Shown in pieces: positions 1 to 64,000 of a stretch of DNA of 64,000 nt. The position numbers and the translations under genes are program-made. The notes under the pieces were generated by a model, which did no database searches, was not told the origin of the DNA, and saw only the letters and a program-made list of their open reading frames with translations. This stretch comes from Leisingera aquaemixtae (GTDB taxonomy: Bacteria > Pseudomonadota > Alphaproteobacteria > Rhodobacterales > Rhodobacteraceae), in NCBI RefSeq assembly GCF_001458395.1, contig NZ_CYSR01000010.1, positions 336,579-400,578 of the forward strand, read 5' to 3'. Every line of letters begins with the position of its first letter. Position 1 is the stretch's first letter.

Positions 1-2
1 TT

Positions 3-185
3 GGCATTCTGCAGCAGGTTCCGGGGTTCGAAAGCCTGGACCGCACCTTCTATCCGGAAAAACTGGCAGAGCAGTTCGGCCAGCTGCCGGGGGTGGTGAC
101 AGAGCGCTATTACGAAAACGACAGCGGCGATTTGCAGGCGGGCCTCGCCAAAAGCAACGCCACGCTCAGCGCCGCTTCAGAGTGA
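3..185 (+). CDS. C-terminal fragment of an unidentified protein
   Basis: An open frame enters from the left edge and stops at TGA 183-185, giving about 60 residues that begin GILQQVPGF and end LSAASE. There is no start codon in the window, so the gene is partial. Codon usage looks like its neighbours. I do not recognise the family from this tail, which has no obvious membrane segment or metal-binding motif. It converges on the azlD gene, whose stop lies 22 bases downstream. Confidence 0.55.
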   Translation, partial: GILQQVPGFESLDRTFYPEKLAEQFGQLPGVVTERYYENDSGDLQAGLAKSNATLSAASE

Positions 186-207
186 TCGTGCTGCCAGGCG
201 CGCAGCG

Positions 208-537
208 CTAGGCGGCAAGATACAACAGCAGCAGCGACAGCCCGCCGGTGCCCAGGGCAAACAGCACGTTTCTGGTCAGATAGCCCGCGGCAAAGGTCGC
301 GGCCGCGGCGGCAAAGTGGATCAGGCTCGGCTCTCCCCCGGCGGGGGCGGGCCAGACCACCAGCGGCGCCACCAGCGCCGGAATGATCGCCACTGCCGTA
401 TAGCGCAGATGCCGCATCAGCCATTCCGGGATCGCGCGCCCGCCCATGAAGCCGATGAAGGCGAACCGCAGGGCGTAGCTGCCAAGCGCCAGCCCGATGA
501 TCACGGTCCACAGGATGGGGGCGGGGATACTGCTCAT
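208..537 (-). CDS. azlD: AzlD family branched-chain amino acid transport protein
   Basis: A 109-residue, very hydrophobic protein with about four predicted membrane segments and no soluble domain. Length and pattern fit AzlD, the small inner-membrane partner of AzlC in branched-chain amino acid export (family knowledge). The ATG at 537 was chosen over longer upstream frames because it follows GGAGG, and because translation upstream of it gives Cys/Arg-rich shadow sequence. The ATG sits in an ATGA context that would overlap the stop of azlC if azlC read through its apparent frameshift, so the pair is normally translationally coupled. Substrate is inferred from family only. Confidence 0.85.
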   Translation of the reverse strand: MSSIPAPILWTVIIGLALGSYALRFAFIGFMGGRAIPEWLMRHLRYTAVAIIPALVAPLVVWPAPAGGEPSLIHFAAAAATFAAGYLTRNVLFALGTGGLSLLLLYLAA

Positions 538-622
538 TTCGCGGCCTCCGATTTTGCCTTTTGCCGCTCCAGCCACAGCTCCGCCTGCGCCCCGGCCACC
601 ATGCCTGCAATACCCGCAACGA

Positions 623-1261
623 TCAGCCCAGATTATAGGGCAGCGCAGCCGCGGGCAGCGAGGCCGCAACGGCCACGAAACAGGCGGCGATATGGGCCGG
701 CGTGCGCAGCATCGGTCCGATCATCGCCAGAAACGCCAGCGGCAGCACGAAATCCACGCCCCAGCTCTCCGGAATGCGGGTGCCGACCAGCGCGCCAAGC
801 GCCGTGGCAATCACCCAGGCCGGCGCCACGATGCCATTGGTGCCAAAGAAATAGGCCACCCGCTGCGCCAGCGGCATCTCCGGCTCGGTCTCGAATTGCA
901 CGATCGACAGCGCATAGGACTGGTCCACCACGAAATAGGCGGCCAGTGCCCGTTGCCACATCGGCGCATCGCCCAGATATGGCGTCAGCGAGGCCGAATA
1001 CATCGCCATCCGCAGGTTCACCGCCAGCGCCGAGATCAGGATGATGATCAGAGGCGCGTTCTCCTGCATCAGCTGCAGCGCGGTGAACTGGGCAGCGCCC
1101 GCAAAGACCGCCAGCGAGAAGGCAAAGGCCTCCGGCACGATCAGCCCGGCCTCTGCCGCCAGCACTCCGAACAGAAAGCCGAAGGGCGAGGCCATGAAAA
1201 TGAAGGGCGCGCTGTCGCGAAACCCCTTCCAGAAGGCCGATTTGGTGGTGGTGATTGCCAT
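623..1261 (-). CDS. azlC: AzlC family ABC-independent amino acid exporter subunit, apparent 3' frameshift
   Basis: Starts MAITTTKSAFWKGF and contains the AzlC pattern of an N-terminal PFIFMASPFGFLFG segment and several membrane helices; AzlC and AzlD together export branched-chain amino acids or analogues. The open frame stops at TGA 623-625 after 212 residues, shorter than the roughly 230-240 usual for the family. One extra G in the run within CTGGGCTGATC would let the frame continue for about 30 more residues (LIVAGIAGMVAGAQ and on) to a TGA at 534-536 that overlaps the azlD ATG. So the gene is either truly truncated or has a one-base sequence error. Divergent from fdhD across about 50 bases. 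Confidence 0.85.
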   Translation of the reverse strand: MAITTTKSAFWKGFRDSAPFIFMASPFGFLFGVLAAEAGLIVPEAFAFSLAVFAGAAQFTALQLMQENAPLIIILISALAVNLRMAMYSASLTPYLGDAPMWQRALAAYFVVDQSYALSIVQFETEPEMPLAQRVAYFFGTNGIVAPAWVIATALGALVGTRIPESWGVDFVLPLAFLAMIGPMLRTPAHIAACFVAVAASLPAAALPYNLG

Positions 1262-1310
1262 CTGCGCGTCCTAGATTGCGTTGAACCGCCCTAAGGCGGA
1301 CGCAGAAGGA

Positions 1311-2201
1311 ATGCAATTGGTGAGCATGGATATCACGTCAGAATATCTGATCGCCCCCGGCGTCGCAGACCCGCGGCTCACCCGCGCTGTCACTGGCACC
1401 GACCAAAATGGCGACGCGGCTGAGATCGCCGTGGTCGAGGAGCGCCCGCTGACCATCTTCTTGAACTCACAGGAAATCGTCACCGCGATGACCATCGGCG
1501 ACTACCCCGAATACCTGGCGCTCGGCTTCCTGCGCAATCAGCGAATGCTGCAGGATGAGGACGAGGTGACCCGCGTCGACTACGACGAGGACCTGGAAAC
1601 CGTCGTGGTCCGCACCGCGGTGGAAACCAGCCACGAGGAGAAGCTGAAGAAGAAGACCCGCACCTCCGGCTGCGCGGTCGGCACCGTCTTCGGCGACATG
1701 ATGGAGGGGCTGGAGGACGTGCGCCTGCCCGAGGCGGAGGTCCGCACCTCCTGGCTCTATACGCTGGCCCACAAGATCAACCGCACACCCTCGCTGTATC
1801 TGGAGGCCGGCGCCATCCACGGCACCGTGCTCTGCCGCCAGGACCGTCCGCTGGTCTATATGGAAGACGTCGGCCGCCATAACGCAGTGGACAAGATCGC
1901 CGGCTGGATGCTGTCGGAGCAGGCGGAGGCCGCGGACAAGATCCTTTATACCACCGGCAGGCTCACCTCGGAGATGGTGATCAAGACGGCAATGATGGGC
2001 ATTCCGGTGCTTGCGTCCCGTTCGGGCTTCACCGCCTGGGGCGTGGAGATCGCCTGCGAGGTCGGCCTCACCCTGATCGGCCGGATGCGCGGCCAGCGGT
2101 TCATCTGCTTGTCCGGTGAGGAACGGCTGGTGCGGGACATGGACCCCAAGGACGCGCCGGTGGAAGAGAAGAAGCACCGGCGCAAGGGTGCGGACGGGTA
2201 A
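1311..2201 (+). CDS. fdhD: FdhD, formate dehydrogenase sulfur-transfer accessory protein
   Basis: FdhD passes sulfur from the IscS desulfurase to the molybdenum cofactor of formate dehydrogenase. The family core is visible: a GCAVGTVFGD segment holding the conserved first cysteine of the loop (the second cysteine of the E. coli CxxC is replaced), then YMEDVGRHNAVDKIAG and TTGRLTSEMV. The C-terminus is basic. Three in-frame starts lie close together: ATG 1311, GTG 1320 and ATG 1326. AAGGA at 1306-1310 abuts the first and is best spaced for GTG 1320, so the exact start is open. It heads a molybdenum cofactor cluster with mobA, mobB and the moeA fusion immediately downstream. Confidence 0.92.
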   Translation: MQLVSMDITSEYLIAPGVADPRLTRAVTGTDQNGDAAEIAVVEERPLTIFLNSQEIVTAMTIGDYPEYLALGFLRNQRMLQDEDEVTRVDYDEDLETVVVRTAVETSHEEKLKKKTRTSGCAVGTVFGDMMEGLEDVRLPEAEVRTSWLYTLAHKINRTPSLYLEAGAIHGTVLCRQDRPLVYMEDVGRHNAVDKIAGWMLSEQAEAADKILYTTGRLTSEMVIKTAMMGIPVLASRSGFTAWGVEIACEVGLTLIGRMRGQRFICLSGEERLVRDMDPKDAPVEEKKHRRKGADG

Positions 2202-2228
2202 CCGGAGTCTGGCTCTGGAGGAGAACAA

Positions 2229-2873
2229 ATGGCAGAACAAAAGCCTTTGGGCGTAATCCTCGCAGGCGGTCTCGCCACCCGGATGGGCGGAGGCGACAAG
2301 GGGCGGCTGCAGGTCGGCGGCCAGAGCCTCCTGTCCCGCGTGGTGGACCGGCTGGCACCGCAGGTCGCGGGGCTCGCGCTCAACGCCAATGGCGATCCGG
2401 AACGGTTCTCCGATCTGGGCCTGCCGGTCATCGCCGATACGATCGAGGGCTTTGCCGGCCCGCTGGCGGGCGTTCTGGCCGGGCTCGACTGGGCGGCAGG
2501 GCAGGGGGTGGGCACCATTGTGACCGCCGCCGCCGACACGCCGTTCTTCCCGCTGGACCTGGTGGCGCGGCTGACCGCAGCGGCGGAGGGTATGGAGCAC
2601 CCTCTGGTCCTCGCCACCACCCCGCGCACCGGCGTTGAGGCGCTGAAATCCGGCGGGCGGAGCAAAGTGAACCGGCACCCGGCCTTTGGCCTCTGGCCTG
2701 TCGCTCTGCGCGACGACCTGCGCGCCGCATTGAACGGCGGGCTGCGCAAGGTGGTGCTGTGGACCGACCAGCACGGCGGCCGCGAGGCGTTGTTCGAGGC
2801 CGATCCCTTCGACCCCTTCTTCAACATCAACACGCCAGAGGACCTGGCCCGCGCCGAGGCGCTCTTGAAGTGA
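2229..2873 (+). CDS. mobA: Molybdenum cofactor guanylyltransferase MobA
   Basis: MobA joins GMP from GTP to molybdopterin to make the guanine dinucleotide cofactor (MGD) used by DMSO-reductase-type enzymes such as formate dehydrogenase. The 214-residue protein starts GVILAGGLATRMGGGDKG, the nucleotidyltransferase signature (LAGGxxxRMGGxDK), and has AAADTPFFP for the metal-binding aspartate region and FFNINTPEDL near the C-terminus. GGAGG lies shortly before the ATG. The stop TGA at 2871 overlaps the GTG start of mobB, so the two are translationally coupled. Confidence 0.95.
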   Translation: MAEQKPLGVILAGGLATRMGGGDKGRLQVGGQSLLSRVVDRLAPQVAGLALNANGDPERFSDLGLPVIADTIEGFAGPLAGVLAGLDWAAGQGVGTIVTAAADTPFFPLDLVARLTAAAEGMEHPLVLATTPRTGVEALKSGGRSKVNRHPAFGLWPVALRDDLRAALNGGLRKVVLWTDQHGGREALFEADPFDPFFNINTPEDLARAEALLK

Positions 2874-3361
2874 AGATCTATGGCGTCACCGGCTGGAAGA
2901 ACAACGGCAAGACCGGGTTGATGGAGCGGCTGGTGGCGGAGTTCTGCGCCCGCGGATACACCGTCTCCACCATCAAGCACGCCCATCACGCAACGGATGT
3001 GGACCAGCCCGGCACCGACAGCCACCGCCACCGCCAGGCCGGCGCGTCGGAGGTCGTGCTGGCCTCAGCCGGGCGCGTGGCCATCATGCAGGAGTTGCGC
3101 GGCGCAGCAGAACCGCCGCTGGCGGAGCTGCTGGCCCGTCTCCTCCCGGTCGACCTGGTGCTGGTGGAGGGCTACAAACGCGAACCGCACCCAAAGATCG
3201 AGGCCTACCGGCAGTCCGCCGGCACCGAATTGATTGCCCCGCAGGATCCCAGCATCCGGGCCGTTGCCAGCGACACGGCGCTAGAGCTGGACCGCCCTGT
3301 CTTCGATCTGGACGGCACCTCCGCGATAGCTGATTTCATTCAGTCGGAATTGGACCTGTGA
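2870..3361 (+). CDS. mobB: Molybdopterin-guanine dinucleotide biosynthesis protein MobB
   Basis: MobB is a small GTP-binding protein that assists MobA. The 163-residue product begins KIYGVTGWKNNGKTGLMERL, which carries a P-loop (GWKNNGKT), followed by the TIKHAHH segment and LVLVEGYKREPHPKIE, both typical of MobB. Start choice: GTG 2870 overlaps the mobA stop as GTGA, and the hallmark N-terminal strand begins right there; a longer upstream frame only shadows mobA. Its own TGA at 3359 overlaps the next GTG in the same way. Confidence 0.93.
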   Translation: MKIYGVTGWKNNGKTGLMERLVAEFCARGYTVSTIKHAHHATDVDQPGTDSHRHRQAGASEVVLASAGRVAIMQELRGAAEPPLAELLARLLPVDLVLVEGYKREPHPKIEAYRQSAGTELIAPQDPSIRAVASDTALELDRPVFDLDGTSAIADFIQSELDL

Positions 3362-5490
3362 GCGTTTTCGACACCGTTCTGGCCGTCGACTGGTCTGCCG
3401 CCAAGCGTAAACCGCCGCGGGAAAGCAAGGACGCGATCTGGCTCGGCGTGGCACGCGGCGGCACTGCGGAACAGCAAATCTACTGCCGCAGCCGGCAGGA
3501 GGCGGAAGCTTGGATCAGCAGCTTCCTGGAGCAAGAGCAGGCCGCGCGGCGGCGGGTGCTGGCAGCCTTTGACTTTCCCTTCGGCTATCCGCGCGGCTTC
3601 GCGCGCCGGATCACCGGGTCGGATGACCCCTTCGCCCTCTGGCACTGGCTGGAAGAGCGCATAGAAGATGCTGAGGACGGCAGCAACAACCGGTTTGACG
3701 TCGCTTCCGAGATGAACCGGCTGTTTGCCGGCACCGGCCCGTTCTGGGGCAAACCGGACCAGACGCGCTGGCCGGATATTCCCTACCGCAAGGCCGGTAT
3801 CGCATACAAAGACGTTCCGGAACGGCGCCGCGCGGATCTGGCAGCCAAGGCGGCCTCCTCCTGCTTTCAGCTGTTCTTCAATCCGACGGTTGGCAGCCAG
3901 GTCCTGATGGGGCTGCCGGTCCTGCAGCGGCTGCGTCTCCGGCACAAGGCGGCTGTCTGGCCTTTCGAAAACATTGCGGCCGCGCAAATTGTGTTCGCGG
4001 AAATTTGGCCAGGTTTGATCGAGCCGGCCGTCAAGGCTGCCATGGCTGTTGCCGGCCGGGAAGAAATACGCGACCGGGTGCAGATGCGGCTGTTGTCGCA
4101 AGCGCTCAGCCGCCTGCCGGCGGAAGAGCTAAGTGAAATGCTGGCCGCAGTGCCTGAGGAAGCGCAAGAGGAGGCTTGGATTTTGGGCACGGGACACGAT
4201 GACCGCTTGAACGCGCTGGCCCGGGATGAGCCGGGCGGGCTGACACCGCCGCCGCTCAGCAACGACTGTTTTGCCTTGCCTGCGGGGGTGGACTGGACTC
4301 CGGTGGATGATGCGCTGGCCCTGCTCCGGGACAGGCTGGGGCCGGTTACCGGCGCTGAAACCGTGCCGCTGGCAGACGCCCTGGGCCGGGTGCTGGCAGA
4401 GGATGCGGCGGCCAAACGCGCCAACCCGCCGCTGCCGAATACGGCGGTGGACGGCTACGGCTTTGCCGGCGGCAGGGCAGAGGGGCCGCATGAGCTGCCG
4501 CTGGTGCCGGGGCGCGCAGCCGCCGGCGTGCCGTTTGACGGCACGGTCCCCGAAGGCAGCGCCATCCGCGTACTGACCGGCGCCGCGCTGCCCGATGGCG
4601 TGGATACCGTGATCCTGGAGGAAGACGTCAACACCGACGGCACCCGGATCGCCTTCAACGGCCCGCTGAAACAGGGGGCGAACACCCGCAAGGCGGGCGA
4701 GGACGTCTGCGCGGGCGAACGCATCCTGCCCGCAGGCCGGGTCATCACCCCGGCCGATCTGGCCCTGGCCTCCGCCACCGGGCTGGCGCAGCTGACGGTG
4801 CGGCTGCCGCTGCGGGTGGGCGTGCTCTCCACCGGCGACGAGCTGGTCGAGGCGGGTGAAACCGCAGGCAAGGGGCAGATCTTCGACGCCAACCGCCCGA
4901 TGCTGCTAGCGCTGATCCGCCAGCTGGGCTTTGTGCCGGTGGATCTGGGCAAAGCCGCAGATGACCGCGAGGCGCTGCGGGCGCATCTGGACGGCGCCGC
5001 GGCGCAAACCGATGTGATCCTGACATCAGGCGGCGCGTCGGCGGGGGATGAGGATCATATGTCGGCGCTCTTGCGCGAGGCGGGCGCGCTGCAGGAATGG
5101 CGCATCGCGCTGAAACCCGGGCGCCCGCTGGCGCTGGGCATGTGGCAGGGCACACCGGTGTTCGGGCTGCCGGGCAATCCGGTGGCGGCGCTGGTCTGCA
5201 CGCTGATCTTTGCCCGGCCCGCCATGGGGCTGATGGCAGGCGCCGGCTGGCAGGAGCCGCAGGCGTTTGAAGTCCCGGCCGGTTTTGAAAAGCGCAAGAA
5301 ACCGGGCCGCCGCGAATACCTGCGGGCGCGCGTGCGGGACGGGCGGGCCGAGGTGTTCAAATCCGAAGGCTCCGGCCGCATCAGCGGCCTCAGCTGGGCG
5401 GAAGGGCTGGTGGAGCTTGGCGACAGCGCCGCGGAGATCAAGCCCGGCGATCCGGTCCGCTTCCTCCCCTACGGCAGCTTTTCGATGTGA
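3358..5490 (+). CDS. moeA: Fusion of an uncharacterised N-terminal domain with MoeA molybdopterin molybdenumtransferase
   Basis: 710 residues, against about 400 for ordinary MoeA. From roughly residue 300 the MoeA core is complete: LADALGRVLAEDA, PNTAVDGYGFA (the usual NSAMDGYA), VLSTGDELVEAGE, a TSGGASAGDEDHM active-site loop, and GLPGNPVAALV. MoeA inserts molybdate into adenylated molybdopterin. Residues 1-295 begin TVLAVDWSAAKRK and contain AAFDFPFGYPRG; I do not know a function for this part, but the opening strand with an acidic residue and the DFPFG segment recall RNase H-fold DUF429-type domains (weak inference). GTG 3358 overlaps the mobB stop, so mobA, mobB and this gene form a tightly coupled unit. 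Confidence 0.9.
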   Translation: MSVFDTVLAVDWSAAKRKPPRESKDAIWLGVARGGTAEQQIYCRSRQEAEAWISSFLEQEQAARRRVLAAFDFPFGYPRGFARRITGSDDPFALWHWLEERIEDAEDGSNNRFDVASEMNRLFAGTGPFWGKPDQTRWPDIPYRKAGIAYKDVPERRRADLAAKAASSCFQLFFNPTVGSQVLMGLPVLQRLRLRHKAAVWPFENIAAAQIVFAEIWPGLIEPAVKAAMAVAGREEIRDRVQMRLLSQALSRLPAEELSEMLAAVPEEAQEEAWILGTGHDDRLNALARDEPGGLTPPPLSNDCFALPAGVDWTPVDDALALLRDRLGPVTGAETVPLADALGRVLAEDAAAKRANPPLPNTAVDGYGFAGGRAEGPHELPLVPGRAAAGVPFDGTVPEGSAIRVLTGAALPDGVDTVILEEDVNTDGTRIAFNGPLKQGANTRKAGEDVCAGERILPAGRVITPADLALASATGLAQLTVRLPLRVGVLSTGDELVEAGETAGKGQIFDANRPMLLALIRQLGFVPVDLGKAADDREALRAHLDGAAAQTDVILTSGGASAGDEDHMSALLREAGALQEWRIALKPGRPLALGMWQGTPVFGLPGNPVAALVCTLIFARPAMGLMAGAGWQEPQAFEVPAGFEKRKKPGRREYLRARVRDGRAEVFKSEGSGRISGLSWAEGLVELGDSAAEIKPGDPVRFLPYGSFSM

Positions 5491-5580
5491 ACGGAGCCCT
5501 CCCGCCCGCGGCCTGGCGCATCAAAGATGCTTGCCCGCCGTTGGGCCCGGCGCCGCGCTGACGCCCGGCGCCGCTCCGCT

Positions 5581-5603
5581 CTTTCATCTTTCCAGAAATA
5601 CTC
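5581..5603 (+). repeat. Copy of a dispersed intergenic repeat (TTCATCTTT...ATACTC type)
   Basis: The sequence TTTCATCTTTCCAGAAATACT lies between the convergent ends of the moeA fusion and the 5639-6679 gene. Related copies occur at 12911, 27989-28047 (as an inverted pair), 38590 and 54276. Confidence 0.6.
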
Positions 5604-5638
5604 GCGCCGCAGGCAGCGGCCCGGTCAGGGCCGCCCGA

Positions 5639-6679
5639 TCAATCAAACGTCCCGGCGACCCGGCCCAGCAGCATGAAGGCGCGGGCGGTGCGGGTGTTGC
5701 CAAGCGCGGAAATCTCGCCGTCGGTGGCTTCGGCCTCGAAATCCGCAAACATCTGGTCGAACCGGCGCAGGAAGTGGTGCGCCGCGTCGCGGAAGATCGG
5801 GTCCTGTTTCATCCGCGCTGCGGTCAGCGCCAGCGAGGTGCGGTCGCGCACGCCGCCAAGCGCCGCCACCGCGCGGCCGCGCGCGCCTTGGCCGAACTGG
5901 CGCCAGACCTCGGGCCGGGCCATGTCGGGCCGCAGGTCGTCCATATAGATGCCGTCCTGGCTGAGCAGCGTCAGCACGTCTTGCGAGGCCTGGATCACCT
6001 GCGCCGCCTTGCGGTCCTTGAGCGCGGCGCGCAGGGCGGCAAAGCCTTCTTCATCCTCGGCAGTTTCCGGGAAATTCAGGGCGCGGATGAACTGATCCGC
6101 AGGCAGCGGCGGCGCGGTGTCCGCGGCCTGGGTGCCAAGCGCCAGCGAACCCTGGCCGGCGGCAGTCATCTCGGCGGCCTCGGCGGGGATTGCCGGGCGC
6201 ACCGGATTGGCGCGGCGGCTGGTGTGGAAGGTGGCCAGCGCGGTTTCGGTCTTGCGGGTCGCCTCGGCGATCTCCTCCAGCCGCTTGGCCATCGACGGCT
6301 CGGCCACCGCGGCATGCTGCTGGGCCTGGGCCAGATAGGTCTGCCGCAGCCCGTCGATGGCGGCCTGCAGCTGTTCGCTTTCCTCCCGCATCACCCGGGC
6401 CGAGCGCGCGGCAGAGGCGGCGACCCACAGCATCGCCAGCGGCAGCACCACCGCCAGCACACCGGTGATCAGATCGGTCCATTGCGACAGGCCGGCGCCG
6501 TGCGGGGCAAAGACATAGAACGCAACTGCCGCCAGCAGCCACAGCGCCCCCAGCCCGATGGCCACCAGCTCGGCCCCGCCCAGCCCGCTGCCCGCGGGCG
6601 CGTCATAGCTGCGCAGCGGGCGTCCGCCTGCGGAGGTCGGGCTGGAGCCCGGGCTGCTGCTGGAGCCTGTCATGACCAT
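5639..6679 (-). CDS. Conserved membrane protein of unknown function
   Basis: A 346-residue protein with a Ser/Gly/Pro-rich N-terminus (about 1-30), two membrane segments at about residues 37-58 and 68-90, a stretch with coiled-coil character (RVMREESEQLQAAIDGL to about 160), and a soluble helical C-terminal domain from about 195 containing DRTSLALTAARMKQDPIFRD. The C-terminal half suggests a helical cytoplasmic domain, but I cannot name a family. AAGG precedes ATG 6679; ATG 6673 is an alternative. It follows greA on the same strand with a 15-base gap, so the two probably share a transcript. Confidence 0.8.
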   Translation of the reverse strand: MVMTGSSSSPGSSPTSAGGRPLRSYDAPAGSGLGGAELVAIGLGALWLLAAVAFYVFAPHGAGLSQWTDLITGVLAVVLPLAMLWVAASAARSARVMREESEQLQAAIDGLRQTYLAQAQQHAAVAEPSMAKRLEEIAEATRKTETALATFHTSRRANPVRPAIPAEAAEMTAAGQGSLALGTQAADTAPPLPADQFIRALNFPETAEDEEGFAALRAALKDRKAAQVIQASQDVLTLLSQDGIYMDDLRPDMARPEVWRQFGQGARGRAVAALGGVRDRTSLALTAARMKQDPIFRDAAHHFLRRFDQMFADFEAEATDGEISALGNTRTARAFMLLGRVAGTFD

Positions 6680-6694
6680 TCACCGCCTTGCAGA

Positions 6695-7165
6695 TCAGGA
6701 ATAGACGATCTTGAGGATCTCGTAGGACCGTTCGCCGCCGGGCGTACGCACTTCGACACTGTCCCCTTCGTCCTTGCCGATCAAGGCGCGCGCGATGGGG
6801 GATTTGATATTCAACAGCCCCGCTTCGATGTTGGCCTCATGCTCGCCGACGATCTGCCAGGTCTTTTCCTCGTCGGTGTCCTCGTCCACCACGGTCACCT
6901 TGGCGCCGAACTTGATCGCCCCGTTCAGCTTGGCCGGGTTGATCACATCGGCCAGCGACAGGATGCCTTCCAGCTCCTTGATGCGGCCCTCGATGAAGGA
7001 CTGTTTCTCGCGGGCAGAGTGGTATTCGGCGTTTTCCGACAGGTCGCCCAGCTCGCGCGCTTCGGCGATCGCCTGGATGATGGCCGGGCGTTCGACGGAT
7101 TTCAGGGTCTTCAGTTCGCTTTCCAAGGCAGCGTGACCCGCCGGGGTCATCGGGATCTTTTCCAT
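6695..7165 (-). CDS. greA: Transcription elongation factor GreA
   Basis: GreA rescues backtracked RNA polymerase by stimulating cleavage of the nascent RNA in the secondary channel. The 156-residue length is typical. The N-terminal coiled coil (residues 1-75) carries the tip motif [20 protein letters not shown] with the two acidic residues (D and E) that coordinate the cleavage metal. The C-terminal FKBP-like domain includes [18 protein letters not shown] and ends [10 protein letters not shown]. It starts [11 protein letters not shown], as most GreA proteins do. Confidence 0.97.
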
Positions 7166-7416
7166 GTGGTTGGTCCAGGTCGCTCTTTATGTTTTGTTTT
7201 TGTCAGTACGAAAGCCGGAGCCCCGCAGCATGTGCCGCGGGGCGTCCGGTCCGGTTGACAATTACCTGACCCAATCCGGTGCCTGATTTCAAGTGGCCGC
7301 GGGGGCTGCTGGCCCGCAAATCCGCCTAACTGCGTGCTTTGGCCGGCTTTTCCACAGGAATGCGCAAGAAAATGCCGTGCGCGGGCAGCCGCGGAAGCCC
7401 CGCTTGCCACAGCAGG

Positions 7417-7797
7417 TCAATCATATTGCACCGCCTCGTATTCGATGCCGTTTTCATCGTGGAAATAAAACCGGCGGCCCGGCTCGTAGTCGCCGTGGTT
7501 CATCGGCGTGAAACCTGCAGCCTTCACCGCGGCCTCGGTGGCGTCCAGATCCTCGACAATCACCGCCAGGTGGTTCAGCCCGCCGATAATGCCGTAGCTT
7601 TCCGGCGCTTTGCCTGCAGAGGTACGCGGCGTGTACAGCGCCAGATAGCTGTTTTCCCCGCCAACATGCACAGTGTAGCCGCCGTTCTTGGCCTCGCCCT
7701 GCCAGCGCACATGCCAGCCGAAAACACTTTCCATCCAGGCCGCGGTGCCATGGGGGTCTGCGACGGTGACATTTGCATGTTCCAGAACTGCGCTCAT
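7417..7797 (-). CDS. VOC (glyoxalase/bleomycin resistance) family protein
   Basis: A 126-residue two-repeat VOC fold. The first repeat opens LEHANVTVADPHGTAAWME and the second GGLNHLAVIVEDLDATEAAV, with the expected His and Glu metal ligands (LEHANV, NHLAVIV, and near the C-terminus GIEYEAVQYD). Such proteins bind a metal and act as isomerases, dioxygenases or drug-binding proteins; the substrate cannot be told. It is divergent from the SoxR-type regulator 96 bases away, which makes it the likely target of that regulator. Confidence 0.85.
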   Translation of the reverse strand: MSAVLEHANVTVADPHGTAAWMESVFGWHVRWQGEAKNGGYTVHVGGENSYLALYTPRTSAGKAPESYGIIGGLNHLAVIVEDLDATEAAVKAAGFTPMNHGDYEPGRRFYFHDENGIEYEAVQYD

Positions 7798-7849
7798 CGG
7801 AAATCTCCTTTTGCCTGAGCAAACCTGTTGATGCGACTCACCCTAGGTC

Positions 7850-7865
7850 CTAAACCTAACTTTAG
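7850..7865. promoter_or_regulatory. Dyad in the VOC/soxR divergent promoter region
   Basis: CTAAA-N6-TTTAG forms an inverted repeat in the 96 bases between the two divergent genes, next to the palindrome CCTAGG at 7842. MerR-family regulators, including SoxR, bind dyads located between the -35 and -10 elements, so this is a candidate operator. It does not match the E. coli SoxR box closely. Confidence 0.35.
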
Positions 7866-7893
7866 CTCAAGAGATTTCTTCAGGGAGTTCCCC

Positions 7894-8373
7894 ATGCCCC
7901 AGTCTGCCGGGATTTCCATCGGGTATCTGGCCGAACGCACCGGCCTCGCGGTGTCCGCCATCCGCTATTACGAGGCGCAAGGCCTGGTGGAGCCCTGGCG
8001 CAACGCCGGCGGCCAACGGCGGTTCCAGCGGGCCGATATCCGGCGGCTCAGCTTCATCATGATCGCGCAGCAGTTCGGTTTTTCCCTGCCGCAAATCCGC
8101 GGCTTCCTCAAAAGCCTGCCGGGCAGCCGCACCCCCACCAAAGACGACTGGGCGCGTATTTCCGAGAACTTCCGCAGCCACCTGGATCAGCGAATCGAGA
8201 CCCTGGTCAAACTGCGCGACAATCTGGACGGCTGTATCGGTTGCGGCTGCCTGTCGCTGCCGAACTGCAAGCTTTACAATCCCGAGGACCGGGCGGCACA
8301 GAAGGGGCAGGGACCCCGGTACCTGATGGGAGACCGGCCCGAGACAGAGATGGCGGCGGAAAATGATCCTTGA
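7894..8373 (+). CDS. soxR: SoxR, redox-sensitive MerR-family transcriptional activator
   Basis: SoxR senses redox-cycling compounds through a [2Fe-2S] cluster and activates the promoters to which it is bound. The product (159 residues) has a MerR helix-turn-helix at the N-terminus (SIGYLAERTGLAVSAIRYYE), a dimerisation helix in the middle, and the cluster motif CIGCGCLSLPNC, which matches the SoxR spacing CX2CXCX5C exactly. ATG 7894 was chosen over the upstream ATG at 7828 because AGGGAG lies just before it and homologous sequence begins there. It is divergent from the VOC gene, the usual arrangement for a local SoxR target in bacteria without soxS. Confidence 0.93.
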   Translation: MPQSAGISIGYLAERTGLAVSAIRYYEAQGLVEPWRNAGGQRRFQRADIRRLSFIMIAQQFGFSLPQIRGFLKSLPGSRTPTKDDWARISENFRSHLDQRIETLVKLRDNLDGCIGCGCLSLPNCKLYNPEDRAAQKGQGPRYLMGDRPETEMAAENDP

Positions 8374-8541
8374 GTGACGATAATGGACGCACTTTTTGTC
8401 TCAGTTGCCTGTTTTACAGGTGTTTGACGCGGAGTTTGGATTGACCCATGGGGGCGCCGAACGCTAAGCAACCGCGAAAGAATATTGCGCCCGCAGACTG
8501 TTGCGGGGCCGGTAGCAAAAGTTAGCCAAGGAGCGCCGCAG

Positions 8542-10191
8542 ATGGCCGAGATTGAACGCGAAGCGATGGAATACGACGTGGTGATCGTCGGGGCCGGCCC
8601 TGCTGGTCTGTCCGCGGCCATCCGCCTGAAACAGCTGGACGCCGACCTGCAGGTCGTGGTCCTGGAAAAGGGCTCCGAAGTGGGCGCGCACATTCTGTCG
8701 GGCGCGGTGCTGGATCCCTGCGGCCTGAATGCGCTGATCCCCGACTGGAAAGAAAAGGGCGCGCCGCTGAACGTGGAAGTCAAGGAAGACAACTTCTACA
8801 TGCTGGGCGAGGCGGGCCACGTCCGCATCCCCAACTTCCCGATGCCGCCCTTGATGAACAACCATGGCAACTACATCGTCTCCATGGGCAACGTCTGCCG
8901 CTGGATGGCGGAGCAGGCCGAGGAAATGGGCGTCGAGATCTTCCCGGGCATGGCGTGCTCGGAACTGGTCTACGGCGACAATGGCGAAGTGAAGGGCGTG
9001 GTTGCCGGCGAATTCGGCAAGAACCCCGACGGCACCCCAGGCCCGGCCTATGAGCCCGGCATGGAGCTGCACGGCAAATATGTCTTCCTGGGCGAAGGCG
9101 TGCGCGGCTCGCTGTCCAAGGAAGTGATCGCCAAATACGGCCTGTCTGACGGCAAGGAGCCGCAGAAATACGGCGTCGGCATGAAAGAGATCTGGGAGAT
9201 CGACCCGGCCAAGCACAAGGAAGGCACCGTCACCCACACCATGGGCTGGCCGCTGGGTTCCAATGCGGGCGGCGGCTCGTTCATCTACCACCTGGACAAC
9301 AATCAGGTGTACGTGGGCTTCGTGGTGCACCTGAACTACAAGAACCCGCACCTGTTCCCCTACATGGAATTCCAGCGCTTCAAGCACCACCCGGTGGTGG
9401 CCGAGCTGCTGAAGGGCGGCAAGCGCGTGGCCTATGGCGCCCGTGCCATCACCGAAGGCGGCTGGCAGTCGATGCCGAAACTGGTGGCGCCGGGCGTGGC
9501 GCTCCTGGGCTGCTCCGCGGGCATGGTCAACGTGCCGCGCATCAAGGGCAACCACAACGCGATGCTGTCGGGCAAGGCCGCAGCCGAAGCCGCCTTTGAC
9601 GCGATCAAGGCAGAGCGTTCCGGCGATGAGCTGACCGCCTATGAAGCCGACGTGCGCGACGGCGCCATCGGCAAGGATCTCAAGATGGTCCGCAACGTGA
9701 AACCGATGTGGTCCAAGTGGGGCCTCACCGCCTCGCTGGCGCTGGGCGGCCTCGACATGTGGACCAACAACCTCCTTGGCTTCTCCTTCTTCGGCACCCT
9801 GGGCCACGGCAAGAACGATGCCGAGGCGACCGAGGAAGCCTCCAAGCACAAGGTGATCGACTATCCCAAGCCCGATGGCGTGCTGTCGTTTGACCGCCTG
9901 ACCAACGTCAGCTTCTCGATGACCAACCACGAGGAAAGCCAGCCCTGCCACCTGCGCCTGGGCAACGAGGACACCCCGGTCCGGGTCAACCTGCCGAAAT
10001 ATGCCGAACCGGCGCAGCGCTATTGCCCGGCCGGTGTCTACGAAGTGGTGGAAAAGGACGGCCAGCCGGAGTTCGTGATCAACTTCCAGAACTGCGTCCA
10101 CTGCAAGACCTGCGACATCAAGGATCCGTCCCAGAACATCACCTGGACCACACCCCAGGGCGGCGACGGCCCGAACTACCCCAACATGTAA
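8542..10191 (+). CDS. Electron transfer flavoprotein-ubiquinone oxidoreductase
   Basis: ETF-QO is a membrane-associated FAD and [4Fe-4S] enzyme that passes electrons from acyl-CoA and other dehydrogenases, through ETF, to ubiquinone. The 549-residue product shows an N-terminal FAD-binding YDVVIVGAGPAGLSAAIRLK, ILSGAVLDPCGL, and a C-terminal ferredoxin-like domain with CPAGVYEV and NCVHCKTCDIKDPSQNI, whose cysteines bind the cluster. ATG 8542 follows AAGGAG with 8 bases between. It is monocistronic; a perfect hairpin lies 40 bases past the stop. Confidence 0.96.
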   Translation: MAEIEREAMEYDVVIVGAGPAGLSAAIRLKQLDADLQVVVLEKGSEVGAHILSGAVLDPCGLNALIPDWKEKGAPLNVEVKEDNFYMLGEAGHVRIPNFPMPPLMNNHGNYIVSMGNVCRWMAEQAEEMGVEIFPGMACSELVYGDNGEVKGVVAGEFGKNPDGTPGPAYEPGMELHGKYVFLGEGVRGSLSKEVIAKYGLSDGKEPQKYGVGMKEIWEIDPAKHKEGTVTHTMGWPLGSNAGGGSFIYHLDNNQVYVGFVVHLNYKNPHLFPYMEFQRFKHHPVVAELLKGGKRVAYGARAITEGGWQSMPKLVAPGVALLGCSAGMVNVPRIKGNHNAMLSGKAAAEAAFDAIKAERSGDELTAYEADVRDGAIGKDLKMVRNVKPMWSKWGLTASLALGGLDMWTNNLLGFSFFGTLGHGKNDAEATEEASKHKVIDYPKPDGVLSFDRLTNVSFSMTNHEESQPCHLRLGNEDTPVRVNLPKYAEPAQRYCPAGVYEVVEKDGQPEFVINFQNCVHCKTCDIKDPSQNITWTTPQGGDGPNYPNM

Positions 10192-10230
10192 CGGGAAGTT
10201 TAAATTTTCGGCGCGCTTTCGCCGGATTTT

Positions 10231-10256
10231 ATGGGGCGGCCGCCGGGCCGCCCCAT
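10231..10256 (+). terminator. Hairpin downstream of ETF-QO gene
   Basis: A 10-bp perfect stem (ATGGGGCGGC with GCCGCCCCAT) and 6-base loop lie 40 bases after the ETF-QO stop. It has no clear T-run, so intrinsic termination is possible but not certain. Confidence 0.5.
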
Positions 10257-10327
10257 TGCGTGTTGACGGCCGCCGCACTACCCTTTCTTAGAAGAGCAAG
10301 AGCAGTAAATCGTAAGGGGGTCCCCGC

Positions 10328-12040
10328 GTGCCCGTATCCATTCTTCGCAGCTTGACCTGTGCGGCCCTGATGGCCGCCGCCGCCCCTGCCGTGCAGGCAG
10401 AGGGGCTGGCAGGATCCTACCTGGCCGGGCGCGCCGCGACCTATGACAGCGACTTTGCCGCGGCGGCGCTTTATTACACCCAGGCGCTGGCGCGCGACCC
10501 GCAAAATCCGCTGCTGATGGAAAACGTGGTGTTTGCCCAGCTCGCCATGGGCAAGGCGGAACTCGCCGTGCCGGTGGCGGAGCGCCTGCGCCAGATCGGC
10601 GCGCGCAGCCAGGTGGCCAGCATCGTCATTGCCGGCGGTCATGCTTCCGGCGGGAATTTCCAGGCGCTGCTGGAGCGCGATCTCGAACGCGAGGCAATCC
10701 ACCCGCTGGTGGACGGGCTGCTGGAAGGCTGGGCGCATATCGGCACCGGGTCGGTGTCCAGCGCGCTCAAGACGTTTGACCGGATGGCCAAGGACAGCAG
10801 CCTGAAGCCTTTCGTGCTTTATCACCGGGCGCTGGCGCTGGCCTCCGCCGGCGATTACGGCGGCGCCGAGGCGCTGTTCGCCGCCGAGGACGGGCGCCTG
10901 GCCAGCCTCAGCCGCCGCGCCGCGGTGGCGCGGGTGCAGATCCTGTCGCAGCTGGGCCGCAACGAAGAGGCCCGCGAGACGCTGGAGGCGGCTTTCGGCA
11001 GCCGCCTCGACCCCGGGCTGGAAGCGCTGGATGCGCAGCTGCAGGACGGCAAGACCTTGGCCTACACCATCGCGCCGGGCCCGCGCGAAGGCATTGCCGA
11101 GGTCTTCTTTACCCTGGGGGCGGCGCTGAATGGCGATACCGCCAATGATTACGTGCTGATGTATGCCCGCATGGCGGCGTCGGTGCGGCCCGACCACGTG
11201 GACGCCATTTTGCTGAGCGCCAGTCTGCTGGACCAGCTGGGCCGTTACGAGCTGTCGGTGGCGACTTACAAGCAGGTGCCGCGCAGCCATCCGGATTACC
11301 ACGCCGCGGAACTGGGGCGCGCCGAGGCACTGCGCCGCGCGGCCAAGCCGGATGCGGCGATCGAGGTGCTGGAGCAGCTGGCGCGGCAATTTCCGGACCA
11401 GCCCGGCGTCTACGTCAGCCTCGGCGACCTGTTACGCCAGCAGGAGGACTATGCAGGGGCGGCCCGGGCCTATGACAAGGCGCTGGCAAACACGCCGGAG
11501 GATGACGGCAGCCGCTGGTTCCTGCTGTATGCCCGCGGCATCTGCCACGAGCGGCTGAACCAGTGGGAGCAGGCGGAGGCGGACTTCCGTGCCTCTCTGG
11601 CGCTGGAGCCGGACCGGCCGCAGGTGCTGAACTACCTGGGCTACTCGCTGGTGGAAAAGCGCAGCAAGCTGGATGAGGCGCTCAACATGATCGAGCGCGC
11701 GGTCGCCGCGCGGCCCGACTCCGGTTATATCGTCGACTCCCTTGGCTGGGTGCTGTACCGCCTGGGCCGCTTTGACGAGGCGGTGGCGCATATGGAGCGT
11801 GCGGTGGAACTGATGCCGGTGGACCCGGTGGTGAATGACCATCTGGGCGATGTCTACTGGGCCGTGGGACGCGCGCGCGAGGCAGAGTTCCAGTGGAAGC
11901 GCGCCCTCTCCTTCATCGACCCGGAAGACACCGACGGCGAGGCCGACCCTGAGCGCATCCGCCGCAAGCTGGACATCGGCCTGGACGCGGTGCTGGCCGA
12001 AGAGGGCGCAGAACCCCTGAAGGTCGCCAATGGCGGCTGA
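10328..12040 (+). CDS. Exported tetratricopeptide repeat protein
   Basis: 570 residues. The N-terminus (VSILRSLTCAALMAAAAPA) is a signal peptide ending near VQAEG. The rest is helical repeats: the opening (YDSDFAAAALYYTQALARDP) and a clear TPR run from about 330 to 520, with units such as GDLLRQQEDYAGAARAYDKA and AEADFRASLALEPDRPQVLN. TPR proteins serve as scaffolds for protein complexes; no enzymatic domain is visible. It starts at GTG 10328 after AAGGGGG. Its end overlaps the ispE start by 11 bases, so ispE translation is coupled to it. Confidence 0.88.
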   Translation: MPVSILRSLTCAALMAAAAPAVQAEGLAGSYLAGRAATYDSDFAAAALYYTQALARDPQNPLLMENVVFAQLAMGKAELAVPVAERLRQIGARSQVASIVIAGGHASGGNFQALLERDLEREAIHPLVDGLLEGWAHIGTGSVSSALKTFDRMAKDSSLKPFVLYHRALALASAGDYGGAEALFAAEDGRLASLSRRAAVARVQILSQLGRNEEARETLEAAFGSRLDPGLEALDAQLQDGKTLAYTIAPGPREGIAEVFFTLGAALNGDTANDYVLMYARMAASVRPDHVDAILLSASLLDQLGRYELSVATYKQVPRSHPDYHAAELGRAEALRRAAKPDAAIEVLEQLARQFPDQPGVYVSLGDLLRQQEDYAGAARAYDKALANTPEDDGSRWFLLYARGICHERLNQWEQAEADFRASLALEPDRPQVLNYLGYSLVEKRSKLDEALNMIERAVAARPDSGYIVDSLGWVLYRLGRFDEAVAHMERAVELMPVDPVVNDHLGDVYWAVGRAREAEFQWKRALSFIDPEDTDGEADPERIRRKLDIGLDAVLAEEGAEPLKVANGG

Positions 12041-12851
12041 GGTCTTTGCGCCTGCCAAGATCAACCTGACCCTGCATGTGACCGGCCGCCGCGCGGACGG
12101 CTATCACCTGCTGGATTCGCTGGTGGTCTTTGCGGACACCGGCGACCGGCTGCGGCTTGACCCCGGCCCGGAGCTGGCGCTGGAGGTCTCCGGCCTGTTT
12201 GCGGACGGCGTGCCAGCGGATCAGCGCAACCTGGTGTGGCAAGCCGCTGCCGGGGCGGGCTGGACCGGGCGCATCAGCCTGGACAAGCAGCTGCCGCACG
12301 GCGCCGGCATCGGCGGCGGGTCATCGGATGCCGCTGCCGTCCTGCGCGCACTGGCCGGGCAGGGCACCGGTATCCCCGAAGACCTGCCGCTGTCGCTTGG
12401 CGCCGATGTGCCGGTCTGCATGGCGGCGCGGGCGTCACGGATGCAGGGGATCGGCGAGCAGGTCACGCGGGTGGCGCTGCCGGAACTGCACGCGCTCTTG
12501 GTCAATCCGGGCGTGCATGTGCCCACTGGCGCGGTCTTCTCCGCGCTTGCCTCGCGTGACAACCCGCCGAAGCCGTCAGACATCCCGTCCTTCACCTCTG
12601 CCGAAGACTGCGCCGCCTGGCTTGGCGAACAGCGCAACGATCTGGAAGCCCCGGCCATCACCGCCGCGCCGGACATCGAACGGGTGCTATCGGATCTGCG
12701 CAGCTCCCGCCAGGCCTTGCTCGCGCGCATGTCCGGCTCCGGTGCCACCTGCTTTGCGCTCTATCCCACGAAAAAGGCCGCCCACATGGCGGCCTATGAA
12801 ATCGGGGCGGAGCATCCCGACTGGTGGTGCAGCGCGGTCACCCTGACTTGA
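12030..12851 (+). CDS. ispE: 4-diphosphocytidyl-2-C-methyl-D-erythritol kinase IspE
   Basis: IspE phosphorylates CDP-methylerythritol in the non-mevalonate isoprenoid pathway. The 273-residue protein has the GHMP kinase features: FAPAKINLTLHVTGRRADGY at the N-terminus with the substrate Lys, the ATP-binding glycine loop LPHGAGIGGGSSDAAAVL, the Asp of LGADVPVC, and the C-terminal MSGSGATCFALY motif. It overlaps the preceding TPR gene by 11 bases. The polyprenyl diphosphate synthase that uses the pathway's products lies immediately downstream on the opposite strand. Confidence 0.96.
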   Translation: MAAEVFAPAKINLTLHVTGRRADGYHLLDSLVVFADTGDRLRLDPGPELALEVSGLFADGVPADQRNLVWQAAAGAGWTGRISLDKQLPHGAGIGGGSSDAAAVLRALAGQGTGIPEDLPLSLGADVPVCMAARASRMQGIGEQVTRVALPELHALLVNPGVHVPTGAVFSALASRDNPPKPSDIPSFTSAEDCAAWLGEQRNDLEAPAITAAPDIERVLSDLRSSRQALLARMSGSGATCFALYPTKKAAHMAAYEIGAEHPDWWCSAVTLT

Positions 12852-12910
12852 CGGGCGCACTCCGCCGCCGGTAAGGGCGCTCCGGGGTATTGCGCGCCGC
12901 GGGCTCGCCT

Positions 12911-12932
12911 TTTCATCTTTGCAAAAATACTC
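12911..12932 (+). repeat. Copy of the dispersed intergenic repeat
   Basis: TTTCATCTTTGCAAAAATAC followed by TC lies between the convergent ends of ispE and the polyprenyl synthase gene. It differs by a few bases from the copy at 5581 and is followed by CTGGGGTGAGCGCCGC and a GGGGC-rich hairpin. Confidence 0.6.
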
Positions 12933-12976
12933 TGGGGTGAGCGCCGCAGGCGCGAGGGGCAAAGCCCCTCCGGGCA

Positions 12977-13975
12977 TCAGTTCAGCCGCGCCACCACGTA
13001 ATCGGCCAGGTCGCTCAGCATGGTGCGGATCTCGTGATCGGGCAGCACCTCCAGCGCCGCGCGGGCCTTGGCCGCCCACCCCAGCGCATCCTGCCGCGTG
13101 GCCTCCAGCGTGCCGTATTTCGCCATCAGCGCCAGCGCCTCTTCCAGATCGCCGTCCTGCTGCTTGCCTTTCTCGATAGTGCGGGTCCAGAAGGCGCGCT
13201 CCTCGTCCGTCGCATGCGCCACCGCCTTGATCACCGGCAGGGTCAGCTTGCGCTCGCGGAAGTCGTCGCCGACGTTCTTGCCGGTCGCCTTGCTGTCGCC
13301 CTGGTAGTCCAGCAGGTCATCGGCAATCTGGAAGGCAATCCCCAGCGCATCGCCATACTCAAACAGCGCTTTCACCTGTGCCTCCGGCGCGCCGGCAATC
13401 ACACCGCCCACCTCGGTCGCGGCCGAGAACAGCGCCGCGGTCTTGCCGCGCACCACCTGCAAATAGATGCCTTCATCGGTCTTCAGGTTCGACGCCGCGG
13501 TCATCTGCAGCACTTCGCCCTCGGCGATGGTGGCGGAGGCGTTGGCGAGGATGTCCAGCACCCGCAGGGAGCCGGTTTCGACCATCAGTTGGAAGCTGCG
13601 GGCAAACAGGTAGTCGCCCACCAGGACAGAACTCTTGTTGTCCCAGAGCAGGTTTGCAGTGGGCCGCCCGCGCCGCTGGGCGCTTTCGTCGACCACGTCG
13701 TCATGCAGCAGGGTGGCGGTGTGGATGAACTCCACCGTGGCGGCCAGCTTCAGGTGATGGTCGCCCTCGTAACCGCAGAGCCGCGCCGCCGCCAGCGTCA
13801 GCATCGGCCGCAGCCGCTTGCCGCCCGCCTCGACCAGATGCGCGGTCACCTCAGGGATCCGCGGGGCGTGTTCGGAGGCCATCCGGGTGCGGATCAGCGC
13901 ATTCACCGCCTCCAACTCCTGGCTCAGCGTGGCGGCCAGCATCTCATGCGGCTTCCGGGTCATCACTTGGTCCAT
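12977..13975 (-). CDS. ispB: Polyprenyl diphosphate synthase (octaprenyl/decaprenyl type, ubiquinone side chain)
   Basis: A long-chain trans-prenyltransferase of 332 residues that extends farnesyl diphosphate with IPP to make the quinone side chain. Both aspartate-rich motifs are present: HDDVVDE in the first and IADDLLDYQGD in the second, along with GGKRLRPML and RRGRPTAN. Chain length cannot be read from the sequence by eye; relatives with ubiquinone-10 use a decaprenyl enzyme. ATG 13975 was chosen for family length; ATG 13963 is an alternative. It is divergent from the DUF2007 gene. Confidence 0.93.
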   Translation of the reverse strand: MDQVMTRKPHEMLAATLSQELEAVNALIRTRMASEHAPRIPEVTAHLVEAGGKRLRPMLTLAAARLCGYEGDHHLKLAATVEFIHTATLLHDDVVDESAQRRGRPTANLLWDNKSSVLVGDYLFARSFQLMVETGSLRVLDILANASATIAEGEVLQMTAASNLKTDEGIYLQVVRGKTAALFSAATEVGGVIAGAPEAQVKALFEYGDALGIAFQIADDLLDYQGDSKATGKNVGDDFRERKLTLPVIKAVAHATDEERAFWTRTIEKGKQQDGDLEEALALMAKYGTLEATRQDALGWAAKARAALEVLPDHEIRTMLSDLADYVVARLN

Positions 13976-14032
13976 CACTTTCCCGCTTGCAAGGCTCGAC
14001 AAGGCGCGGGCCTTGCCCTTAGATCCAAATCC

Positions 14033-14248
14033 ATGAAAGAGCTTCTGCGCAGCACCGATCCGACGATCATCGCCTTTGCCTCCGCCCTCCTTGAGGGAGA
14101 GGATATAGACTGCTTTCAAATGGACGTAAATATGAGCGTCCTGGAAGGCGGGATCGGAATTTTCCCGCGCCGTCTGATGGTTCGCGCCGAGGATTACGAC
14201 GCCGCCGTGGTGGTGATGCGCGACAATGAAATCCCGCTGGGCAGATGA
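14033..14248 (+). CDS. DUF2007 family small protein
   Basis: A 71-residue acidic protein starting MKELLRSTDPTIIAFASALL, with LEGEDIDCF and IFPRRLMVRAEDYDAAVVVM. This matches the DUF2007 (putative prokaryotic signal transducing protein) fold, in which a small alpha-beta domain of unknown function often precedes a methyltransferase in Rhodobacterales. Its TGA overlaps the next ATG as ATGA, so the pair is translationally coupled. Confidence 0.85.
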   Translation: MKELLRSTDPTIIAFASALLEGEDIDCFQMDVNMSVLEGGIGIFPRRLMVRAEDYDAAVVVMRDNEIPLGR

Positions 14249-15012
14249 GCGGCTTCCGCGAAGACGAGCTGACCCGCAACGGCTTTCTCGGCGGCAGGGT
14301 GCAGCTGTGGCAGCCCGCCCGCGGCTACCGCGCCGGGGTGGATCCGGTGCTGCTGGCGGCGGCGGTCCCCGCGCGGGCCGGAGAGGCGGTGCTGGAGCTG
14401 GGCTGCGGTGCCGGCCAGGCGCTGCTGTGCCTGGCGGCACGGGTGCCGGGGCTGGCCCTGGCAGGGGTGGAGCTGCAAGCGCCTTATGCGGACCTCGCCC
14501 GCCGCAATGCTGCCGCCAGCGGGCAGGCGATTGATGTCTATGAGGCCGATCTCGCCGCGCTGCCGGAGGCGCTGAAGCAGCGCCAGTTTCATCACGTCAT
14601 CGCCAATCCGCCCTATTACAGGGCCGGCGCCCACAGCCAGGCCCGCGACACGGGCCGCAAGATTGCCTTGGGGGAGGGCACGCCGCTGGCGGACTGGATC
14701 GGTGCCGCCGCCCGCCGCCTCGCGCCCAAGGGTTATCTGCACATGATCCAGCGCGCCGACCGGCTGCCGGACATGCTGGCGGGCTGCTCCGGTGTGCTTG
14801 GCTCGCTGGAGGTTCTGCCGCTGGCCCCGCGCCAGGCCCGCGCGGCGGAACTGGTGATCCTGCGCGCGCGCAAGGGCGGGCGGGCCGGCTTCCGGCTGCA
14901 TGCACCGCTGATTCTGCATGAAGGCGACCGGCACGAACGCGATGGCGAGAGCTACCGGCCGGAAATCCGCGCGGTTCTGCGCGACGGCGCCGCCTTGCCC
15001 TGGCCGGGCTGA
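14245..15012 (+). CDS. Class I SAM-dependent methyltransferase, TrmN6-like
   Basis: 255 residues with a SAM-binding motif I (VLELGCGAGQALLCLA), an acidic end of strand 2 (AGVELQAPYADLA) and the catalytic HVIANPPYYRAG motif, NPPY being typical of N6-adenine methyltransferases. The N-terminal DELTRNGFLGGRVQLWQPARGYRAGVD region resembles YfiC/TrmN6, which methylates A37 of tRNA1(Val). The tRNA target is a family inference. It starts at an ATG overlapping the DUF2007 stop. Confidence 0.87.
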   Translation: MSGFREDELTRNGFLGGRVQLWQPARGYRAGVDPVLLAAAVPARAGEAVLELGCGAGQALLCLAARVPGLALAGVELQAPYADLARRNAAASGQAIDVYEADLAALPEALKQRQFHHVIANPPYYRAGAHSQARDTGRKIALGEGTPLADWIGAAARRLAPKGYLHMIQRADRLPDMLAGCSGVLGSLEVLPLAPRQARAAELVILRARKGGRAGFRLHAPLILHEGDRHERDGESYRPEIRAVLRDGAALPWPG

Positions 15013-15248
15013 GACGCTGTTTCCCAGCGGCGCAAACTTAGGGGCGCGGCCGGCTGGTTTCAACCTTTGGCGAATCCAGATCCGCGGGTTTCTGCTGCTA
15101 TGCGCCGGCGTCTGCGGCAAAATGCGCGGCGCATAGCCGATATGAAAATTTCATGACAAAAATACTGCGGCTGCAGCGTGACAGATGCGGGAACTTGTGC
15201 TCCACTCATATTCGTCAAACACATCTAGCTCAAAGAAGGAGGGTTGCC

Positions 15249-15422
15249 ATGAGCCTCAGCTCGCATCTGACCGAACTTAAGAAGAAGCACGAGCACCTGA
15301 GCATGGAAGTGGAACAGGCCCAACGGTCACCCAGTACCGACGGGCTGCAGATTGCAGCGATGAAAAAGCAGAAGCTCAAACTGAAGGAAGAGATTGAGCG
15401 CCTGACGGCCGAAGCGGTCTGA
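15249..15422 (+). CDS. DUF465 (YdcH family) small protein
   Basis: 57 residues, MSLSSHLTELKKKHEHLSME at the N-terminus and AAMKKQKLKLKEEIERLTAE near the end: a charged helical hairpin typical of DUF465/YdcH. Function is unknown. ATG 15249 is preceded by AAGGAGGG with good spacing. It is monocistronic, with a palindrome (ATGAAAATTTCAT at 15142) upstream and a strong terminator downstream. Confidence 0.9.
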   Translation: MSLSSHLTELKKKHEHLSMEVEQAQRSPSTDGLQIAAMKKQKLKLKEEIERLTAEAV

Positions 15423-15458
15423 GGGGGCTTGCCGGGGCCTTGCCCGGCATGAGGTTTG

Positions 15459-15492
15459 GAGGGCCTGCCCGGTTGCGGCGGCCCTCTTTTTA
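15459..15492 (+). terminator. Rho-independent terminator after the DUF465 gene
   Basis: GAGGGCC (15459-15465) pairs with GGCCCTC (15480-15486), followed by a run of T's. It also runs into the stop of the convergent EamA gene at 15490. Confidence 0.8.
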
Positions 15493-16368
15493 TTTGCGGG
15501 GCTTTGCGGCACCGGTGCTGGCCCGGGCGGCAGTCAGCGCGCCGCCGGTGATCAGCGCCGCCGCCAGCGCCAGCCCCCAGGAGGCCGCGGCAATTCCCGC
15601 CAGCACCAGGATCAGCGTTGACAAAAGCGGCGCCGCATAGGAGCTGGTGCCAAGCATCTGGATATCGCCCTGCTTGACGCCAATGTCCCACACGTAGAAC
15701 GCCAGCCCCACGGGGCCGAGCCCCAGCAGCAGGGTCGACACCCAGCCCAGCGTGCCTGCGGGCCACACCGTCTCCTCCAGCATAAAATGCAGCCCCCAGG
15801 AGGCCACGGCGGTCGCCAGGCAGAACACCGCGACCGAACTGGTCGGCGCGCCGCCCACCAGCCGCGACAGCACCGAATAGCCGGACCAGGTGAGCGCGCA
15901 CAGCAGCGCCAGCCCGTAGCCCGGCAGATACTGCGCCTCAAACCCGCCGCCGCCGCCGGAAATGATGGTCGCCGCCCCGGCAAAGCCCAAGCCGGCGCCG
16001 ATCAGATGCCCCGCTTTCAGCTGCTCGCCGGGCAGCAGGCCGGACAGCAGCACGATCAGCAGGGGCCACAGATAGGCGATCAGCCCGGCCTCCGCGGCGG
16101 GCGCCAGCCGCAGCGCCGAGAAATACAGCGCGTGATAGCCGAACAGCCCCAGGGTGCCGAAGATGTAGACCCTGACCGGCACGTGGCGCAGCTGGCCCAG
16201 CTTGCCCGACGCTGCGGTCCAGATGATCCCCAGGGTGCCGCCGATGGTGAAGCACAGCGCGTTCAGCAGCAGCGGCGGGGCAGGTTCCGAGCCGACGGTC
16301 AGCAGCGCCAGCAGCGCCCACAGCAAAACAGCGATGAAGCCAATGGCGGTTGCGCGGGTCTTGGTCAT
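15490..16368 (-). CDS. EamA/DMT family transporter (aromatic amino acid exporter YddG-like)
   Basis: 292 residues with about ten membrane segments in two EamA repeats. The N-terminus reads TRATAIGFIAVLLWALLALL and the second half has GLALLCALTWSGYSVLSRLV and a loop YVWDIGVKQGDIQMLGTSSY, which are characteristic of the YddG-like branch that exports aromatic amino acids or related metabolites. Substrate is inferred. Its ATG at 16368 overlaps the TGA of the LysR gene as ATGA, so the regulator and the exporter are one coupled unit. Confidence 0.9.
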   Translation of the reverse strand: MTKTRATAIGFIAVLLWALLALLTVGSEPAPPLLLNALCFTIGGTLGIIWTAASGKLGQLRHVPVRVYIFGTLGLFGYHALYFSALRLAPAAEAGLIAYLWPLLIVLLSGLLPGEQLKAGHLIGAGLGFAGAATIISGGGGGFEAQYLPGYGLALLCALTWSGYSVLSRLVGGAPTSSVAVFCLATAVASWGLHFMLEETVWPAGTLGWVSTLLLGLGPVGLAFYVWDIGVKQGDIQMLGTSSYAAPLLSTLILVLAGIAAASWGLALAAALITGGALTAARASTGAAKPRK

Positions 16369-17312
16369 TGGGGTTGCAAATCCTGAACAGGGATAATGTC
16401 GAAATCGCCCCACATATGCGCGGTTTTTTCGATTTCCGCAAAGAACCAGTCGCGGAAGGCTACGATCTGCGGCCGGTCCCTGGCTTCCGGCAGGCACAGG
16501 AAGCGGAACCGCGCATCGGTCTGGATCGCCACCTTGAACGGCGCCACCAGCCGCCCCTCCCGGACGTCCTTGATGATCAGCGGCCGCCGCCCCAGCGCCA
16601 CGCCCAGGCCCGCGCAAGCGGCGTCAATGGCGTGATCTGGTGCCGAAAAATGGGTGCCGGTGCCAGGGGCGAATTCCACGCCCACTGCCTGAAACCACGC
16701 AGGCCAGTCGCAGCCCGGCGCAACGGTGCTGAGGGAATCGTCGAAGATCAGCGGCGCGCGGCGCAGCGACTCCGGGGTCGGAAACTGCGCGTGCATCTCC
16801 GGCGTCATCACAGGTGTCAGCCAGTCGGGGCGCGTGCCGTAGGACGCCAGCCCGGCATCGTCGGAGACGCCAAAGCGGATCGCCACATCCACACCGCCGC
16901 GGCGCAGGTCCACCACCTTGAGCGAGGCCGACAGCCGCAGCTCGATCTCCGGATGGCTGCGGGCGAATTCGAACAGCCGCGGCGCCAGCCATTTCGCCGT
17001 CAGCGCAGGCCCGGCGGTTACCGTCAGCGTGGTCTCATCCAGCAGCCGCCGGGTGCTCTGCCAGGCTTGGCCCAGCGCCCGGAAACCCTCGGCGGCGCCG
17101 GGGGCCAGCGTCTCCCCCGCCTCGGTCAGCTCCACGGCGCGGTTCAGGCGCCGGAACAGCGGCTGGCCCAGATGCTCCTCCAGCGATTTGATCTGAAACG
17201 ACAGCGCCGCAGGGGTTACGTTCAGCTCCTCCGCTGCCTTGGCAAAGGACATGTGGCGGGCCGCGGCATCAAAGGCGCGCAGGGCGGTGAGGGGGGGCAG
17301 GCGGTCAGACAT
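16365..17312 (-). CDS. LysR-family transcriptional regulator, GcvA-like
   Basis: 315 residues. The N-terminal winged helix (LPPLTALRAFDAAARHMSF to FRRLNRAVELTEAGE) is that of GcvA/AmpR-type LysR regulators; the C-terminal part is the effector-binding domain with LTVTAGPALTAKWLAPRL and GVDVAIRFG. GcvA itself controls glycine cleavage, but this branch regulates many targets; here the coupled downstream exporter is the obvious one. It is divergent from the 49-residue protein at 17425. Confidence 0.9.
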   Translation of the reverse strand: MSDRLPPLTALRAFDAAARHMSFAKAAEELNVTPAALSFQIKSLEEHLGQPLFRRLNRAVELTEAGETLAPGAAEGFRALGQAWQSTRRLLDETTLTVTAGPALTAKWLAPRLFEFARSHPEIELRLSASLKVVDLRRGGVDVAIRFGVSDDAGLASYGTRPDWLTPVMTPEMHAQFPTPESLRRAPLIFDDSLSTVAPGCDWPAWFQAVGVEFAPGTGTHFSAPDHAIDAACAGLGVALGRRPLIIKDVREGRLVAPFKVAIQTDARFRFLCLPEARDRPQIVAFRDWFFAEIEKTAHMWGDFDIIPVQDLQPQ

Positions 17313-17424
17313 GATCACATAAGTATACCTTAACTGAACGCTGGAAAAGTCTCGTTTGTGCGTTTCCGGACATACCCTCATATTGGATGCAGGCAAAGGA
17401 TACTGATCCGAAAGGAGGCCGAAG

Positions 17425-17574
17425 ATGCTGGAATATTCTGCTGATGCCGCCGTGAGGTCTGCCATGGCCCGCGCCCACGCCGAACGCGGTCAGGTGCTGA
17501 AACTGGCCTGGACATGGCTGTTGGGCAAGAAGCCGGTGCCCGCCCTCCGCCCCAAGGTTTCCCGCTGGGCCTGA
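17425..17574 (+). CDS. Small basic protein of 49 residues, unknown function
   Basis: ATG 17425 follows AAAGGAGG with ideal spacing, and the frame runs to TGA 17572. The product is Ala/Arg-rich at first (RSAMARAHAERGQVLKLAW), then has a tryptophan-rich hydrophobic patch (LAWTWLLGKK) and a basic tail. The AHAERG helix plus W-patch recalls short Rhodobacterales peptides that I cannot tie to a named family. The strong ribosome binding site and the position divergent from a LysR gene support a real gene. Confidence 0.65.
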   Translation: MLEYSADAAVRSAMARAHAERGQVLKLAWTWLLGKKPVPALRPKVSRWA

Positions 17575-17664
17575 GCGCGCTCTAATTCGAGAAAAGGTTC
17601 TTACGGGATAGGAAGAGGGTCGGCCTTGCGGGGCTGGCCCTTGCCGTTTCTGCCACGAGCCGCT

Positions 17665-17886
17665 TCAGCGGGAGGTCTGGTGGCGGATCAGCGGTTCGAT
17701 CCTGAGGTAGCGGCCCAGCTGCGCGTCCAGATGGCGCAAGGCGTCCGGGCTGGCAGACACCAGCACCCGCTCCCGGGCAGGCGGGCTGAGCAGCGTGAGC
17801 CCGTCAATGTCTTCCAGCTGGCTCTGCCAGTTCTGCGGCAGCTCCTCCCGCATCGTGCGCTTTACCGCAATCACATAATCGGCCAT
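17665..17886 (-). CDS. Small protein resembling a stand-alone subtilase prodomain/inhibitor
   Basis: 73 residues starting MADYVIAVKRTMREELP. ATG 17886 follows GGAGG and lies 16 bases past the subtilase stop. The predicted order strand, helix, strand, helix, strand is that of I9-type prodomains. Its C-terminal part (VLVSASPDALRHLDAQL to IEPLIRH) aligns without gaps to residues about 53-81 of the adjacent subtilase (VILEGTPAEMIALDAAT to VEPLILH), with 10 identities in 29 positions by my count. That similarity suggests an intramolecular-chaperone or inhibitor role acting in trans (inference). No known family name is assigned. Confidence 0.75.
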   Translation of the reverse strand: MADYVIAVKRTMREELPQNWQSQLEDIDGLTLLSPPARERVLVSASPDALRHLDAQLGRYLRIEPLIRHQTSR

Positions 17887-17902
17887 CGGCCCGGCCTCCG
17901 CT

Positions 17903-19393
17903 TCAGCTTCGGGGCATTCCGTGCCCTTCATATATGGCAGCAAGACCGATCGTCCTGCAAATTTCGCGCAGCCGGTGGCGGGCGAGGTCGCTGCGGAAGA
18001 TATTGCGCGGCATCGCAAGGTAAGACGCATCTTCCGCCAGCACCCGCGCCAGCACGCCGCAGGCCACCGGTGTCGCCATCGAGGTGCCGTCGAGCGCCGC
18101 ATAAGGCGCGGCGAGCCCGTGCCGGGCCGGGACCGGCGCGATGATGCCGACCCCCGGCGCGATGGCGTCGATTTCCGGTCCGAAGCAGGAGAAGCGGGCG
18201 AAGTAGAACCCGTCAAGGCCGAACAGCTCCGGCTGATCCGGCAACTGGCCGCCGGAAACGGAGTCCTCCGGCGCGGTGCCCAGCTTGCCCGCGGCGGAAA
18301 CCGCGGCGGTTTCCGGCAGGGCGGCGGGGAAATGCACGAACTCAAAGGAATTGGCGGCGGCGCACAGGCACAGCGTGCCGCGCTCGGCGGCGTCCTGCAC
18401 CGCATCCTGGACCACCTCGGATTTGACCGGCGCGCCCAGCGACAGGTTGATCAGATCCGCGCCCGCGCGGCTGAGGCTGTCGATTGCATCGGCAATGTCG
18501 ATATTCGCGGCGCCTTCGCCGGGCGGGAACACCCGGGCCGTGTGCAGCTCAACGCCGGGCGCGATGCCGCCATGCACCAGCACCTCCCCCGGGCGCCCGG
18601 CGATGGTGCCGGCCACATGGGTGCCATGCACATCCGCATCCGCCCCGCCATCGGGGTCGTGGATGCCGAGGATAAAGGCGCCATGATCGGTGCCCTGAAG
18701 ATGCGGATGCGGGCCCAGCCCGGTGTCGATGACGCCTACCCTGATGCCTGCGCCTGCGTCCGGCGCGAAACTGCTGATGCCGCTGGCGTGATGCCACCAG
18801 TCCAGCCGCCGGTTGCCCGGCAGCTTGCTGCAGACCACCGTGGTCTTCTGCCCCGAGACTTGCGCCCATCGCGCCCAGAAACCTGCATAGGGTTTGACGA
18901 TGGCGGCCAGGGGCTGAAAGGCCAGGTTGCTCGGGAAGGCGGCGACCCCGTCTGCCCCGGTGCGGGCCTCCTCCCGCATCACCTCGCCATCCAGGCGCCG
19001 CAGGAACAAAATGACGGTGGCCTGCGCCAGCGGCGCGCCGCCGCCGCGCACATGGAACTCCAGCGGCGCGGCGCCTGCGGGCGCGGCCCGCATCAGCCCC
19101 GCCAGCGGCACCCGGGCGTGTTTGAACATAGAGAGCGCGCCCTCGCGCTCGTGCAGGATCAGCGGCTCGACGATCACGTCGCTGGAGGTGGCCGCATCCA
19201 GCGCAATCATCTCGGCCGGGGTGCCTTCGAGGATCACACTGCGCCGGGCCAGATCATCGGCCGGGCGGGATTCAGAGCGGATATGGGCGGTGGCGGGCAG
19301 CACCGTCAGCGCCTCGGCCAGCGCCGCGCGCGAGGCGGTCTTTTCGGCGTCCTGGAATTTGCCGGCGCGCCGGTTAGACATCACGAATTGCAT
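17903..19393 (-). CDS. S8 family serine peptidase (subtilase) with prodomain-like and TTR-like N-terminal domains
   Basis: 496 residues, no signal peptide. Residues 1-90 resemble a prodomain ending VEPLILH; residues about 105-180 look like a transthyretin-like beta sandwich (GGGAPLAQATVILFLRRLDG, TGADGVAAFP); residues about 215-485 are the S8 catalytic domain with Asp223 in VGVIDTG, His256 in HGTHVAG, the oxyanion Asn348 and Ser438 in DGTSMATP. All catalytic residues are intact. ATG 19393 suits AAGGAGGG better than the in-frame GTG at 19402. The 73-residue gene 16 bases downstream shares the prodomain-like pattern. Whether it acts in the cytoplasm or is exported by a non-Sec route cannot be seen. 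Confidence 0.9.
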   Translation of the reverse strand: MQFVMSNRRAGKFQDAEKTASRAALAEALTVLPATAHIRSESRPADDLARRSVILEGTPAEMIALDAATSSDVIVEPLILHEREGALSMFKHARVPLAGLMRAAPAGAAPLEFHVRGGGAPLAQATVILFLRRLDGEVMREEARTGADGVAAFPSNLAFQPLAAIVKPYAGFWARWAQVSGQKTTVVCSKLPGNRRLDWWHHASGISSFAPDAGAGIRVGVIDTGLGPHPHLQGTDHGAFILGIHDPDGGADADVHGTHVAGTIAGRPGEVLVHGGIAPGVELHTARVFPPGEGAANIDIADAIDSLSRAGADLINLSLGAPVKSEVVQDAVQDAAERGTLCLCAAANSFEFVHFPAALPETAAVSAAGKLGTAPEDSVSGGQLPDQPELFGLDGFYFARFSCFGPEIDAIAPGVGIIAPVPARHGLAAPYAALDGTSMATPVACGVLARVLAEDASYLAMPRNIFRSDLARHRLREICRTIGLAAIYEGHGMPRS

Positions 19394-19488
19394 GATCTGC
19401 ACTCCCTCCTTGCTGCACGTATGAGGATAGTGCTTTTCGCGCCCGCAACCAGTTGCGGTTCAAGGCAGTTGCCGCCGCCTAAGCAGGG

Positions 19489-19518
19489 GCCCGCACCCCG
19501 CCGGGGCGGGGTGCGGGC
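19489..19518 (-). terminator. Long hairpin downstream of phaB
   Basis: A 12-bp perfect stem (GCCCGCACCCCG at 19489 with CGGGGTGCGGGC at 19507) and 6-base loop start 19 bases past the phaB stop. No T-run follows, so it may terminate weakly or protect the 3' end. A second short dyad, CCGCAAC-CA-GTTGCGG, lies at 19443-19458. Confidence 0.5.
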
Positions 19519-19536
19519 TGTCATCGGTTCAGCGTG

Positions 19537-20259
19537 TCAGACGAAGAACTGCGCGCCGTTGGCGGAGATGGTCGAGCCGTTGATGAAGCCCGACTCGTCA
19601 GACGCCAGGAAGGCCACGCAGCGGGCGATCTCTTCCGGCTCGCCCAGGCGGCCGGCCGGGATCTGGGCAATGATCGATTCCCGCACCTTCTCCGGCACTG
19701 CCATCACCATTTCGGTGGCGATATAGCCGGGGCAGACCGCGTTGGCGGTGATGCCGGCGCGGGCGCCTTCCTGCGCCAGCGATTTCACGATGCCCAGGTC
19801 GCCTGCCTTGGTCGCGGCATAGTTCACCTGCGCGAACTGGCCCTTCTGGCCGTTGATTGAGGAGATCACGATGACGCGGCCGAACTTGCGCTCGCGCATG
19901 CCCGGCCAGACCGGGTGAACGGTGTTGAACACGCCTGTCAGGTTGGTGTCGATCACTTCCTGCCACTGCTGCGGCGTCATCTTGTGGAAGGGCGCGTCGC
20001 GGGTGATGCCGGCGTTGGCCACAACGATGTCGATCGGGCCCATTTCCTCTTCGACCTTGGCGATGCCGGCGGCGCTTTCCTCGTAGCTGCCAACATTCCA
20101 TTTGTAGGTCTTGATGCCGGTTTCGTCGGTGAATTTCGCCGCGGCTTCGTCATTGCCGGCATAGGTCGCGGCCACATTGCAGCCCTGCGCCTTCAGCGCC
20201 TGGGAAATTGCTGCGCCGATGCCGCGGGAACCGCCGGTGACGAGTGCAGTACGTGCCAT
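19537..20259 (-). CDS. phaB: Acetoacetyl-CoA reductase PhaB
   Basis: PhaB reduces acetoacetyl-CoA to (R)-3-hydroxybutyryl-CoA with NADPH in polyhydroxybutyrate synthesis. The 240-residue short-chain dehydrogenase has the TGGSRGIG cofactor loop, NAGITRD, the catalytic Ser of ISSINGQKGQ, and YAATKAG with the Tyr and Lys; SINGQKGQFGQ-like sequence is typical of PhaB. GGAGG precedes the ATG. It lies 193 bases downstream of phaA, after a terminator and two palindromes, so it may have its own promoter. phaC is not in the window. Confidence 0.96.
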   Translation of the reverse strand: MARTALVTGGSRGIGAAISQALKAQGCNVAATYAGNDEAAAKFTDETGIKTYKWNVGSYEESAAGIAKVEEEMGPIDIVVANAGITRDAPFHKMTPQQWQEVIDTNLTGVFNTVHPVWPGMRERKFGRVIVISSINGQKGQFAQVNYAATKAGDLGIVKSLAQEGARAGITANAVCPGYIATEMVMAVPEKVRESIIAQIPAGRLGEPEEIARCVAFLASDESGFINGSTISANGAQFFV

Positions 20260-20320
20260 TCAAGAATCCTCCAGATGAGTTTTTGCTTTGGTAATCTTGC
20301 TACAGTTTTGCTTATGCGGG

Positions 20321-20361
20321 CGCAACATTATTGCGTCATGAAATTTCTGCATTGCCGCAAT
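20321..20361. promoter_or_regulatory. Two TTGC/GCAA dyads upstream of phaB
   Basis: CGCAACATTATTGCG (20321-20335) and ATTGCCGCAAT (20351-20361) are perfect inverted repeats in the 138 bases between the phaA terminator and phaB. The TTGC half-site recurs in the larger palindrome upstream of phaA, which suggests binding by the same regulator, probably PhaR. Confidence 0.45.
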
Positions 20362-20397
20362 TAAATTGTCGCACCCGCGGAATACCGCTGAATTGTA

Positions 20398-20428
20398 AAA
20401 GAAAAAGGGCGCCCCGAAAGGGCGCCCT
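20398..20428 (-). terminator. Rho-independent terminator of phaA
   Basis: An 8-bp stem (AGGGCGCC with GGCGCCCT) followed on the minus strand by TTTTTC. It separates phaA from phaB, implying that phaB is at least partly transcribed on its own. Confidence 0.8.
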
Positions 20429-20452
20429 GCGATATCAGCGGATTTGCGCCAC

Positions 20453-21628
20453 TTACGGGCGCTCCACGCACATGGCAACGCCCATGCCGCCGCCGATGCA
20501 CAGCGTGGCCAGGCCTTTCTTGGCACCGCGGCGCTTCATTTCGAACAGAAGCGTGTTCAGAACCCGGCAGCCCGAGGCGCCGATCGGGTGGCCGATGGCA
20601 ATGGCGCCGCCGTTCACGTTCACGATCGCCGGATCCCAGCCCATGTCCTTGTTCACCGCGCAGGCCTGGGCGGCAAAGGCTTCGTTGGCTTCGACCAGAT
20701 CCAGGTCATTGACCGACCAGCCGGCCTTCTCCAGCGCCTTGCGGGAGGCATAGACCGGGCCGACGCCCATGATCGCCGGATCCAGCCCGGCGGTGGCGTA
20801 GGAGGCGATGCGGGCCAGCGGCTCGATGCCGCGGCGTTCGGCCTCGTCAGCGCTCATGAGCAGGGTGGCAGCGGCGCCGTCGTTCAGGCCGGAAGCGTTG
20901 GCCGCAGTGACCGAGCCGTCCCTGGTGAAGGCCGGGCGCAGCTTCTGCATCGCTTCCATGGTGGCGCCGTGGCGGATGTATTCGTCCTGGTCCACTACGG
21001 TTTCGCCCTTGCGGGTCTTCACGGTGAAGGCAGCGATCTCATCGGCGAACTTGCCTGCCTTCTGAGCCGCTTCGGCCTTGTTTTGCGAGGCGACAGCAAA
21101 CTCGTCCTGCATGTCGCGGGAGATCTGCCACTGCTCGGCCACGTTTTCGGCGGTCTGGCCCATATGGTAGCCGTTGAAGGCGTCCCACAGGCCGTCGCGG
21201 ATCATCGTGTCGATGTATTGCATGTCGCCCATCTTATGGCCCGCGCGCAGATGCGCGGCATGGGGGCTGAGGGTCATGTTCTCCTGGCCGCCGGCCGCCA
21301 CGATGGATGCATCGCCCAGCTGGATGTGCTGCGCCCCAAGGGCCACGGCGCGCAGGCCGGAGCCGCAGACCTGGTTGATGCCCCAGGCGGCGCTTTCCTT
21401 GGGCAGGCCCGCATTGATATGCGCCTGGCGGGCCGGGTTCTGGCCCTGGGCGGCGGTCAGCACTTGGCCCAGAATGGTTTCCGAAACTTCGGATTTGTCG
21501 ACACCGGCCCGCTCCACCACGGCTTCCAGCACCGCGGCGCCCAGATCATGGGCAGGGGTATTAGCGAACGCGCCGCCAAAGGAGCCGACGGCGGTGCGTG
21601 CGGCCGATGCGATTACAACATTGGTCAT
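20453..21628 (-). CDS. phaA: Acetyl-CoA C-acetyltransferase PhaA
   Basis: A 391-residue thiolase that condenses two acetyl-CoA to acetoacetyl-CoA, the first step of polyhydroxybutyrate synthesis, and also feeds the ethylmalonyl-CoA pathway. Catalytic residues are visible: the nucleophilic Cys of [11 protein letters not shown], the His of GHPIGASG and the second Cys of [15 protein letters not shown] is also typical. ATG 21628 gives the usual family length. A 20-bp palindrome lies 112 bases upstream. Confidence 0.96.
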
Positions 21629-22250
21629 TGATTTCTGGTCCTCTGCCATCATTTTGGTCTTCGGAAAAGCGCCGCGCAAACGGCCGGGCCGTGCCTGCGC
21701 AACAATCTTTCCCGTATCCTCCGGGTCCCGGCATAATCTATTGCTGCACGTGCAGCAATTGACAGGGTGTCCCAGTCAGAGCGCAAGAGTCAACCGCCAG
21801 AAACGTCCTCTGCCGGAGGATTTCCGTCAGCGCCGGGGCGGGGGGCTGCGGGGCCGCGGACCCGGGCGCCGGACCGCGGCGCGGGGCGGGCTGGAAAGCG
21901 GCTGCAAAGACAACGCGCTAACGCGGGGGCAGCCGGTCTGCGGCCGGGGTGATTTGCGCTGCGGCACCGCCGGCATCCGGCGCGGAGGGCCGCAGAGGAG
22001 GCGGCGTGAAGGACCGCGGCCCGCCTTCGATCGGCATCCGGCCTGGCTCGTGGCACAAGGCAAGGTTGAGTCGAGTAAACGCTTGGAGGCCGCTGGACCG
22101 GCGCGGCATGCCGGGGCCGGCCGCTGACGGATGCGGCGGTCAGAACGAATGCTGCCGCCCAGCCCCCGGGAGCCGCGCGCGTGCGCCGGGCAGCGGAGCG
22201 TATTCCGCTGGCAGGGCGTCAGCGGGCGGGACCTGTGCGCGCCCCTGTTC
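21629..22250. other. Long gene-free stretch between phaA and the EAL gene
   Basis: About 620 bases. The phaA-proximal 130 bases carry its promoter region and the 20-bp palindrome. From about 21780 to 22250 the sequence is extremely GC-rich and has several short overlapping open frames on both strands, none with a ribosome binding site or recognisable protein motif. I see no repeat, tRNA or hairpin terminator. It may be a decayed gene or hold an unannotated small RNA. Confidence 0.6.
21740..21759. promoter_or_regulatory. 20-bp perfect palindrome upstream of phaA, PhaR-type operator candidate
   Basis: ATTGCTGCACGTGCAGCAAT reads identically on both strands and contains CTGC-N4-GCAG, the arrangement reported for PhaR, the polyhydroxybutyrate-responsive repressor of Rhodobacter-type bacteria. 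It lies 112 bases upstream of the phaA ATG. A close relative occurs at 59792. Confidence 0.7.
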
Positions 22251-23090
22251 TTATCCGGCCTGCTGGCGCTGCTTCATGTCCTCGATCCAGGGCGGCGACA
22301 CTGACGGCGCGCCGTACAGGTAGCCCTGCAGGCAATCCACCCCGTTCTCCACCAGAAAGGCGGCATCTTCCTGGCTTTCCACCGACTCGGCGACGGTGAA
22401 CATGTCGAACTGTTTGGCAATGCCGATCAGGGCCCGCACAACCGACTGATTGTCATGGCTGGCGTGGATGCCGCGCACGAACTGGCCGTCGATCTTTACC
22501 GCGTCAAAGAAGAACTGGCGGAAATGGCCGATCGCCGTTGTGCCGGCGCCGAAGTTGTCGAGCGCAAAGGCAATCCCGTGCTGCTGCATCCGGCCCATGA
22601 AATCCAGCACCAGCTCCGGCGCGGCCATGACCGAAGCCTCGGTCAGTTCCAGCACCAGGCGTTCGCCCAGCGTGGCGTCGCCTCTCAGAAACCGGTGCAG
22701 CACCTGCGTCCAGCGCTGATAACCGATGGAGCGGGCGGACATGTTGACGGAGAGGCGGATCTGCGGGAATTTCTCCAGCGCGCGCAAGCCGTGCTGCAGC
22801 GCCAGGCAGTCCATCTCGCGGCCGATTTCCTTATCCTCGACCACATGCATGAATTCCCGCGCGGGAATCACCCGGCCGGTCGGGTCCAGCACCCGGATGT
22901 AGCCCTCGTAAAAGGCGACGCCATGCGGCGCCATCGCCTGCATGATGGGCTGATAGGCCAAGACGGTCTGGCCATGGCGGACCGCTTCGCCAACCATATC
23001 CAGCGTAGTCCGGTCGCGGCCGGCCACGGCCGCGCTCAGCGGGTTATCGGAGCCTTCGGGCAGATCTGCCATCTCGATTCTATCGTTCAT
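22251..23090 (-). CDS. EAL-domain protein, probably catalytically impaired
   Basis: 279 residues, almost entirely one EAL domain (about 35-270), the fold of cyclic-di-GMP phosphodiesterases. Recognisable blocks: the signature position reads EGYIR at 62-66 rather than EALLR; NMSAR at 116; ELTEAS at 148; DNFGAGTTAIG at 178 where DDFGTGYSSL is usual; VKIDGQFV at 198; AESVES at 234; QGYLYG at 255. Loss of the second Asp of the DD motif and the altered EAL signature suggest weak or no hydrolysis and a binding role, although most metal ligands remain. No sensor domain, GGDEF or membrane segment. Confidence 0.88.
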   Translation of the reverse strand: MNDRIEMADLPEGSDNPLSAAVAGRDRTTLDMVGEAVRHGQTVLAYQPIMQAMAPHGVAFYEGYIRVLDPTGRVIPAREFMHVVEDKEIGREMDCLALQHGLRALEKFPQIRLSVNMSARSIGYQRWTQVLHRFLRGDATLGERLVLELTEASVMAAPELVLDFMGRMQQHGIAFALDNFGAGTTAIGHFRQFFFDAVKIDGQFVRGIHASHDNQSVVRALIGIAKQFDMFTVAESVESQEDAAFLVENGVDCLQGYLYGAPSVSPPWIEDMKQRQQAG

Positions 23091-23217
23091 GTGCTGCTGG
23101 GGCCTTGTTCCGGCTAAGATGTGACACAGTATGATGCTCCGGGCAGCGTCGCGCAAAAGGGTTGAGCCGGGATTAAAGTTCAAATTTGAGCTTTCGGGCT
23201 GCTGGCCCAGGTCCGGC

Positions 23218-24150
23218 TCAGCCGCCAAAGCCAGGAGTGCCCGCATCTTCGGGGTGGCGGGCCAAGTGGGCGGCCTTGATCCCGGCAGAGGTCTCGCGGC
23301 TGCCGTCATGGCTGTAGCCGGGCGGCGCAAAGGCATAGAGCAGCCGTTGTTTCAGGGTCAGGCCGGGCCGGGCCATGTCCTTGAAGATGCCTGCCCATTC
23401 ATGAAAAGCCACGCGCAGCGGGTTGAAGCTGGCGATGTTGTGCACCAGCCCGTAATCGGGCCGGTCGTGGTCCTGTTCGGGCACGAAGGTGCCAAACAGC
23501 TTGTCCCAGATGATGAACACCCCGGCATAGTTGCAATCCAGATAGCGCGGATTGCGGCCATGGTGGGCGCGGTGGTGGCTGGGGGTGTTCATCACCGCCT
23601 CGAACCAGCGCGGCAGGCGGCCAACCGCCTCGGTGTGGATCCAGAACTGGTAGATCAGGTTCAGACCGCCGCAGAACAGCACCAGCGCCGGGTGAAATCC
23701 CAAGAGAACCATCGGCGCCTTCACCACCATCATGAAGGTGAAAGTGCCGGTCCAGGTCTGCCGCAGCGCGGTGGTCAGGTTGTAGTGCTGGCTGGAGTGG
23801 TGGTTCACGTGGGAGGCCCAGACCCAGCGCACCCGGTGGCCCAGGCGGTGCACCCAGTAATAGCGCAGGTCGTCCAGCACGAAACAGGCCAGCACCGCCC
23901 AGAGCGAGGTGCCCATGTCCAGCGGCGTCAGCTCCCACAGGAACATCAGCAGCGCCCAGGCGATGAAGCCCAGCAGCAGCCCCTCGGCGACGCTGCCCGC
24001 GCCCATAATCAGCGAGGTGACAGCATCGCGGGTCTCATACCGCCCGCCGCGCTTTTTGAGGGCGATCCACAGGAACTCGGCCAGGATCGCGGCGATTAAA
24101 AACGGCACCGCCAGCTGAGTCACGTCGGGAAAGGAAATCTGTCCGGTCAT
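23218..24150 (-). CDS. Sterol desaturase/fatty acid hydroxylase family membrane protein
   Basis: 310 residues with several N-terminal membrane segments and the histidine clusters of the di-iron hydroxylase family: HRLGH (about 104), HVNHHSSQH (about 115) and HHRAHH (about 195). These enzymes hydroxylate or desaturate membrane lipids or carotenoids in an O2-dependent reaction; the substrate cannot be read here. Its ATG at 24150 overlaps the stop of the upstream 132-residue membrane protein as ATGA, so the two are coupled. Confidence 0.9.
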   Translation of the reverse strand: MTGQISFPDVTQLAVPFLIAAILAEFLWIALKKRGGRYETRDAVTSLIMGAGSVAEGLLLGFIAWALLMFLWELTPLDMGTSLWAVLACFVLDDLRYYWVHRLGHRVRWVWASHVNHHSSQHYNLTTALRQTWTGTFTFMMVVKAPMVLLGFHPALVLFCGGLNLIYQFWIHTEAVGRLPRWFEAVMNTPSHHRAHHGRNPRYLDCNYAGVFIIWDKLFGTFVPEQDHDRPDYGLVHNIASFNPLRVAFHEWAGIFKDMARPGLTLKQRLLYAFAPPGYSHDGSRETSAGIKAAHLARHPEDAGTPGFGG

Positions 24151-24545
24151 GCAGCCTCCGCCGGGGTGTTGATCAGCTCCAGCCACTGCCGGCGCTCGTC
24201 GTCTGGCAAGGACAGGGAGAGGCCGGGGGCGGAAAAGTCGTTGAACTCAAACCGCAGCCCGCTGGCGGTTTCGCGAACCCGGGCCGCGGCCAGAGGGCGG
24301 CCCACCGTATCGGCGCCAAAGGCCCAGAGCAGCCCGGGGCCGCCCTCGGTCAGCACCAGCGCCGCCTGCCCGCTGGCGGCGGGCAGAACCTTGGTAACGC
24401 AGTCGTTGGGAAAATGGCGCAGCCAGGCGGAGCGGGCGCTGCCGGCGGTCAGAACGGCCTGCCGGGACCGCCCCGCCAAGTGCAGCAGCACGGCAATTCC
24501 GGATATCCCGCCCACGACCAGGGCCAGCAGCAGTTCCAGCGGCAT
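24147..24545 (-). CDS. Small membrane-anchored protein of unknown function
   Basis: 132 residues. A single N-terminal membrane helix (PLELLLALVVGGISGIAVLL) is followed by a soluble beta-rich domain with ALVLTEGGPGLLWAFGADTV and a conserved-looking FNDFSAPGLSLSLPDDERR. GGAGG precedes ATG 24545; a GTG one codon earlier is possible. The 4-base overlap with the hydroxylase gene implies a shared job in membrane lipid modification (inference). No family recognised. Confidence 0.75.
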   Translation of the reverse strand: MPLELLLALVVGGISGIAVLLHLAGRSRQAVLTAGSARSAWLRHFPNDCVTKVLPAASGQAALVLTEGGPGLLWAFGADTVGRPLAAARVRETASGLRFEFNDFSAPGLSLSLPDDERRQWLELINTPAEAA

Positions 24546-24620
24546 CACGTCCTCCCGCGGGTAGACTGGCGGCCTGCCGGAAGGCTGTCAAAGGTGGCGT
24601 GGGGTCAAGCCCGGCTGCCG

Positions 24621-24962
24621 CTATCCCGCCATTGCGGTGCTGCGCGGGCGGGCCAGAACCTCCATCTGCACTACCCGCTCGACAAAGGGCACCAGCCCTT
24701 CCGGCCCGGAGGCGCGGTCCTTGAGGTGGATGCAGACGTCCGGCCGGAGGGCGGCAATGATGCCGATCAGATCGCCGCGGATCTGGTCGTCCAGGCCTGC
24801 GCCCATGATCACGCATTCGATGCGCGGCTCGGTTTCCAGCTGGCGCACCACTTCGGGCTGGTCATGCGCGCCCAGCCATTGGATCGGCAGATGGTCCAGC
24901 TGTTCAGCCACATTGCCGATCACATTCGGCAGCTTGCCGATCAGTAACACAACAGGTTTCAT
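24621..24962 (-). CDS. Receiver-like small protein of unknown function
   Basis: 113 residues, starting MKPVVLLIGKLPNVIGNVAE. The alternating strands and helices (VVLLIGK, QWLGAH, IECVIMGAG, DVCIHLKD) look like a CheY-like or flavodoxin-like Rossmann fold, but the paired acidic residues and phosphorylatable Asp of true receivers are not in place. GGAG lies six bases before ATG 24962. It is the first gene of the minus-strand group ending with the hydroxylase, 75 bases from the next. Confidence 0.7.
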   Translation of the reverse strand: MKPVVLLIGKLPNVIGNVAEQLDHLPIQWLGAHDQPEVVRQLETEPRIECVIMGAGLDDQIRGDLIGIIAALRPDVCIHLKDRASGPEGLVPFVERVVQMEVLARPRSTAMAG

Positions 24963-25129
24963 ATTACGCTCCACCCTAAACGCGGGCGCCTTACCGGGGC
25001 GTCCCTCAGGAGTGAAATAGTGCGAATCTCTGCTGGGTCAGGGCCACGGGGTGAGCGGCGGCGCGGCAAAGAAACTCTCTCGTTTGCAGCGCCGGCCAGC
25101 CCTCAGCCCAAGCGTCCCGGGTGCTTCGC

Positions 25130-25702
25130 TCAGCTGCCTTCCGGATCAGCGATCATCGCCGCGATGATCTGCTTGGCGCTCTCGGAGTTCCATTCGGCAT
25201 CACCCAAAAGCCGCGCGGCCTCCTTACCGTCGCGGTCCAGCAGCACCGTGATCGGCAGGCCGATCACCGCCATTTCACGGGCCAGCGCCTGTTTCGGGTC
25301 CTGGTGGCGGGGCAGGCTGTTGATGCCGTTTTCATCAAAGAATTTCTGGATGCCCGCGGGCGAGTTGCGCCCGGTGGCGATGGTCAGCACCTGGAAATCC
25401 TCGCCGCCGAACTCCTGCTGCAGTTCTTCCAGCTGCGGCATCTCCTTGCGGCAGGGGGCGCACCAGGTGGCCCAGAAGTTCAAGAGCACGATCTTGCCCC
25501 TGTAGTCGGCCAGGGTCGCGGTGCCCGCGCCGTCGGCCAGGTCAAACGCGGCCGCGGACACATCGCGCGGCTCGGCATGCACCACCAGCTTCTTCATCGA
25601 GCCGTCGCGCAGAGCCTCCAGCTGCGCCTGATCCGCCGCAACAGCGGCATTTGCACCCAAGGCGAGGGCCATATAAAGGGAAAGCTGACGAAACAGACGC
25701 AT
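25130..25702 (-). CDS. TlpA-like exported thioredoxin-fold protein
   Basis: 190 residues. A signal peptide ([20 protein letters not shown]) leads a periplasmic thioredoxin domain with the active-site motif [16 protein letters not shown] (CAPC) and cis-Pro region [16 protein letters not shown], as in TlpA/ResA/CcmG-type disulfide reductases that maintain apo-cytochrome c or other thiols. The partner protein is unknown. ATG 25702 was chosen because a signal peptide follows directly and GGAG lies upstream. It is divergent from argH across 22 bases, so the two promoters overlap. Confidence 0.92.
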
Positions 25703-25724
25703 ATTATCTCCGGGGTTCCACACC

Positions 25725-27119
25725 ATGACAGATCAATCCTCGAACCAGATGTGGGGCGGCCGCTTTGCCGCTGGCCCGGACGCGATCATGGAGGCAATCA
25801 ATGCCTCGATCGGGTTCGACAAGCGGATGGCGGCGCAGGACATTGCCGGCTCCAGGGCCCATGCGGCGATGTTGGCCGCCACAGGCGTCATTACGGATAA
25901 TGATGCCGAGGCCATTCGGGAAGGGCTGCTCACCGTTTTGTCAGAGATCGAGGGCGGAACCTTCCAGTTTTCCACCGCTCTGGAAGACATCCACATGAAT
26001 GTGGAGGCCCGCCTGAAGGAAATCATCGGCGAGCCTGCGGGCCGTCTGCACACGGGCCGGTCGCGCAATGACCAGGTGGCGACCGATTTCAAACTCTGGG
26101 TGCGCGACCAGCTGGACGCGGCGGAATCGGGCCTCTTGGCGCTGATCCGCGCGCTTCTGTCGCAGGCGGAGGCCGGCGCCGATTGGGTGATGCCGGGGTT
26201 CACCCACCTGCAGACCGCGCAGCCGGTGACCTGGGGCCACCACATGATGGCCTATGTGGAGATGTTCGGCCGCGACCTCAGCCGGGTGCGCGACGCCCGC
26301 GCCCGGATGAACGAATCGCCGCTGGGCGCGGCGGCGCTGGCCGGCACCTCCTTCCCGATCGACCGGGAGATGACAGCCAAGGCGCTGGGCTTCGACCGCC
26401 CGGCCGCCAACTCGCTGGATGCGGTGTCCGACCGCGACTTCGCGCTGGAGTTCCTGTCCTGCGCCTCGATCAGCGCGGTGCATCTGTCGCGCTTTGCCGA
26501 GGAGCTTGTGATCTGGTCCTCCGCCCAGTTCCGTTTCGTGACGCTCTCCGACCGTTTCTCCACCGGCTCGTCGATCATGCCGCAGAAAAAGAACCCGGAT
26601 GCGGCTGAACTGATCCGCGCCAAGGTGGGCCGGATCTTCGGCGCCAACACAGCGCTGATGATGGTGATGAAGGGGCTGCCGCTGGCCTATTCCAAGGACA
26701 TGCAAGAAGACAAGGAACAGGTGTTTGATGCCGCCGACAACTGGATGCTGGCGCTGGCAGCGATGGAAGGCATGGTCAAAGACATGACCGGCAACCGCGA
26801 GTCGCTGGCCGCCGCGGCAGGCTCCGGCTTCTCCACCGCCACCGACCTCGCCGACTGGCTGGTGCGGGTGCTGAAAGTACCGTTCCGCGATGCCCACCAC
26901 GTGACCGGCACGCTGGTCGCGATGGCCGAAAGCCGCGGCTGCGACCTGCCGGATCTTTCGCTGGCGGATATGCAGGGTGTGCACGAAGGGATCACCGACG
27001 ACATCTTCACTGTGCTTGGCGTTGAGAATTCGGTAAACTCGCGCATGTCTTATGGCGGTACCGCCCCCGCCCAGGTGCGCGCCCAGATCGCCCGCTGGAG
27101 AGAGATTCTGGGCGGCTGA
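25725..27119 (+). CDS. argH: Argininosuccinate lyase
   Basis: ArgH cleaves argininosuccinate to arginine and fumarate, the last step of arginine synthesis. The 464-residue protein carries the fumarase/aspartase superfamily signature [12 protein letters not shown] with the catalytic serine loop, [13 protein letters not shown], and [19 protein letters not shown]. It is followed by a small lipoprotein gene and then lysA, an order seen in many proteobacteria. Confidence 0.97.
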
Positions 27120-27155
27120 GGCCGTCCGGGCCGGGCTGCTGCAAGGAGGCAGACA

Positions 27156-27335
27156 ATGCGTAATGCGATCTTTGCCCTGATCGGGCTGGCGGCGCTGGCC
27201 GCCTGCGGCGTCGACGGCGAGCCGGTGCAGCCGACGCTGAACGCCGGCGTTGGTGTCGGAAGCGGCGGAAGCGTGCATGTCGGCGGCGCGGTCGGGCTGC
27301 ATAAGGGGCCGGTCAGCGTCTATCTGGGGTTCTAG
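27156..27335 (+). CDS. Small lipoprotein, LptM/YifL-like
   Basis: 59 residues starting MRNAIFALIGLAALAACGVD. The lipobox LAAC gives a mature protein beginning CGVDGEPVQP, close to the CGxxGxxxxP opening of LptM, the lipoprotein that helps mature the LptDE lipopolysaccharide translocon. LptM genes typically lie just before lysA or dapF, as here (argH, lipoprotein, lysA). The mature part is then Gly/Val-rich (GVGVGSGGSVHVGGAVG) and ends VYLGF. AAGGAGG precedes ATG 27156. The LptM call rests on synteny plus the short motif and is not certain. Confidence 0.7.
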   Translation: MRNAIFALIGLAALAACGVDGEPVQPTLNAGVGVGSGGSVHVGGAVGLHKGPVSVYLGF

Positions 27336-27379
27336 CGGTGCCGCGCCCTTGATGCGCAACCGCTCAGCCACCATCTGAG

Positions 27380-27415
27380 AACCGCCCCTCTGCAACAGCC
27401 GGGGCGGTTTTTCTT
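27380..27415 (+). terminator. Terminator between the two small lipoprotein genes
   Basis: ACCGCCCC (27381-27388) pairs with GGGGCGGT (27401-27408), followed by TTTTC. The T-run ends within a few bases of the ribosome binding site of the next gene. Confidence 0.8.
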
Positions 27416-27428
27416 TGGAGATTGCGCG

Positions 27429-27599
27429 ATGAAGCCTGTTGTTATGTTTGCGGCATTGCTTGCACTTGCAGCCTGCGAGACCGGGGCGCCGGCAGCGGGG
27501 CGGCCGCAACAGCATGACACCGCCAAGTCCAGTGCGCCTGCCAAACCCGGTGTGAAAGTGTCCGGCTCGGCCCGGGTTGGGGTGTCTCATAGCTTCTAG
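27429..27599 (+). CDS. Second small lipoprotein, unknown function
   Basis: 56 residues starting MKPVVMFAALLALAACETG. The lipobox LAAC is clear; the mature part is Ala/Pro/Lys-rich and ends VSGSARVGVSHSF, a Gly/Ser/Val tail reminiscent of the neighbouring lipoprotein, so the two may be diverged duplicates. GGAG lies 8 bases before ATG 27429. It sits immediately after a terminator and therefore depends on readthrough or on a promoter I cannot see. Confidence 0.65.
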   Translation: MKPVVMFAALLALAACETGAPAAGRPQQHDTAKSSAPAKPGVKVSGSARVGVSHSF

Positions 27600-27660
27600 G
27601 CGCACGGCTTTTGCCCGTCCGGCCAGCCGGCCGTGGCGGGTGCGCTTTGCTGTGTTGCTG

Positions 27661-27717
27661 TTCTGCCAGTCCTGATCTGCTTGGCTTGATCTGCCAGTCT
27701 TGTTCTGCCTGTCCTGA
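27661..27717. repeat. Imperfect tandem repeat, four units of about 14-15 bases
   Basis: Units TTCTGCCAGTCCTGA, TCTGCTTGGCTTGA, TCTGCCAGTCTTG and TTCTGCCTGTCCTGA follow each other directly, with TCTGC beginning a fifth. All share TCTGC and a CTTGA/CCTGA end. Confidence 0.7.
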
Positions 27718-27988
27718 TCTGCTGCCGGTTCGGCAGCTGTCAGACGTAAGGAATGGCGGCGCCGCCAAGGGGCGGAGGCGGGACGGGAGGGTTTCTCCCG
27801 CACGCTGAACGTCGTCTTTGCGTGCCCGTGCCAAGGGGCCCTGTTCCAGGATGCCGGGGGTGTCAGGCCCGGCAGTGACCGCGATCAGGGAAAAGAATGC
27901 CGCATACCGCTTAAGATCGGGTGAGGGCAGCGTGCGCAGGGGGCGCAACCCCCGGGGCCGCGGCACCCGGGGGCCGCGGTTGCGCAGT

Positions 27989-28047
27989 GAGTATTTGGGG
28001 AAAGATGAAGGCGCGGCGCCCTCGTTTCATCTTTCTTCCAAATACTC
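27989..28047. repeat. Inverted pair of the dispersed intergenic repeat
   Basis: GAGTATTTGGGGAAAGATGA at the left is mirrored by TTCATCTTTCTTCCAAATAC at the right, with a short GC-rich centre containing GGCGCGGCGCC. The two arms would form a long hairpin in RNA. This is the only copy in the window present as a complete palindrome. Confidence 0.75.
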
Positions 28048-28136
28048 AAAAATCCCGGCGCGGCCGCTGGCTGGACGCCGGAGGGCTGGGCGGAATCATT
28101 TGATCCATCTGCCCCTTTTGCCCTAAACGCTGGGCC

Positions 28137-29402
28137 ATGGACCATTTTCTCTACCGCGACGGCGCGCTTTTCGCCGAAGACGTTCCCATCTCCGAGATCG
28201 CCGCGGCGGTGGGCACCCCGTTCTATGTCTATTCCACCGCCACTCTCTTGCGCCATTTCCGCCTGTTCGACGAGGCGCTGGAGGGCACCGATCATCTGGT
28301 CTGTTTCGCGATGAAAGCCGCCAGCAATCAGGCGATCCTGAAGACGCTGGCGCAGGCCGGCGCGGGCATGGATGTGGTCAGCCAGGGCGAATACCTGCGG
28401 GCCAGGGCGGCGGGCGTGCCGGGCGACAGGATCGTGTTTTCCGGCGTCGGCAAGACGGCAGAGGAAATCCGCGTGGCCATCACTGGCGGCATCCGCCAGT
28501 TCAACGTGGAATCCGAGCCCGAGATGGAGGTGATCAGCGCCGTGGCTGAGGCGCTGGGCACCAAGGCCCCGATCACCATCCGGGTGAACCCGGATGTGGA
28601 TGCCAAGACCCACGCCAAAATCGCCACCGGCAAATCCGAGAACAAGTTCGGCATCCCGATTGCCCGCGCCCGCGAGGTCTATGCCCGCGCCGCTGCGCTG
28701 CCCGGGCTGGAGGTGGTGGGGATCGACGTCCACATCGGCTCGCAGCTGACCGATCTGGAGCCGTTCCGTCTGGCCTACCAGAAGGTGGCGGAGCTGACGG
28801 ACGCCCTGCGCGCCGACGGCCACGACATCCGCCGCCTCGATCTCGGCGGCGGCCTGGGCATTCCTTACGAGCGCTCGAACTCCGCCCCGCCCTTGCCGGT
28901 GGAATACGGCCAGATGGTCAAGGAAACGCTTGGCCACCTCGGCTGCGAAATCGAGATCGAGCCGGGCCGCCTGATCGCGGGCAACGCGGGCCAGCTGGTG
29001 TCGAAAGTGATCTATGTGAAGTCGGGCGAGGGGCGCGATTTCCTGATCCTGGATGCGGCGATGAACGACCTGATCCGCCCGGCGATGTATGAGGCGCATC
29101 ACGACATCATCCCGGTTCAAGAACCCGAGGCAGGCACAGAAAGCCGGCCCTATGACATCGTCGGCCCGGTGTGCGAGACCGGCGACACCTTTGCCAAGCA
29201 GCGCGATCTGCCGCCGCTGTCTGGTGGTGATCTGGTCTCCTTCCGCAGTGCCGGCGCCTATGGCGCGGTGATGGCGAGCGAGTACAACTCCCGCCCGCTG
29301 ATCCCTGAAGTGCTGGTGCACGGGGATCAATTCGCGGTTATTCGCCGGCGGCCGGACTATGAAGAGATGATAAACCGCGATACCATCCCGGAGTGGCTCT
29401 GA
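28137..29402 (+). CDS. lysA: Diaminopimelate decarboxylase
   Basis: LysA decarboxylates meso-diaminopimelate to lysine. The 421-residue alanine-racemase-fold protein has the PLP lysine in CFAMKAASNQAIL, the HIGSQ motif (VDVHIGSQLTDLEPF), the glycine loop LDLGGGLGIPY, EPGRLIAGNAG, and the C-terminal dimer motif GPVCETGDTFAKQRDLP with the active-site Cys. ATG 28137 starts the family sequence MDHFLYRDGALFAEDVP. Confidence 0.97.
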   Translation: MDHFLYRDGALFAEDVPISEIAAAVGTPFYVYSTATLLRHFRLFDEALEGTDHLVCFAMKAASNQAILKTLAQAGAGMDVVSQGEYLRARAAGVPGDRIVFSGVGKTAEEIRVAITGGIRQFNVESEPEMEVISAVAEALGTKAPITIRVNPDVDAKTHAKIATGKSENKFGIPIARAREVYARAAALPGLEVVGIDVHIGSQLTDLEPFRLAYQKVAELTDALRADGHDIRRLDLGGGLGIPYERSNSAPPLPVEYGQMVKETLGHLGCEIEIEPGRLIAGNAGQLVSKVIYVKSGEGRDFLILDAAMNDLIRPAMYEAHHDIIPVQEPEAGTESRPYDIVGPVCETGDTFAKQRDLPPLSGGDLVSFRSAGAYGAVMASEYNSRPLIPEVLVHGDQFAVIRRRPDYEEMINRDTIPEWL

Positions 29403-29450
29403 AGCGGTCCGGACGCGATCCGGCGCGGGCCATCACAGCATGAGGCCCGA

Positions 29451-32063
29451 ATGCCCTTTGACAGACGTGCCGATCCGGTCCTGAGGAAACTGCGCTGGCC
29501 TGTGGCTTTGACGCAGGCGGGGCTTGTGGCGGAACGCGCGGTGCGCGCCTTCTGGCCGCTGGTTTCGGTGCTGATGGCGGCGCTGGCGGCGCTGATGCTG
29601 GGGCTGCATCAGCTGCTGCCGGACAGCGTGGTCTGGACGGGTGCGATTGCGGCTGTAGTTGCCGCCGCGGCCGCCTGCGGCTGGGGCGCCTGGCGGTTCC
29701 GCTGGCCGAGCCGGGCCGCGGCGCTGGAGCGGCTGGACGCGGCCTTGCCGGGCCGTCCGGTCAGCGCCCTGCTGGACACCCAGGCAATTGGCGCTGAGGA
29801 CGCCGCCTCCGTCGCGTTGTGGCAGGCGCACCAGCGCCGGATGGCCGCTGCCGCCGCGCAGGCCCGCGCCCCTGCGCCCGACCTGAACGTCGCGTCCGCC
29901 GACCCCTATGCGCTGCGCTACTTGGCGATGCTGTTTCTGGCGGTTGCGCTCCTGTTCGGCTCGATCTGGCAGGTGGCCTCGGTCAGGGATCTGGGCACCG
30001 GCGGCCCGGCGGCCCTGAGCGGTCCGGCCTGGGAGGGCTGGGCGGATCCGCCCGCCTATACCCGCCTGCCGGTGCTCTACCTGAACGATCAGCCCGAAGG
30101 GGTGCTGAAACTGCCCGAAGGCAGCCGTGTCACCCTGCGGTTCTATGGTGAAGCCGGGGCGCTGACGCTGTCGGAAGGCATCTCTGACCCAGCCGCGGAG
30201 CAGCCGCCGGCGCCGGAGGGCGCAATGGCCTTCGATGTGACCCGCAACGGCGGCTTTTCCATTGAGGGGAACGGCGGGCGCAACTGGCAGGTGGAGGTGA
30301 TCCCGGATCATCCGCCCGGCATCGCGGTGGCCGGCCAGCCGGAGCTGGAGACTGACGGCTTCACCTCGCTCGCCTTCAGCGCCCGGGATGATTACGGCGT
30401 CGCCGGCGGGCAGGTGCGGATCAGCCTGGATCTGGCCGCGGTGGAGCGGCAGCACGGGCTGGCCGCCGACCCCGACCCGCGCGAGGCGCTGGTGCTAGAC
30501 CTGCCGCTGCCCCTGTCCGGCTCGCGCGAGGACTTCACCGAAAAGCTGATCGAGGATTTTGCCCGCCATCCCTGGGCCAACCTGCCGGTGGTCTTCACCC
30601 TGTCCGCCATGGATGAGTCGGGCCAGTCCTCCGCCGCTGCGGGGTTTGGCGCCGAGCTGCTGACCCGCCGGTTCTTTGACCCGCTGGCGGCGGCAGTGAT
30701 CGAACAGCGCCGCGACCTGCTGTGGGCGCGTGCCAATGCGGTGCGGGTGGCGCAGATCCTGCGCACCCTGTCGCACCGTCCGGACGGGCTGTTCCGCGAT
30801 TATGGCGATTACCTGCGGCTGCGTACCATCCTGCGGCGGCTGGAAAGCTACACCGTGCAGGGCTCCATTCCCGAACCGCGGCAGGCAGAGATCGCCGCCG
30901 CGCTGTGGGATCTGGCGATGCAGCTGGAAGAGGGCGACGTGGGCGATGCGCTGGAGCGGATGCGCCGGGCGCAGGAGCGGCTGAGCCAGGCGATGCGCGA
31001 CGGCGCCAGCGAGCAGGAGATCGCCCGCCTGATGCAGGAGCTTCGCGAGGCGACTCAGGATTATCTGCGCCAGCTGAGCCGGATGGCGGAATCCAATGGC
31101 GAGATGATGGACCCAGGCGACATGCCCGAGGACATGATGACACTCAGCCAGGATGACCTGCAGGCGATGATGGACCGCATCCAGGAACTGATGGAGCAGG
31201 GCCGCATGGCCGAGGCCGAGCAGGCGCTGCGCGAATTCCAGCAGATGATGGAAAACATGCGGATGACCCGCTCGCAGCAGGGCCAGGGGCAGGGCGATCA
31301 GGGCCGCGAGGCGATGGAGGGGCTGGCGGAGACCCTGCGCGAGCAGCAAGGCCTGTCGGATCAGGCCTTCCGCGACCTCCAGGAACAGTTCAACCCCGGC
31401 GCCCGCAGCGGCGAGAGCCAGGGCAACGAGGGCCGTGACGGCGGCCTGGGCCGCGGCCAGAGCCACCAGGGCGGCCAGGGCGGCGACAGCGGCGCGGGCG
31501 AAGGCGGCGAGGGGGCGGACAGCCGCAACCCGGATGGACAGGGCGGCCAGGGCGGCAGCGGCCGCGAGCAGCCGGGGCAGGGCGGCTCGCTGGCGGACCG
31601 TCAGCAGGCCTTGCGCCAGCAGCTGCAGCAGCAGCGCGACGGGCTGCCGTATCTGAGCGGCGAGGCCGGAGAGGCCGCGCGCGAGGCACTGGACCGTGCT
31701 GGCCGCGCCATGGAGGGCGCCGAGGACGCGCTGCGCGGCGGCGACAATGCCGAAGCCATCGACCGCCAGTCGGACGCCATGGAGGCGCTGCGGGAAGGGA
31801 TGCGCAGCCTGGGCGAGGCGCTGGCCCAGCGTGACGACGGCCAGCGCAACGGCCAGGGGCAGCCGTCGTCCACGGCGCAGGGCGACCGGCTGGACCCGCT
31901 GGGCCGCAGCAACGGCTCGGTCGATGACGGCGGCAAGGTTGGCGAGGGCAACGCCTACCGCCGGGCCTGGGACCTGCTGGAGGATATCCGCCGCCGGGCC
32001 GGCGAGCGCGAGCGCACCGAGCGCGAGCGCAGCTATCTGCAGCGGCTGCTGGACCGGTTCTGA
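29451..32063 (+). CDS. TIGR02302/DUF4175 family large membrane protein
   Basis: 870 residues. Two N-terminal membrane helices (about 35-52 and 62-78) and a third at about 155-172 are followed by a periplasmic-looking beta-rich region to about 420 (PAYTRLPVLYLNDQPEGVLK). Then come long Met/Gln/Glu-rich helices (510-620) with many LxxAM and EQMxQ patterns, a Gly/Gln-rich low-complexity segment (about 645-720, QGGQGGDSGAGEGGEGADS) and a terminal helix. This is the layout of the alphaproteobacterial family TIGR02302, whose function is unknown. It is the only gene between lysA and the convergent zinc-ribbon gene. Confidence 0.88.
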   Translation: MPFDRRADPVLRKLRWPVALTQAGLVAERAVRAFWPLVSVLMAALAALMLGLHQLLPDSVVWTGAIAAVVAAAAACGWGAWRFRWPSRAAALERLDAALPGRPVSALLDTQAIGAEDAASVALWQAHQRRMAAAAAQARAPAPDLNVASADPYALRYLAMLFLAVALLFGSIWQVASVRDLGTGGPAALSGPAWEGWADPPAYTRLPVLYLNDQPEGVLKLPEGSRVTLRFYGEAGALTLSEGISDPAAEQPPAPEGAMAFDVTRNGGFSIEGNGGRNWQVEVIPDHPPGIAVAGQPELETDGFTSLAFSARDDYGVAGGQVRISLDLAAVERQHGLAADPDPREALVLDLPLPLSGSREDFTEKLIEDFARHPWANLPVVFTLSAMDESGQSSAAAGFGAELLTRRFFDPLAAAVIEQRRDLLWARANAVRVAQILRTLSHRPDGLFRDYGDYLRLRTILRRLESYTVQGSIPEPRQAEIAAALWDLAMQLEEGDVGDALERMRRAQERLSQAMRDGASEQEIARLMQELREATQDYLRQLSRMAESNGEMMDPGDMPEDMMTLSQDDLQAMMDRIQELMEQGRMAEAEQALREFQQMMENMRMTRSQQGQGQGDQGREAMEGLAETLREQQGLSDQAFRDLQEQFNPGARSGESQGNEGRDGGLGRGQSHQGGQGGDSGAGEGGEGADSRNPDGQGGQGGSGREQPGQGGSLADRQQALRQQLQQQRDGLPYLSGEAGEAAREALDRAGRAMEGAEDALRGGDNAEAIDRQSDAMEALREGMRSLGEALAQRDDGQRNGQGQPSSTAQGDRLDPLGRSNGSVDDGGKVGEGNAYRRAWDLLEDIRRRAGERERTERERSYLQRLLDRF

Positions 32064-32126
32064 GAGCCGGGCGGGCGCGCCGGAAAAGCTGTCAGTTCAA
32101 GAGGGGTATGTGAGAGGCCGGCTGCG

Positions 32127-33050
32127 TTACTGCGCGGCTGTCAGGGTTTTCACCTGCGCATCCAGCCACAGCCGCATCTGATCCACCCGACTGACATAGC
32201 CGCTGAGCGCGGGCTCCGCCTGCGGCAGTTTCTCGGCAATCAGGCTGGCATTGTCATAGACAATCACCATCACCAGCGCCGCAATCAGCGACAGGGAAAA
32301 GCCGCGGGCAAAATTGTTCTTGCGCCGCAACGGCAGCTCTTCCGTGGCCGCATACTGGGCCGGCGCGCCGCTGCCGGCAGAGCGCAGGGTGGAGTTGATC
32401 TCTTCGATGTCCGGCAGCAGCTCCTTGCGGGAGCCGCTCTCGGCGGCGGCCAGCTGGCGCGGATCCTCGCCGCGGATGCGGGCCATCCGGTCGCGGGCCT
32501 GACGGCTGCGGCGGGCGGTCTCGTCTTCGGGGGCGATGGCCTCCTCCAGCCCCAGGTCGGGCTGGGTCTCCAGGCTTTGGCTTTCTGCCGCCCGCAGCGA
32601 GGCTTCGCGCTCGGCCTCCTCGCGCAGGATGCCGCTCAGGGCCGGATCAAGTGCGCGCGCGCGCTGCGGCTGCGGTTCGGCCTGCTGAGGCGGTGTGTCC
32701 TCGGCTGCGTCCTGCGCAAAACCGTCCGGAGTGTCTGCGCGGCTGCCTGCGAAAAAGTCTGCCGCCTCATCTTCGATGCCGCTGCGCTCTGAGGCAGGTT
32801 CCGCGGCATCGTCGGCGGCTTCTTCAGCGGCCTGCCGCGGGGCTGCGGCCGCAGCGTGCTGCTCCGGCTCTTCTGCGGCCTCAGCCGGGGCGGCGGCGTC
32901 CTCTGCCGGCGGGGCAGCCGCCGTTTCCGCAGCGGCGGCCTGGAACCAGGTCTGGCCGCAGTCGGAACATTGCACATCCCGCCCTTCCGCAGGGATCACA
33001 TCCTCCGGCACTTCGTATTCGGCTGCACAATTCGGGCAGGTCAGGCGCAT
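32127..33050 (-). CDS. MJ0042-type zinc-ribbon membrane protein
   Basis: 307 residues. The N-terminal zinc ribbon has CPNCAAEYEVP and CSDCGQTWF, two CxxC pairs as in MJ0042-type fingers. A long Ala/Glu-rich acidic linker (about 45-225) follows, then a membrane helix (GFSLSLIAALVMVIVYDNA, about 250-270) and a short external tail. The zinc ribbon would face the cytoplasm. Family members are common in Rhodobacterales and uncharacterised. Two adjacent ATGs, 33053 and 33050; the second is better spaced from GAGGAG. Divergent from ftsE across about 220 bases. Confidence 0.85.
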   Translation of the reverse strand: MRLTCPNCAAEYEVPEDVIPAEGRDVQCSDCGQTWFQAAAAETAAAPPAEDAAAPAEAAEEPEQHAAAAAPRQAAEEAADDAAEPASERSGIEDEAADFFAGSRADTPDGFAQDAAEDTPPQQAEPQPQRARALDPALSGILREEAEREASLRAAESQSLETQPDLGLEEAIAPEDETARRSRQARDRMARIRGEDPRQLAAAESGSRKELLPDIEEINSTLRSAGSGAPAQYAATEELPLRRKNNFARGFSLSLIAALVMVIVYDNASLIAEKLPQAEPALSGYVSRVDQMRLWLDAQVKTLTAAQ

Positions 33051-33270
33051 CATGCTCTCCTCGGCACCATCCCGCCGCCCGGCGGGCGGGCGGGTTGTTT
33101 TTCAACGGATTATATGGGTCCGCGTCCGGCGGCGAAAGAGACAATCGGCCGGACGCCGCAGCCCTTGGCTTCCCGGCAACAGAGCCCCCATTGAAACTGC
33201 CGGCCCCTTGGGGCAAAACACCGGAGCAAAATACCGGGGCGCCAAACCGGGGCGCATTCAGGGGGCGGCA

Positions 33271-33948
33271 GTGATCGAGCTGGAAAATGTGGGCTACAAC
33301 TACGGCGGCGGCGAGCTGCTGGATGCCGTGTCGGTGCAGCTGGCACCGGGCTCGTTCCACTTCCTGACCGGGCCGTCCGGTGCGGGAAAGACGACGCTGC
33401 TGAAACTCTGCTACGGCGCGCTAACCCCGACCTCGGGCCGGGTGCGCGCCTTCAACATGGATGTGCACGGGCTGGACCGCGACCAGATGGCCTATCTGCG
33501 CCGCCGCGTCGGCGTGGTGCATCAGGACTGCCGGTTTTTGGACCATCTGCCGGTGATCGAGAACATCGCCCTGCCGCTGCTGGTGTCGGGCCGCGAGCTG
33601 GGCCACGAGGAAGCCAACCTTCATGAGCTGCTGAACTGGGTGGGCCTCAGCGAGCGCGCCCATGCGCTGCCGCCGGAGCTGTCGGGCGGCGAGCGCCAGC
33701 GGGCCGCGCTGGCGCGCTCGGTGATCCTGTCGCCGGATGTGATCATCGCGGATGAGCCCACCGGCAACGTCGACTGGGAGATGTCGCAGCGGCTGCTGCA
33801 GCTTCTGGTGGAGCTGAACCGGATGGGCAAGACGATCCTGGTCGCCACCCATGACCTGTCGCTGATCCGGGCCGCCAAGAACCAGGTGCAGGCGCGGGTG
33901 CTGCGGATCTCCAACCGGCAATTGCAGCTGGCGGGGGCGGACCTATGA
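33271..33948 (+). CDS. ftsE: Cell division ATP-binding protein FtsE
   Basis: FtsE is the ATPase of the FtsEX complex that activates periplasmic murein hydrolases at the septum. The 225-residue protein has Walker A (LTGPSGAGKTTLLKL), the ABC signature (LSGGERQRAALARS) and Walker B (VIIADEPTGNVDW). GTG 33271 begins MIELENVGYNYGGG; longer upstream frames carry Ser/Ala-rich shadow sequence of the opposite gene. ftsX overlaps it by 4 bases. Confidence 0.95.
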   Translation: MIELENVGYNYGGGELLDAVSVQLAPGSFHFLTGPSGAGKTTLLKLCYGALTPTSGRVRAFNMDVHGLDRDQMAYLRRRVGVVHQDCRFLDHLPVIENIALPLLVSGRELGHEEANLHELLNWVGLSERAHALPPELSGGERQRAALARSVILSPDVIIADEPTGNVDWEMSQRLLQLLVELNRMGKTILVATHDLSLIRAAKNQVQARVLRISNRQLQLAGADL

Positions 33949-34844
33949 CCGACAGCAAGCTGCACAAGCTGATCCTGGGTGACACCCAGGCCAACCGGGT
34001 GGTGCCGCCCACCGGCTTCACCGCCCAGCTGACGCTGTTTGTGGCGGGTGCGATGGGGTTTCTGGCGGTGTTTGCCCTGGCGCTGTCGATGGCCTCTGGC
34101 CGTCTGGCCGACCGCTGGGCCTCGGAACTGGCGCGCGCCGCCACCCTGCGCATCAACGCCCCGGCAGAGCAGCGCGTGGCGCAGACCGAGGCGGCGCTGG
34201 AAATCCTGCGCCAGACGCCGGGTGTCGCAACCGCCCGCGCCCTGAGCGGCGAGGAGCAGGCGGCGCTGCTGGCGCCCTGGTTCGGCTCCAGCCTGCCTGC
34301 GGGCAGCCTGCCGCTGCCGCAGCTGATCGAGGTGACCGCGGATGATCCCGGCTATGACCCGGCGGGGCTGCGGCTGCGGCTGCAGGCCGAGGTGCCCGGC
34401 GCGGTGCTGGACGATCACACCCGCTGGCGCGAGCCGCTGGTGGACGCGGCACGCTCGCTGCGGCGGCTGGCCTGGGTGTCGATCCTGCTGATCGGCGGCG
34501 CCACCGCGGCAATGATCACCCTGGCGGCCAACGCCGCGCTGGCGGCCAATGCCCAGGTGATCGAGGTGCTGCGGCTGGTCGGCGCGCTCGACAGCTATAT
34601 CGCCCAGGCCTTCATCCGCCGCTTCACCCTGCGGGCGCTGACCGGCGCCGCGGCGGGTGTGGTTCTGGGCATGATCGGGGTCTGGCTGATGCCGGAAGCC
34701 TCGGATGAGGGCGGTTTCCTGACCGGCCTCGGTTTTCAGGGGTGGGGCTGGCTGGTGCCGCTGCTGATCCCGCCGCTGGGCGCGCTGGTGGCCTTTGCCG
34801 CCACCACCCGTGCCGCCACCAAACGTTTGGGAGAGCTGTCTTGA
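33945..34844 (+). CDS. ftsX: Cell division protein FtsX
   Basis: The membrane subunit of FtsEX. 299 residues with a cytoplasmic N-terminus, a first membrane helix (TLFVAGAMGFLAVFALALSM, about 27-47), an extracytoplasmic domain (about 50-165) and three more helices near 175-195, 225-245 and 265-290, ending in a short charged tail. This is the usual four-helix FtsX topology. ATG 33945 overlaps ftsE as ATGA; its own TGA overlaps the TTG start of plsC. Confidence 0.92.
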   Translation: MTDSKLHKLILGDTQANRVVPPTGFTAQLTLFVAGAMGFLAVFALALSMASGRLADRWASELARAATLRINAPAEQRVAQTEAALEILRQTPGVATARALSGEEQAALLAPWFGSSLPAGSLPLPQLIEVTADDPGYDPAGLRLRLQAEVPGAVLDDHTRWREPLVDAARSLRRLAWVSILLIGGATAAMITLAANAALAANAQVIEVLRLVGALDSYIAQAFIRRFTLRALTGAAAGVVLGMIGVWLMPEASDEGGFLTGLGFQGWGWLVPLLIPPLGALVAFAATTRAATKRLGELS

Positions 34845-35590
34845 AGAACCCGGTCCAATGGCTGCGCTCGGCGGTCTTTCTGGTGCAGATGTATCTGGCG
34901 ATGCTGGTGCTGGGTGTGGTCTTCGCACCCTGGGCCGCAGTCTCGCCCAAGGGGGCGCGGCTGGCCTGCAAGTCCTACGCCGGCTGGGTGCTGTGGACCG
35001 CGCGCTGGATGGTCGGCATCCGCTCCGAGGTGCGCGGCCAGGTGCCCTCCGGCGAGGTGATCGTCGCGGCCAAGCACCAGAGCTTTCTGGACATCCTGAT
35101 CATCTTCAACGCGGTGCCGTCCGCCCGCTTCATCATGAAGCGCGAGCTGATGTGGACGCCGGTGATCGGGGTTTATGCCAAACGCCTGGGCTGCGTGCCG
35201 GTCGACCGCGGCAAGCGCGGCGCGGCGATTGCCAAGATGGTCAAGGATGTGGCGCTGCAAAGCCGTGAGCCGGGGCAGCTGATCATCTACTCCCAGGGCA
35301 CCCGCGTGGCGCCCGGCGCCCGCAAGCCCTACAAGATCGGCACCGCGGTGCTGTACCAGGGCCTGAGCCAGCCCTGCGTCCCGGCCGCCACCAATGTGGG
35401 CGTGTTCTGGCCGCGCACCGGCATCTACCGCAAGCCGGGGCTGGCGGTGGTGGAGTTCCTGGAGCCGATGCTGCCGGGAATGGACCGCGACGAATTCATG
35501 GTGCAATTGGAAAACCGGGTCGAGCGGCGCTCGGACGAATTAATGAGAGAAGCGGGATTTGAACCAGATGCAATACCTCAGCAGCATTGA
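34841..35590 (+). CDS. plsC: 1-acyl-sn-glycerol-3-phosphate acyltransferase (PlsC family)
   Basis: A 249-residue lysophosphatidic acid acyltransferase that makes phosphatidic acid. It has an N-terminal membrane anchor (about 8-28), the HX4D motif in AKHQSFLD, the glycerolphosphate-binding region VPVDRGKRGAAI, and YSQGTRVAPG where EGTR is usual in the family. TTG 34841 overlaps the ftsX stop as TTGA; the first residues (KNPVQWLRSAVF) fit a family start. Coupling of plsC to ftsEX links septum formation and membrane synthesis (context inference). Confidence 0.92.
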   Translation: MKNPVQWLRSAVFLVQMYLAMLVLGVVFAPWAAVSPKGARLACKSYAGWVLWTARWMVGIRSEVRGQVPSGEVIVAAKHQSFLDILIIFNAVPSARFIMKRELMWTPVIGVYAKRLGCVPVDRGKRGAAIAKMVKDVALQSREPGQLIIYSQGTRVAPGARKPYKIGTAVLYQGLSQPCVPAATNVGVFWPRTGIYRKPGLAVVEFLEPMLPGMDRDEFMVQLENRVERRSDELMREAGFEPDAIPQQH

Positions 35591-36173
35591 GGACCTAGAG
35601 GCGCTTTACGGGGAACCGGGAGCGCCTTCTTTACGTAAGGTGGCGCGGCAGATGACGCCGCTTTACCGCAAGTGGATCATGGCGTCGAAGCTGTGCATGC
35701 TGGCCTCTGTCGGCCCGGAAGGGACCGACGACAGCCCGCGCGGTGATGACGGCCCGGTGGTGCAGGAGCTGGACCCGGGCACCCTGGCGCTGCCGGACTG
35801 GCGCGGCAACAACCGGCTGGACTCCTTGCGAAACATCGTGCGCGACGGGCGGGTGTCACTGATGTTTCTGGTGCCGGGATCGAACAATGTGGTGCGGGTC
35901 AACGGCACCGCCCGTCTGACCGCCGACCCGGATCTGCGCGCGCGTTTCGAGAAGAAAGGCAAGCTGCCGGCCACGGTGATCGTGGTCTCGATCGGCGAGA
36001 TCTATTCCCAATGCGCCCGCGCGATGCTGCGGGCCGGCACCTGGAGCGGTGCCGACGAAAGCGCTGGTCTGCCGACCATGGGCGAGATCCTTGCGGAACA
36101 GACGGCAGGCGAGGAAGGCGGCGCCGGATACGACCAGAGCTGGAACGCCCGCGCTGCCGAAACCATGTGGTGA
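35568..36173 (+). CDS. PPOX-type FMN-dependent flavoprotein (MSMEG_1061-like)
   Basis: 201 residues of the pyridoxamine-phosphate-oxidase-like split barrel: MASKLCMLASVGPEGTDDSP, LPDWRGNNRLDSLRNIV, VSLMFLVPGSNNVVRVNGTA and YSQCARAMLRAGTW match the MSMEG_1061 branch of FMN-binding enzymes with unknown substrate. ATG 35568 lies inside the 3' end of plsC (23-base overlap), so it is expressed with ftsEX-plsC. A TTG three codons upstream is possible. Confidence 0.87.
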   Translation: MQYLSSIEDLEALYGEPGAPSLRKVARQMTPLYRKWIMASKLCMLASVGPEGTDDSPRGDDGPVVQELDPGTLALPDWRGNNRLDSLRNIVRDGRVSLMFLVPGSNNVVRVNGTARLTADPDLRARFEKKGKLPATVIVVSIGEIYSQCARAMLRAGTWSGADESAGLPTMGEILAEQTAGEEGGAGYDQSWNARAAETMW

Positions 36174-36190
36174 GCCGGCGGCGGGGCGCT

Positions 36191-36236
36191 CAAGGACGTT
36201 CGAACGTCCTTGGCAAAATTCTTTGAAGAATTTTGC
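36191..36236. repeat. Double palindrome between convergent genes
   Basis: Two adjacent perfect dyads: 36191-36212 (arms CAAGGACGTTC and GAACGTCCTTG, no loop) and 36213-36236 (arms GCAAAATTCTT and AAGAATTTTGC, loop TG). They lie between the ends of the PPOX gene and the EthD gene. They may act as a bidirectional transcription end, and the compound form looks like a mobile or replicated intergenic element. Confidence 0.75.
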
Positions 36237-36290
36237 AGCCAGTGAGGCTGCGCCCCCTGGCTGCCCGTTGCGCTGCCGGTGAGCGGCCGG

Positions 36291-36599
36291 TCAGCTGACG
36301 ACCTCGCCAATCAGCATCTGCGGCTTCACATCGGTGAAATTCGGGATGTCCTCCAGCGCGGGCCCTGCGGCCTTCATCGCGGCGTCCATTGCCGCCTGAT
36401 CGGCAAAGGTCATTGTGGCAATGGCGTAATAGGGTGCCGGGGTATCCGGTCCGCCTGCCAAACCCTTGGTGACAACTATTGTCTGGATATGCGCTCCCAT
36501 GTGTTCATCCACGATCTGAAAGTGGGTGTCCGCATAATAGGCGTGATCGAACTTGGTGCCCTCTGTGACGGGGTAGATGACTTGCAATGAAACGGGCAT
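36291..36599 (-). CDS. EthD-domain protein
   Basis: 102 residues of the dimeric alpha-beta barrel type. FDHAYYADTHFQIVDEHMG carries the YYxxTH pattern of EthD-family proteins. These have been linked to degradation of ethers and other compounds, but most, including this one, have no known substrate. GGAGG precedes ATG 36599. It lies 60 bases upstream of the lpdA terminator hairpin, on the same strand but after that terminator, so it has its own promoter. Confidence 0.8.
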   Translation of the reverse strand: MPVSLQVIYPVTEGTKFDHAYYADTHFQIVDEHMGAHIQTIVVTKGLAGGPDTPAPYYAIATMTFADQAAMDAAMKAAGPALEDIPNFTDVKPQMLIGEVVS

Positions 36600-36659
36600 G
36601 GCGTGCCTCCTGCGGGTTGAAATCCAGCAGCAGTAAAGAGGCAATAATCTGGCTTGCCA

Positions 36660-36692
36660 ATTGAAAAAGGGCAGCTGCGGCGAGCTGCCCTT
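36660..36692 (-). terminator. Rho-independent terminator of the suc/lpd gene run
   Basis: A 10-bp perfect stem, AAGGGCAGCT (36667-36676) with AGCTGCCCTT (36683-36692), followed on the minus strand by TTTTTC. It lies 24 bases after the lpdA stop. Confidence 0.85.
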
Positions 36693-36715
36693 ACGATTTG
36701 CAAAATCAGCCCGGC

Positions 36716-38107
36716 TCAGCTGTGGATCGGCCCGTCGCCGCAGGCCAGCGCCGCTTCGCGGACCGCTTCGGAGTAGGTCGGGTGCGCGTGGCAGGTCAGT
36801 GCCACATCTTCGGCAGAGGCGCCGAATTCCATCGCCACGCACAGCTCGTGGATCAGGTCGCCGGCCGCCGGGCCGATGATCGCGGCGCCGAGAATGCGGT
36901 CGGTTTCTTTGTCAGCGATGATCTTGACGAAGCCGCCCTCGGCCTGGTGCACAGCCTTGGCGCGGGCGTTGCCCATGAACATGAACTTGCCGACCTTGAT
37001 CTTCTTGCCTTCGGCCTTCAGCTCGTCCTCGGTCGCGCCCACGGTGGCCACTTCCGGCGTGGTGTAAACAACACCCGGAATGACGCCATAGTTCACATGG
37101 CCGTGCTTGCCCGCGATCACCTCGGCCACCGCCATGCCCTCATCCTCGGCCTTGTGCGCCAGCATCGGGCCTTCGATCACGTCGCCAATCGCATAGATGC
37201 CCTTGATGTTGGTGGACCAGTGGTTATCAGTGGCGATCTGGCCGCGCTCGGTCATCTTGATCCCCAGGGCATCCAGCCCCAGCCCTTCGGCGTAGGGTTT
37301 GCGGCCCGTCGCGACCAGCACCACATCGGCGTCCAGCGTCTCCTCGCCGCCGCCCTTCTTGGGCTGGTACCTGACCTTGGCCTTGGTCTTGGAGGTCTCG
37401 ACCCCCTGCACCGCGGCGCCCAGGATGATGTTGAGGCCCTGCTTTTCCAGGATCCGCTTGAAGGAGCGCTGCACGTCCTTGTCCATGCCGGGGCAGACCG
37501 CGTCCATGTACTCGACCACGGTCACTTCCGACCCCAGGCGGGCATAGACCGAGCCCAGCTCCAGCCCGATGACGCCCGCGCCAATCACCGCCAGTTTCTT
37601 GGGGATCTTCGGCAGTTCCAGCGCGCCGGTGGAGGAGACCACGATCTTCTCGTCGATCTCGACACCGGGAATGGAGGCGGGCACCGAGCCGGAGGCGATC
37701 ACGATATTCTTGGCCTCATGCAGATCGTCGCCGACCTGCACCTTGCCCGCCGCCGGTATGGACGCCCAGCCCTTGATCCAGTCGATCTTGTTCTTCTTGA
37801 ACAGGAACTCGATGCCGCCGGTGTTCTGGCCGATCACCTCGTCCTTGTAGGCCTTCATCTGGTCCCAGTCGACCGAGGGGGCTTTGCCCTTGAGGCCCAT
37901 ATGGGCGAAGTTGTGCTCTGCCTCATGCAGCAGGTGGGTGGAGTGCAGAAGCGCCTTGGAGGGGATGCAGCCCACGTTGAGGCAGGTGCCGCCGAGGGTT
38001 TCGCGCCCCTCGACAACAGCTGTCTTCAGTCCCAGCTGGGCGCAGCGGATGGCGCAGACATAGCCGCCGGGGCCGGCGCCGATTACGATGACGTCATATT
38101 GGGACAT
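36716..38107 (-). CDS. lpdA: Dihydrolipoyl dehydrogenase
   Basis: E3 of 2-oxoacid dehydrogenase complexes, reoxidising dihydrolipoyl groups of E2 with NAD+. The 463-residue flavoprotein has an FAD-binding [15 protein letters not shown], the redox-active disulfide [16 protein letters not shown] (Cys42/Cys47), NAD-binding [15 protein letters not shown], and the C-terminal catalytic HAHPTYSEA. It is the last large gene of the sucC-to-lpdA run. Three small genes separate it from sucB. Confidence 0.96.
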
Positions 38108-38177
38108 GGGTCGGTTTTCCTCTTTTCTCCCCGGTTCCGTTTGCCGGAACACGCGCTAGGGGATGGTTGTTTTATGA

Positions 38178-38447
38178 TCAGACCGGGGTCAACATCTTGA
38201 TCGAGATATTGGTGACCCCGTCGCGTTCAAGGTGCATGGCGAGTTCCTCCGAGCCGAAGAAGGCGCGGGCCTTGTCCAGGTCGGTGATGGCGAACAGCGC
38301 CACGGCGTGATTCTTTTTGTCCGGGTCGCTCCAGACGTTCATGTCGGTGATACCCGAAGCCTGACGGTTGCGCTTGTCCTGCCGGAACACGGTGAGCCAG
38401 GCGTCGAAATCGGCCACATCGGCCTGCCAGAGTACGTGGGTTGCCAT
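38178..38447 (-). CDS. Small protein of the dimeric alpha-beta barrel type
   Basis: 89 residues starting ATHVLWQADVADFDAWLTVF, with KNHAVALFAITDLDKARAFF; this strand-helix-strand pattern suggests a ferredoxin-like dimeric barrel (ABM- or cyclase-like). No catalytic residues are obvious. AAAGGAG precedes ATG 38447. It is one of the passenger genes between sucB and lpdA, 70 bases upstream of lpdA. Confidence 0.75.
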   Translation of the reverse strand: MATHVLWQADVADFDAWLTVFRQDKRNRQASGITDMNVWSDPDKKNHAVALFAITDLDKARAFFGSEELAMHLERDGVTNISIKMLTPV

Positions 38448-38589
38448 CGGTGTTACTCCTTTAATCTCAGTGCCGGCAGGATGCCCTGAAGCGGCTGGAG
38501 AATGCTTTGATTCCCCTCAATAAGGGCGGCTTCAACGGTGAAGTTTGCGGAATGGGGGCGCTGCCCCCGGCCCTGGCGGGCCTCCCCCG

Positions 38590-38610
38590 GAGTATTTGGG
38601 CAAAGGTGAA
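38590..38610 (-). repeat. Copy of the dispersed intergenic repeat
   Basis: GAGTATTTGGGCAAAGGTGA lies directly after the stop of the MAPEG gene, preceded by GGGGGCGCTGCCCCCGGCCC-type GC sequence. It has the reverse orientation of the copies at 5581 and 12911. Confidence 0.6.
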
Positions 38611-38613
38611 TGG

Positions 38614-39024
38614 TCATATGAGCGCCGCCGCCAGCATTAGGGCGGTGGCGAGGTAGCCCACGCTCCAGATCAGGCTGCGCCAGGGCACCCAGCCGAAGGC
38701 GTAGGCCGGGATATAGAGCAGGCGCGCGCCGAGGTAGGCATAGGCACAGGCCGCGGTGAGGGGCGAGCTTTTGCCTGCCAGCGTGACCGTGAGACAGGCA
38801 ATTGTGAACAGGATCAGCCCTTCGAAATGGTTGTTCATCGCGCGGTAGAGCCGCGCGGTGCGGCGAGAGACCTGATCCTGCAAATCGCCGCCCAGCCAGT
38901 CCCGGTCGCGGGGGCCGAGCGTCTTGCCCTGGCCAAGTTCCAGGTTGGCAGGCACCGCCATCAGGGCGATCTGGAAGACCTGCAAGAGCGCGGCAAGGGT
39001 GAGGGCAGTGAGTTCGGGGGTCAT
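38614..39024 (-). CDS. MAPEG family membrane protein
   Basis: 136 residues with about four membrane helices. LYRAMNNHFEGLILFTIACL is the RxxNxxE segment of MAPEG proteins (microsomal GST and relatives), and LGARLLYIPAYAFGWVPWR is also typical. Bacterial members may act in glutathione conjugation or have unknown roles. ATG 39024 overlaps the stop of the preceding gene by 4 bases. Confidence 0.88.
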   Translation of the reverse strand: MTPELTALTLAALLQVFQIALMAVPANLELGQGKTLGPRDRDWLGGDLQDQVSRRTARLYRAMNNHFEGLILFTIACLTVTLAGKSSPLTAACAYAYLGARLLYIPAYAFGWVPWRSLIWSVGYLATALMLAAALI

Positions 39025-39293
39025 GCCTGGCGATCTTTTCGAGCTTTCACCCAAATCCAGAGTGGACAGACCCAGCCAAAAGCCGCGTACAAAGCGAAGA
39101 CCTTGAACGACGGTCGCTGCATCTGATGGATGGATTGTCCTGCGTAAGTTAACAGCGCAACGAAAGCACAGAGAAACCAGATCCATAACCAGAAGGAAAC
39201 CGGGCGGTTGGCCTTCCAGTCGAGCACGCGTTTCTTGAGCGCGAAAAGTTTGGGAAATTCCCTTTCATGGTCCGGCTCGGGTTGGTAGCTCAT
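39021..39293 (-). CDS. Small two-helix membrane protein, unknown function
   Basis: 90 residues from ATG 39293 (SYQPEPDHEREFPK). A charged N-terminal stretch is followed by two membrane helices, FWLWIWFLCAFVALLTYAG and VFALYAAFGWVCPLWIWV, and a KARKDRQA tail. An in-frame ATG at 39326 would add 11 residues; neither start has a strong ribosome binding site. The sequence is visibly richer in A/T than sucB or lpdA. It is coupled to the MAPEG gene by a 4-base overlap. Confidence 0.65.
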   Translation of the reverse strand: MSYQPEPDHEREFPKLFALKKRVLDWKANRPVSFWLWIWFLCAFVALLTYAGQSIHQMQRPSFKVFALYAAFGWVCPLWIWVKARKDRQA

Positions 39294-39368
39294 ACCGCTC
39301 ACGCAATGCTTTAAAGAAACACGCATCGGGCCGCTGATGGGCCCGATGCAATTCGGATGCGCCCGTTC

Positions 39369-40901
<1,533 letters not shown>

Positions 40902-40913
40902 GTCTCTTTATCC

Positions 40914-43865
40914 TCAGATGCTCAGCGCTTCGTTCACGAGGGCTGCTTGTTGGGCTTTGTGTTCGCTGGCCAGGCCGGTTGCGGGCGAGGCCGAGGTGGC
41001 GCGGCCAACGTAGATCGGCCTTGTGTGCTTGGCGCCGATCCGGGTCAGCACCCATTCGATGTTGGGCTCGATGAAGGTCCAGGCCCCCTGGTTCTTGGGT
41101 TCTTCCTGGCACCAGATCATCTCGGCCCCCTTGAAGCGTTCCAGCTCCTTCACCATCGAGATCGCCGGGAACGGGTAGAACTGCTCCACCCGCATCAGGT
41201 AGATATCGTCGATGCCACGGGCGTCGCGTTCTTCCAGCAAGTCGTAATAGACTTTGCCCGAGCACATCACGACGCGCTTGATCTTGGAGTCCGCAACCAG
41301 CTGGGTGTCGGAGTTGCCCTTCTGCGCGTCATCCCACAGCACCCGGTGGAAGCTGGAGCCGGTGGTGAAATCCTCGGTGCTGGAAATCGCCAGCTTGTGG
41401 CGCAGCAGGGATTTCGGGGTCACCAGGATCAGCGGCTTGCGGAAGGTGCGGTGCAGCTGGCGGCGCAGGATGTGGAAATAGTTCGCCGGCGTGGTGCAGT
41501 TGGCGACGATCCAGTTGTCCTGGCCGCACATCTGCAGGAAGCGTTCCAGGCGGGCGGAGGAGTGCTCCGGCCCCTGGCCCTCGAACCCGTGCGGCAGCAG
41601 GCAGACCAGGCCCGACATCCGCAGCCATTTGGACTCGCCGGACGAAATGAACTGGTCGAACATGATCTGGGCGCCGTTGGCAAAGTCGCCGAACTGGGCT
41701 TCCCACAGGGTCAGCGCGTTGGGTTCGGCCAGCGAGTAGCCGTACTCAAAGCCCAGCACCGCGTATTCGCTCAGCGCCGAGTCGATCACCTCGTACTGGG
41801 ACTGGCCCGCGCGGATGTTGTTGAGCGGGTAGTAGCGTTCCTCGGTCTCCTGGTCGACGATGCCGGAATGGCGCTGCGAGAAGGTGCCGCGGGTGGCGTC
41901 CTGGCCGGCCAGGCGCACCGGGTAGCCTTCCAGCAGCAGCGAGCCGAAGGCCAGAGCCTCGCCGGTGGCCCAGTCAAAGCCTTCGCCGGTCTCGAACATC
42001 TTGCCGCGGGCGTCCAGGAAGCGGCCCACCGTGCGGTGCAGCGGGAAGCCGTCCGGCACCCGGCTGAGGGCGGTGCCGATTTCGGCCATGGTTTCCGGCG
42101 CAATGGCGGTGCTGCCGCGCTGGTAGTCGGCGTCTTTCTTGTTGAGGTGCGACCAGCGCCCGTCCAGCCAGTCGGCCTTGTTGGGCTTGTAGTCCTTGCC
42201 GGCCTCGAACTCCTCGTTCAAATGGGCCTGGAAGGCGGCCTTCATGTCCTCGATCTCGCCCTCGGGGATCAGCCCGTCCTTGACCAGCCGGTCGGTGTAG
42301 AGCGTCAGGGTGGTCTTGTGGCCCTTGATCTTCTTGTACATCAAGGGGTTGGTGAACATCGGCTCGTCGCCTTCGTTGTGACCGAAGCGGCGGTAGCAGA
42401 AGATGTCGATGACCACATCCTTGTGGAACTTCTGGCGGAACTCGGTGGCCACCTTGGCGGCGTGCACCACTGCCTCCGGGTCGTCGCCGTTCACGTGGAA
42501 GATCGGCGCCTCAACCACCAGCGCGTTGTCGGTGGGGTAGGGGGAGGAGCGCGAGAAATGCGGTGCGGTGGTGAAACCGATCTGGTTGTTCACTACGATA
42601 TGCATGGTGCCGCCGGTGCGGTGGCCGCGCAGGCCGGACAGCGCGAAGCATTCCGCCACCACGCCCTGGCCGGCAAAGGCGGCATCGCCGTGCAACAGGA
42701 TCGGCAGCACCTGGGTGCGCTCGCCGTCGCCCAGCTGGTCCTGCTTGGCGCGGACTTTGCCCAGCACCACCGGGTTCACCGCCTCCAGGTGCGAGGGGTT
42801 GGCGGTCAGGCTGAGGTGCACGCTGTTGCCGTCGAATTCCCGGTCGGAGGAGGCGCCGAGGTGGTATTTCACGTCGCCGGAGCCGTCCACGTCCTCGGGC
42901 TTGAAGCTGCCGCCCTGGAATTCGTTGAAGATCGCCCGGTAGGGCTTCTGCATCACATTGGCGAGCACCGACAGGCGGCCGCGGTGCGGCATGCCGATGA
43001 CGATGTCGCGGACCCCCAGCGCGCCGCCGCGCTTGATGATCTGCTCCATCGCCGGAATCAGGCTCTCGCCGCCATCCAGGCCGAACCGCTTGGTGCCGGT
43101 GTATTTGACGTGCAGGAACTTCTCGAAGCCCTCGGCCTCGACCATCTTGTTGAGGATCGCCTTGCGGCCCTCGCGGGTAAAGGTGATTTCCTTGTCGTAG
43201 CCCTCGATCCGCTCCTTCAGCCAGGCGGATTGCTCGGGGTCGGAGATGTGCATGTACTGCAGCGCGAAGGTGCCGCAGTAGGTGCGCTTCACGATCTCGA
43301 CGATCTGGCGCATCGTCGCGACCTGCAGGCCCAGCACGTTGTCGATGAAGATCGGCCGGTCCATGTCGCCGCCGGTGAAGCCGTAGGTCTTGGGGTCCAG
43401 CTCGGGGTGCGGGGTGGCGGCGCGCATGCCCAGCGGGTCGAGGTCTGCCGCCAGATGGCCGCGGATCCGATAGGCGCGGATCAGCATCAGGGCGCGGATC
43501 GAATCCAGCACCGCGCGCTGCACCTGGTCGTCGGTCAGCTCAACACCCTTGGCGGCGGCCTTGTCGCGGATCTTCTTGCCTGCTGCCTTGGCCTCAACGG
43601 GGGCCGGCCAGTCGCCGGTCAGCGCGCCGGTCAGCTCGTCTGCGGGCATCGGCGGCCAGTCCTTGCGCGCCCAGGAGGGGCCGGTGGCCTCTGCCTTCAC
43701 GTCCAGTTCGGCATCGCCCATCTGGCGGAAAAACTCCGCCCAGGCGGCATCCACCGCGTTCGGGTCATTGGCGTACTGGGCATAGAGCTGCTCCAGATAC
43801 TCCGCATTGTGCCCCTGCATGAAAGAGGAGGCGTGGAAGAGGTCGTTGGGGCTTTGATCGGTCAT
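40914..43865 (-). CDS. sucA: 2-oxoglutarate dehydrogenase E1 component
   Basis: The thiamine-diphosphate-dependent E1 that decarboxylates 2-oxoglutarate and transfers the succinyl group to E2 lipoyl. 983 residues, the usual length. N-terminal NAEYLEQLYAQYANDPNAVD is the conserved start; the ThDP region includes HGDAAFAGQGVVAEC, VNNQIGFTT and GDDPEAVVHA, and the C-terminal part has GFEGQGPEHSSARLERFLQM. AAAGG precedes ATG 43865, 31 bases after the AT-rich passenger gene. Confidence 0.97.
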   Translation of the reverse strand: MTDQSPNDLFHASSFMQGHNAEYLEQLYAQYANDPNAVDAAWAEFFRQMGDAELDVKAEATGPSWARKDWPPMPADELTGALTGDWPAPVEAKAAGKKIRDKAAAKGVELTDDQVQRAVLDSIRALMLIRAYRIRGHLAADLDPLGMRAATPHPELDPKTYGFTGGDMDRPIFIDNVLGLQVATMRQIVEIVKRTYCGTFALQYMHISDPEQSAWLKERIEGYDKEITFTREGRKAILNKMVEAEGFEKFLHVKYTGTKRFGLDGGESLIPAMEQIIKRGGALGVRDIVIGMPHRGRLSVLANVMQKPYRAIFNEFQGGSFKPEDVDGSGDVKYHLGASSDREFDGNSVHLSLTANPSHLEAVNPVVLGKVRAKQDQLGDGERTQVLPILLHGDAAFAGQGVVAECFALSGLRGHRTGGTMHIVVNNQIGFTTAPHFSRSSPYPTDNALVVEAPIFHVNGDDPEAVVHAAKVATEFRQKFHKDVVIDIFCYRRFGHNEGDEPMFTNPLMYKKIKGHKTTLTLYTDRLVKDGLIPEGEIEDMKAAFQAHLNEEFEAGKDYKPNKADWLDGRWSHLNKKDADYQRGSTAIAPETMAEIGTALSRVPDGFPLHRTVGRFLDARGKMFETGEGFDWATGEALAFGSLLLEGYPVRLAGQDATRGTFSQRHSGIVDQETEERYYPLNNIRAGQSQYEVIDSALSEYAVLGFEYGYSLAEPNALTLWEAQFGDFANGAQIMFDQFISSGESKWLRMSGLVCLLPHGFEGQGPEHSSARLERFLQMCGQDNWIVANCTTPANYFHILRRQLHRTFRKPLILVTPKSLLRHKLAISSTEDFTTGSSFHRVLWDDAQKGNSDTQLVADSKIKRVVMCSGKVYYDLLEERDARGIDDIYLMRVEQFYPFPAISMVKELERFKGAEMIWCQEEPKNQGAWTFIEPNIEWVLTRIGAKHTRPIYVGRATSASPATGLASEHKAQQAALVNEALSI

Positions 43866-43896
43866 GTCATTCGGCCTTTACAGACTGGCGGTCTTT

Positions 43897-44691
43897 TCAA
43901 GCTGCGATATAGTTGTGCTCAACCCACACGAACAATGATGGCAGTGAATTGATGCTTTGATAATATCCGGAGGGATCTCCGAAGGCGGCGGCTTTCATTG
44001 CAACATTGGAGTGCTCTCGGGGTAATCCCTTTGTCATTCGCCCAAACAGCATCTTTTCTCCGTGGCAGGAGTTGCCCTCCGTTAACAGAATGCAGTCCGA
44101 AACTGAGTTCGCTTCAGTATCTGACAAAGAGGATGCGAGCCCGAAGGTTTCCAGTTTCTCAGCATTGTTTCGGGTTTCCGAACTGGAATAGTCATGCAAA
44201 GAAATTACCCATGCAAAAGCCTCACCGGAGACAGTTCGCTCAGTATTGGGCTTCAACAGAGCAAGTGTCTTGCCACATTTGTCCCGCCATAGCGAACTGC
44301 CCGGGTCTTCAAAATCACTGAGGAACTGTCGTGACGTTGCATTGCCTTCCGTCGGATTCGACTTCCGCGTCCGGTGTGAGCTGGGATTGTTCTCGTCGGT
44401 GATGTCCTTTAGCAATCTTCCACGGACATTCGGCAGCAAATGCTCGTCTGCATAGTAGACCGCGTCCCTCATAATTGCCTGCCAAACGGGGTCGTCGTCA
44501 CGCGTAAACCCGGCTTCTTGAAGAACTTCTACAGGCAATTCGCGGAATGAACTCGCAGGATGGGAGTTTGCTATTCTGCGAGCCAATGATGCTGCGACCC
44601 AAAAAGGGTCACCTGCGGAATGGAGTGCGCATTCCTCCTCACTCGCCGATTGGCGGGTGATTTTCTTTTGAGGAACGCGCAACCAGGACAT
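43897..44691 (-). CDS. AT-rich passenger gene between sucD and sucA, unknown function
   Basis: 264 residues, no family recognised. It starts MSWLRVPQKKITRQSASEEE; there is no signal peptide or membrane helix. Notable stretches are FWVAASLARRIANSHPA, GFTRDDDPVWQAIMRDAVYY and GEAFAWVISLHDYSSSETRN. Base composition is unlike its neighbours: the line 44101-44160 counts 29 G/C of 60, against 39 of 60 in sucD at 45001-45060. Its ATG lies one base after the sucD stop (TAAGATG), so it is translated with the operon. The unusual composition and the position suggest a transferred gene. Confidence 0.75.
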   Translation of the reverse strand: MSWLRVPQKKITRQSASEEECALHSAGDPFWVAASLARRIANSHPASSFRELPVEVLQEAGFTRDDDPVWQAIMRDAVYYADEHLLPNVRGRLLKDITDENNPSSHRTRKSNPTEGNATSRQFLSDFEDPGSSLWRDKCGKTLALLKPNTERTVSGEAFAWVISLHDYSSSETRNNAEKLETFGLASSLSDTEANSVSDCILLTEGNSCHGEKMLFGRMTKGLPREHSNVAMKAAAFGDPSGYYQSINSLPSLFVWVEHNYIAA

Positions 44692-44692
44692 C

Positions 44693-45577
44693 TTACTTGC
44701 CGATCGCTTTCAGTACCGCTTCACCGAGGCCCGCCGGGCTTTCGGCGACCACGATGCCTGCGGATTTCATCGCTTCGATCTTGTCCTCGGCGCCGCCCTT
44801 GCCGCCGGCGACGATGGCACCGGCATGGCCCATGCGGCGGCCCGGAGGGGCGGTGCGCCCGGCAATGAAGCCTGCAACCGGCTTGGAACGGCCCTTCTTG
44901 GCCTCATCGGCCAGGAACTGCGCGGCCTCTTCCTCGGCAGAGCCGCCGATTTCGCCGATCATGATGATGCTCTCGGTTTCGTCATCCGCCAGGAACCATT
45001 CCAAGACATCGATATGCTCGGTGCCCTTGATCGGGTCGCCGCCGATGCCCACGCAGGTGGACTGGCCCAGGCCAACGTCGGTTGTCTGTTTCACGGCCTC
45101 GTAGGTAAGCGTGCCGGAGCGCGATACAACCCCGACGGTGCCGCGCTTGTGGATGTGGCCGGGCATGATGCCGATCTTGCAGGCATCGGGGGTGATGACG
45201 CCGGGGCAGTTGGGGCCGATCAGGATCGAGGAGGAGTTCTCCAGCGCCCGTTTCACCTTCATCATGTCGAGAACCGGGATGCCCTCGGTGATGGCCACGA
45301 TCACTTCCATTTCCGCGTCGATCGCTTCCAGGATCGAGTCGGCGGCAAACGGCGGCGGCACGTAGATCACCGTGGCATTGGCCTCGGTCACGTGCTTGGC
45401 TTCATGCACGGAGTTGAAGACCGGCAGGTTCAGGTGGGTCTGGCCGCCTTTGCCGGGGGTCACGCCGCCGACCATCTTGGTGCCGTAGGCGATGGCCTGT
45501 TCGGAGTGGAAAGTGCCTTGCGAGCCGGTAAAGCCCTGACAGATGACCTTGGTGTTTTCGTCGATGAGGACTGCCAT
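44693..45577 (-). CDS. sucD: Succinyl-CoA synthetase (ADP-forming) alpha subunit
   Basis: Carries the phosphohistidine of succinyl-CoA synthetase. The 294-residue protein has a CoA-binding Rossmann domain with [16 protein letters not shown] and [10 protein letters not shown], the active-site His in [12 protein letters not shown], and [12 protein letters not shown] at the C-terminus. AAGGA precedes the ATG. It is separated from sucC by two passenger genes, an unusual arrangement, since sucC and sucD are adjacent in most bacteria. Confidence 0.97.
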
Positions 45578-45589
45578 GTTTCGGTTCCT

Positions 45590-46435
45590 TCAAGCGGTAT
45601 GTGTGTGTTGGGTCTGCGGGGTGGCCAGTGCCTGGCCGTCGAAGCGGATTTTTTCGAGGGTGGCCCGCCCCAGGACCACATGGGGAAGTATTCGGAAGCC
45701 GCCGCGGAATTCACAGATTCCGCGCCGGAGTTTCTGGCGGATCAGCGGCCAGCCCCTGGGCCGGTGGCGTGGCGGGCCGACGCCAACCTCGCCCGGTGCC
45801 TCATTGCCCTGTTCGGCCAATGCGGGCTGGACCTGGTAGACGGCGATGCCGCGTGCAGGCAGCGAGGCGTCGAAGTTGAACAGCAGGTTGTCGAGCGTGA
45901 TGCAGAACGGGCGGCTGTCCAGCAGGTGCTGTGCAGCCTTGCGCGAGATCACGTAAGCCGCCCCGCCGGCGTGGCGGGACAGCATCTGCCGCACCTCGCG
46001 GCCCAGATGGGTGAAACCATCCTTGCCAAGCGCCACCTGCAGCCTGTTGGCCCGCCAGCGTTCAAACTTGACGATGCCGGCGTCTGCAGGCCACCAGGAC
46101 AGATCCGCCAGCCAGGCACCGGTGTCGGGCGACAGAAAAACGTCATCTTCCAGGATCAGCGCCACATCGGCATCTGATCTCAGAAACGCCTCCCAGGCCT
46201 TGGCATGGCTGAGGGTGCAGGCCATGTCCTTGGTCTGGAAATAGCCCCAGTGCCCCTCGGAGCGGCACTGCTGCAGCATCTCCTCGCGGCTGACCTTGGT
46301 GCTGTCCACCGCATCAATGCGCACAGCCGAAAGCCCGGCCTGATCCAGCTCCTGCTGCATCAGCGCTGCCCGGCCGGTGGCCTGCTGCAAGCCTATGAGG
46401 TAGACAGCCGCCTTCACCGGATCTGGCCCTTGCAC
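45590..46435 (-). CDS. Glycosyltransferase family 25 protein, passenger between sucC and sucD
   Basis: 281 residues with the GT25 (LPS galactosyltransferase-type) pattern: AAVYLIGLQQATGRAALM at the N-terminus, ACTLSHAKAWEAFLRSDADV followed by LILEDDVFLSP with the metal-binding acidic pair, and AYVISRKAAQHLLDS. It probably modifies lipopolysaccharide or another surface glycan (family inference). The start is uncertain: GTG 46435, or GTG 46417, which is better spaced from AAGGG. Base composition is close to the host. Confidence 0.82.
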   Translation of the reverse strand: MQGPDPVKAAVYLIGLQQATGRAALMQQELDQAGLSAVRIDAVDSTKVSREEMLQQCRSEGHWGYFQTKDMACTLSHAKAWEAFLRSDADVALILEDDVFLSPDTGAWLADLSWWPADAGIVKFERWRANRLQVALGKDGFTHLGREVRQMLSRHAGGAAYVISRKAAQHLLDSRPFCITLDNLLFNFDASLPARGIAVYQVQPALAEQGNEAPGEVGVGPPRHRPRGWPLIRQKLRRGICEFRGGFRILPHVVLGRATLEKIRFDGQALATPQTQHTHTA

Positions 46436-46471
46436 GAAACCAGTCTCTGCTCTGTTGTGAAGAACAACATT

Positions 46472-46999
46472 CTAAGCGGTTCCTTTCTCAGCGGTTTGTC
46501 CTCGCAGAAGATAACCCCAAGCAACGCCTTGGGGGACAACGTGAAATGCCTCCCCCTGATCGCTTTGGATTTCGAATGCTACAACCATATCTGCTTTATC
46601 GAACTGCAAGACTTCATTGCCGCGCATCTCACCGCGATCCATCAGGATCGCAATTTTTCTTGCGTGTATGATCTTGTTAATCGCCTTCCGAAGGTTCTTT
46701 TCGAAAGAAAAGGTCTCACTATAGTACCGAGCAAGGTGATTGTCTGTACCTGTTTCCACAACTTGAGATGTGTGGTCGCCCTCAAATTCCAGAACTCTCC
46801 GTGCGTGAACTGCGAAGCGGAATGCTGTGTTCAGGATGTCCTTAAGAACGACCTTTCTAAGCTCTTCTTCTCCAGCGGGATAAGCAGAGTTGCAAAGTGA
46901 ATATAGTTTAACTGCTTCGGCGGAAGCTTCTACTTCCGACCAAACATGCAAACCTTCACCTTGCTGCGTAAACCGCTGAAGCCGAAGAGGCGTATTCAC
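46472..46999 (-). CDS. AT-rich passenger gene after sucC, unknown function
   Basis: 175 residues starting at GTG 46999, three bases after the sucC stop. No family recognised. Notable segments are [60 protein letters not shown] and a C-terminal [13 protein letters not shown]. It is probably a helical cytoplasmic protein. Composition is low for the genome: the line 46621-46680 counts 28 G/C of 60. It may be an acquired gene expressed from the suc promoter. Confidence 0.7.
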
Positions 47000-47002
47000 G
47001 TC

Positions 47003-48196
47003 TCAGCCCTTCACCGCCTTCACGATTTTCTCGGCGCCGTCCTTGAGGTTGTCGGCGGCGATCACGTCGAGGCCGGAGGTGTTGATGATCTCCTTGCCTT
47101 TCTCGACGTTGGTGCCTTCGAGGCGGACAACCAGCGGCACCTTCAGACCGACTTCCTTGACCGCGGCAACCACGCCCTCGGCGATCACGTCGCAGCGCAT
47201 GATGCCGCCGAAGATGTTGACCAGGATGCCTTTGACGTTGGGATCGGAGGTGATGATTTTGAACGCCTCGGTCACCTTCTCCTTGGTGGCGCCGCCGCCC
47301 ACGTCGAGGAAGTTGGCGGGTTCCGCGCCATAAAGCTTGATGATGTCCATGGTGGCCATCGCGAGCCCTGCGCCGTTCACCATGCAGCCGATCTCACCGT
47401 CGAGCGCGATGTAGTTCAGGTCGTACTTGGAGGCTTCCAGCTCTTTCGGGTCTTCCTCGGTGGTGTCGCGCAGCTCTGCCACGTCGGCGTGGCGGTAGAC
47501 CGCGTTGCCGTCAAAGCCGACCTTGGCGTCCAGCACCTTGAGGTTGCCGTCATCGGCGATGATCAGCGGGTTGATCTCCAGCATCTCCATGTCCTTCTCG
47601 ACGAAGGCTTTGTAGAGCTGGCCCATCAGCTTGACGCACTGCTTGACCTGCTGGCCTTCGAGGCCCAGCGAGAACGCGATGCGGCGGCCGTGGTAGGGCT
47701 GGTAGCCGGTGGCCGGGTCCACGGAGAAGGACAGGATCTTTTCAGGGGTGGCGGCGGCCACTTCCTCGATGTCCATGCCGCCCTCGGTGGAGCAGACAAA
47801 GGAGATGCGCGAGGTCTGGCGGTCCACCAGCAGCGCCAGGTACAGCTCGCGCTCGATGCCGGAGCCGGCCTCGATGTAGATGCGGTTCACCTGCTTGCCC
47901 GCGGGGCCGGTCTGATGGGTGACCAGGGTGCGGCCCAGCATCTTCTTGGCTTCTTCGGCAGCTTCTTCCACCGATTTGGTCAGGCGCACGCCGCCTTTCT
48001 CGCCGGCATCGGCTTCCTTGAAGGAGCCTTTGCCGCGGCCGCCCGCATGGATCTGTGCCTTCACGACCCACAGCGGGCCGTCGAGCTCACCGGCGGCGGT
48101 TTTGGCTTCCTCGGCCCGCAGAACCACGCGTCCGTCGGACACCGGCGCGCCGTAGCTGCGAAGAAGGGCTTTGGCCTGATATTCGTGGATGTTCAT
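47003..48196 (-). CDS. sucC: Succinyl-CoA synthetase (ADP-forming) beta subunit
   Basis: The 397-residue subunit binding nucleotide and Mg2+, with the ATP-grasp start [20 protein letters not shown], the [19 protein letters not shown] region, and [20 protein letters not shown]. It is the first gene after the putative operator region and so the head of the sucC to lpdA run. Its ATG follows GGGACAG; an upstream inverted repeat includes that GGGA. Confidence 0.97.
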
Positions 48197-48205
48197 CTGA
48201 AACTG

Positions 48206-48279
48206 TCCCGTCTGGCTGCAATTGTCTGTCGTTCAATAGGCCGTGTTAAAGCCAAGTGTTAAAGGCTTATTTGACGGGA
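48206..48279 (-). ncRNA. Possible structured leader of sucC
   Basis: On the minus strand TCCCGTC (48279-48273) is complementary to GACGGGA (48212-48206), which contains part of the sucC ribosome binding site. A direct repeat of CTTTAACAC lies in the loop. It could fold so as to hide the ribosome binding site, but a 7-bp pairing over 60 bases may be chance. Confidence 0.3.
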
Positions 48280-48309
48280 AGCAGAGAAATGGGGAAGATT
48301 TTCAGGTTT

Positions 48310-48340
48310 TGTGATCACAGGTTTTGGGGGTGTGATCACA
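48310..48340. promoter_or_regulatory. Paired TGTGATCACA palindromes upstream of sucC
   Basis: TGTGATCACA occurs at 48310-48319 and again at 48331-48340; the centres are 21 bp apart, two helical turns. The same pair, 20 bp apart, lies upstream of sdhC at 55106-55136. A dimeric regulator that binds cooperatively is implied. The spacing with no gap between half-sites differs from the CRP consensus TGTGA-N6-TCACA. Confidence 0.75.
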
Positions 48341-48445
48341 ATTTACCGGAGGCTTAACGGCGGTGATTTGAGGCTGAGACCAAGGGCTGTGCCCGCCGCA
48401 TCATAGACCAAAAGCGTCAGCCGCCAGACCGGGGACGCTGCGGCA

Positions 48446-48475
48446 ATAAAAAAGGGCCCGCCAGACGCGGGCCCC
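48446..48475 (-). terminator. Rho-independent terminator of mdh
   Basis: GGGCCCGC (48454-48461) pairs with GCGGGCCC (48467-48474), followed on the minus strand by TTTTTTATTG. It separates mdh from the suc genes, so sucC must have its own promoter. Confidence 0.85.
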
Positions 48476-48499
48476 TTGAATGCCGGGTTGCTTCGGCGC

Positions 48500-49582
<1,083 letters not shown>

Positions 49583-49620
49583 CTAAACGGTCTTTAATTC
49601 AGGGCTTTCAGGGGCGGGCT

Positions 49621-50376
49621 ATGGCGGCATTTGATGCGCTGTTTTTCGTTTTTGCCATTCCTGCGGTCGTTTTTGCGGGCGTCTCCAAGGGCGGTTTCGG
49701 GTCCGGCGCCGCCTTTGCCTCGGCGGCGATTCTGGCACTGGTGCTGGAGCCGGGAATGGCGCTGGCTCTGATGCTGCCTTTGCTGATGCTGATCGACGTG
49801 GCCACGCTGAAACCCTATTGGGGGCGCTGGAACATGGGGGCCGCGCTGCTGCTGATCGCGGGCGGGCTGCCGGGGGTGGCGCTGGGGGCGTGGCTCTATA
49901 CCTCGGTGGACGCCGATGCGATGCGGGTGCTGATCGGCGCGGTAGCGGTGGGGTTCGTGCTGTGGCAGCTGCGCGCCCGGCTGGGTCTGCGGACCGTTGC
50001 GGCACGGCCGTTATCGCGCCTTGCGGGTCTCGCCGCCGGGCTGGCGGTGGGCTTCACCAGTTTTGTCAGCCATGCGGGCGGGCCGCCGGCCGCGGTCTAT
50101 CTCCTCAGCCTCAAGTTGCGGAAGACGGAATACCAGGCCAGCACGGTGCTGATTTTCTGGGCGATCAACATTGCCAAGGCGGTGCCTTATGCCGGACTGG
50201 GGATGTTCACACGTGAAACGCTGATGCTGGATCTGATGCTGGCGCCCTTTGCCCTGCTCGGGGCCTGGCTGGGGGTGAAGCTGCATCACGGCATTCCGGA
50301 GCGCTGGTTCTTTGCGCTGACCTATGTTTTGCTGACGGTCACCGGCAGCAAGCTGATCTGGGACGGGCTGACATGA
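49621..50376 (+). CDS. TauE/SafE family membrane protein (sulfite exporter-type)
   Basis: 251 residues with about eight membrane helices. Family features are FAGVSKGGFGSGAAFASAAI near the N-terminus and FTSFVSHAGGPPAAVYLLSL in the second half. TauE/SafE proteins export sulfite, sulfoacetate or related anions; the substrate here is unknown. The stop overlaps the ATG of the GNAT gene as ATGA. Confidence 0.87.
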   Translation: MAAFDALFFVFAIPAVVFAGVSKGGFGSGAAFASAAILALVLEPGMALALMLPLLMLIDVATLKPYWGRWNMGAALLLIAGGLPGVALGAWLYTSVDADAMRVLIGAVAVGFVLWQLRARLGLRTVAARPLSRLAGLAAGLAVGFTSFVSHAGGPPAAVYLLSLKLRKTEYQASTVLIFWAINIAKAVPYAGLGMFTRETLMLDLMLAPFALLGAWLGVKLHHGIPERWFFALTYVLLTVTGSKLIWDGLT

Positions 50377-50864
50377 GCATGGAACTATGCCACCGCCTGC
50401 GCCGTGCGGGTGAGCGGGACTACCGCGATTTGTTGTGTCTGTACCGGGAGCTGATGGGGGAAATTCCAGTCCTGGCCGGCACAGGGGGTGCCGAGATGTT
50501 GCGCCGTATCCTGGAACATCCGGGCACTTGCATCGCGGTGGCCGAAGTGGAGGCGCAAGTGGTGTCGGCCGCCACGCTGCACATCCTTCCCAACCTTACC
50601 CACGGAGGGCGGCCCTATGCGCTGATTGAGAACGTGGTGACACTGCGTGCCTTCCAGGGCCGGGGGCTGGGCCGGGCGGTGATGGGCTTTGCCCGGGACG
50701 CAGCCTGGGCGGAAGATGCCTATAAAATCATGCTTCTGACCGGCAAGGCGGCCGCAGCGCGCGGCTTCTATGAACGGCTTGGCTATTCCGGTGACGACAA
50801 GCACGCGATGACCCTGCGCCGCAGCCCGGCCCGCAAACCGCCGCCTGGAAACCTGCCTCAATAA
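50373..50864 (+). CDS. GNAT family N-acetyltransferase
   Basis: 163 residues with the GNAT motif A (VVTLRAFQGRGLGRAVMGFA, containing the Q/RxxGxG/A acetyl-CoA loop) and ARGFYERLGYSGDDKHAM near the C-terminus. Substrate unknown. It is coupled to the TauE-type gene by a 4-base overlap and converges on the secreted 104-residue protein. Confidence 0.9.
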   Translation: MSMELCHRLRRAGERDYRDLLCLYRELMGEIPVLAGTGGAEMLRRILEHPGTCIAVAEVEAQVVSAATLHILPNLTHGGRPYALIENVVTLRAFQGRGLGRAVMGFARDAAWAEDAYKIMLLTGKAAAARGFYERLGYSGDDKHAMTLRRSPARKPPPGNLPQ

Positions 50865-50868
50865 CTGC

Positions 50869-51183
50869 TCAGACGTCGCTGTCTGTGTTTGGCAATGCTT
50901 CTGCGAGCACTTCGTAGGACTGGCCGGAGGCGACCAGGCAGGTCATGCCGTTGGGGGTGGTCACGGTGATCGTCCAGCTGCCGGTCTCGTCCGACGCGAA
51001 GGTCTCCATCACCATGCCCTGCTGGCCCATACCGATGCTTTGGCGGCTTTCGCCGTATTTCTCGGCCAGGCGTTTCACGACCGTGTCGCGCGGCGCACAG
51101 TTGCGGCTTTGCGCGGCAGCGGGGGCTGCGGCCAGTGTCAGGGCGGCCAGGGCCGCTGGAAGTGCAAGTGTTGTCCTTTTCAT
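50869..51183 (-). CDS. Small secreted protein of unknown function
   Basis: 104 residues. A signal peptide (KRTTLALPAALAALTLAAA) with a probable cut after AAAQ leaves a mature domain of about 80 residues with two cysteines (NCAPRDTVV and MTCLVASG) that could form a disulfide, and a WTITVTTPNGMTCLV strand. The C-terminus is acidic. No family named, though similar short exported proteins are common in Rhodobacterales. Confidence 0.8.
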   Translation of the reverse strand: MKRTTLALPAALAALTLAAAPAAAQSRNCAPRDTVVKRLAEKYGESRQSIGMGQQGMVMETFASDETGSWTITVTTPNGMTCLVASGQSYEVLAEALPNTDSDV

Positions 51184-51532
51184 CCCGTTTTACCCTTTCC
51201 GGAACGGCCGGGCAGAGCAGGGTGCCGGACGGCAGCCCCCGTATCCCTGAGCGGGCCGGTGTGTGACGCAATTCGTGCTGCAGGCTCCATGCCTGCGGGC
51301 AGCAGGGGCGGCCCTGATGGGCGGCGGAGATCCTGTGCCTTAGTACCCTTCAGTGTGCCTGTCAGGTGCTGATAAGTGGTTAACCCTGCGGGCGCCGAAA
51401 AAGCACACGCTTTATCAGGGGCTTGCTGCAATTGCGGGGAAGTTTACGCTGCGCTGCGGCGGAATTGTACTTGAAAGTATACAATCGAATCTGTACCGCT
51501 TTACGCAATAAAATAACTTCAGGAGAGCTTGC
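51184..51532. promoter_or_regulatory. 349-base intergenic region with divergent promoters and a dyad before mcl2
   Basis: No gene seen. The mcl2-proximal part holds ATTGTA...TACAAT (51464-51485, arms 6 bp, spacing 10) around GTATAC, the kind of dyad bound by GntR-family regulators. The rest is GC-rich without clear hairpins. Cross-strand open frames extending into this area are shadows of mcl2. Confidence 0.4.
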
Positions 51533-52387
51533 ATGGACCCGCGCGCGCGCCCTTACCGTTCGGTTTTGTATATTCCCGGCTCCAAGCCGCGCGCCCTGGA
51601 GAAGGCCAAGACCCTGCCGGTGGACGCGGTGATCTTTGATCTGGAAGACGCGGTGTCTGTGGATGAAAAGCCCAATGCCCGCGCGACCCTGGCGCAGGCG
51701 CTGGAGGCGGGCGGCTTTGGCGCGCGGATGAAGATCGTGCGGATCAACGGGCTGGACACCGAATGGGGCCGCGAGGATGCGGTTGCCGCGGCCCGGATGG
51801 ACTGCGACGCGATTCTGCTGCCGAAGGTGAACGCGCCCGCCGATCTGGACGCGCTGGCAGAGATCACCGGGGACATCCCGCTGTGGGCGATGATGGAGAC
51901 GCCGCGCGGGATGCTGAATGCCGCCGCCATCGCCGCGCACCCCAAGCTGCAGGGCATGGTGATGGGCACCAATGACCTGGCCAAGGAACTGCAGACCCGT
52001 TACCGCCCGGACCGGCTGCCGATGATGGCGGGGCTGGGCCTGTGCCTGCTGGCGGCCAAGGCCGAGGGGCTGGTGATCGTCGATGGCGTCTATAATGCCT
52101 TCAAGGACGTTGAGGGGCTGGCTGCGGAATGCGCACAGGGGCGCGACATGGGCTTTGACGGCAAAACCCTGATCCACCCTGCGCAGGTGGAGGTGGCCAA
52201 TGCCGCCTTTGCCCCAACCGAACGCGAGATCGACACCTCCCGCCGCCAGATCGCCGCGTTTGAAGAGGCGCAAGCCGCAGGCCAGGGTGTTGCCGTGGTC
52301 GACGGCAAGATAGTCGAGAACCTGCATGTGGCGACGGCGCGTGAGATCCTGGCAAAAGCGGATGCAATCGCCGCGCTTTCCGCATAG
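51533..52387 (+). CDS. mcl2: HpcH/HpaI aldolase family CoA ester lyase, Mcl2-type (3S)-malyl-CoA thioesterase
   Basis: 284 residues of the CitE-like family: RPYRSVLYIPGSKPRALEKA, AVIFDLEDAVSVDEKPNAR (metal-binding acidic residues), MMETPRGMLNAAAI, VMGTNDLAKE, and DGKTLIHPAQVEVAN. In R. sphaeroides the homologue of this length at the matching position is Mcl2, the (3S)-malyl-CoA thioesterase of the ethylmalonyl-CoA pathway; the longer Mcl1 is the lyase. The Mcl2 assignment rests on synteny with mch and on length. It is followed by NnrU, DUF1737 and mch genes. Confidence 0.85.
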   Translation: MDPRARPYRSVLYIPGSKPRALEKAKTLPVDAVIFDLEDAVSVDEKPNARATLAQALEAGGFGARMKIVRINGLDTEWGREDAVAAARMDCDAILLPKVNAPADLDALAEITGDIPLWAMMETPRGMLNAAAIAAHPKLQGMVMGTNDLAKELQTRYRPDRLPMMAGLGLCLLAAKAEGLVIVDGVYNAFKDVEGLAAECAQGRDMGFDGKTLIHPAQVEVANAAFAPTEREIDTSRRQIAAFEEAQAAGQGVAVVDGKIVENLHVATAREILAKADAIAALSA

Positions 52388-52421
52388 GTGTTAACAAGTT
52401 TAACATCTAAGAGGGGCTGAT

Positions 52422-52970
52422 ATGGCGCTTTTGATCCTGGGACTTCTGCTGTGGTGGGGCGGCCACCTGTTCAAACGGCTGGCGCCGGACATGCGCGCCG
52501 CGATGGGCAATGCCGGGCGCGGCGTCGTGGCGCTGGTGCTGGTTGCCAGCATTGTGCTGATGGTGCTGGGCTACCGCGGCACGGAATTCATCCATGTCTG
52601 GGCGCCGCCGTCCTTCATGGTGCATATCAACAACCTGCTGGTGCTGATCGCCATCTATATGATGAGCCCGGCGCCCAAGAAAGGCACGTTGCTGAACGGC
52701 ATGCGGCACCCGATGCTGGCGGGCTTCAAGCTGTGGACCGCGGCGCATCTGCTGGTCAATGGCGATCTGGCCTCGATCATCCTGTTCGGCGGGCTGCTGG
52801 CCTGGGCGGTGGCTGAGGTCATCGTGATCAACCGGTCCGAGCGGGAGTGGCAGCCGGGTCCCAAGGGCACGCTCGCCAAGGACGGGATGTTCTTCCTGGC
52901 CTCGATTGTGCTGCTGGCGGTGATTGGCTACGTCCACGGGCTGATCGGGCCGTCGCCGTTTCCGGGATAG
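52422..52970 (+). CDS. NnrU family membrane protein
   Basis: 182 residues, about six membrane helices. ALLILGLLLWWGGHLFKRLA at the start and MRHPMLAGFKLWTAAHLLVN in the middle are NnrU hallmarks, with His residues that could bind heme or metal. NnrU was first linked to nitrite and nitric oxide reduction, but homologues occur widely. Position between mcl2 and mch is conserved in relatives, so its presence here does not imply denitrification. Confidence 0.9.
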   Translation: MALLILGLLLWWGGHLFKRLAPDMRAAMGNAGRGVVALVLVASIVLMVLGYRGTEFIHVWAPPSFMVHINNLLVLIAIYMMSPAPKKGTLLNGMRHPMLAGFKLWTAAHLLVNGDLASIILFGGLLAWAVAEVIVINRSEREWQPGPKGTLAKDGMFFLASIVLLAVIGYVHGLIGPSPFPG

Positions 52971-52992
52971 GCCCTGAGCAGGAGAGGACACC

Positions 52993-53196
52993 ATGAAACT
53001 GTACCGATTTTTGTCCGAGGACGACACCTCTGCCTTCTGCCACAAGGTGACCGATGCGCTGAACAAAGGCTGGGAGCTGCATGGCAGCCCGACCCAGGCC
53101 TTCGATCCCGTCAAGGGGATCATGCGCTGCGGCCAGGCGGTGGTAAAAGAGGTGGACGGAACCTACACCCCTGAGACCAAACTGGGAGAACACTGA
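52993..53196 (+). CDS. DUF1737 family small protein
   Basis: 67 residues: KLYRFLSEDDTSAFCHKVTD, then LNKGWELHGSPTQAFDPVKG and MRCGQAVVKEV. This matches DUF1737, a small domain of unknown function. GGAGAGG lies before ATG 52993. The last base of its TGA stop is the A of the mch ATG. Confidence 0.88.
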   Translation: MKLYRFLSEDDTSAFCHKVTDALNKGWELHGSPTQAFDPVKGIMRCGQAVVKEVDGTYTPETKLGEH

Positions 53197-54227
53197 TGGC
53201 CAAGACCAATCCGGGCCGGTTTTTCGAAGACTATACCGTCGGCGAGGTAATACGCCACGCAGTGCCCCGCACGGTGTCGGGCGGCGAGCGGGCGCTCTAT
53301 CATGCGCTCTACCCGGCACGCCATGCGCTGTATTCTTCGGATGAATTTGCCCGGGCCTGTGGTCTGCCCTCGGCGCCGCTGGATGATCTGGCGGCCTTCC
53401 ACGTGGTGTTCGGCAAGACGGTGCCGGACATCTCCCTCAATGCGCTGGCGAACCTCGGCTATGCCGAGGGGCGCTGGCTGTTGCCGGTGTATCCCGGCGA
53501 CACGCTGCGCTCGGAATCCGAGGTGATCGGCCTCAAGCAGAATTCCAACGGCAAGTCTGGCGTCGTCTATGTGCGCACCCGCGGGCTGAACCAGCGCGAT
53601 GAATGCGTGATGGAATATGTGCGCTGGGTCATGGTGCGCAAACGCGACCTGGAGGCGCCGGCGCCCGAAACCGTGATCCCGGAGCTGAACAAGGTGATCC
53701 CGGCGGACCAACTGGCGGTCCCGGCGGGGCTGGATTTCAGTAATTACGATTTCACCCTGGCGGGCGAGCCGCACCGCTGGGGAGATTACGAGGTGGGCGA
53801 GACCATCGACCATGTGGATGGTGTCACCATCGAGGAAGCCGAGCACATGATGGCGACCCGCCTGTGGCAGAACACCGCCAAAGTGCATTTCGACAATACC
53901 GCGCGCCCCGACGGCACCAGGCTGATCTATGGCGGCCATGTGATTTCGATGGCGCGCACGCTGTCGTTCAACGGGCTGGCCAATGCGCAGATGATCGTGG
54001 GCCTCAATGGCGGCGCCCATGCCAATCCTTGCCTGTCCGGCCTCACTGTGCGGGCCTGGTCGGAGGTGCTGGACAAGGCTGACACCAGCGCACCTGGCGT
54101 TGGCGCAATCCGGTTGCGGCTGGTGGCCACCAAGGGCGGTGAGCCGTTCCATCTGAAGGGGGAGGACGGCAAGTACCTGCCGGATGTGCTGCTGGATCTC
54201 GACTATTGGGCCTTGATGCCGAAGTAA
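53196..54227 (+). CDS. mch: Mesaconyl-CoA hydratase (MaoC-like)
   Basis: Hydrates mesaconyl-C1-CoA to beta-methylmalyl-CoA in the ethylmalonyl-CoA pathway. The 343-residue product has two hotdog (MaoC-like) halves: an N-terminal FFEDYTVGEVIRHAVPRTVS and a second WGDYEVGETIDHVDGVTIEEAE, plus NTAKVHFDNTARPDGTRLIY and GGHVISMARTLSFNG. Family length and position after mcl2 agree with Mch. ATG 53196 overlaps the end of the DUF1737 gene by one base. Confidence 0.92.
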   Translation: MAKTNPGRFFEDYTVGEVIRHAVPRTVSGGERALYHALYPARHALYSSDEFARACGLPSAPLDDLAAFHVVFGKTVPDISLNALANLGYAEGRWLLPVYPGDTLRSESEVIGLKQNSNGKSGVVYVRTRGLNQRDECVMEYVRWVMVRKRDLEAPAPETVIPELNKVIPADQLAVPAGLDFSNYDFTLAGEPHRWGDYEVGETIDHVDGVTIEEAEHMMATRLWQNTAKVHFDNTARPDGTRLIYGGHVISMARTLSFNGLANAQMIVGLNGGAHANPCLSGLTVRAWSEVLDKADTSAPGVGAIRLRLVATKGGEPFHLKGEDGKYLPDVLLDLDYWALMPK

Positions 54228-54275
54228 CCGGACAGGGGGCTTTGCCCCCTCACAGGCTGCGCCTGCTCACCCCCA

Positions 54276-54296
54276 GGATATTTTCAGCCAGATGAA
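54276..54296 (-). repeat. Degenerate copy of the dispersed intergenic repeat
   Basis: GGATATTTTCAGCCAGATGA lies between mch and the DUF1194 gene, after CTCACCCCCA. It keeps the ATATTTT and GATGAA ends of the consensus but differs in the middle. Confidence 0.5.
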
Positions 54297-54355
54297 CAGG
54301 GGAAGCTGGCAGAAATGTGATGACCCTTGGTGCGATTGACGCTTAAGCTGGGTGC

Positions 54356-55057
54356 ATGCGGGTTTTGCAGCTTCTGGTTTTCTCCATGCTCTCCGTCTGG
54401 CCGCTGAAGGCAGCGGCCTGCGATCTGGCATTGGTGCTGGCGGTGGATGTTTCCGGCTCTGTCGATGCCGATGAATACCGCATTCAGATGGACGGTTTGG
54501 CGGCTGGCTTGCGGGACGGGGTGGTCTCTGAGGCGCTGGTCAAGGCGCGCGCCCGGGTGCTGCTGATGCAGTGGTCCGGCCAGTCGCGCCAGGAGGTGAC
54601 GCTGCCCTGGGCCGAGGTGCGCAGTTTTGCCGATGCCGAGGCGCTGGCGCAGCGGATCGAACAGGCGCCGCGGCCCTGGCGCAATTACTCCACCGCTGTG
54701 GGAGAGGCGCTGTTTCTGGCGGTGGACCAGTTTGCCGCGGTGCCGGAGTGCACGCGCAGGGTGATCGACATTTCCGGCGACGGGTTTTCCAACGAAGGGG
54801 TCGAGCCGCGCGAGGCGCATGGTGCGCTGTCCGCGCTCGGCGTGACCGTGAACGCCATTGCGATCGAGCAGAGCGAGCCGGACCTGACCGCCTATTTCTT
54901 TGAAAACGTGATCCGCGGCGAGGGGGCCTTTGTGGTCACAGCCGCCAGCTTTGCCGATTACCCGTCGCGCATCCGCAAAAAGCTGGTGCGGGAGGTGGCG
55001 CGGCAGACGGCCATGGCACCGCATAGGGATGCCGGGACCGTGGCAGCTTTGCAGTGA
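54356..55057 (+). CDS. DUF1194 secreted von Willebrand factor A-like protein
   Basis: 233 residues with a signal peptide (RVLQLLVFSMLSVWPLKAAA) and a VWA-like domain opening LALVLAVDVSGSVDADEY, the MIDAS DxSxS motif, with further acidic residues in VIDISGDGFSNEG. VWA domains bind ligands through a metal ion; this DUF1194 group is periplasmic and uncharacterised. It sits between mch and sdhC, without obvious link to either. Confidence 0.88.
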   Translation: MRVLQLLVFSMLSVWPLKAAACDLALVLAVDVSGSVDADEYRIQMDGLAAGLRDGVVSEALVKARARVLLMQWSGQSRQEVTLPWAEVRSFADAEALAQRIEQAPRPWRNYSTAVGEALFLAVDQFAAVPECTRRVIDISGDGFSNEGVEPREAHGALSALGVTVNAIAIEQSEPDLTAYFFENVIRGEGAFVVTAASFADYPSRIRKKLVREVARQTAMAPHRDAGTVAALQ

Positions 55058-55105
55058 TTTGCAGAAAGGGCTGTGATTCTGCAAAAGATTTCCAAAAAGG
55101 TGTTT

Positions 55106-55136
55106 TGTGATCACTAAATATTTGCTGTGATCACAA
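55106..55136. promoter_or_regulatory. Paired TGTGATCAC palindromes upstream of sdhC
   Basis: TGTGATCACT at 55106-55115 and TGTGATCACA at 55126-55135 have centres 20 bp apart. They lie 117-146 bases upstream of the sdhC start and match the pair in front of sucC. Confidence 0.75.
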
Positions 55137-55141
55137 CACGT

Positions 55142-55225
55142 GACGTTTTAGCGCCAACAGCACGGAAACCTGCTGTTTTTAACCGTTCGGTCGGGTGACA
55201 CGCCGTAAAAATCGGCTAAAACGTC
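55142..55225 (+). ncRNA. Possible structured leader of sdhCDAB
   Basis: GACGTTTTAGC (55142-55152) pairs perfectly with GCTAAAACGTC (55215-55225), 11 bp across a 62-base loop. Inside, AACAGCA (55156-55162) pairs with TGCTGTT (55171-55177). The closing stem ends 16 bases before the AAAAGGAG ribosome binding site. No known RNA class is recognised by eye. Confidence 0.4.
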
Positions 55226-55251
55226 GTCAGCCAACCTGAAAAGGAGCCAAC

Positions 55252-55635
55252 ATGGCCGATGTCAATCGGGGCAACCGCCCGCTTTCGCCGCATTTGCAGG
55301 TCTACCGCCCGCAGCTGACCTCCGTGACGTCGATCCTGACGCGGATCACCGGCAACGCGCTGATCGTTTCTGCGCTGCTGATCGCCTGGTGGTTCCTGGC
55401 CGCGGCAACCTCTGCCGACTACTTTGCCACCGCCAACGGCCTGCTGACCAGCTGGTTCGGCGATCTTGTGATGACGCTGTCGGTGCTGGGCCTGTGGTAT
55501 CACACGCTGGCCGGCATCCGGCACCTGATCTGGGACAACGGCATGATGCTGGACCTGGAGCAGGCCGAGAAGCTGGGCTGGATCGTGGTGATCGGCTCGG
55601 CGGTTCTGACCGTCCTCACCATTATCATCGTCTAA
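55252..55635 (+). CDS. sdhC: Succinate dehydrogenase cytochrome b556 subunit
   Basis: A 127-residue membrane anchor of complex II. RPLSPHLQVYRPQLTSVTSI is the conserved start with the Ser/Arg quinone site, and WYHTLAGIRHLIWD contains the heme-ligand His. Three membrane helices are predicted. AAAAGGAG lies shortly before the ATG. First gene of sdhCDAB. Confidence 0.95.
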   Translation: MADVNRGNRPLSPHLQVYRPQLTSVTSILTRITGNALIVSALLIAWWFLAAATSADYFATANGLLTSWFGDLVMTLSVLGLWYHTLAGIRHLIWDNGMMLDLEQAEKLGWIVVIGSAVLTVLTIIIV

Positions 55636-55653
55636 GCTCAAAGGACACACGCG

Positions 55654-56025
55654 ATGCGATATCTGACTGACCGCAAACGCGCCGTTGGCATGGGCGCTGC
55701 AAAATCCGGAACCGCGCACCATTGGTCGATGCAGGTGAGCGCAGTGGCGCTGCTGATCCTGGTGCCGCTGTTTGTCTTCACCTTCGGCTCTGCGCTGGGC
55801 GGCTCTTACGAGGAGATCACCGCCTATTACTCCCGCCCGTTCCCGGCACTGGTGGCCGTGCTGACCATGTGGGTGGGCATGATGCACTTCAAATCCGGCG
55901 CCCAGATCATGATCGAGGACTATGTCCATGGCCTGAAAGGCCGCCTGGCGATCATCCTGGTCAAATGCCTGTCTTATGCCGTCGCCGCGACCAGCGCCTA
56001 TGCGCTGATCCGCCTGGCCCTGTAA
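55654..56025 (+). CDS. sdhD: Succinate dehydrogenase hydrophobic membrane anchor subunit
   Basis: 123 residues, three membrane helices. [20 protein letters not shown] is the SdhD N-terminal pattern with the possible heme-ligand His pair, and [20 protein letters not shown] is the family's C-terminal loop with the conserved D-Y pair. It follows sdhC by 18 bases. Confidence 0.93.
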
Positions 56026-56044
56026 CGCTCCGAGGTTTCCATCA

Positions 56045-57850
56045 ATGGCTGCTTACGAATACGAAACACATGAATATGACGTGGTCGTGGTTGGCGCCGG
56101 CGGGGCTGGCCTCCGTGCGACGCTGGGCATGGCGGAACAGGGTCTGCGCACCGCCTGCGTGACCAAAGTGTTCCCGACCCGCTCCCACACCGTTGCGGCG
56201 CAGGGCGGCATTGCCGCCAGCTTGGGCAACATGGGCCCGGACAGCTGGCAGTGGCACATGTATGACACCGTCAAGGGCTCCGACTGGCTGGGCGACACCG
56301 ACGCGATGGAATACCTCGCGCGCGAGGCGCCCAAGGCGGTCTATGAGCTGGAGCATTACGGCGTGCCGTTCTCGCGCACCGAAGAGGGCAAGATCTATCA
56401 GCGCCCGTTCGGCGGCCACACCACCGAATTCGGCGAAGGCCCCGCGGTGCAACGCACCTGTGCGGCGGCCGACCGGACCGGCCACGCGATCCTGCACACC
56501 CTCTATGGCCAGTCGCTGAAGAACAACGCGGAATTCTATATCGAGTATTTCGCCATCGACCTGATCATGTCCGATGACGGTCAGTGCCAGGGCGTTGTCT
56601 GCTGGAAGCTCGATGACGGCACCATGCATGTCTTCAACGCCAAGATGGTGGTTCTGGCGACCGGCGGTTACGGCCGTGCGTACTTCTCTGCCACCTCGGC
56701 GCATACCTGCACCGGCGACGGCGGCGGCATGGTGGCGCGGGCAGGCCTGGCGCTGCAGGACATGGAGTTCGTGCAGTTCCACCCGACCGGCATCTACGGC
56801 TCCGGCTGCCTGATCACCGAGGGCGCGCGGGGCGAGGGCGGCTACCTCACCAACTCCGAAGGCGAGCGGTTCATGGAGCGCTATGCGCCCCAGTACAAGG
56901 ATCTGGCGCCGCGCGACTACGTCAGCCGCTCCATGACAATGGAGATCCGCGAAGGCCGCGGTGTGGGCGCCGAGGGCGACCATATCCACCTGAACCTGTC
57001 CCACCTGCCGGCCGAAGCGCTTGCGGAGCGGCTGCCGGGCATTTCCGAAAGCGCCAAGATCTTTGCCGGCGTGGATGTGACCAAGGAGCCGATCCCGGTT
57101 CTGCCGACTGTGCACTACAACATGGGCGGCATTCCGACCAACTACTGGGGCGAAGTGCTGAACCCGACAGCCGACGATCCGACCGCCGTGGTGCCGGGCC
57201 TGATGGCCGTGGGCGAGGCGGGCTGCGCCTCGGTGCATGGCGCCAACCGGCTTGGCTCCAACTCGCTGATCGACTTGGTGGTCTTTGGCCGTGCCTCCGC
57301 CATCCGCGCGGGCAAGGTCGTGGATCCGGAAGCGGCGAACCCGGTGCTGAACCAGGCCTCCGTCGACAAGGCGTTTGACCGGTTCGACACCCTGCGCAAC
57401 GCCAAGGGCGGCATCCCGACCGCGGACCTGCGGCTGGAAATGCAGAAGTGCATGCAGGCCGACGCGGCGGTGTTCCGCACCTCCAAGACCATGGCGGAAG
57501 GCGTCGAGAAGATGACCTCGATCGCGGCCAAGCTCGATGACCTCAAGGTGACCGACCGCTCGCTGGTCTGGAACTCCGACCTGATGGAGACGCTGGAGCT
57601 GACCAACCTGATGCCGAACGCGCTGGCCACCATCGTGGGCGCCGAGGCGCGCAAGGAAAGCCGCGGCGCGCACGCGCATGAGGACTTCACCTCCCGCGAC
57701 GACGAGAACTGGCGTGTCCACACCGTGTCCCGCGTGGAGGGCAACAAGGTTGATCTGTCCTACCGCCCGGTGGTGGTCGACCCGCTGACCACCGAGGATG
57801 AAGGCGGCATCAGCCTCAAGAAAATCGCGCCCAAGGCGCGGACGTTCTAA
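56045..57850 (+). CDS. sdhA: Succinate dehydrogenase flavoprotein subunit
   Basis: SdhA oxidises succinate to fumarate on covalently bound FAD. The 601-residue protein has FAD-binding [17 protein letters not shown], the flavinylated His in [14 protein letters not shown], the active-site [16 protein letters not shown] and GARGEGGYL segments, and the [19 protein letters not shown] motif. GAGG lies before the ATG. Confidence 0.97.
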
Positions 57851-57861
57851 GGAGACAGATC

Positions 57862-58641
57862 ATGGTTCAATTCAGCCTCCCGAAGAACTCCAAGATCACC
57901 ACCGGCAAAACCTGGCCCAAGCCGGAGGGCGCCAGCAATGTGCGCAAGTTCAAGATCTACCGCTGGAACCCGGATGACGGGAAAAACCCGCAGGTCGACA
58001 CCTATTTCGTTGATATGGACAGCTGCGGCCCGATGGTTCTGGACGCGCTGATCAAGATCAAGAACGAGATCGACCCGACCCTGACCTTCCGCCGCTCCTG
58101 CCGCGAGGGGATCTGCGGCTCCTGCGCGATGAACATCGACGGCATCAACACACTGGCCTGTATCTATGGCATGGATGAGATCAAGGGCGATGTGGCGATC
58201 TACCCGCTGCCGCATATGCCGGTGGTCAAGGACCTGATCCCGGACCTCACCCATTTCTATGCCCAGCACGCCTCGATCATGCCGTGGCTTGAGACCAAGA
58301 CCAACCGCCCGGCGAAAGAGTGGAAACAGTCCATCGAGGACCGCAAGAAGCTCGATGGGCTTTATGAGTGCGTGATGTGCGCCAGCTGCTCGACCTCTTG
58401 CCCGAGCTACTGGTGGAACGGCGACCGTTACCTGGGGCCGGCCGCGCTGCTGCACGCCTATCGCTGGATTATCGACAGCCGGGACGAAGCCACGCCCGAG
58501 CGCCTGGACCAGCTGGAAGACCCGTTCAAGCTGTACCGCTGCCACACCATCATGAACTGCGCCAAGACCTGCCCCAAGGGCCTGAACCCGGCCAAGGCGA
58601 TTGCGCATATCAAGAAGATGATGATCGAGCGCACCGTCTGA
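57862..58641 (+). CDS. sdhB: Succinate dehydrogenase iron-sulfur subunit
   Basis: 259 residues carrying the three iron-sulfur clusters of complex II: [2Fe-2S] in [16 protein letters not shown], [4Fe-4S] in [16 protein letters not shown], and [3Fe-4S] in [17 protein letters not shown]. Electrons pass from SdhA to ubiquinone at SdhCD. GGAG precedes the ATG, 12 bases after sdhA. The operon ends in a terminator. Confidence 0.97.
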
Positions 58642-58697
58642 TCGCGGCAGGGCTGATCCGCAAGGATCCGCCGCCCCGCGCAATGAAATTTGCATGG

Positions 58698-58735
58698 CCC
58701 CCGGTTTCCTGCGAAACCGGGGGTATGTTTTTCGC
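58698..58735 (+). terminator. Rho-independent terminator of the sdh operon
   Basis: An 11-bp perfect stem, CCCCCGGTTTC (58698-58708) with GAAACCGGGGG (58713-58723), is followed by TATGTTTTTC. It lies just upstream of a small lipoprotein gene. Confidence 0.85.
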
Positions 58736-58753
58736 TGGCATTGGAGTTCGGGC

Positions 58754-59023
58754 ATGAAACTGATGGGACTTGCCGCGGGCGTGCTGACCGTGCTGGCGAG
58801 CTGTATGACAGCCACCGACCACGACCGCATCGGAGGCCAGCTGGCAGCAACGGACGCCAAGATCCCCGGCTGTATCGCGGCTGCGGGCATCACCGGGGAA
58901 TACCGGGTGCGTACGGAGTTTCTGGGCCATGGGGCAGGGGCGACCGTTCTGCGCATGGTGCAGCCGGGACTGAACGTCAGTGAGGCGCAGGCGGCACAGG
59001 CGACGAGCTGTATCAACACCTGA
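58754..59023 (+). CDS. Small lipoprotein of unknown function
   Basis: 89 residues starting MKLMGLAAGVLTVLASCMTA, with the lipobox LASC. The mature domain contains two further cysteines (KIPGCIAAAG and TSCINT), possibly a disulfide, and EYRVRTEFLGHGAGATVL. GGAG lies before ATG 58754; a longer frame runs through the terminator hairpin and is not credible. No family named. Confidence 0.8.
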   Translation: MKLMGLAAGVLTVLASCMTATDHDRIGGQLAATDAKIPGCIAAAGITGEYRVRTEFLGHGAGATVLRMVQPGLNVSEAQAAQATSCINT

Positions 59024-59068
59024 CGCAAAGCGGTTGTGATGCGGCTGCGGCGGCCCTAGGGTGCCGGA

Positions 59069-59779
59069 ATGCAACCGCATGTTTTTGCCATTCTTTTAGC
59101 CGGGCTTGCCGGGCTTTCGATGCCGCTGGGCGGGTTTCTTGCCTGGTGTGAGCATATCCGCAACCCGACGCTGCGCGACGAGGTGCTGCACGCCGTCGCG
59201 GCCTTTGGCGGCGGCGCGCTCACCTCTGCGGTGGCGCTGGTGCTGGTGCCGGAGGGGGCGCAAGCGCTGCCTGCCGTGCTGGCGGTACTGCTGTTCGCCG
59301 CGGGCGGCGGCGTGTTCTACCTCGCCGATACCGTGCTGCAAAAGCGCGGCGGCAGCGGCGCGCTATTGCTGGCGATGCTGCTGGACTACGTGCCCGAAGC
59401 GATGGCGCTGGGGGCGATGCTGGTGGCGGATGCCGCCACCGCCTGGCTGCTGGCGCTGATGATCTTCCTGCAGAACCTGCCGGAGGGGTTTGCCGCCTTC
59501 CGCGATGTCTGGAGCGGCGATAGCCCGGCCTGGCATGTGCTGCTGGCCTTTGTCGGGCTGGCGGCGCTGGGGCCGATCTGCGCTCTGGCGGGGCTGGTCT
59601 GGCTGGCAGAGGCCCACGCGGTGCTGGGGGCGATCATGGTTTTTGCGGCGGGCGGCATTCTCTATCTGCTGTTTCAGGACATCGCGCCCAAGGCGCATTC
59701 CAGCCGCAGCAGCGTGCCGGCACTCGGCGCGGTTGCGGGCTTTGCCCTGGGGCTGGCCGGGCACCTGCTGACGGTGTGA
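59069..59779 (+). CDS. ZIP family metal transporter
   Basis: 236 residues with about seven to eight helices. The N-terminal helix AGLSMPLGGFLAWCEHIRNP, the ALVLVPEG segment, DYVPEAMALGAML and the metal-binding helix FLQNLPEGFAAFRD are the ZIP pattern, in which HNxPEG is usual; here the His is replaced by Gln. The C-terminal half has FQDIAPKAHSSRSSV. ZIP proteins take up zinc, iron or manganese; the metal is unknown. Confidence 0.88.
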   Translation: MQPHVFAILLAGLAGLSMPLGGFLAWCEHIRNPTLRDEVLHAVAAFGGGALTSAVALVLVPEGAQALPAVLAVLLFAAGGGVFYLADTVLQKRGGSGALLLAMLLDYVPEAMALGAMLVADAATAWLLALMIFLQNLPEGFAAFRDVWSGDSPAWHVLLAFVGLAALGPICALAGLVWLAEAHAVLGAIMVFAAGGILYLLFQDIAPKAHSSRSSVPALGAVAGFALGLAGHLLTV

Positions 59780-59791
59780 CGCGCACCCATG

Positions 59792-59810
59792 GTTGCTGCA
59801 ATGCAGCAAC
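59792..59810. promoter_or_regulatory. 19-bp perfect palindrome, PhaR-type operator candidate
   Basis: GTTGCTGCAATGCAGCAAC contains CTGC-N3-GCAG and shares the TTGCTGCA half-site with the phaA palindrome at 21740. It lies 99 bases upstream of the 53-residue protein gene. Confidence 0.6.
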
Positions 59811-59908
59811 TGCATGGCGCCTTTGCAGAAACGGCGGCTGCGCCCGCGGCGGGCAGGGGGTAGTTTGGCGCTTGAGGGAGGATCGTGCCAGACTATGGAG
59901 GCAACCCG

Positions 59909-60070
59909 ATGAACCCGGTGAATTTGCAGCAGGACCCGAAAGACAAGGCCCGTCAGGCCGCGCTTGAGGCCTTGGAGCAGGCCTACGCCTACTACACCCC
60001 GGAGCCGCTGCCAGCGGCAGCAGAACCCAGCGCCGTGGACGGTGTGGTCGAGTATTACCAGGCTGCCTGA
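59909..60070 (+). CDS. Small acidic protein of 53 residues, unknown function
   Basis: ATG 59909 lies seven bases after GGAGG. The product starts MNPVNLQQDPKDKARQAALE and continues with a helix (ALEALEQAYAYYTPEP), a Pro/Ala linker and a DGVVEYYQAA tail with paired tyrosines. A GTG at 59885 would extend it by eight residues but lies before the ribosome binding site. No family recognised. The CTGC/GCAG palindrome upstream suggests PhaR control and perhaps a granule-related role. Confidence 0.7.
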   Translation: MNPVNLQQDPKDKARQAALEALEQAYAYYTPEPLPAAAEPSAVDGVVEYYQAA

Positions 60071-60134
60071 GGGCAGCCTGATGCGCAGGCGGCAAACCGG
60101 TTGAGCCGGAGGCTGCCGCGGCGTAGACAGGGGC

Positions 60135-60332
60135 ATGCCTGTTCTGCTGCTTGTCCTTTTGGCGGGCGTGTTCGCCTATTTCCTTTGGCGCCGCCACGCC
60201 ACCAGCCTGACCCGCAACTGCCGCTGGCGCCAGCAGCGCGCCCAGGGCCAGTGGCGCTGCAGCTATTGCGGCGCCGCGGAATCGGGAGAGGCCGCCCCGC
60301 GCCTCTGCCGCGATCCGCGCCGCACGCCTTAG
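60135..60332 (+). CDS. Small membrane protein with a cysteine knuckle
   Basis: 65 residues: an N-terminal membrane helix (VLLLVLLAGVFAYFLWRR), then NCRWRQQRAQGQWRCSYCGA, with Cys and CxxC positions that could bind zinc, and RLCRDPRRTP at the end. Similar short proteins occur in relatives, but no function is known. No strong ribosome binding site is visible. Confidence 0.65.
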   Translation: MPVLLLVLLAGVFAYFLWRRHATSLTRNCRWRQQRAQGQWRCSYCGAAESGEAAPRLCRDPRRTP

Positions 60333-60684
60333 CGGGAACTTGCAGCCCGCAGCGGTGATCTCCCGCGCCCGCAGGCGCCCCGGCTGCGCCGGAACGCCTT
60401 CCGTACGGGCTTGGGCCCGGCACCGCGCCGGGCGCGGTGCCGGGCCCAACTGCGGGACGCCTTGTCAAAAGGCGGCGGAGCAGGCGGGAGCCCTTCGGTC
60501 CGTGCATGGCAGACCCGCAAAAAATAATGCTTGAAAGACTCACCTCTTTGCCCGATATGGGCGGACAAGACGCCAACGCACGCGCCTCTGTCGAAAGGGG
60601 TTACTCCCCTAAGGTTACGTAGCGACGGTAACGTCTCTGACTGAACTGAGCGGTCATATATGGCCGGGTCTTTTGGAGATGACC
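60333..60684 (+). promoter_or_regulatory. 352-base leader region of the ornithine decarboxylase gene
   Basis: No large gene. It holds a GC-rich dyad-rich part (60400-60460), then from about 60527 a 31-codon frame (MLERLTSLPDMGGQDANARA to SPKVT) without a clear ribosome binding site. Close to the decarboxylase are the hairpin AGGGG-TTACT-CCCCT (60596-60610), a second dyad GTTAC/GTAAC (60614-60632) and GGTCATATATGGCC (60652-60665). An RNA motif called speF is known upstream of alphaproteobacterial ornithine decarboxylases; this leader is a candidate. Confidence 0.5.
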
Positions 60685-61854
60685 ATGAACGTACACGTAG
60701 CCGGGCAGACTGCTCGCGATTCCGTATCTGTATCCCGTCACCTGCAGCACATTGCGCAAAACCACTTCGACCGGCCGACTCTGGTCATCGACAGCCAGGC
60801 GGTGGCCCGCCAGTACCAGGCGCTGGACCGCGGCCTGGGCCGGGCGCGCATCCACTATGCCGTCAAGGCCAACCCGGCACCGGAAGTGCTGGAAACCCTG
60901 GTGCGCCTGGGCTCCAACTTCGACGCTGCCAGCCGCACCGAGATCGAGATGTGCCTGGCCGCCGGCGCGCGGGCTGAGCAGATCACCTTCGGCAACACCA
61001 TCAAACGGCCCTCTGACATTGCCTTTGCCCACAACATCGGCATCACCCATTTTGCCGCCGACGCCCAGGAAGAGCTGGAAAAGCTGGCGGAATTCGCGCC
61101 GGGCGCGCATGTCTGCCTGCGGGTGATCGTCGAGGCCTCGGGCGCCGACTGGCCGCTCAGCCGCAAGTTCGGATCGTCGGCTTCGATGGCGCTGAGCCTG
61201 ATGGACGCGGCCGCCGGGCTGGGCCTCACCGTGCATGGCCTGTCGTTCCACGTCGGCTCGCAAACCCGCGACCCGCTGATGTGGGCGCCGGTGCTGGATC
61301 AGGTGGCAGAGGTCTGGACCGCGGGCCGCGCGGCCGGCCACGACCTGAAGCTGGTGAACATCGGCGGCGGCTTCCCGGCCTCCTACAAGACCGAGGTGAT
61401 GGGCGCCGAGGAGTATGCCCGCGCGGTGATGGAGCAGGTCAATGCCCGCTTCCCCGATGCCGCTGAAGTGATGGCAGAACCGGGCCGCGGCCTGGTGGCC
61501 GAAGCCGGCGCGATTGCGGCCGAGGTGCTGCTGGTCTCCCGCAAGCATGCCGATGACATGTTCCGCTGGGTCTATTTGGACATCGGCAAGTTCTCCGGCC
61601 TGGCCGAAACCATGGACGAGGCGATCCGCTACCAGATTTCCACCAGCCGCGACCACGAGCAGACCGGCCCCTGCGTGCTGGCAGGCCCCTCCTGCGACAG
61701 CGCCGATGTGCTGTACGAAAAGCAGCTGGTGCAGCTGCCGCTGGGCCTGAAGGCCGGCGACCGCGTGGTGATCCATTCCTGCGGCGCCTACACGTCGACC
61801 TATGCCTCCGTCGGCTTCAACGGCTTTCCGCCGCTGGACGTGGTGGTGATCTGA
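60685..61854 (+). CDS. Ornithine decarboxylase (group IV, alanine-racemase fold)
   Basis: Decarboxylates ornithine to putrescine with PLP. 389 residues: PLP Lys61 in YAVKANP, ITFGNTIKRPSDI, HVGSQ (189-193), NIGGGFP (225-231), AEPGRG (264-269), and GPSCDSADVL around Cys337, the Cys-Asp-Ser-Ala-Asp pattern of ornithine decarboxylases. Lysine or diaminopimelate decarboxylation is less likely because of that motif. ATG 60685 is six bases after GGAG; TTG 60673 and ATG 60679 are in frame but worse placed. A structured leader precedes it. Confidence 0.92.
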   Translation: MNVHVAGQTARDSVSVSRHLQHIAQNHFDRPTLVIDSQAVARQYQALDRGLGRARIHYAVKANPAPEVLETLVRLGSNFDAASRTEIEMCLAAGARAEQITFGNTIKRPSDIAFAHNIGITHFAADAQEELEKLAEFAPGAHVCLRVIVEASGADWPLSRKFGSSASMALSLMDAAAGLGLTVHGLSFHVGSQTRDPLMWAPVLDQVAEVWTAGRAAGHDLKLVNIGGGFPASYKTEVMGAEEYARAVMEQVNARFPDAAEVMAEPGRGLVAEAGAIAAEVLLVSRKHADDMFRWVYLDIGKFSGLAETMDEAIRYQISTSRDHEQTGPCVLAGPSCDSADVLYEKQLVQLPLGLKAGDRVVIHSCGAYTSTYASVGFNGFPPLDVVVI

Positions 61855-61889
61855 CCTCCGTCTTCCGGCACTTGTGATCTGTTCCGGCC

Positions 61890-61914
61890 GCCGCAGGGCT
61901 TGAAACCCTGCGGC
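61890..61914 (+). terminator. Hairpin after the ornithine decarboxylase gene
   Basis: GCCGCAGGG (61890-61898) pairs with CCCTGCGGC (61906-61914), a 9-bp stem with 7-base loop, followed by ATTGCCGTCTTG. The T-run is weak. Confidence 0.55.
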
Positions 61915-61928
61915 ATTGCCGTCTTGAT

Positions 61929-61956
61929 GGGGCAAACGGACGAGAAGGTTTGCCCC
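61929..61956 (+). promoter_or_regulatory. Hairpin enclosing the ribosome binding site of the DUF1989 gene
   Basis: GGGGCAAAC (61929-61937) pairs with GTTTGCCCC (61948-61956), whose last base touches the ATG at 61957. The ribosome binding site AGAAGG (61943-61948) is in the loop and first stem base. Translation could be gated by this structure. Confidence 0.6.
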
Positions 61957-62814
61957 ATGACTACCGCCCCCGAAGCCCCCGCCGACGCGGACGCCCGCCG
62001 CGCGGTCAAGCCGGTGATCTGCTACCCCAACGACACCCTGCCGGTTCCGGATCTGCCGCTGTACCGGCAAGCGCGGCAAGCGGCGGTGAAGACCGGGGAG
62101 GTGCTGGTGCAGCCTCGCGATGCCGCCTGTTTCGAGGTGCCCGCCGGGCATTTCTTCCGGATCACCTCGGTGGAGGGGCCGCAGGTGGGCGATCTGAACC
62201 TGTGGAACAGGGCCGACCTCAGCGAGCGGTTCTACTCCGGCAAGACCCGCGCCCTGCACGGCACCCATATCACCGCGGGAGAGCGGATGTGGACCAGCTT
62301 TCCGCATCTGCGCCCGATGACGACCATCACTGAGGACACGCTGGGCTGGTACGGCATCGACCCGTATGGCGGCTCGGTGCATGACGTGATCGGCACCCGC
62401 TGCGATCCCTATACCGGCAACCTGCTGGCGGGCAGCCAGTACCATCACTGCTGCCACTCCAACCTGACCCGGGCGCTGGCAGGCCACCTGGGGCTGCCGC
62501 TGGCGGAGGCGGAGCCGCATGTGCATGATGTGCTGAATGTCTTTATGTGCACCGGTTTTACCCGCGATACCGGCCAGTATTTCATGAAAGCGAGCCCGGT
62601 GCGGCCCGGCGATTATCTGGAGTTCTTTGCCGAGATCGGCCTGCTGGGCGCGCTCAGCGCCTGCCCGGGCGGGGATTGCTCGGCGGAGCATTCCAGCGAT
62701 ACGGCGGCGTGCCATCCGCTGCTGGTCGAAATCTTTGCCCCGGCCAAAGGCGCCCTAGGCGATTGGAAAAGCCCGCCGCGAAATGGCTATGACCGCAGCC
62801 ACGGCATTGGCTGA
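61957..62814 (+). CDS. DUF1989 (urea carboxylase-associated) family protein
   Basis: 285 residues. VPAGHFFRITSVEGPQVGDL and the FYSGKTRALHGTHITAGERM region, then HDVIGTRCDPYTG, HHCCHSNLTRAL and NVFMCTGFT, with conserved Cys and His, are the DUF1989 pattern. The family is named for urea carboxylase-associated proteins, and its members occur near urea, guanidine and amine metabolism genes. Coming after ornithine decarboxylase, a role in amine or guanidine turnover is plausible (inference). ATG 61957 was chosen for its AGAAGG site. Confidence 0.85.
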   Translation: MTTAPEAPADADARRAVKPVICYPNDTLPVPDLPLYRQARQAAVKTGEVLVQPRDAACFEVPAGHFFRITSVEGPQVGDLNLWNRADLSERFYSGKTRALHGTHITAGERMWTSFPHLRPMTTITEDTLGWYGIDPYGGSVHDVIGTRCDPYTGNLLAGSQYHHCCHSNLTRALAGHLGLPLAEAEPHVHDVLNVFMCTGFTRDTGQYFMKASPVRPGDYLEFFAEIGLLGALSACPGGDCSAEHSSDTAACHPLLVEIFAPAKGALGDWKSPPRNGYDRSHGIG

Positions 62815-62965
62815 GCGGGCAATAAGGGTTTGGAATTCCGGTAAGTGGACAAATTTGGCACCAAATCTGCATAAGGGGCAGAAAGGTCACGTTATTATTC
62901 TGTCCAAAAACGCCATTCGCAGGGGGATTTTCCCAGCGCACAAAATGAAACCAGGTCTTTCAGGC

Positions 62966-62999
62966 GGAAAAAAGGGCAGGGCGAAAGCCGCTGCCCTTA
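62966..62999 (-). terminator. Rho-independent terminator of deoD
   Basis: AAGGGCAG (62972-62979) pairs with CTGCCCTT (62991-62998); the minus strand continues into TTTCCGCC after a short A-rich arm. It begins 23 bases past the deoD stop and is also in range of the DUF1989 gene from the other side. Confidence 0.7.
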
Positions 63000-63021
63000 C
63001 TAATTATCAAAATGAAAACTT

Positions 63022-63726
63022 TCAGCCGAACGCGGCTTCAAGGGCAATTTCCACCATGTCGCCAAAGCTGCGCTCGCGCTGATCGGAGGGCAGCGCCTCG
63101 CCAGTTCCCAGATGATCTGACACGGTCAGCACTGCCAGCGCCCGGCAGCCGTGACGAGCCGCCAGCGTGTAAAGCTCCGCCGCTTCCATCTCCACGCCGA
63201 GAATGCCGTGGCGCACCATCTGCTCGTTCAGGTCGGGGCGTTCGTCATAGAACACGTCCGAGGAGTAGATGCCGCCGATATGGGTGTCGGCGCTGCGCTT
63301 AGCAGCCGCTTGGGCCGCCGCCTGCAACAGGCCCCAGTCGGCGCAGGGGGCGAAATTCAGCTCCCGGAAAATACCGCTGGACGGGCTGTTGAGGGTGGTG
63401 GCGGTCATCGCCAGGATCACGTCCCGCAGCTTGACCTTGTCCTGCATGCCGCCGCAAGAGCCGATGCGGATCAGCGTCTTGGCGCCATAGTCCCGGATCA
63501 GCTCGTTGGCATAAATCGACAGCGAGGGCATCCCCATGCCGCTGCCCTGAATGCTCACCCGGTGCCCCTTCCACGTGCCGGTATAGCCCAGCATGCCGCG
63601 CACTTTATTGACCAGCTTGGCATCTTCCAGAAACGTCTCAGCCGCCCATTTCGCCCGGTAGGGGTCGCCGGGCATCAGCACGGTTTCTGCAATATCGCCC
63701 TTGGCGGCGCCGATGTGAATGGTCAT
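63022..63726 (-). CDS. deoD: Purine nucleoside phosphorylase DeoD
   Basis: Phosphorolyses purine nucleosides for salvage. The 234-residue bacterial hexameric type is shown by [20 protein letters not shown], the [16 protein letters not shown] signature, [11 protein letters not shown] for phosphate binding, and [14 protein letters not shown] for the nucleoside. The C-terminal [17 protein letters not shown] is standard. It follows the H-NS-type gene on the same strand by 18 bases. Confidence 0.97.
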
Positions 63727-63744
63727 CGCTCAGCTCCAGACAGA

Positions 63745-64000
63745 TCAGATTTCCAGATCGGAAATATCTTTGCCGGCGGTCAGCGCGGCATGGACCCAAT
63801 GCGGTTTGCGGCCGCGCCCGGTCCAGGTTTCTTCCGGATTTTCCGGGTTGCGGTATTTCGGAGCGGCCTTGGCTTTTTTTGCGCCCTGGCGCGACGCAGT
63901 GGCGATCTCGTCCAGCGAGAAACCGTATTTTGCGGCAGCCTCCTCGGCGGCTTTCAAGGCTTCCTGGCGTTCGCGCAGTTCTGCTTCCTGCAGTGCTTTT
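63745..64000 (-). CDS. H-NS histone-like protein, C-terminal part
   Basis: The gene is cut by the right edge; about 84 residues are visible. An N-terminal coiled-coil-like stretch (LQEAELRERQEALKAAEEAA) is followed by a basic linker and the H-NS DNA-binding motif KYRNPENPEETWTGRGRKPH with W, the TWxGRGRxPxW core. H-NS proteins bind AT-rich DNA and silence transferred genes, of possible relevance to the AT-rich passenger genes here. Start not visible. Confidence 0.92.
   Translation of the reverse strand, partial: KALQEAELRERQEALKAAEEAAAKYGFSLDEIATASRQGAKKAKAAPKYRNPENPEETWTGRGRKPHWVHAALTAGKDISDLEI

What the first reader, a model, noticed from the sequence alone, without database searches (positions are those of the whole stretch)
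17665..19393. Subtilase with a stand-alone prodomain-like partner gene
The 73-residue protein 16 bases downstream of the subtilase aligns with 10 identities in 29 positions to the subtilase's own N-terminal region; both end in (V/I)EPLIxH. Subtilase prodomains act as folding chaperones and inhibitors, so a second copy in trans suggests a protease-inhibitor pair, possibly with timed release. The subtilase also has a TTR-like domain and no signal peptide, an unusual combination for a cytoplasmic protease.
Basis: partly seen in the sequence, partly recalled or inferred. Interest (0 to 1): 0.75.

Follow-up and report, generated by a model that had tools for sequence, protein, structure and literature searches.

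The report
Protease plus separate prodomain-like gene
A bacterial protein-cutting enzyme sits next to a tiny gene that looks like a spare copy of the enzyme's own built-in safety catch, probably to hold the enzyme inactive or help it fold inside the cell.

Summary
On the minus strand, a 496-residue S8 protease (19393-17903, catalytic residues intact, no hydrophobic N-terminus) is followed 16 bases later by a 73-residue protein (17886-17665). Profiles of the small protein and of the protease's N-terminal domain match far above shuffled controls (score 43; best of 200 shuffles 14.5). AlphaFold2 gives the small protein the propeptide topology; the top PDB matches are subtilisin propeptides and the stand-alone inhibitor POIA1. 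The genes form one unit: three same-genus genomes lack exactly this 1.9-kb segment. A propeptide-like small ORF adjoins 23 of 33 family loci I examined, in Pseudomonadota, Acidobacteriota and Actinomycetota; sequence homology to the prodomain is shown for two of four partner types, and the other two failed the same test. Most likely it is a trans-acting propeptide that inhibits, or helps fold, a cytoplasmic zymogen that also keeps its own prodomain. No binding or activity is shown, and neither domain matches Pfam's I9 model. Stand-alone propeptide inhibitors and a bacterial external chaperone (ASP/ORF2) are known, so this is a new variant of a known kind. Its substrate is unknown.

The parts
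17903..19393 (-). Subtilase (S8) gene, 496 residues, no signal peptide apparent
   Evidence: ORF; PF00082 E 5.6e-31; AGGAGGGAG at 19403-19411
19154..19393 (-). N-terminal propeptide-like domain of the subtilase (residues 1-80)
   Evidence: strand-helix-strand-strand-helix-strand in the model; profile homology to the small protein; superposes with the propeptide of pro-subtilisin E as part of one alignment
18824..19066 (-). Beta-sandwich (TTR-like) domain, about residues 110-190
   Evidence: seven strands at 111-188 in the model; sub-threshold CarboxypepD_reg hits in two relatives
17906..18808 (-). S8 catalytic domain (residues about 196-496); Asp223 (18725-18727), His256 (18626-18628), Asn348 (18350-18352), Ser438 (18080-18082)
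   Evidence: Pfam match; these four residues invariant in 8 of 8 aligned relatives; fold match to subtilisins
17665..17886 (-). Stand-alone propeptide-like protein, 73 residues
   Evidence: ORF, GGAGG at 17895-17899; AlphaFold2 pLDDT 85.7; Foldseek and VIA top hits are propeptides and POIA1
17651..19536 (.). Segment absent from three same-genus genomes; holds exactly the two genes
   Evidence: homology with L110-L112 stops at 19537 (19539 in L111) and resumes at 17650 or 17651

Best explanation
A two-gene unit that controls a cytoplasmic protease. Shown: an intact S8 protease with its own propeptide-like N-domain, and directly behind it a free-standing homologue of that domain; the pair is present or absent together in the genomes compared, and the partner is kept beside the closest relatives. 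Inferred: the protease is made as a zymogen whose N-domain helps folding, occupies the active site and is cut off; the 73-residue protein binds the same surface in trans, its C-terminal tail lying in the substrate cleft like a cut propeptide. It thereby keeps a signal-less protease silent in the cytoplasm until the small protein is itself removed, when the protease processes a substrate that is not encoded next to it here.
For: Homology of the small protein to the protease's N-domain and, in a second set, of eight upstream partners to seven N-domains (score 69, E 1.8e-12, 0 of 100 shuffles); an HMM of those partners hits subtilase ORFs only within residues 39-190. Propeptide fold with POIA1 and BPN' prosegment as first hits. 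Glu64 invariant in 10 of 10 and 6 of 6 aligned partners. The pair comes or goes as a unit and in 390 genomes of the order the window-type partner scores strongly only in the two genomes that carry this subtilase. No hydrophobic N-terminus. Codon positions 1 and 2 are more conserved than 3 in the small gene (0.56/0.60/0.33 for window-L106). Known stand-alone propeptides are inhibitors (PMC6993865 passages).
Confidence: 0.5

Rival explanations
1. Trans-acting folding chaperone: the small protein is needed to fold or stabilise the protease, as ORF2 does for ASP, with inhibition only a side effect.
For: ASP needs ORF2, encoded just downstream of it, to become active, and ORF2 also inhibits it (IC50 84.3 nM; PMC5638518 passages). 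Foldseek lists ORF2 (3wqb_B) at E 0.12 among the matches.
Against: ASP is called propeptide-deficient in the title of a paper cited there, whereas this protease keeps an N-domain modelled in the propeptide position, so a second folding aid is less needed.
Confidence: 0.25
2. Leader or precursor peptidase with an accessory domain: the pair matures a peptide or activates an effector, and the small protein presents or recognises the substrate rather than inhibiting.
For: Relatives of the pair lie beside HopA1-LanC and APH genes (L011), Gly-rich repeat proteins or NucA-type nucleases.
Against: No such gene is next to the window pair, whose neighbours are an SDR, a DUF1127-like ORF and a LysR regulator. 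It does not explain why the partner resembles a propeptide.
Confidence: 0.15
3. A chance or vestigial ORF: a decayed duplicate of the prodomain with no function.
For: The similarity of single pairs is weak in some relatives (L020 51 of 1000, L025 309 of 1000 shuffles reach it).
Against: The gene lies beside relatives in other families and phyla, has codon-position constraint and its own ribosome-binding-like site; the partners resemble each other more than their own prodomain (e.g. window-L106 138 against 54).
Confidence: 0.04

Closest known systems
I9-type stand-alone propeptide inhibitors (POIA1, yeast peptidase B inhibitor, Arabidopsis SPI-1; Plasmodium SUB1-ProM; TgMIC5)
   Same: A small separate gene product with the propeptide fold beside or against a subtilase; POIA1 is among the top two structural matches; SUB1-ProM is encoded next to subtilase genes (PMC6993865 passages).
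   Different: Those examples are eukaryotic; here it is a bacterial bicistronic unit. No match to Pfam I9, and inhibition is not shown.
Aeromonas ASP/ORF2 (external chaperone)
   Same: Bacterial subtilase with a trans partner encoded just downstream that binds at the catalytic site (PMC5638518 passages); ORF2 appears in the Foldseek list (3wqb_B, E 0.12).
   Different: ASP is extracellular and described as propeptide-deficient (title in its reference list); this protease has an N-domain of its own and no apparent signal peptide.
Peptidase/NucA conflict 'System 3' (Kaur et al. 2020)
   Same: Relatives of the pair in L014, L018 and L118 are followed by a NucA-type nuclease, in L118 fused to a trypsin domain; System 3 couples trypsin, sometimes S8, to NucA (PMC7159879 section 32).
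   Different: The window pair has no nuclease or trypsin gene beside it; 'propeptide' and 'prodomain' occur nowhere in the main text of that paper.

Membership tests
Peptidase S8 (subtilase) | PF00082 match above cut-off with Asp, His, Ser and oxyanion Asn | tested here: met
   108.4 bits against cut-off 21.8; D223, H256, N348, S438 invariant in 8 of 8
Inhibitor I9 (propeptide-like) | Sequence match to the Pfam I9 model | tested here: not met
   no family for the 73-residue protein; none of the 10 partners in A3 lists I9 at E 10
[quoted passage not shown]
Inhibitor I9 (propeptide-like) | Inhibits a subtilase | not testable with these tools
   needs a biochemical assay
ASP/ORF2 external-chaperone pair | Protease lacks its own propeptide | tested here: not met
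   the subtilase has a propeptide-like N-domain
ASP/ORF2 external-chaperone pair | Partner encoded directly downstream | tested here: met
   16-base gap; upstream in 9 of the 23 partner loci
RiPP leader peptidase (LanP-like) | Precursor and modification genes in the same cluster | tested here: not met
   window neighbours are a PhaB-like SDR, a DUF1127-like ORF and a LysR regulator; such genes occur in a relative (L011)
Peptidase/NucA conflict System 3 | NucA-type nuclease and trypsin-like peptidase together | tested here: not met
   none among the ORFs listed around the pair; present in L118

The most novel reading that the evidence does not exclude
The pair is one form of a widespread bacterial module: a cytoplasmic zymogen protease with a prodomain both in cis and in trans, used as a safety catch on proteolytic release of membrane-active repeat peptides, lanthipeptides or NucA-type nucleases that are encoded alongside it in several relatives; in the window the catch and the protease travel without their target.
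Probability: 0.3. Interest if true: 0.75.

Novelty: new variant of a known kind. Interest (0 to 1): 0.55.

Why it matters
Protein inhibitors of peptidases are described as relatively sparse in prokaryotes (PMC6993865). Here a protease keeps its own prodomain and also has a free copy, and the arrangement recurs in at least three phyla. That gives a simple two-gene system for asking why a prodomain would be needed twice, and relatives with neighbouring precursor-like, lanthipeptide-type or nuclease genes point to candidate substrates that could be tested directly.

Tried and rejected
Direct naming by profile: no Pfam, NCBIfam or PADLOC family for the small protein; PADLOC calls the protease only 'subtilase' (E 4.1e-22). 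NCBIfam gives the protease seven sub-cut-off hits, best mycosin 101.7 bits against a cut-off of 278.75. Sequence search of solved structures with two partner profiles gave one chance hit each (E 1.5 and 0.31). The first genome-contig scan with the window protein alone found nothing.

Docking by one linked chain: inconclusive for the small protein, because the protease's own prodomain appears to hold the site; the linker is 6 residues, so placement of the second copy may also be constrained.

Homology of the g2- and g3-type partners to the N-domain: not significant (17 and 8 of 100 shuffles). They are linked to the rest only by gene position, element order read by eye, and weak profile matches among partners (g2-g3 E 0.0032, g3-upstream type E 0.0014, core-g3 E 0.015, core-g2 E 0.19). 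The partner of L005 was called by eye only. The HMMs contain the partners they find, except L109, so those hits are by construction; no g3 HMM was run.

Rows dropped: 14 loci left out because they repeat other loci or are wider copies of them, and L008-L010 (scraps at E 0.004-0.008). Of the eight plasmid records five were opened; three further Agrobacterium records were not. A possible partner in L027 (98-aa ORF at the subtilase stop) was not counted. No sigma-70-like promoter was found, and the two terminator-like sites lie inside the subtilase gene. Phage records hold no relative at E 1e-20.

Not in print: nine searches listed no paper that by title or start of abstract treats a bacterial subtilase of this kind with a stand-alone prodomain gene. 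Only open-licence PMC papers were searched; I saw passages of PMC6993865, PMC5638518 and PMC7159879 (section 32), and search listings of the rest.

Full report
What is there. The window carries, on the minus strand, a subtilase gene (ATG 19393, stop ending at 17903, 496 residues) and 16 bases later a 73-residue gene (17886-17665), each behind a Shine-Dalgarno-like sequence. The protease matches PF00082 (E 5.6e-31). Asp223, His256, Ser438 and Asn348 are invariant in an alignment of eight family members; their roles (triad and oxyanion hole) are assigned from general knowledge of subtilases. It is the one S8 match in its genome at E 0.001. No hydrophobic N-terminal stretch is present (highest 19-residue mean 0.93 in the first 60 residues), so it is probably cytoplasmic.

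Is the resemblance real? The small protein and the protease's own N-terminus align with a Smith-Waterman score of 54 (z 6.1, 0 of 1000 shuffles); the same test is strong in L106 and L003 but weak in L020 and L025. Profiles remove the doubt: five small proteins against their five N-domains score 43.0 (E 7.2e-8), while 200 column shuffles reach at most 14.5 and the reversed profile 9.8. A second set, eight partners that lie upstream of their subtilases, scores 69 against the N-domains of seven of those subtilases (E 1.8e-12, 0 of 100 shuffles). An HMM of those eight partners finds family subtilases by itself, best E 7.9e-9, and each hit with domain E below 1 lies within residues 39-190 of its ORF. 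Two other partner types (g2: L006, L018, L019, L116; g3: L107, L115, L118, L119) failed the shuffle test (17 and 8 of 100).

The pair as a unit. In three of three other genomes of the same genus that I examined (G238, G491, G569) the PhaB-like SDR and the LysR gene are neighbours without the pair. Homology with the window stops at the SDR stop codon and resumes at 17650 or 17651, so the extra segment is about 1,886 bases and holds just these two genes; the relatives have about 15 other bases there. In G403, of another genus, the pair lies after the same SDR gene and before a LysR gene. In a sample of 390 genomes of the order, the window-type small gene scores strongly (E 6.7e-32 and 9.7e-31) in two, the window's genome and G403, both beside the subtilase; five further hits at E 0.005-0.009 cover only 23-41 positions.

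How widespread. Relatives of the protease were found at E 1e-30 in 5 of 394 genomes of the family, at E 1e-60 in 10 of 390 of the order and in 4 of 385 of the class; the samples overlap and each count includes the window's own genome. A profile of the protease separated 28 family loci (264-707 bits, window included) from 68 other subtilases (199 bits or less) among 96 loci. With five plasmid loci (356-665 bits) that makes 33. The loci are not independent: L106 and L109 come from one genome, and several others are close to each other. The genome-contig scan that gave most of them was capped at the best 80, so these are not frequencies. An adjacent small ORF of propeptide-like pattern is present in 23 of 33: six of the window type (window, L003, L020, L025, L106, L109), four g2, four g3, eight of the upstream type (L026, L029-L034, L055), and L005, called by eye. 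Ten show none that I recognise: L004, L021, L022, L023, L024, L027 (unclear), L028, L035, L108, L117. Five of these ten (L004, L021, L022, L023, L035) still have an N-domain hit by the partner HMM. Among the 68 other subtilase loci no same-strand ORF matched the three partner HMMs at E 0.01; one ORF on the other strand did (L073, E 0.0034). Record titles place partners in Bryobacteraceae (L025), Bradyrhizobium (L026), Massilia agilis (L029), Methylocystis (L032) and Planobispora siamensis (L033), that is in Acidobacteriota, Pseudomonadota and Actinomycetota (Bradyrhizobium and Methylocystis recalled).

How it most likely works. Shown: two homologous propeptide-like domains, one in cis and one in trans, beside an intact and apparently cytoplasmic protease, carried as a unit. 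Inferred: the cis copy acts as in other subtilases (folding, inhibition, removal); the trans copy takes the same site and keeps the enzyme silent, with its short tail after Glu64 in the cleft. Glu64 is invariant in two alignments (10 of 10; 6 of 6). PMC6993865 describes Glu69 and Asp71 of the BPN' propeptide as helix-capping; equating Glu64 with Glu69 is my reading by motif (I-E-P against a recalled V-E-E-D), not a computed alignment, and I do not see the motif in g2 or g3 partners (sequences). Timed release would need the inhibitor to be removed faster than the protease; nothing here tests it. A trans-acting chaperone is the main rival.

What the relatives suggest about substrates. Upstream of the pair in L026, L029, L030, L031, L032 and L034 are Gly-rich repeat proteins (L034 in pieces), and L013/L005 has a similar ORF. 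In L011 the pair follows a HopA1-LanC fusion gene and an APH-type kinase gene, the parts that I recall from class V lanthipeptides. In L014 and L018 a NucA-type nuclease follows, and in L118 a nuclease fused to a trypsin domain, like the conflict 'System 3' of PMC7159879. The window pair has none of these next to it, so its substrate is open.

Comparison. The mechanism resembles the I9 stand-alone inhibitors and ASP/ORF2. It is not filed in I9 by sequence, nor with ASP/ORF2, whose protease is described as propeptide-deficient in a title cited by PMC5638518. It is best called a new variant of a known kind.

Noticed in passing
window 19490-19519: Long G+C-rich hairpin between the SDR gene and the subtilase, without a T-run and not listed as a terminator; it lies inside the segment absent from the relatives.
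   Followed up: no
window 17425-17574: 49-residue DUF1127-like ORF (name recalled) on the plus strand, divergent from the LysR gene and conserved in the three same-genus genomes (67-79% identity).
   Followed up: partly
L026:2939-4024, L029:3340-4245, L030:225-1811, L031:3296-4294, L032:2632-4317, L034 in pieces; L005:3544-4020 (-): Gly-rich repeat proteins with recurring LPF motifs just upstream of the partner-subtilase pair; several end in QTLH-like C-termini. They look like multi-copy precursors that the protease might cut; no Pfam family for two of them.
   Followed up: partly
L011:8731-14297 (-): APH-type kinase gene and HopA1-LanC fusion gene, as recalled for class V lanthipeptides, directly upstream of a subtilase-partner pair.
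   Followed up: partly
L118:1-8855: Agrobacterium Ti plasmid: CHAT-domain gene on the other strand, then subtilase, 80-residue partner and a trypsin-NucA nuclease fusion, recalling the conflict System 3 of PMC7159879.
   Followed up: partly
L004, L021, L022, L023, L035 upstream of the subtilase: Family subtilases without a recognised partner are preceded by a small ORF with an acidic first half and a basic, Cys-containing second half, precursor-like by eye; no Pfam family for the one tested (L021).
   Followed up: partly
L109:385-2201: Second copy of the pair in the genome of L106: the subtilase is split over three reading-frame pieces while the partner gene is intact.
   Followed up: no
L012:14375-15763: A further subtilase-like ORF a few kb from a family subtilase, behind a regulator-like gene.
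   Followed up: no
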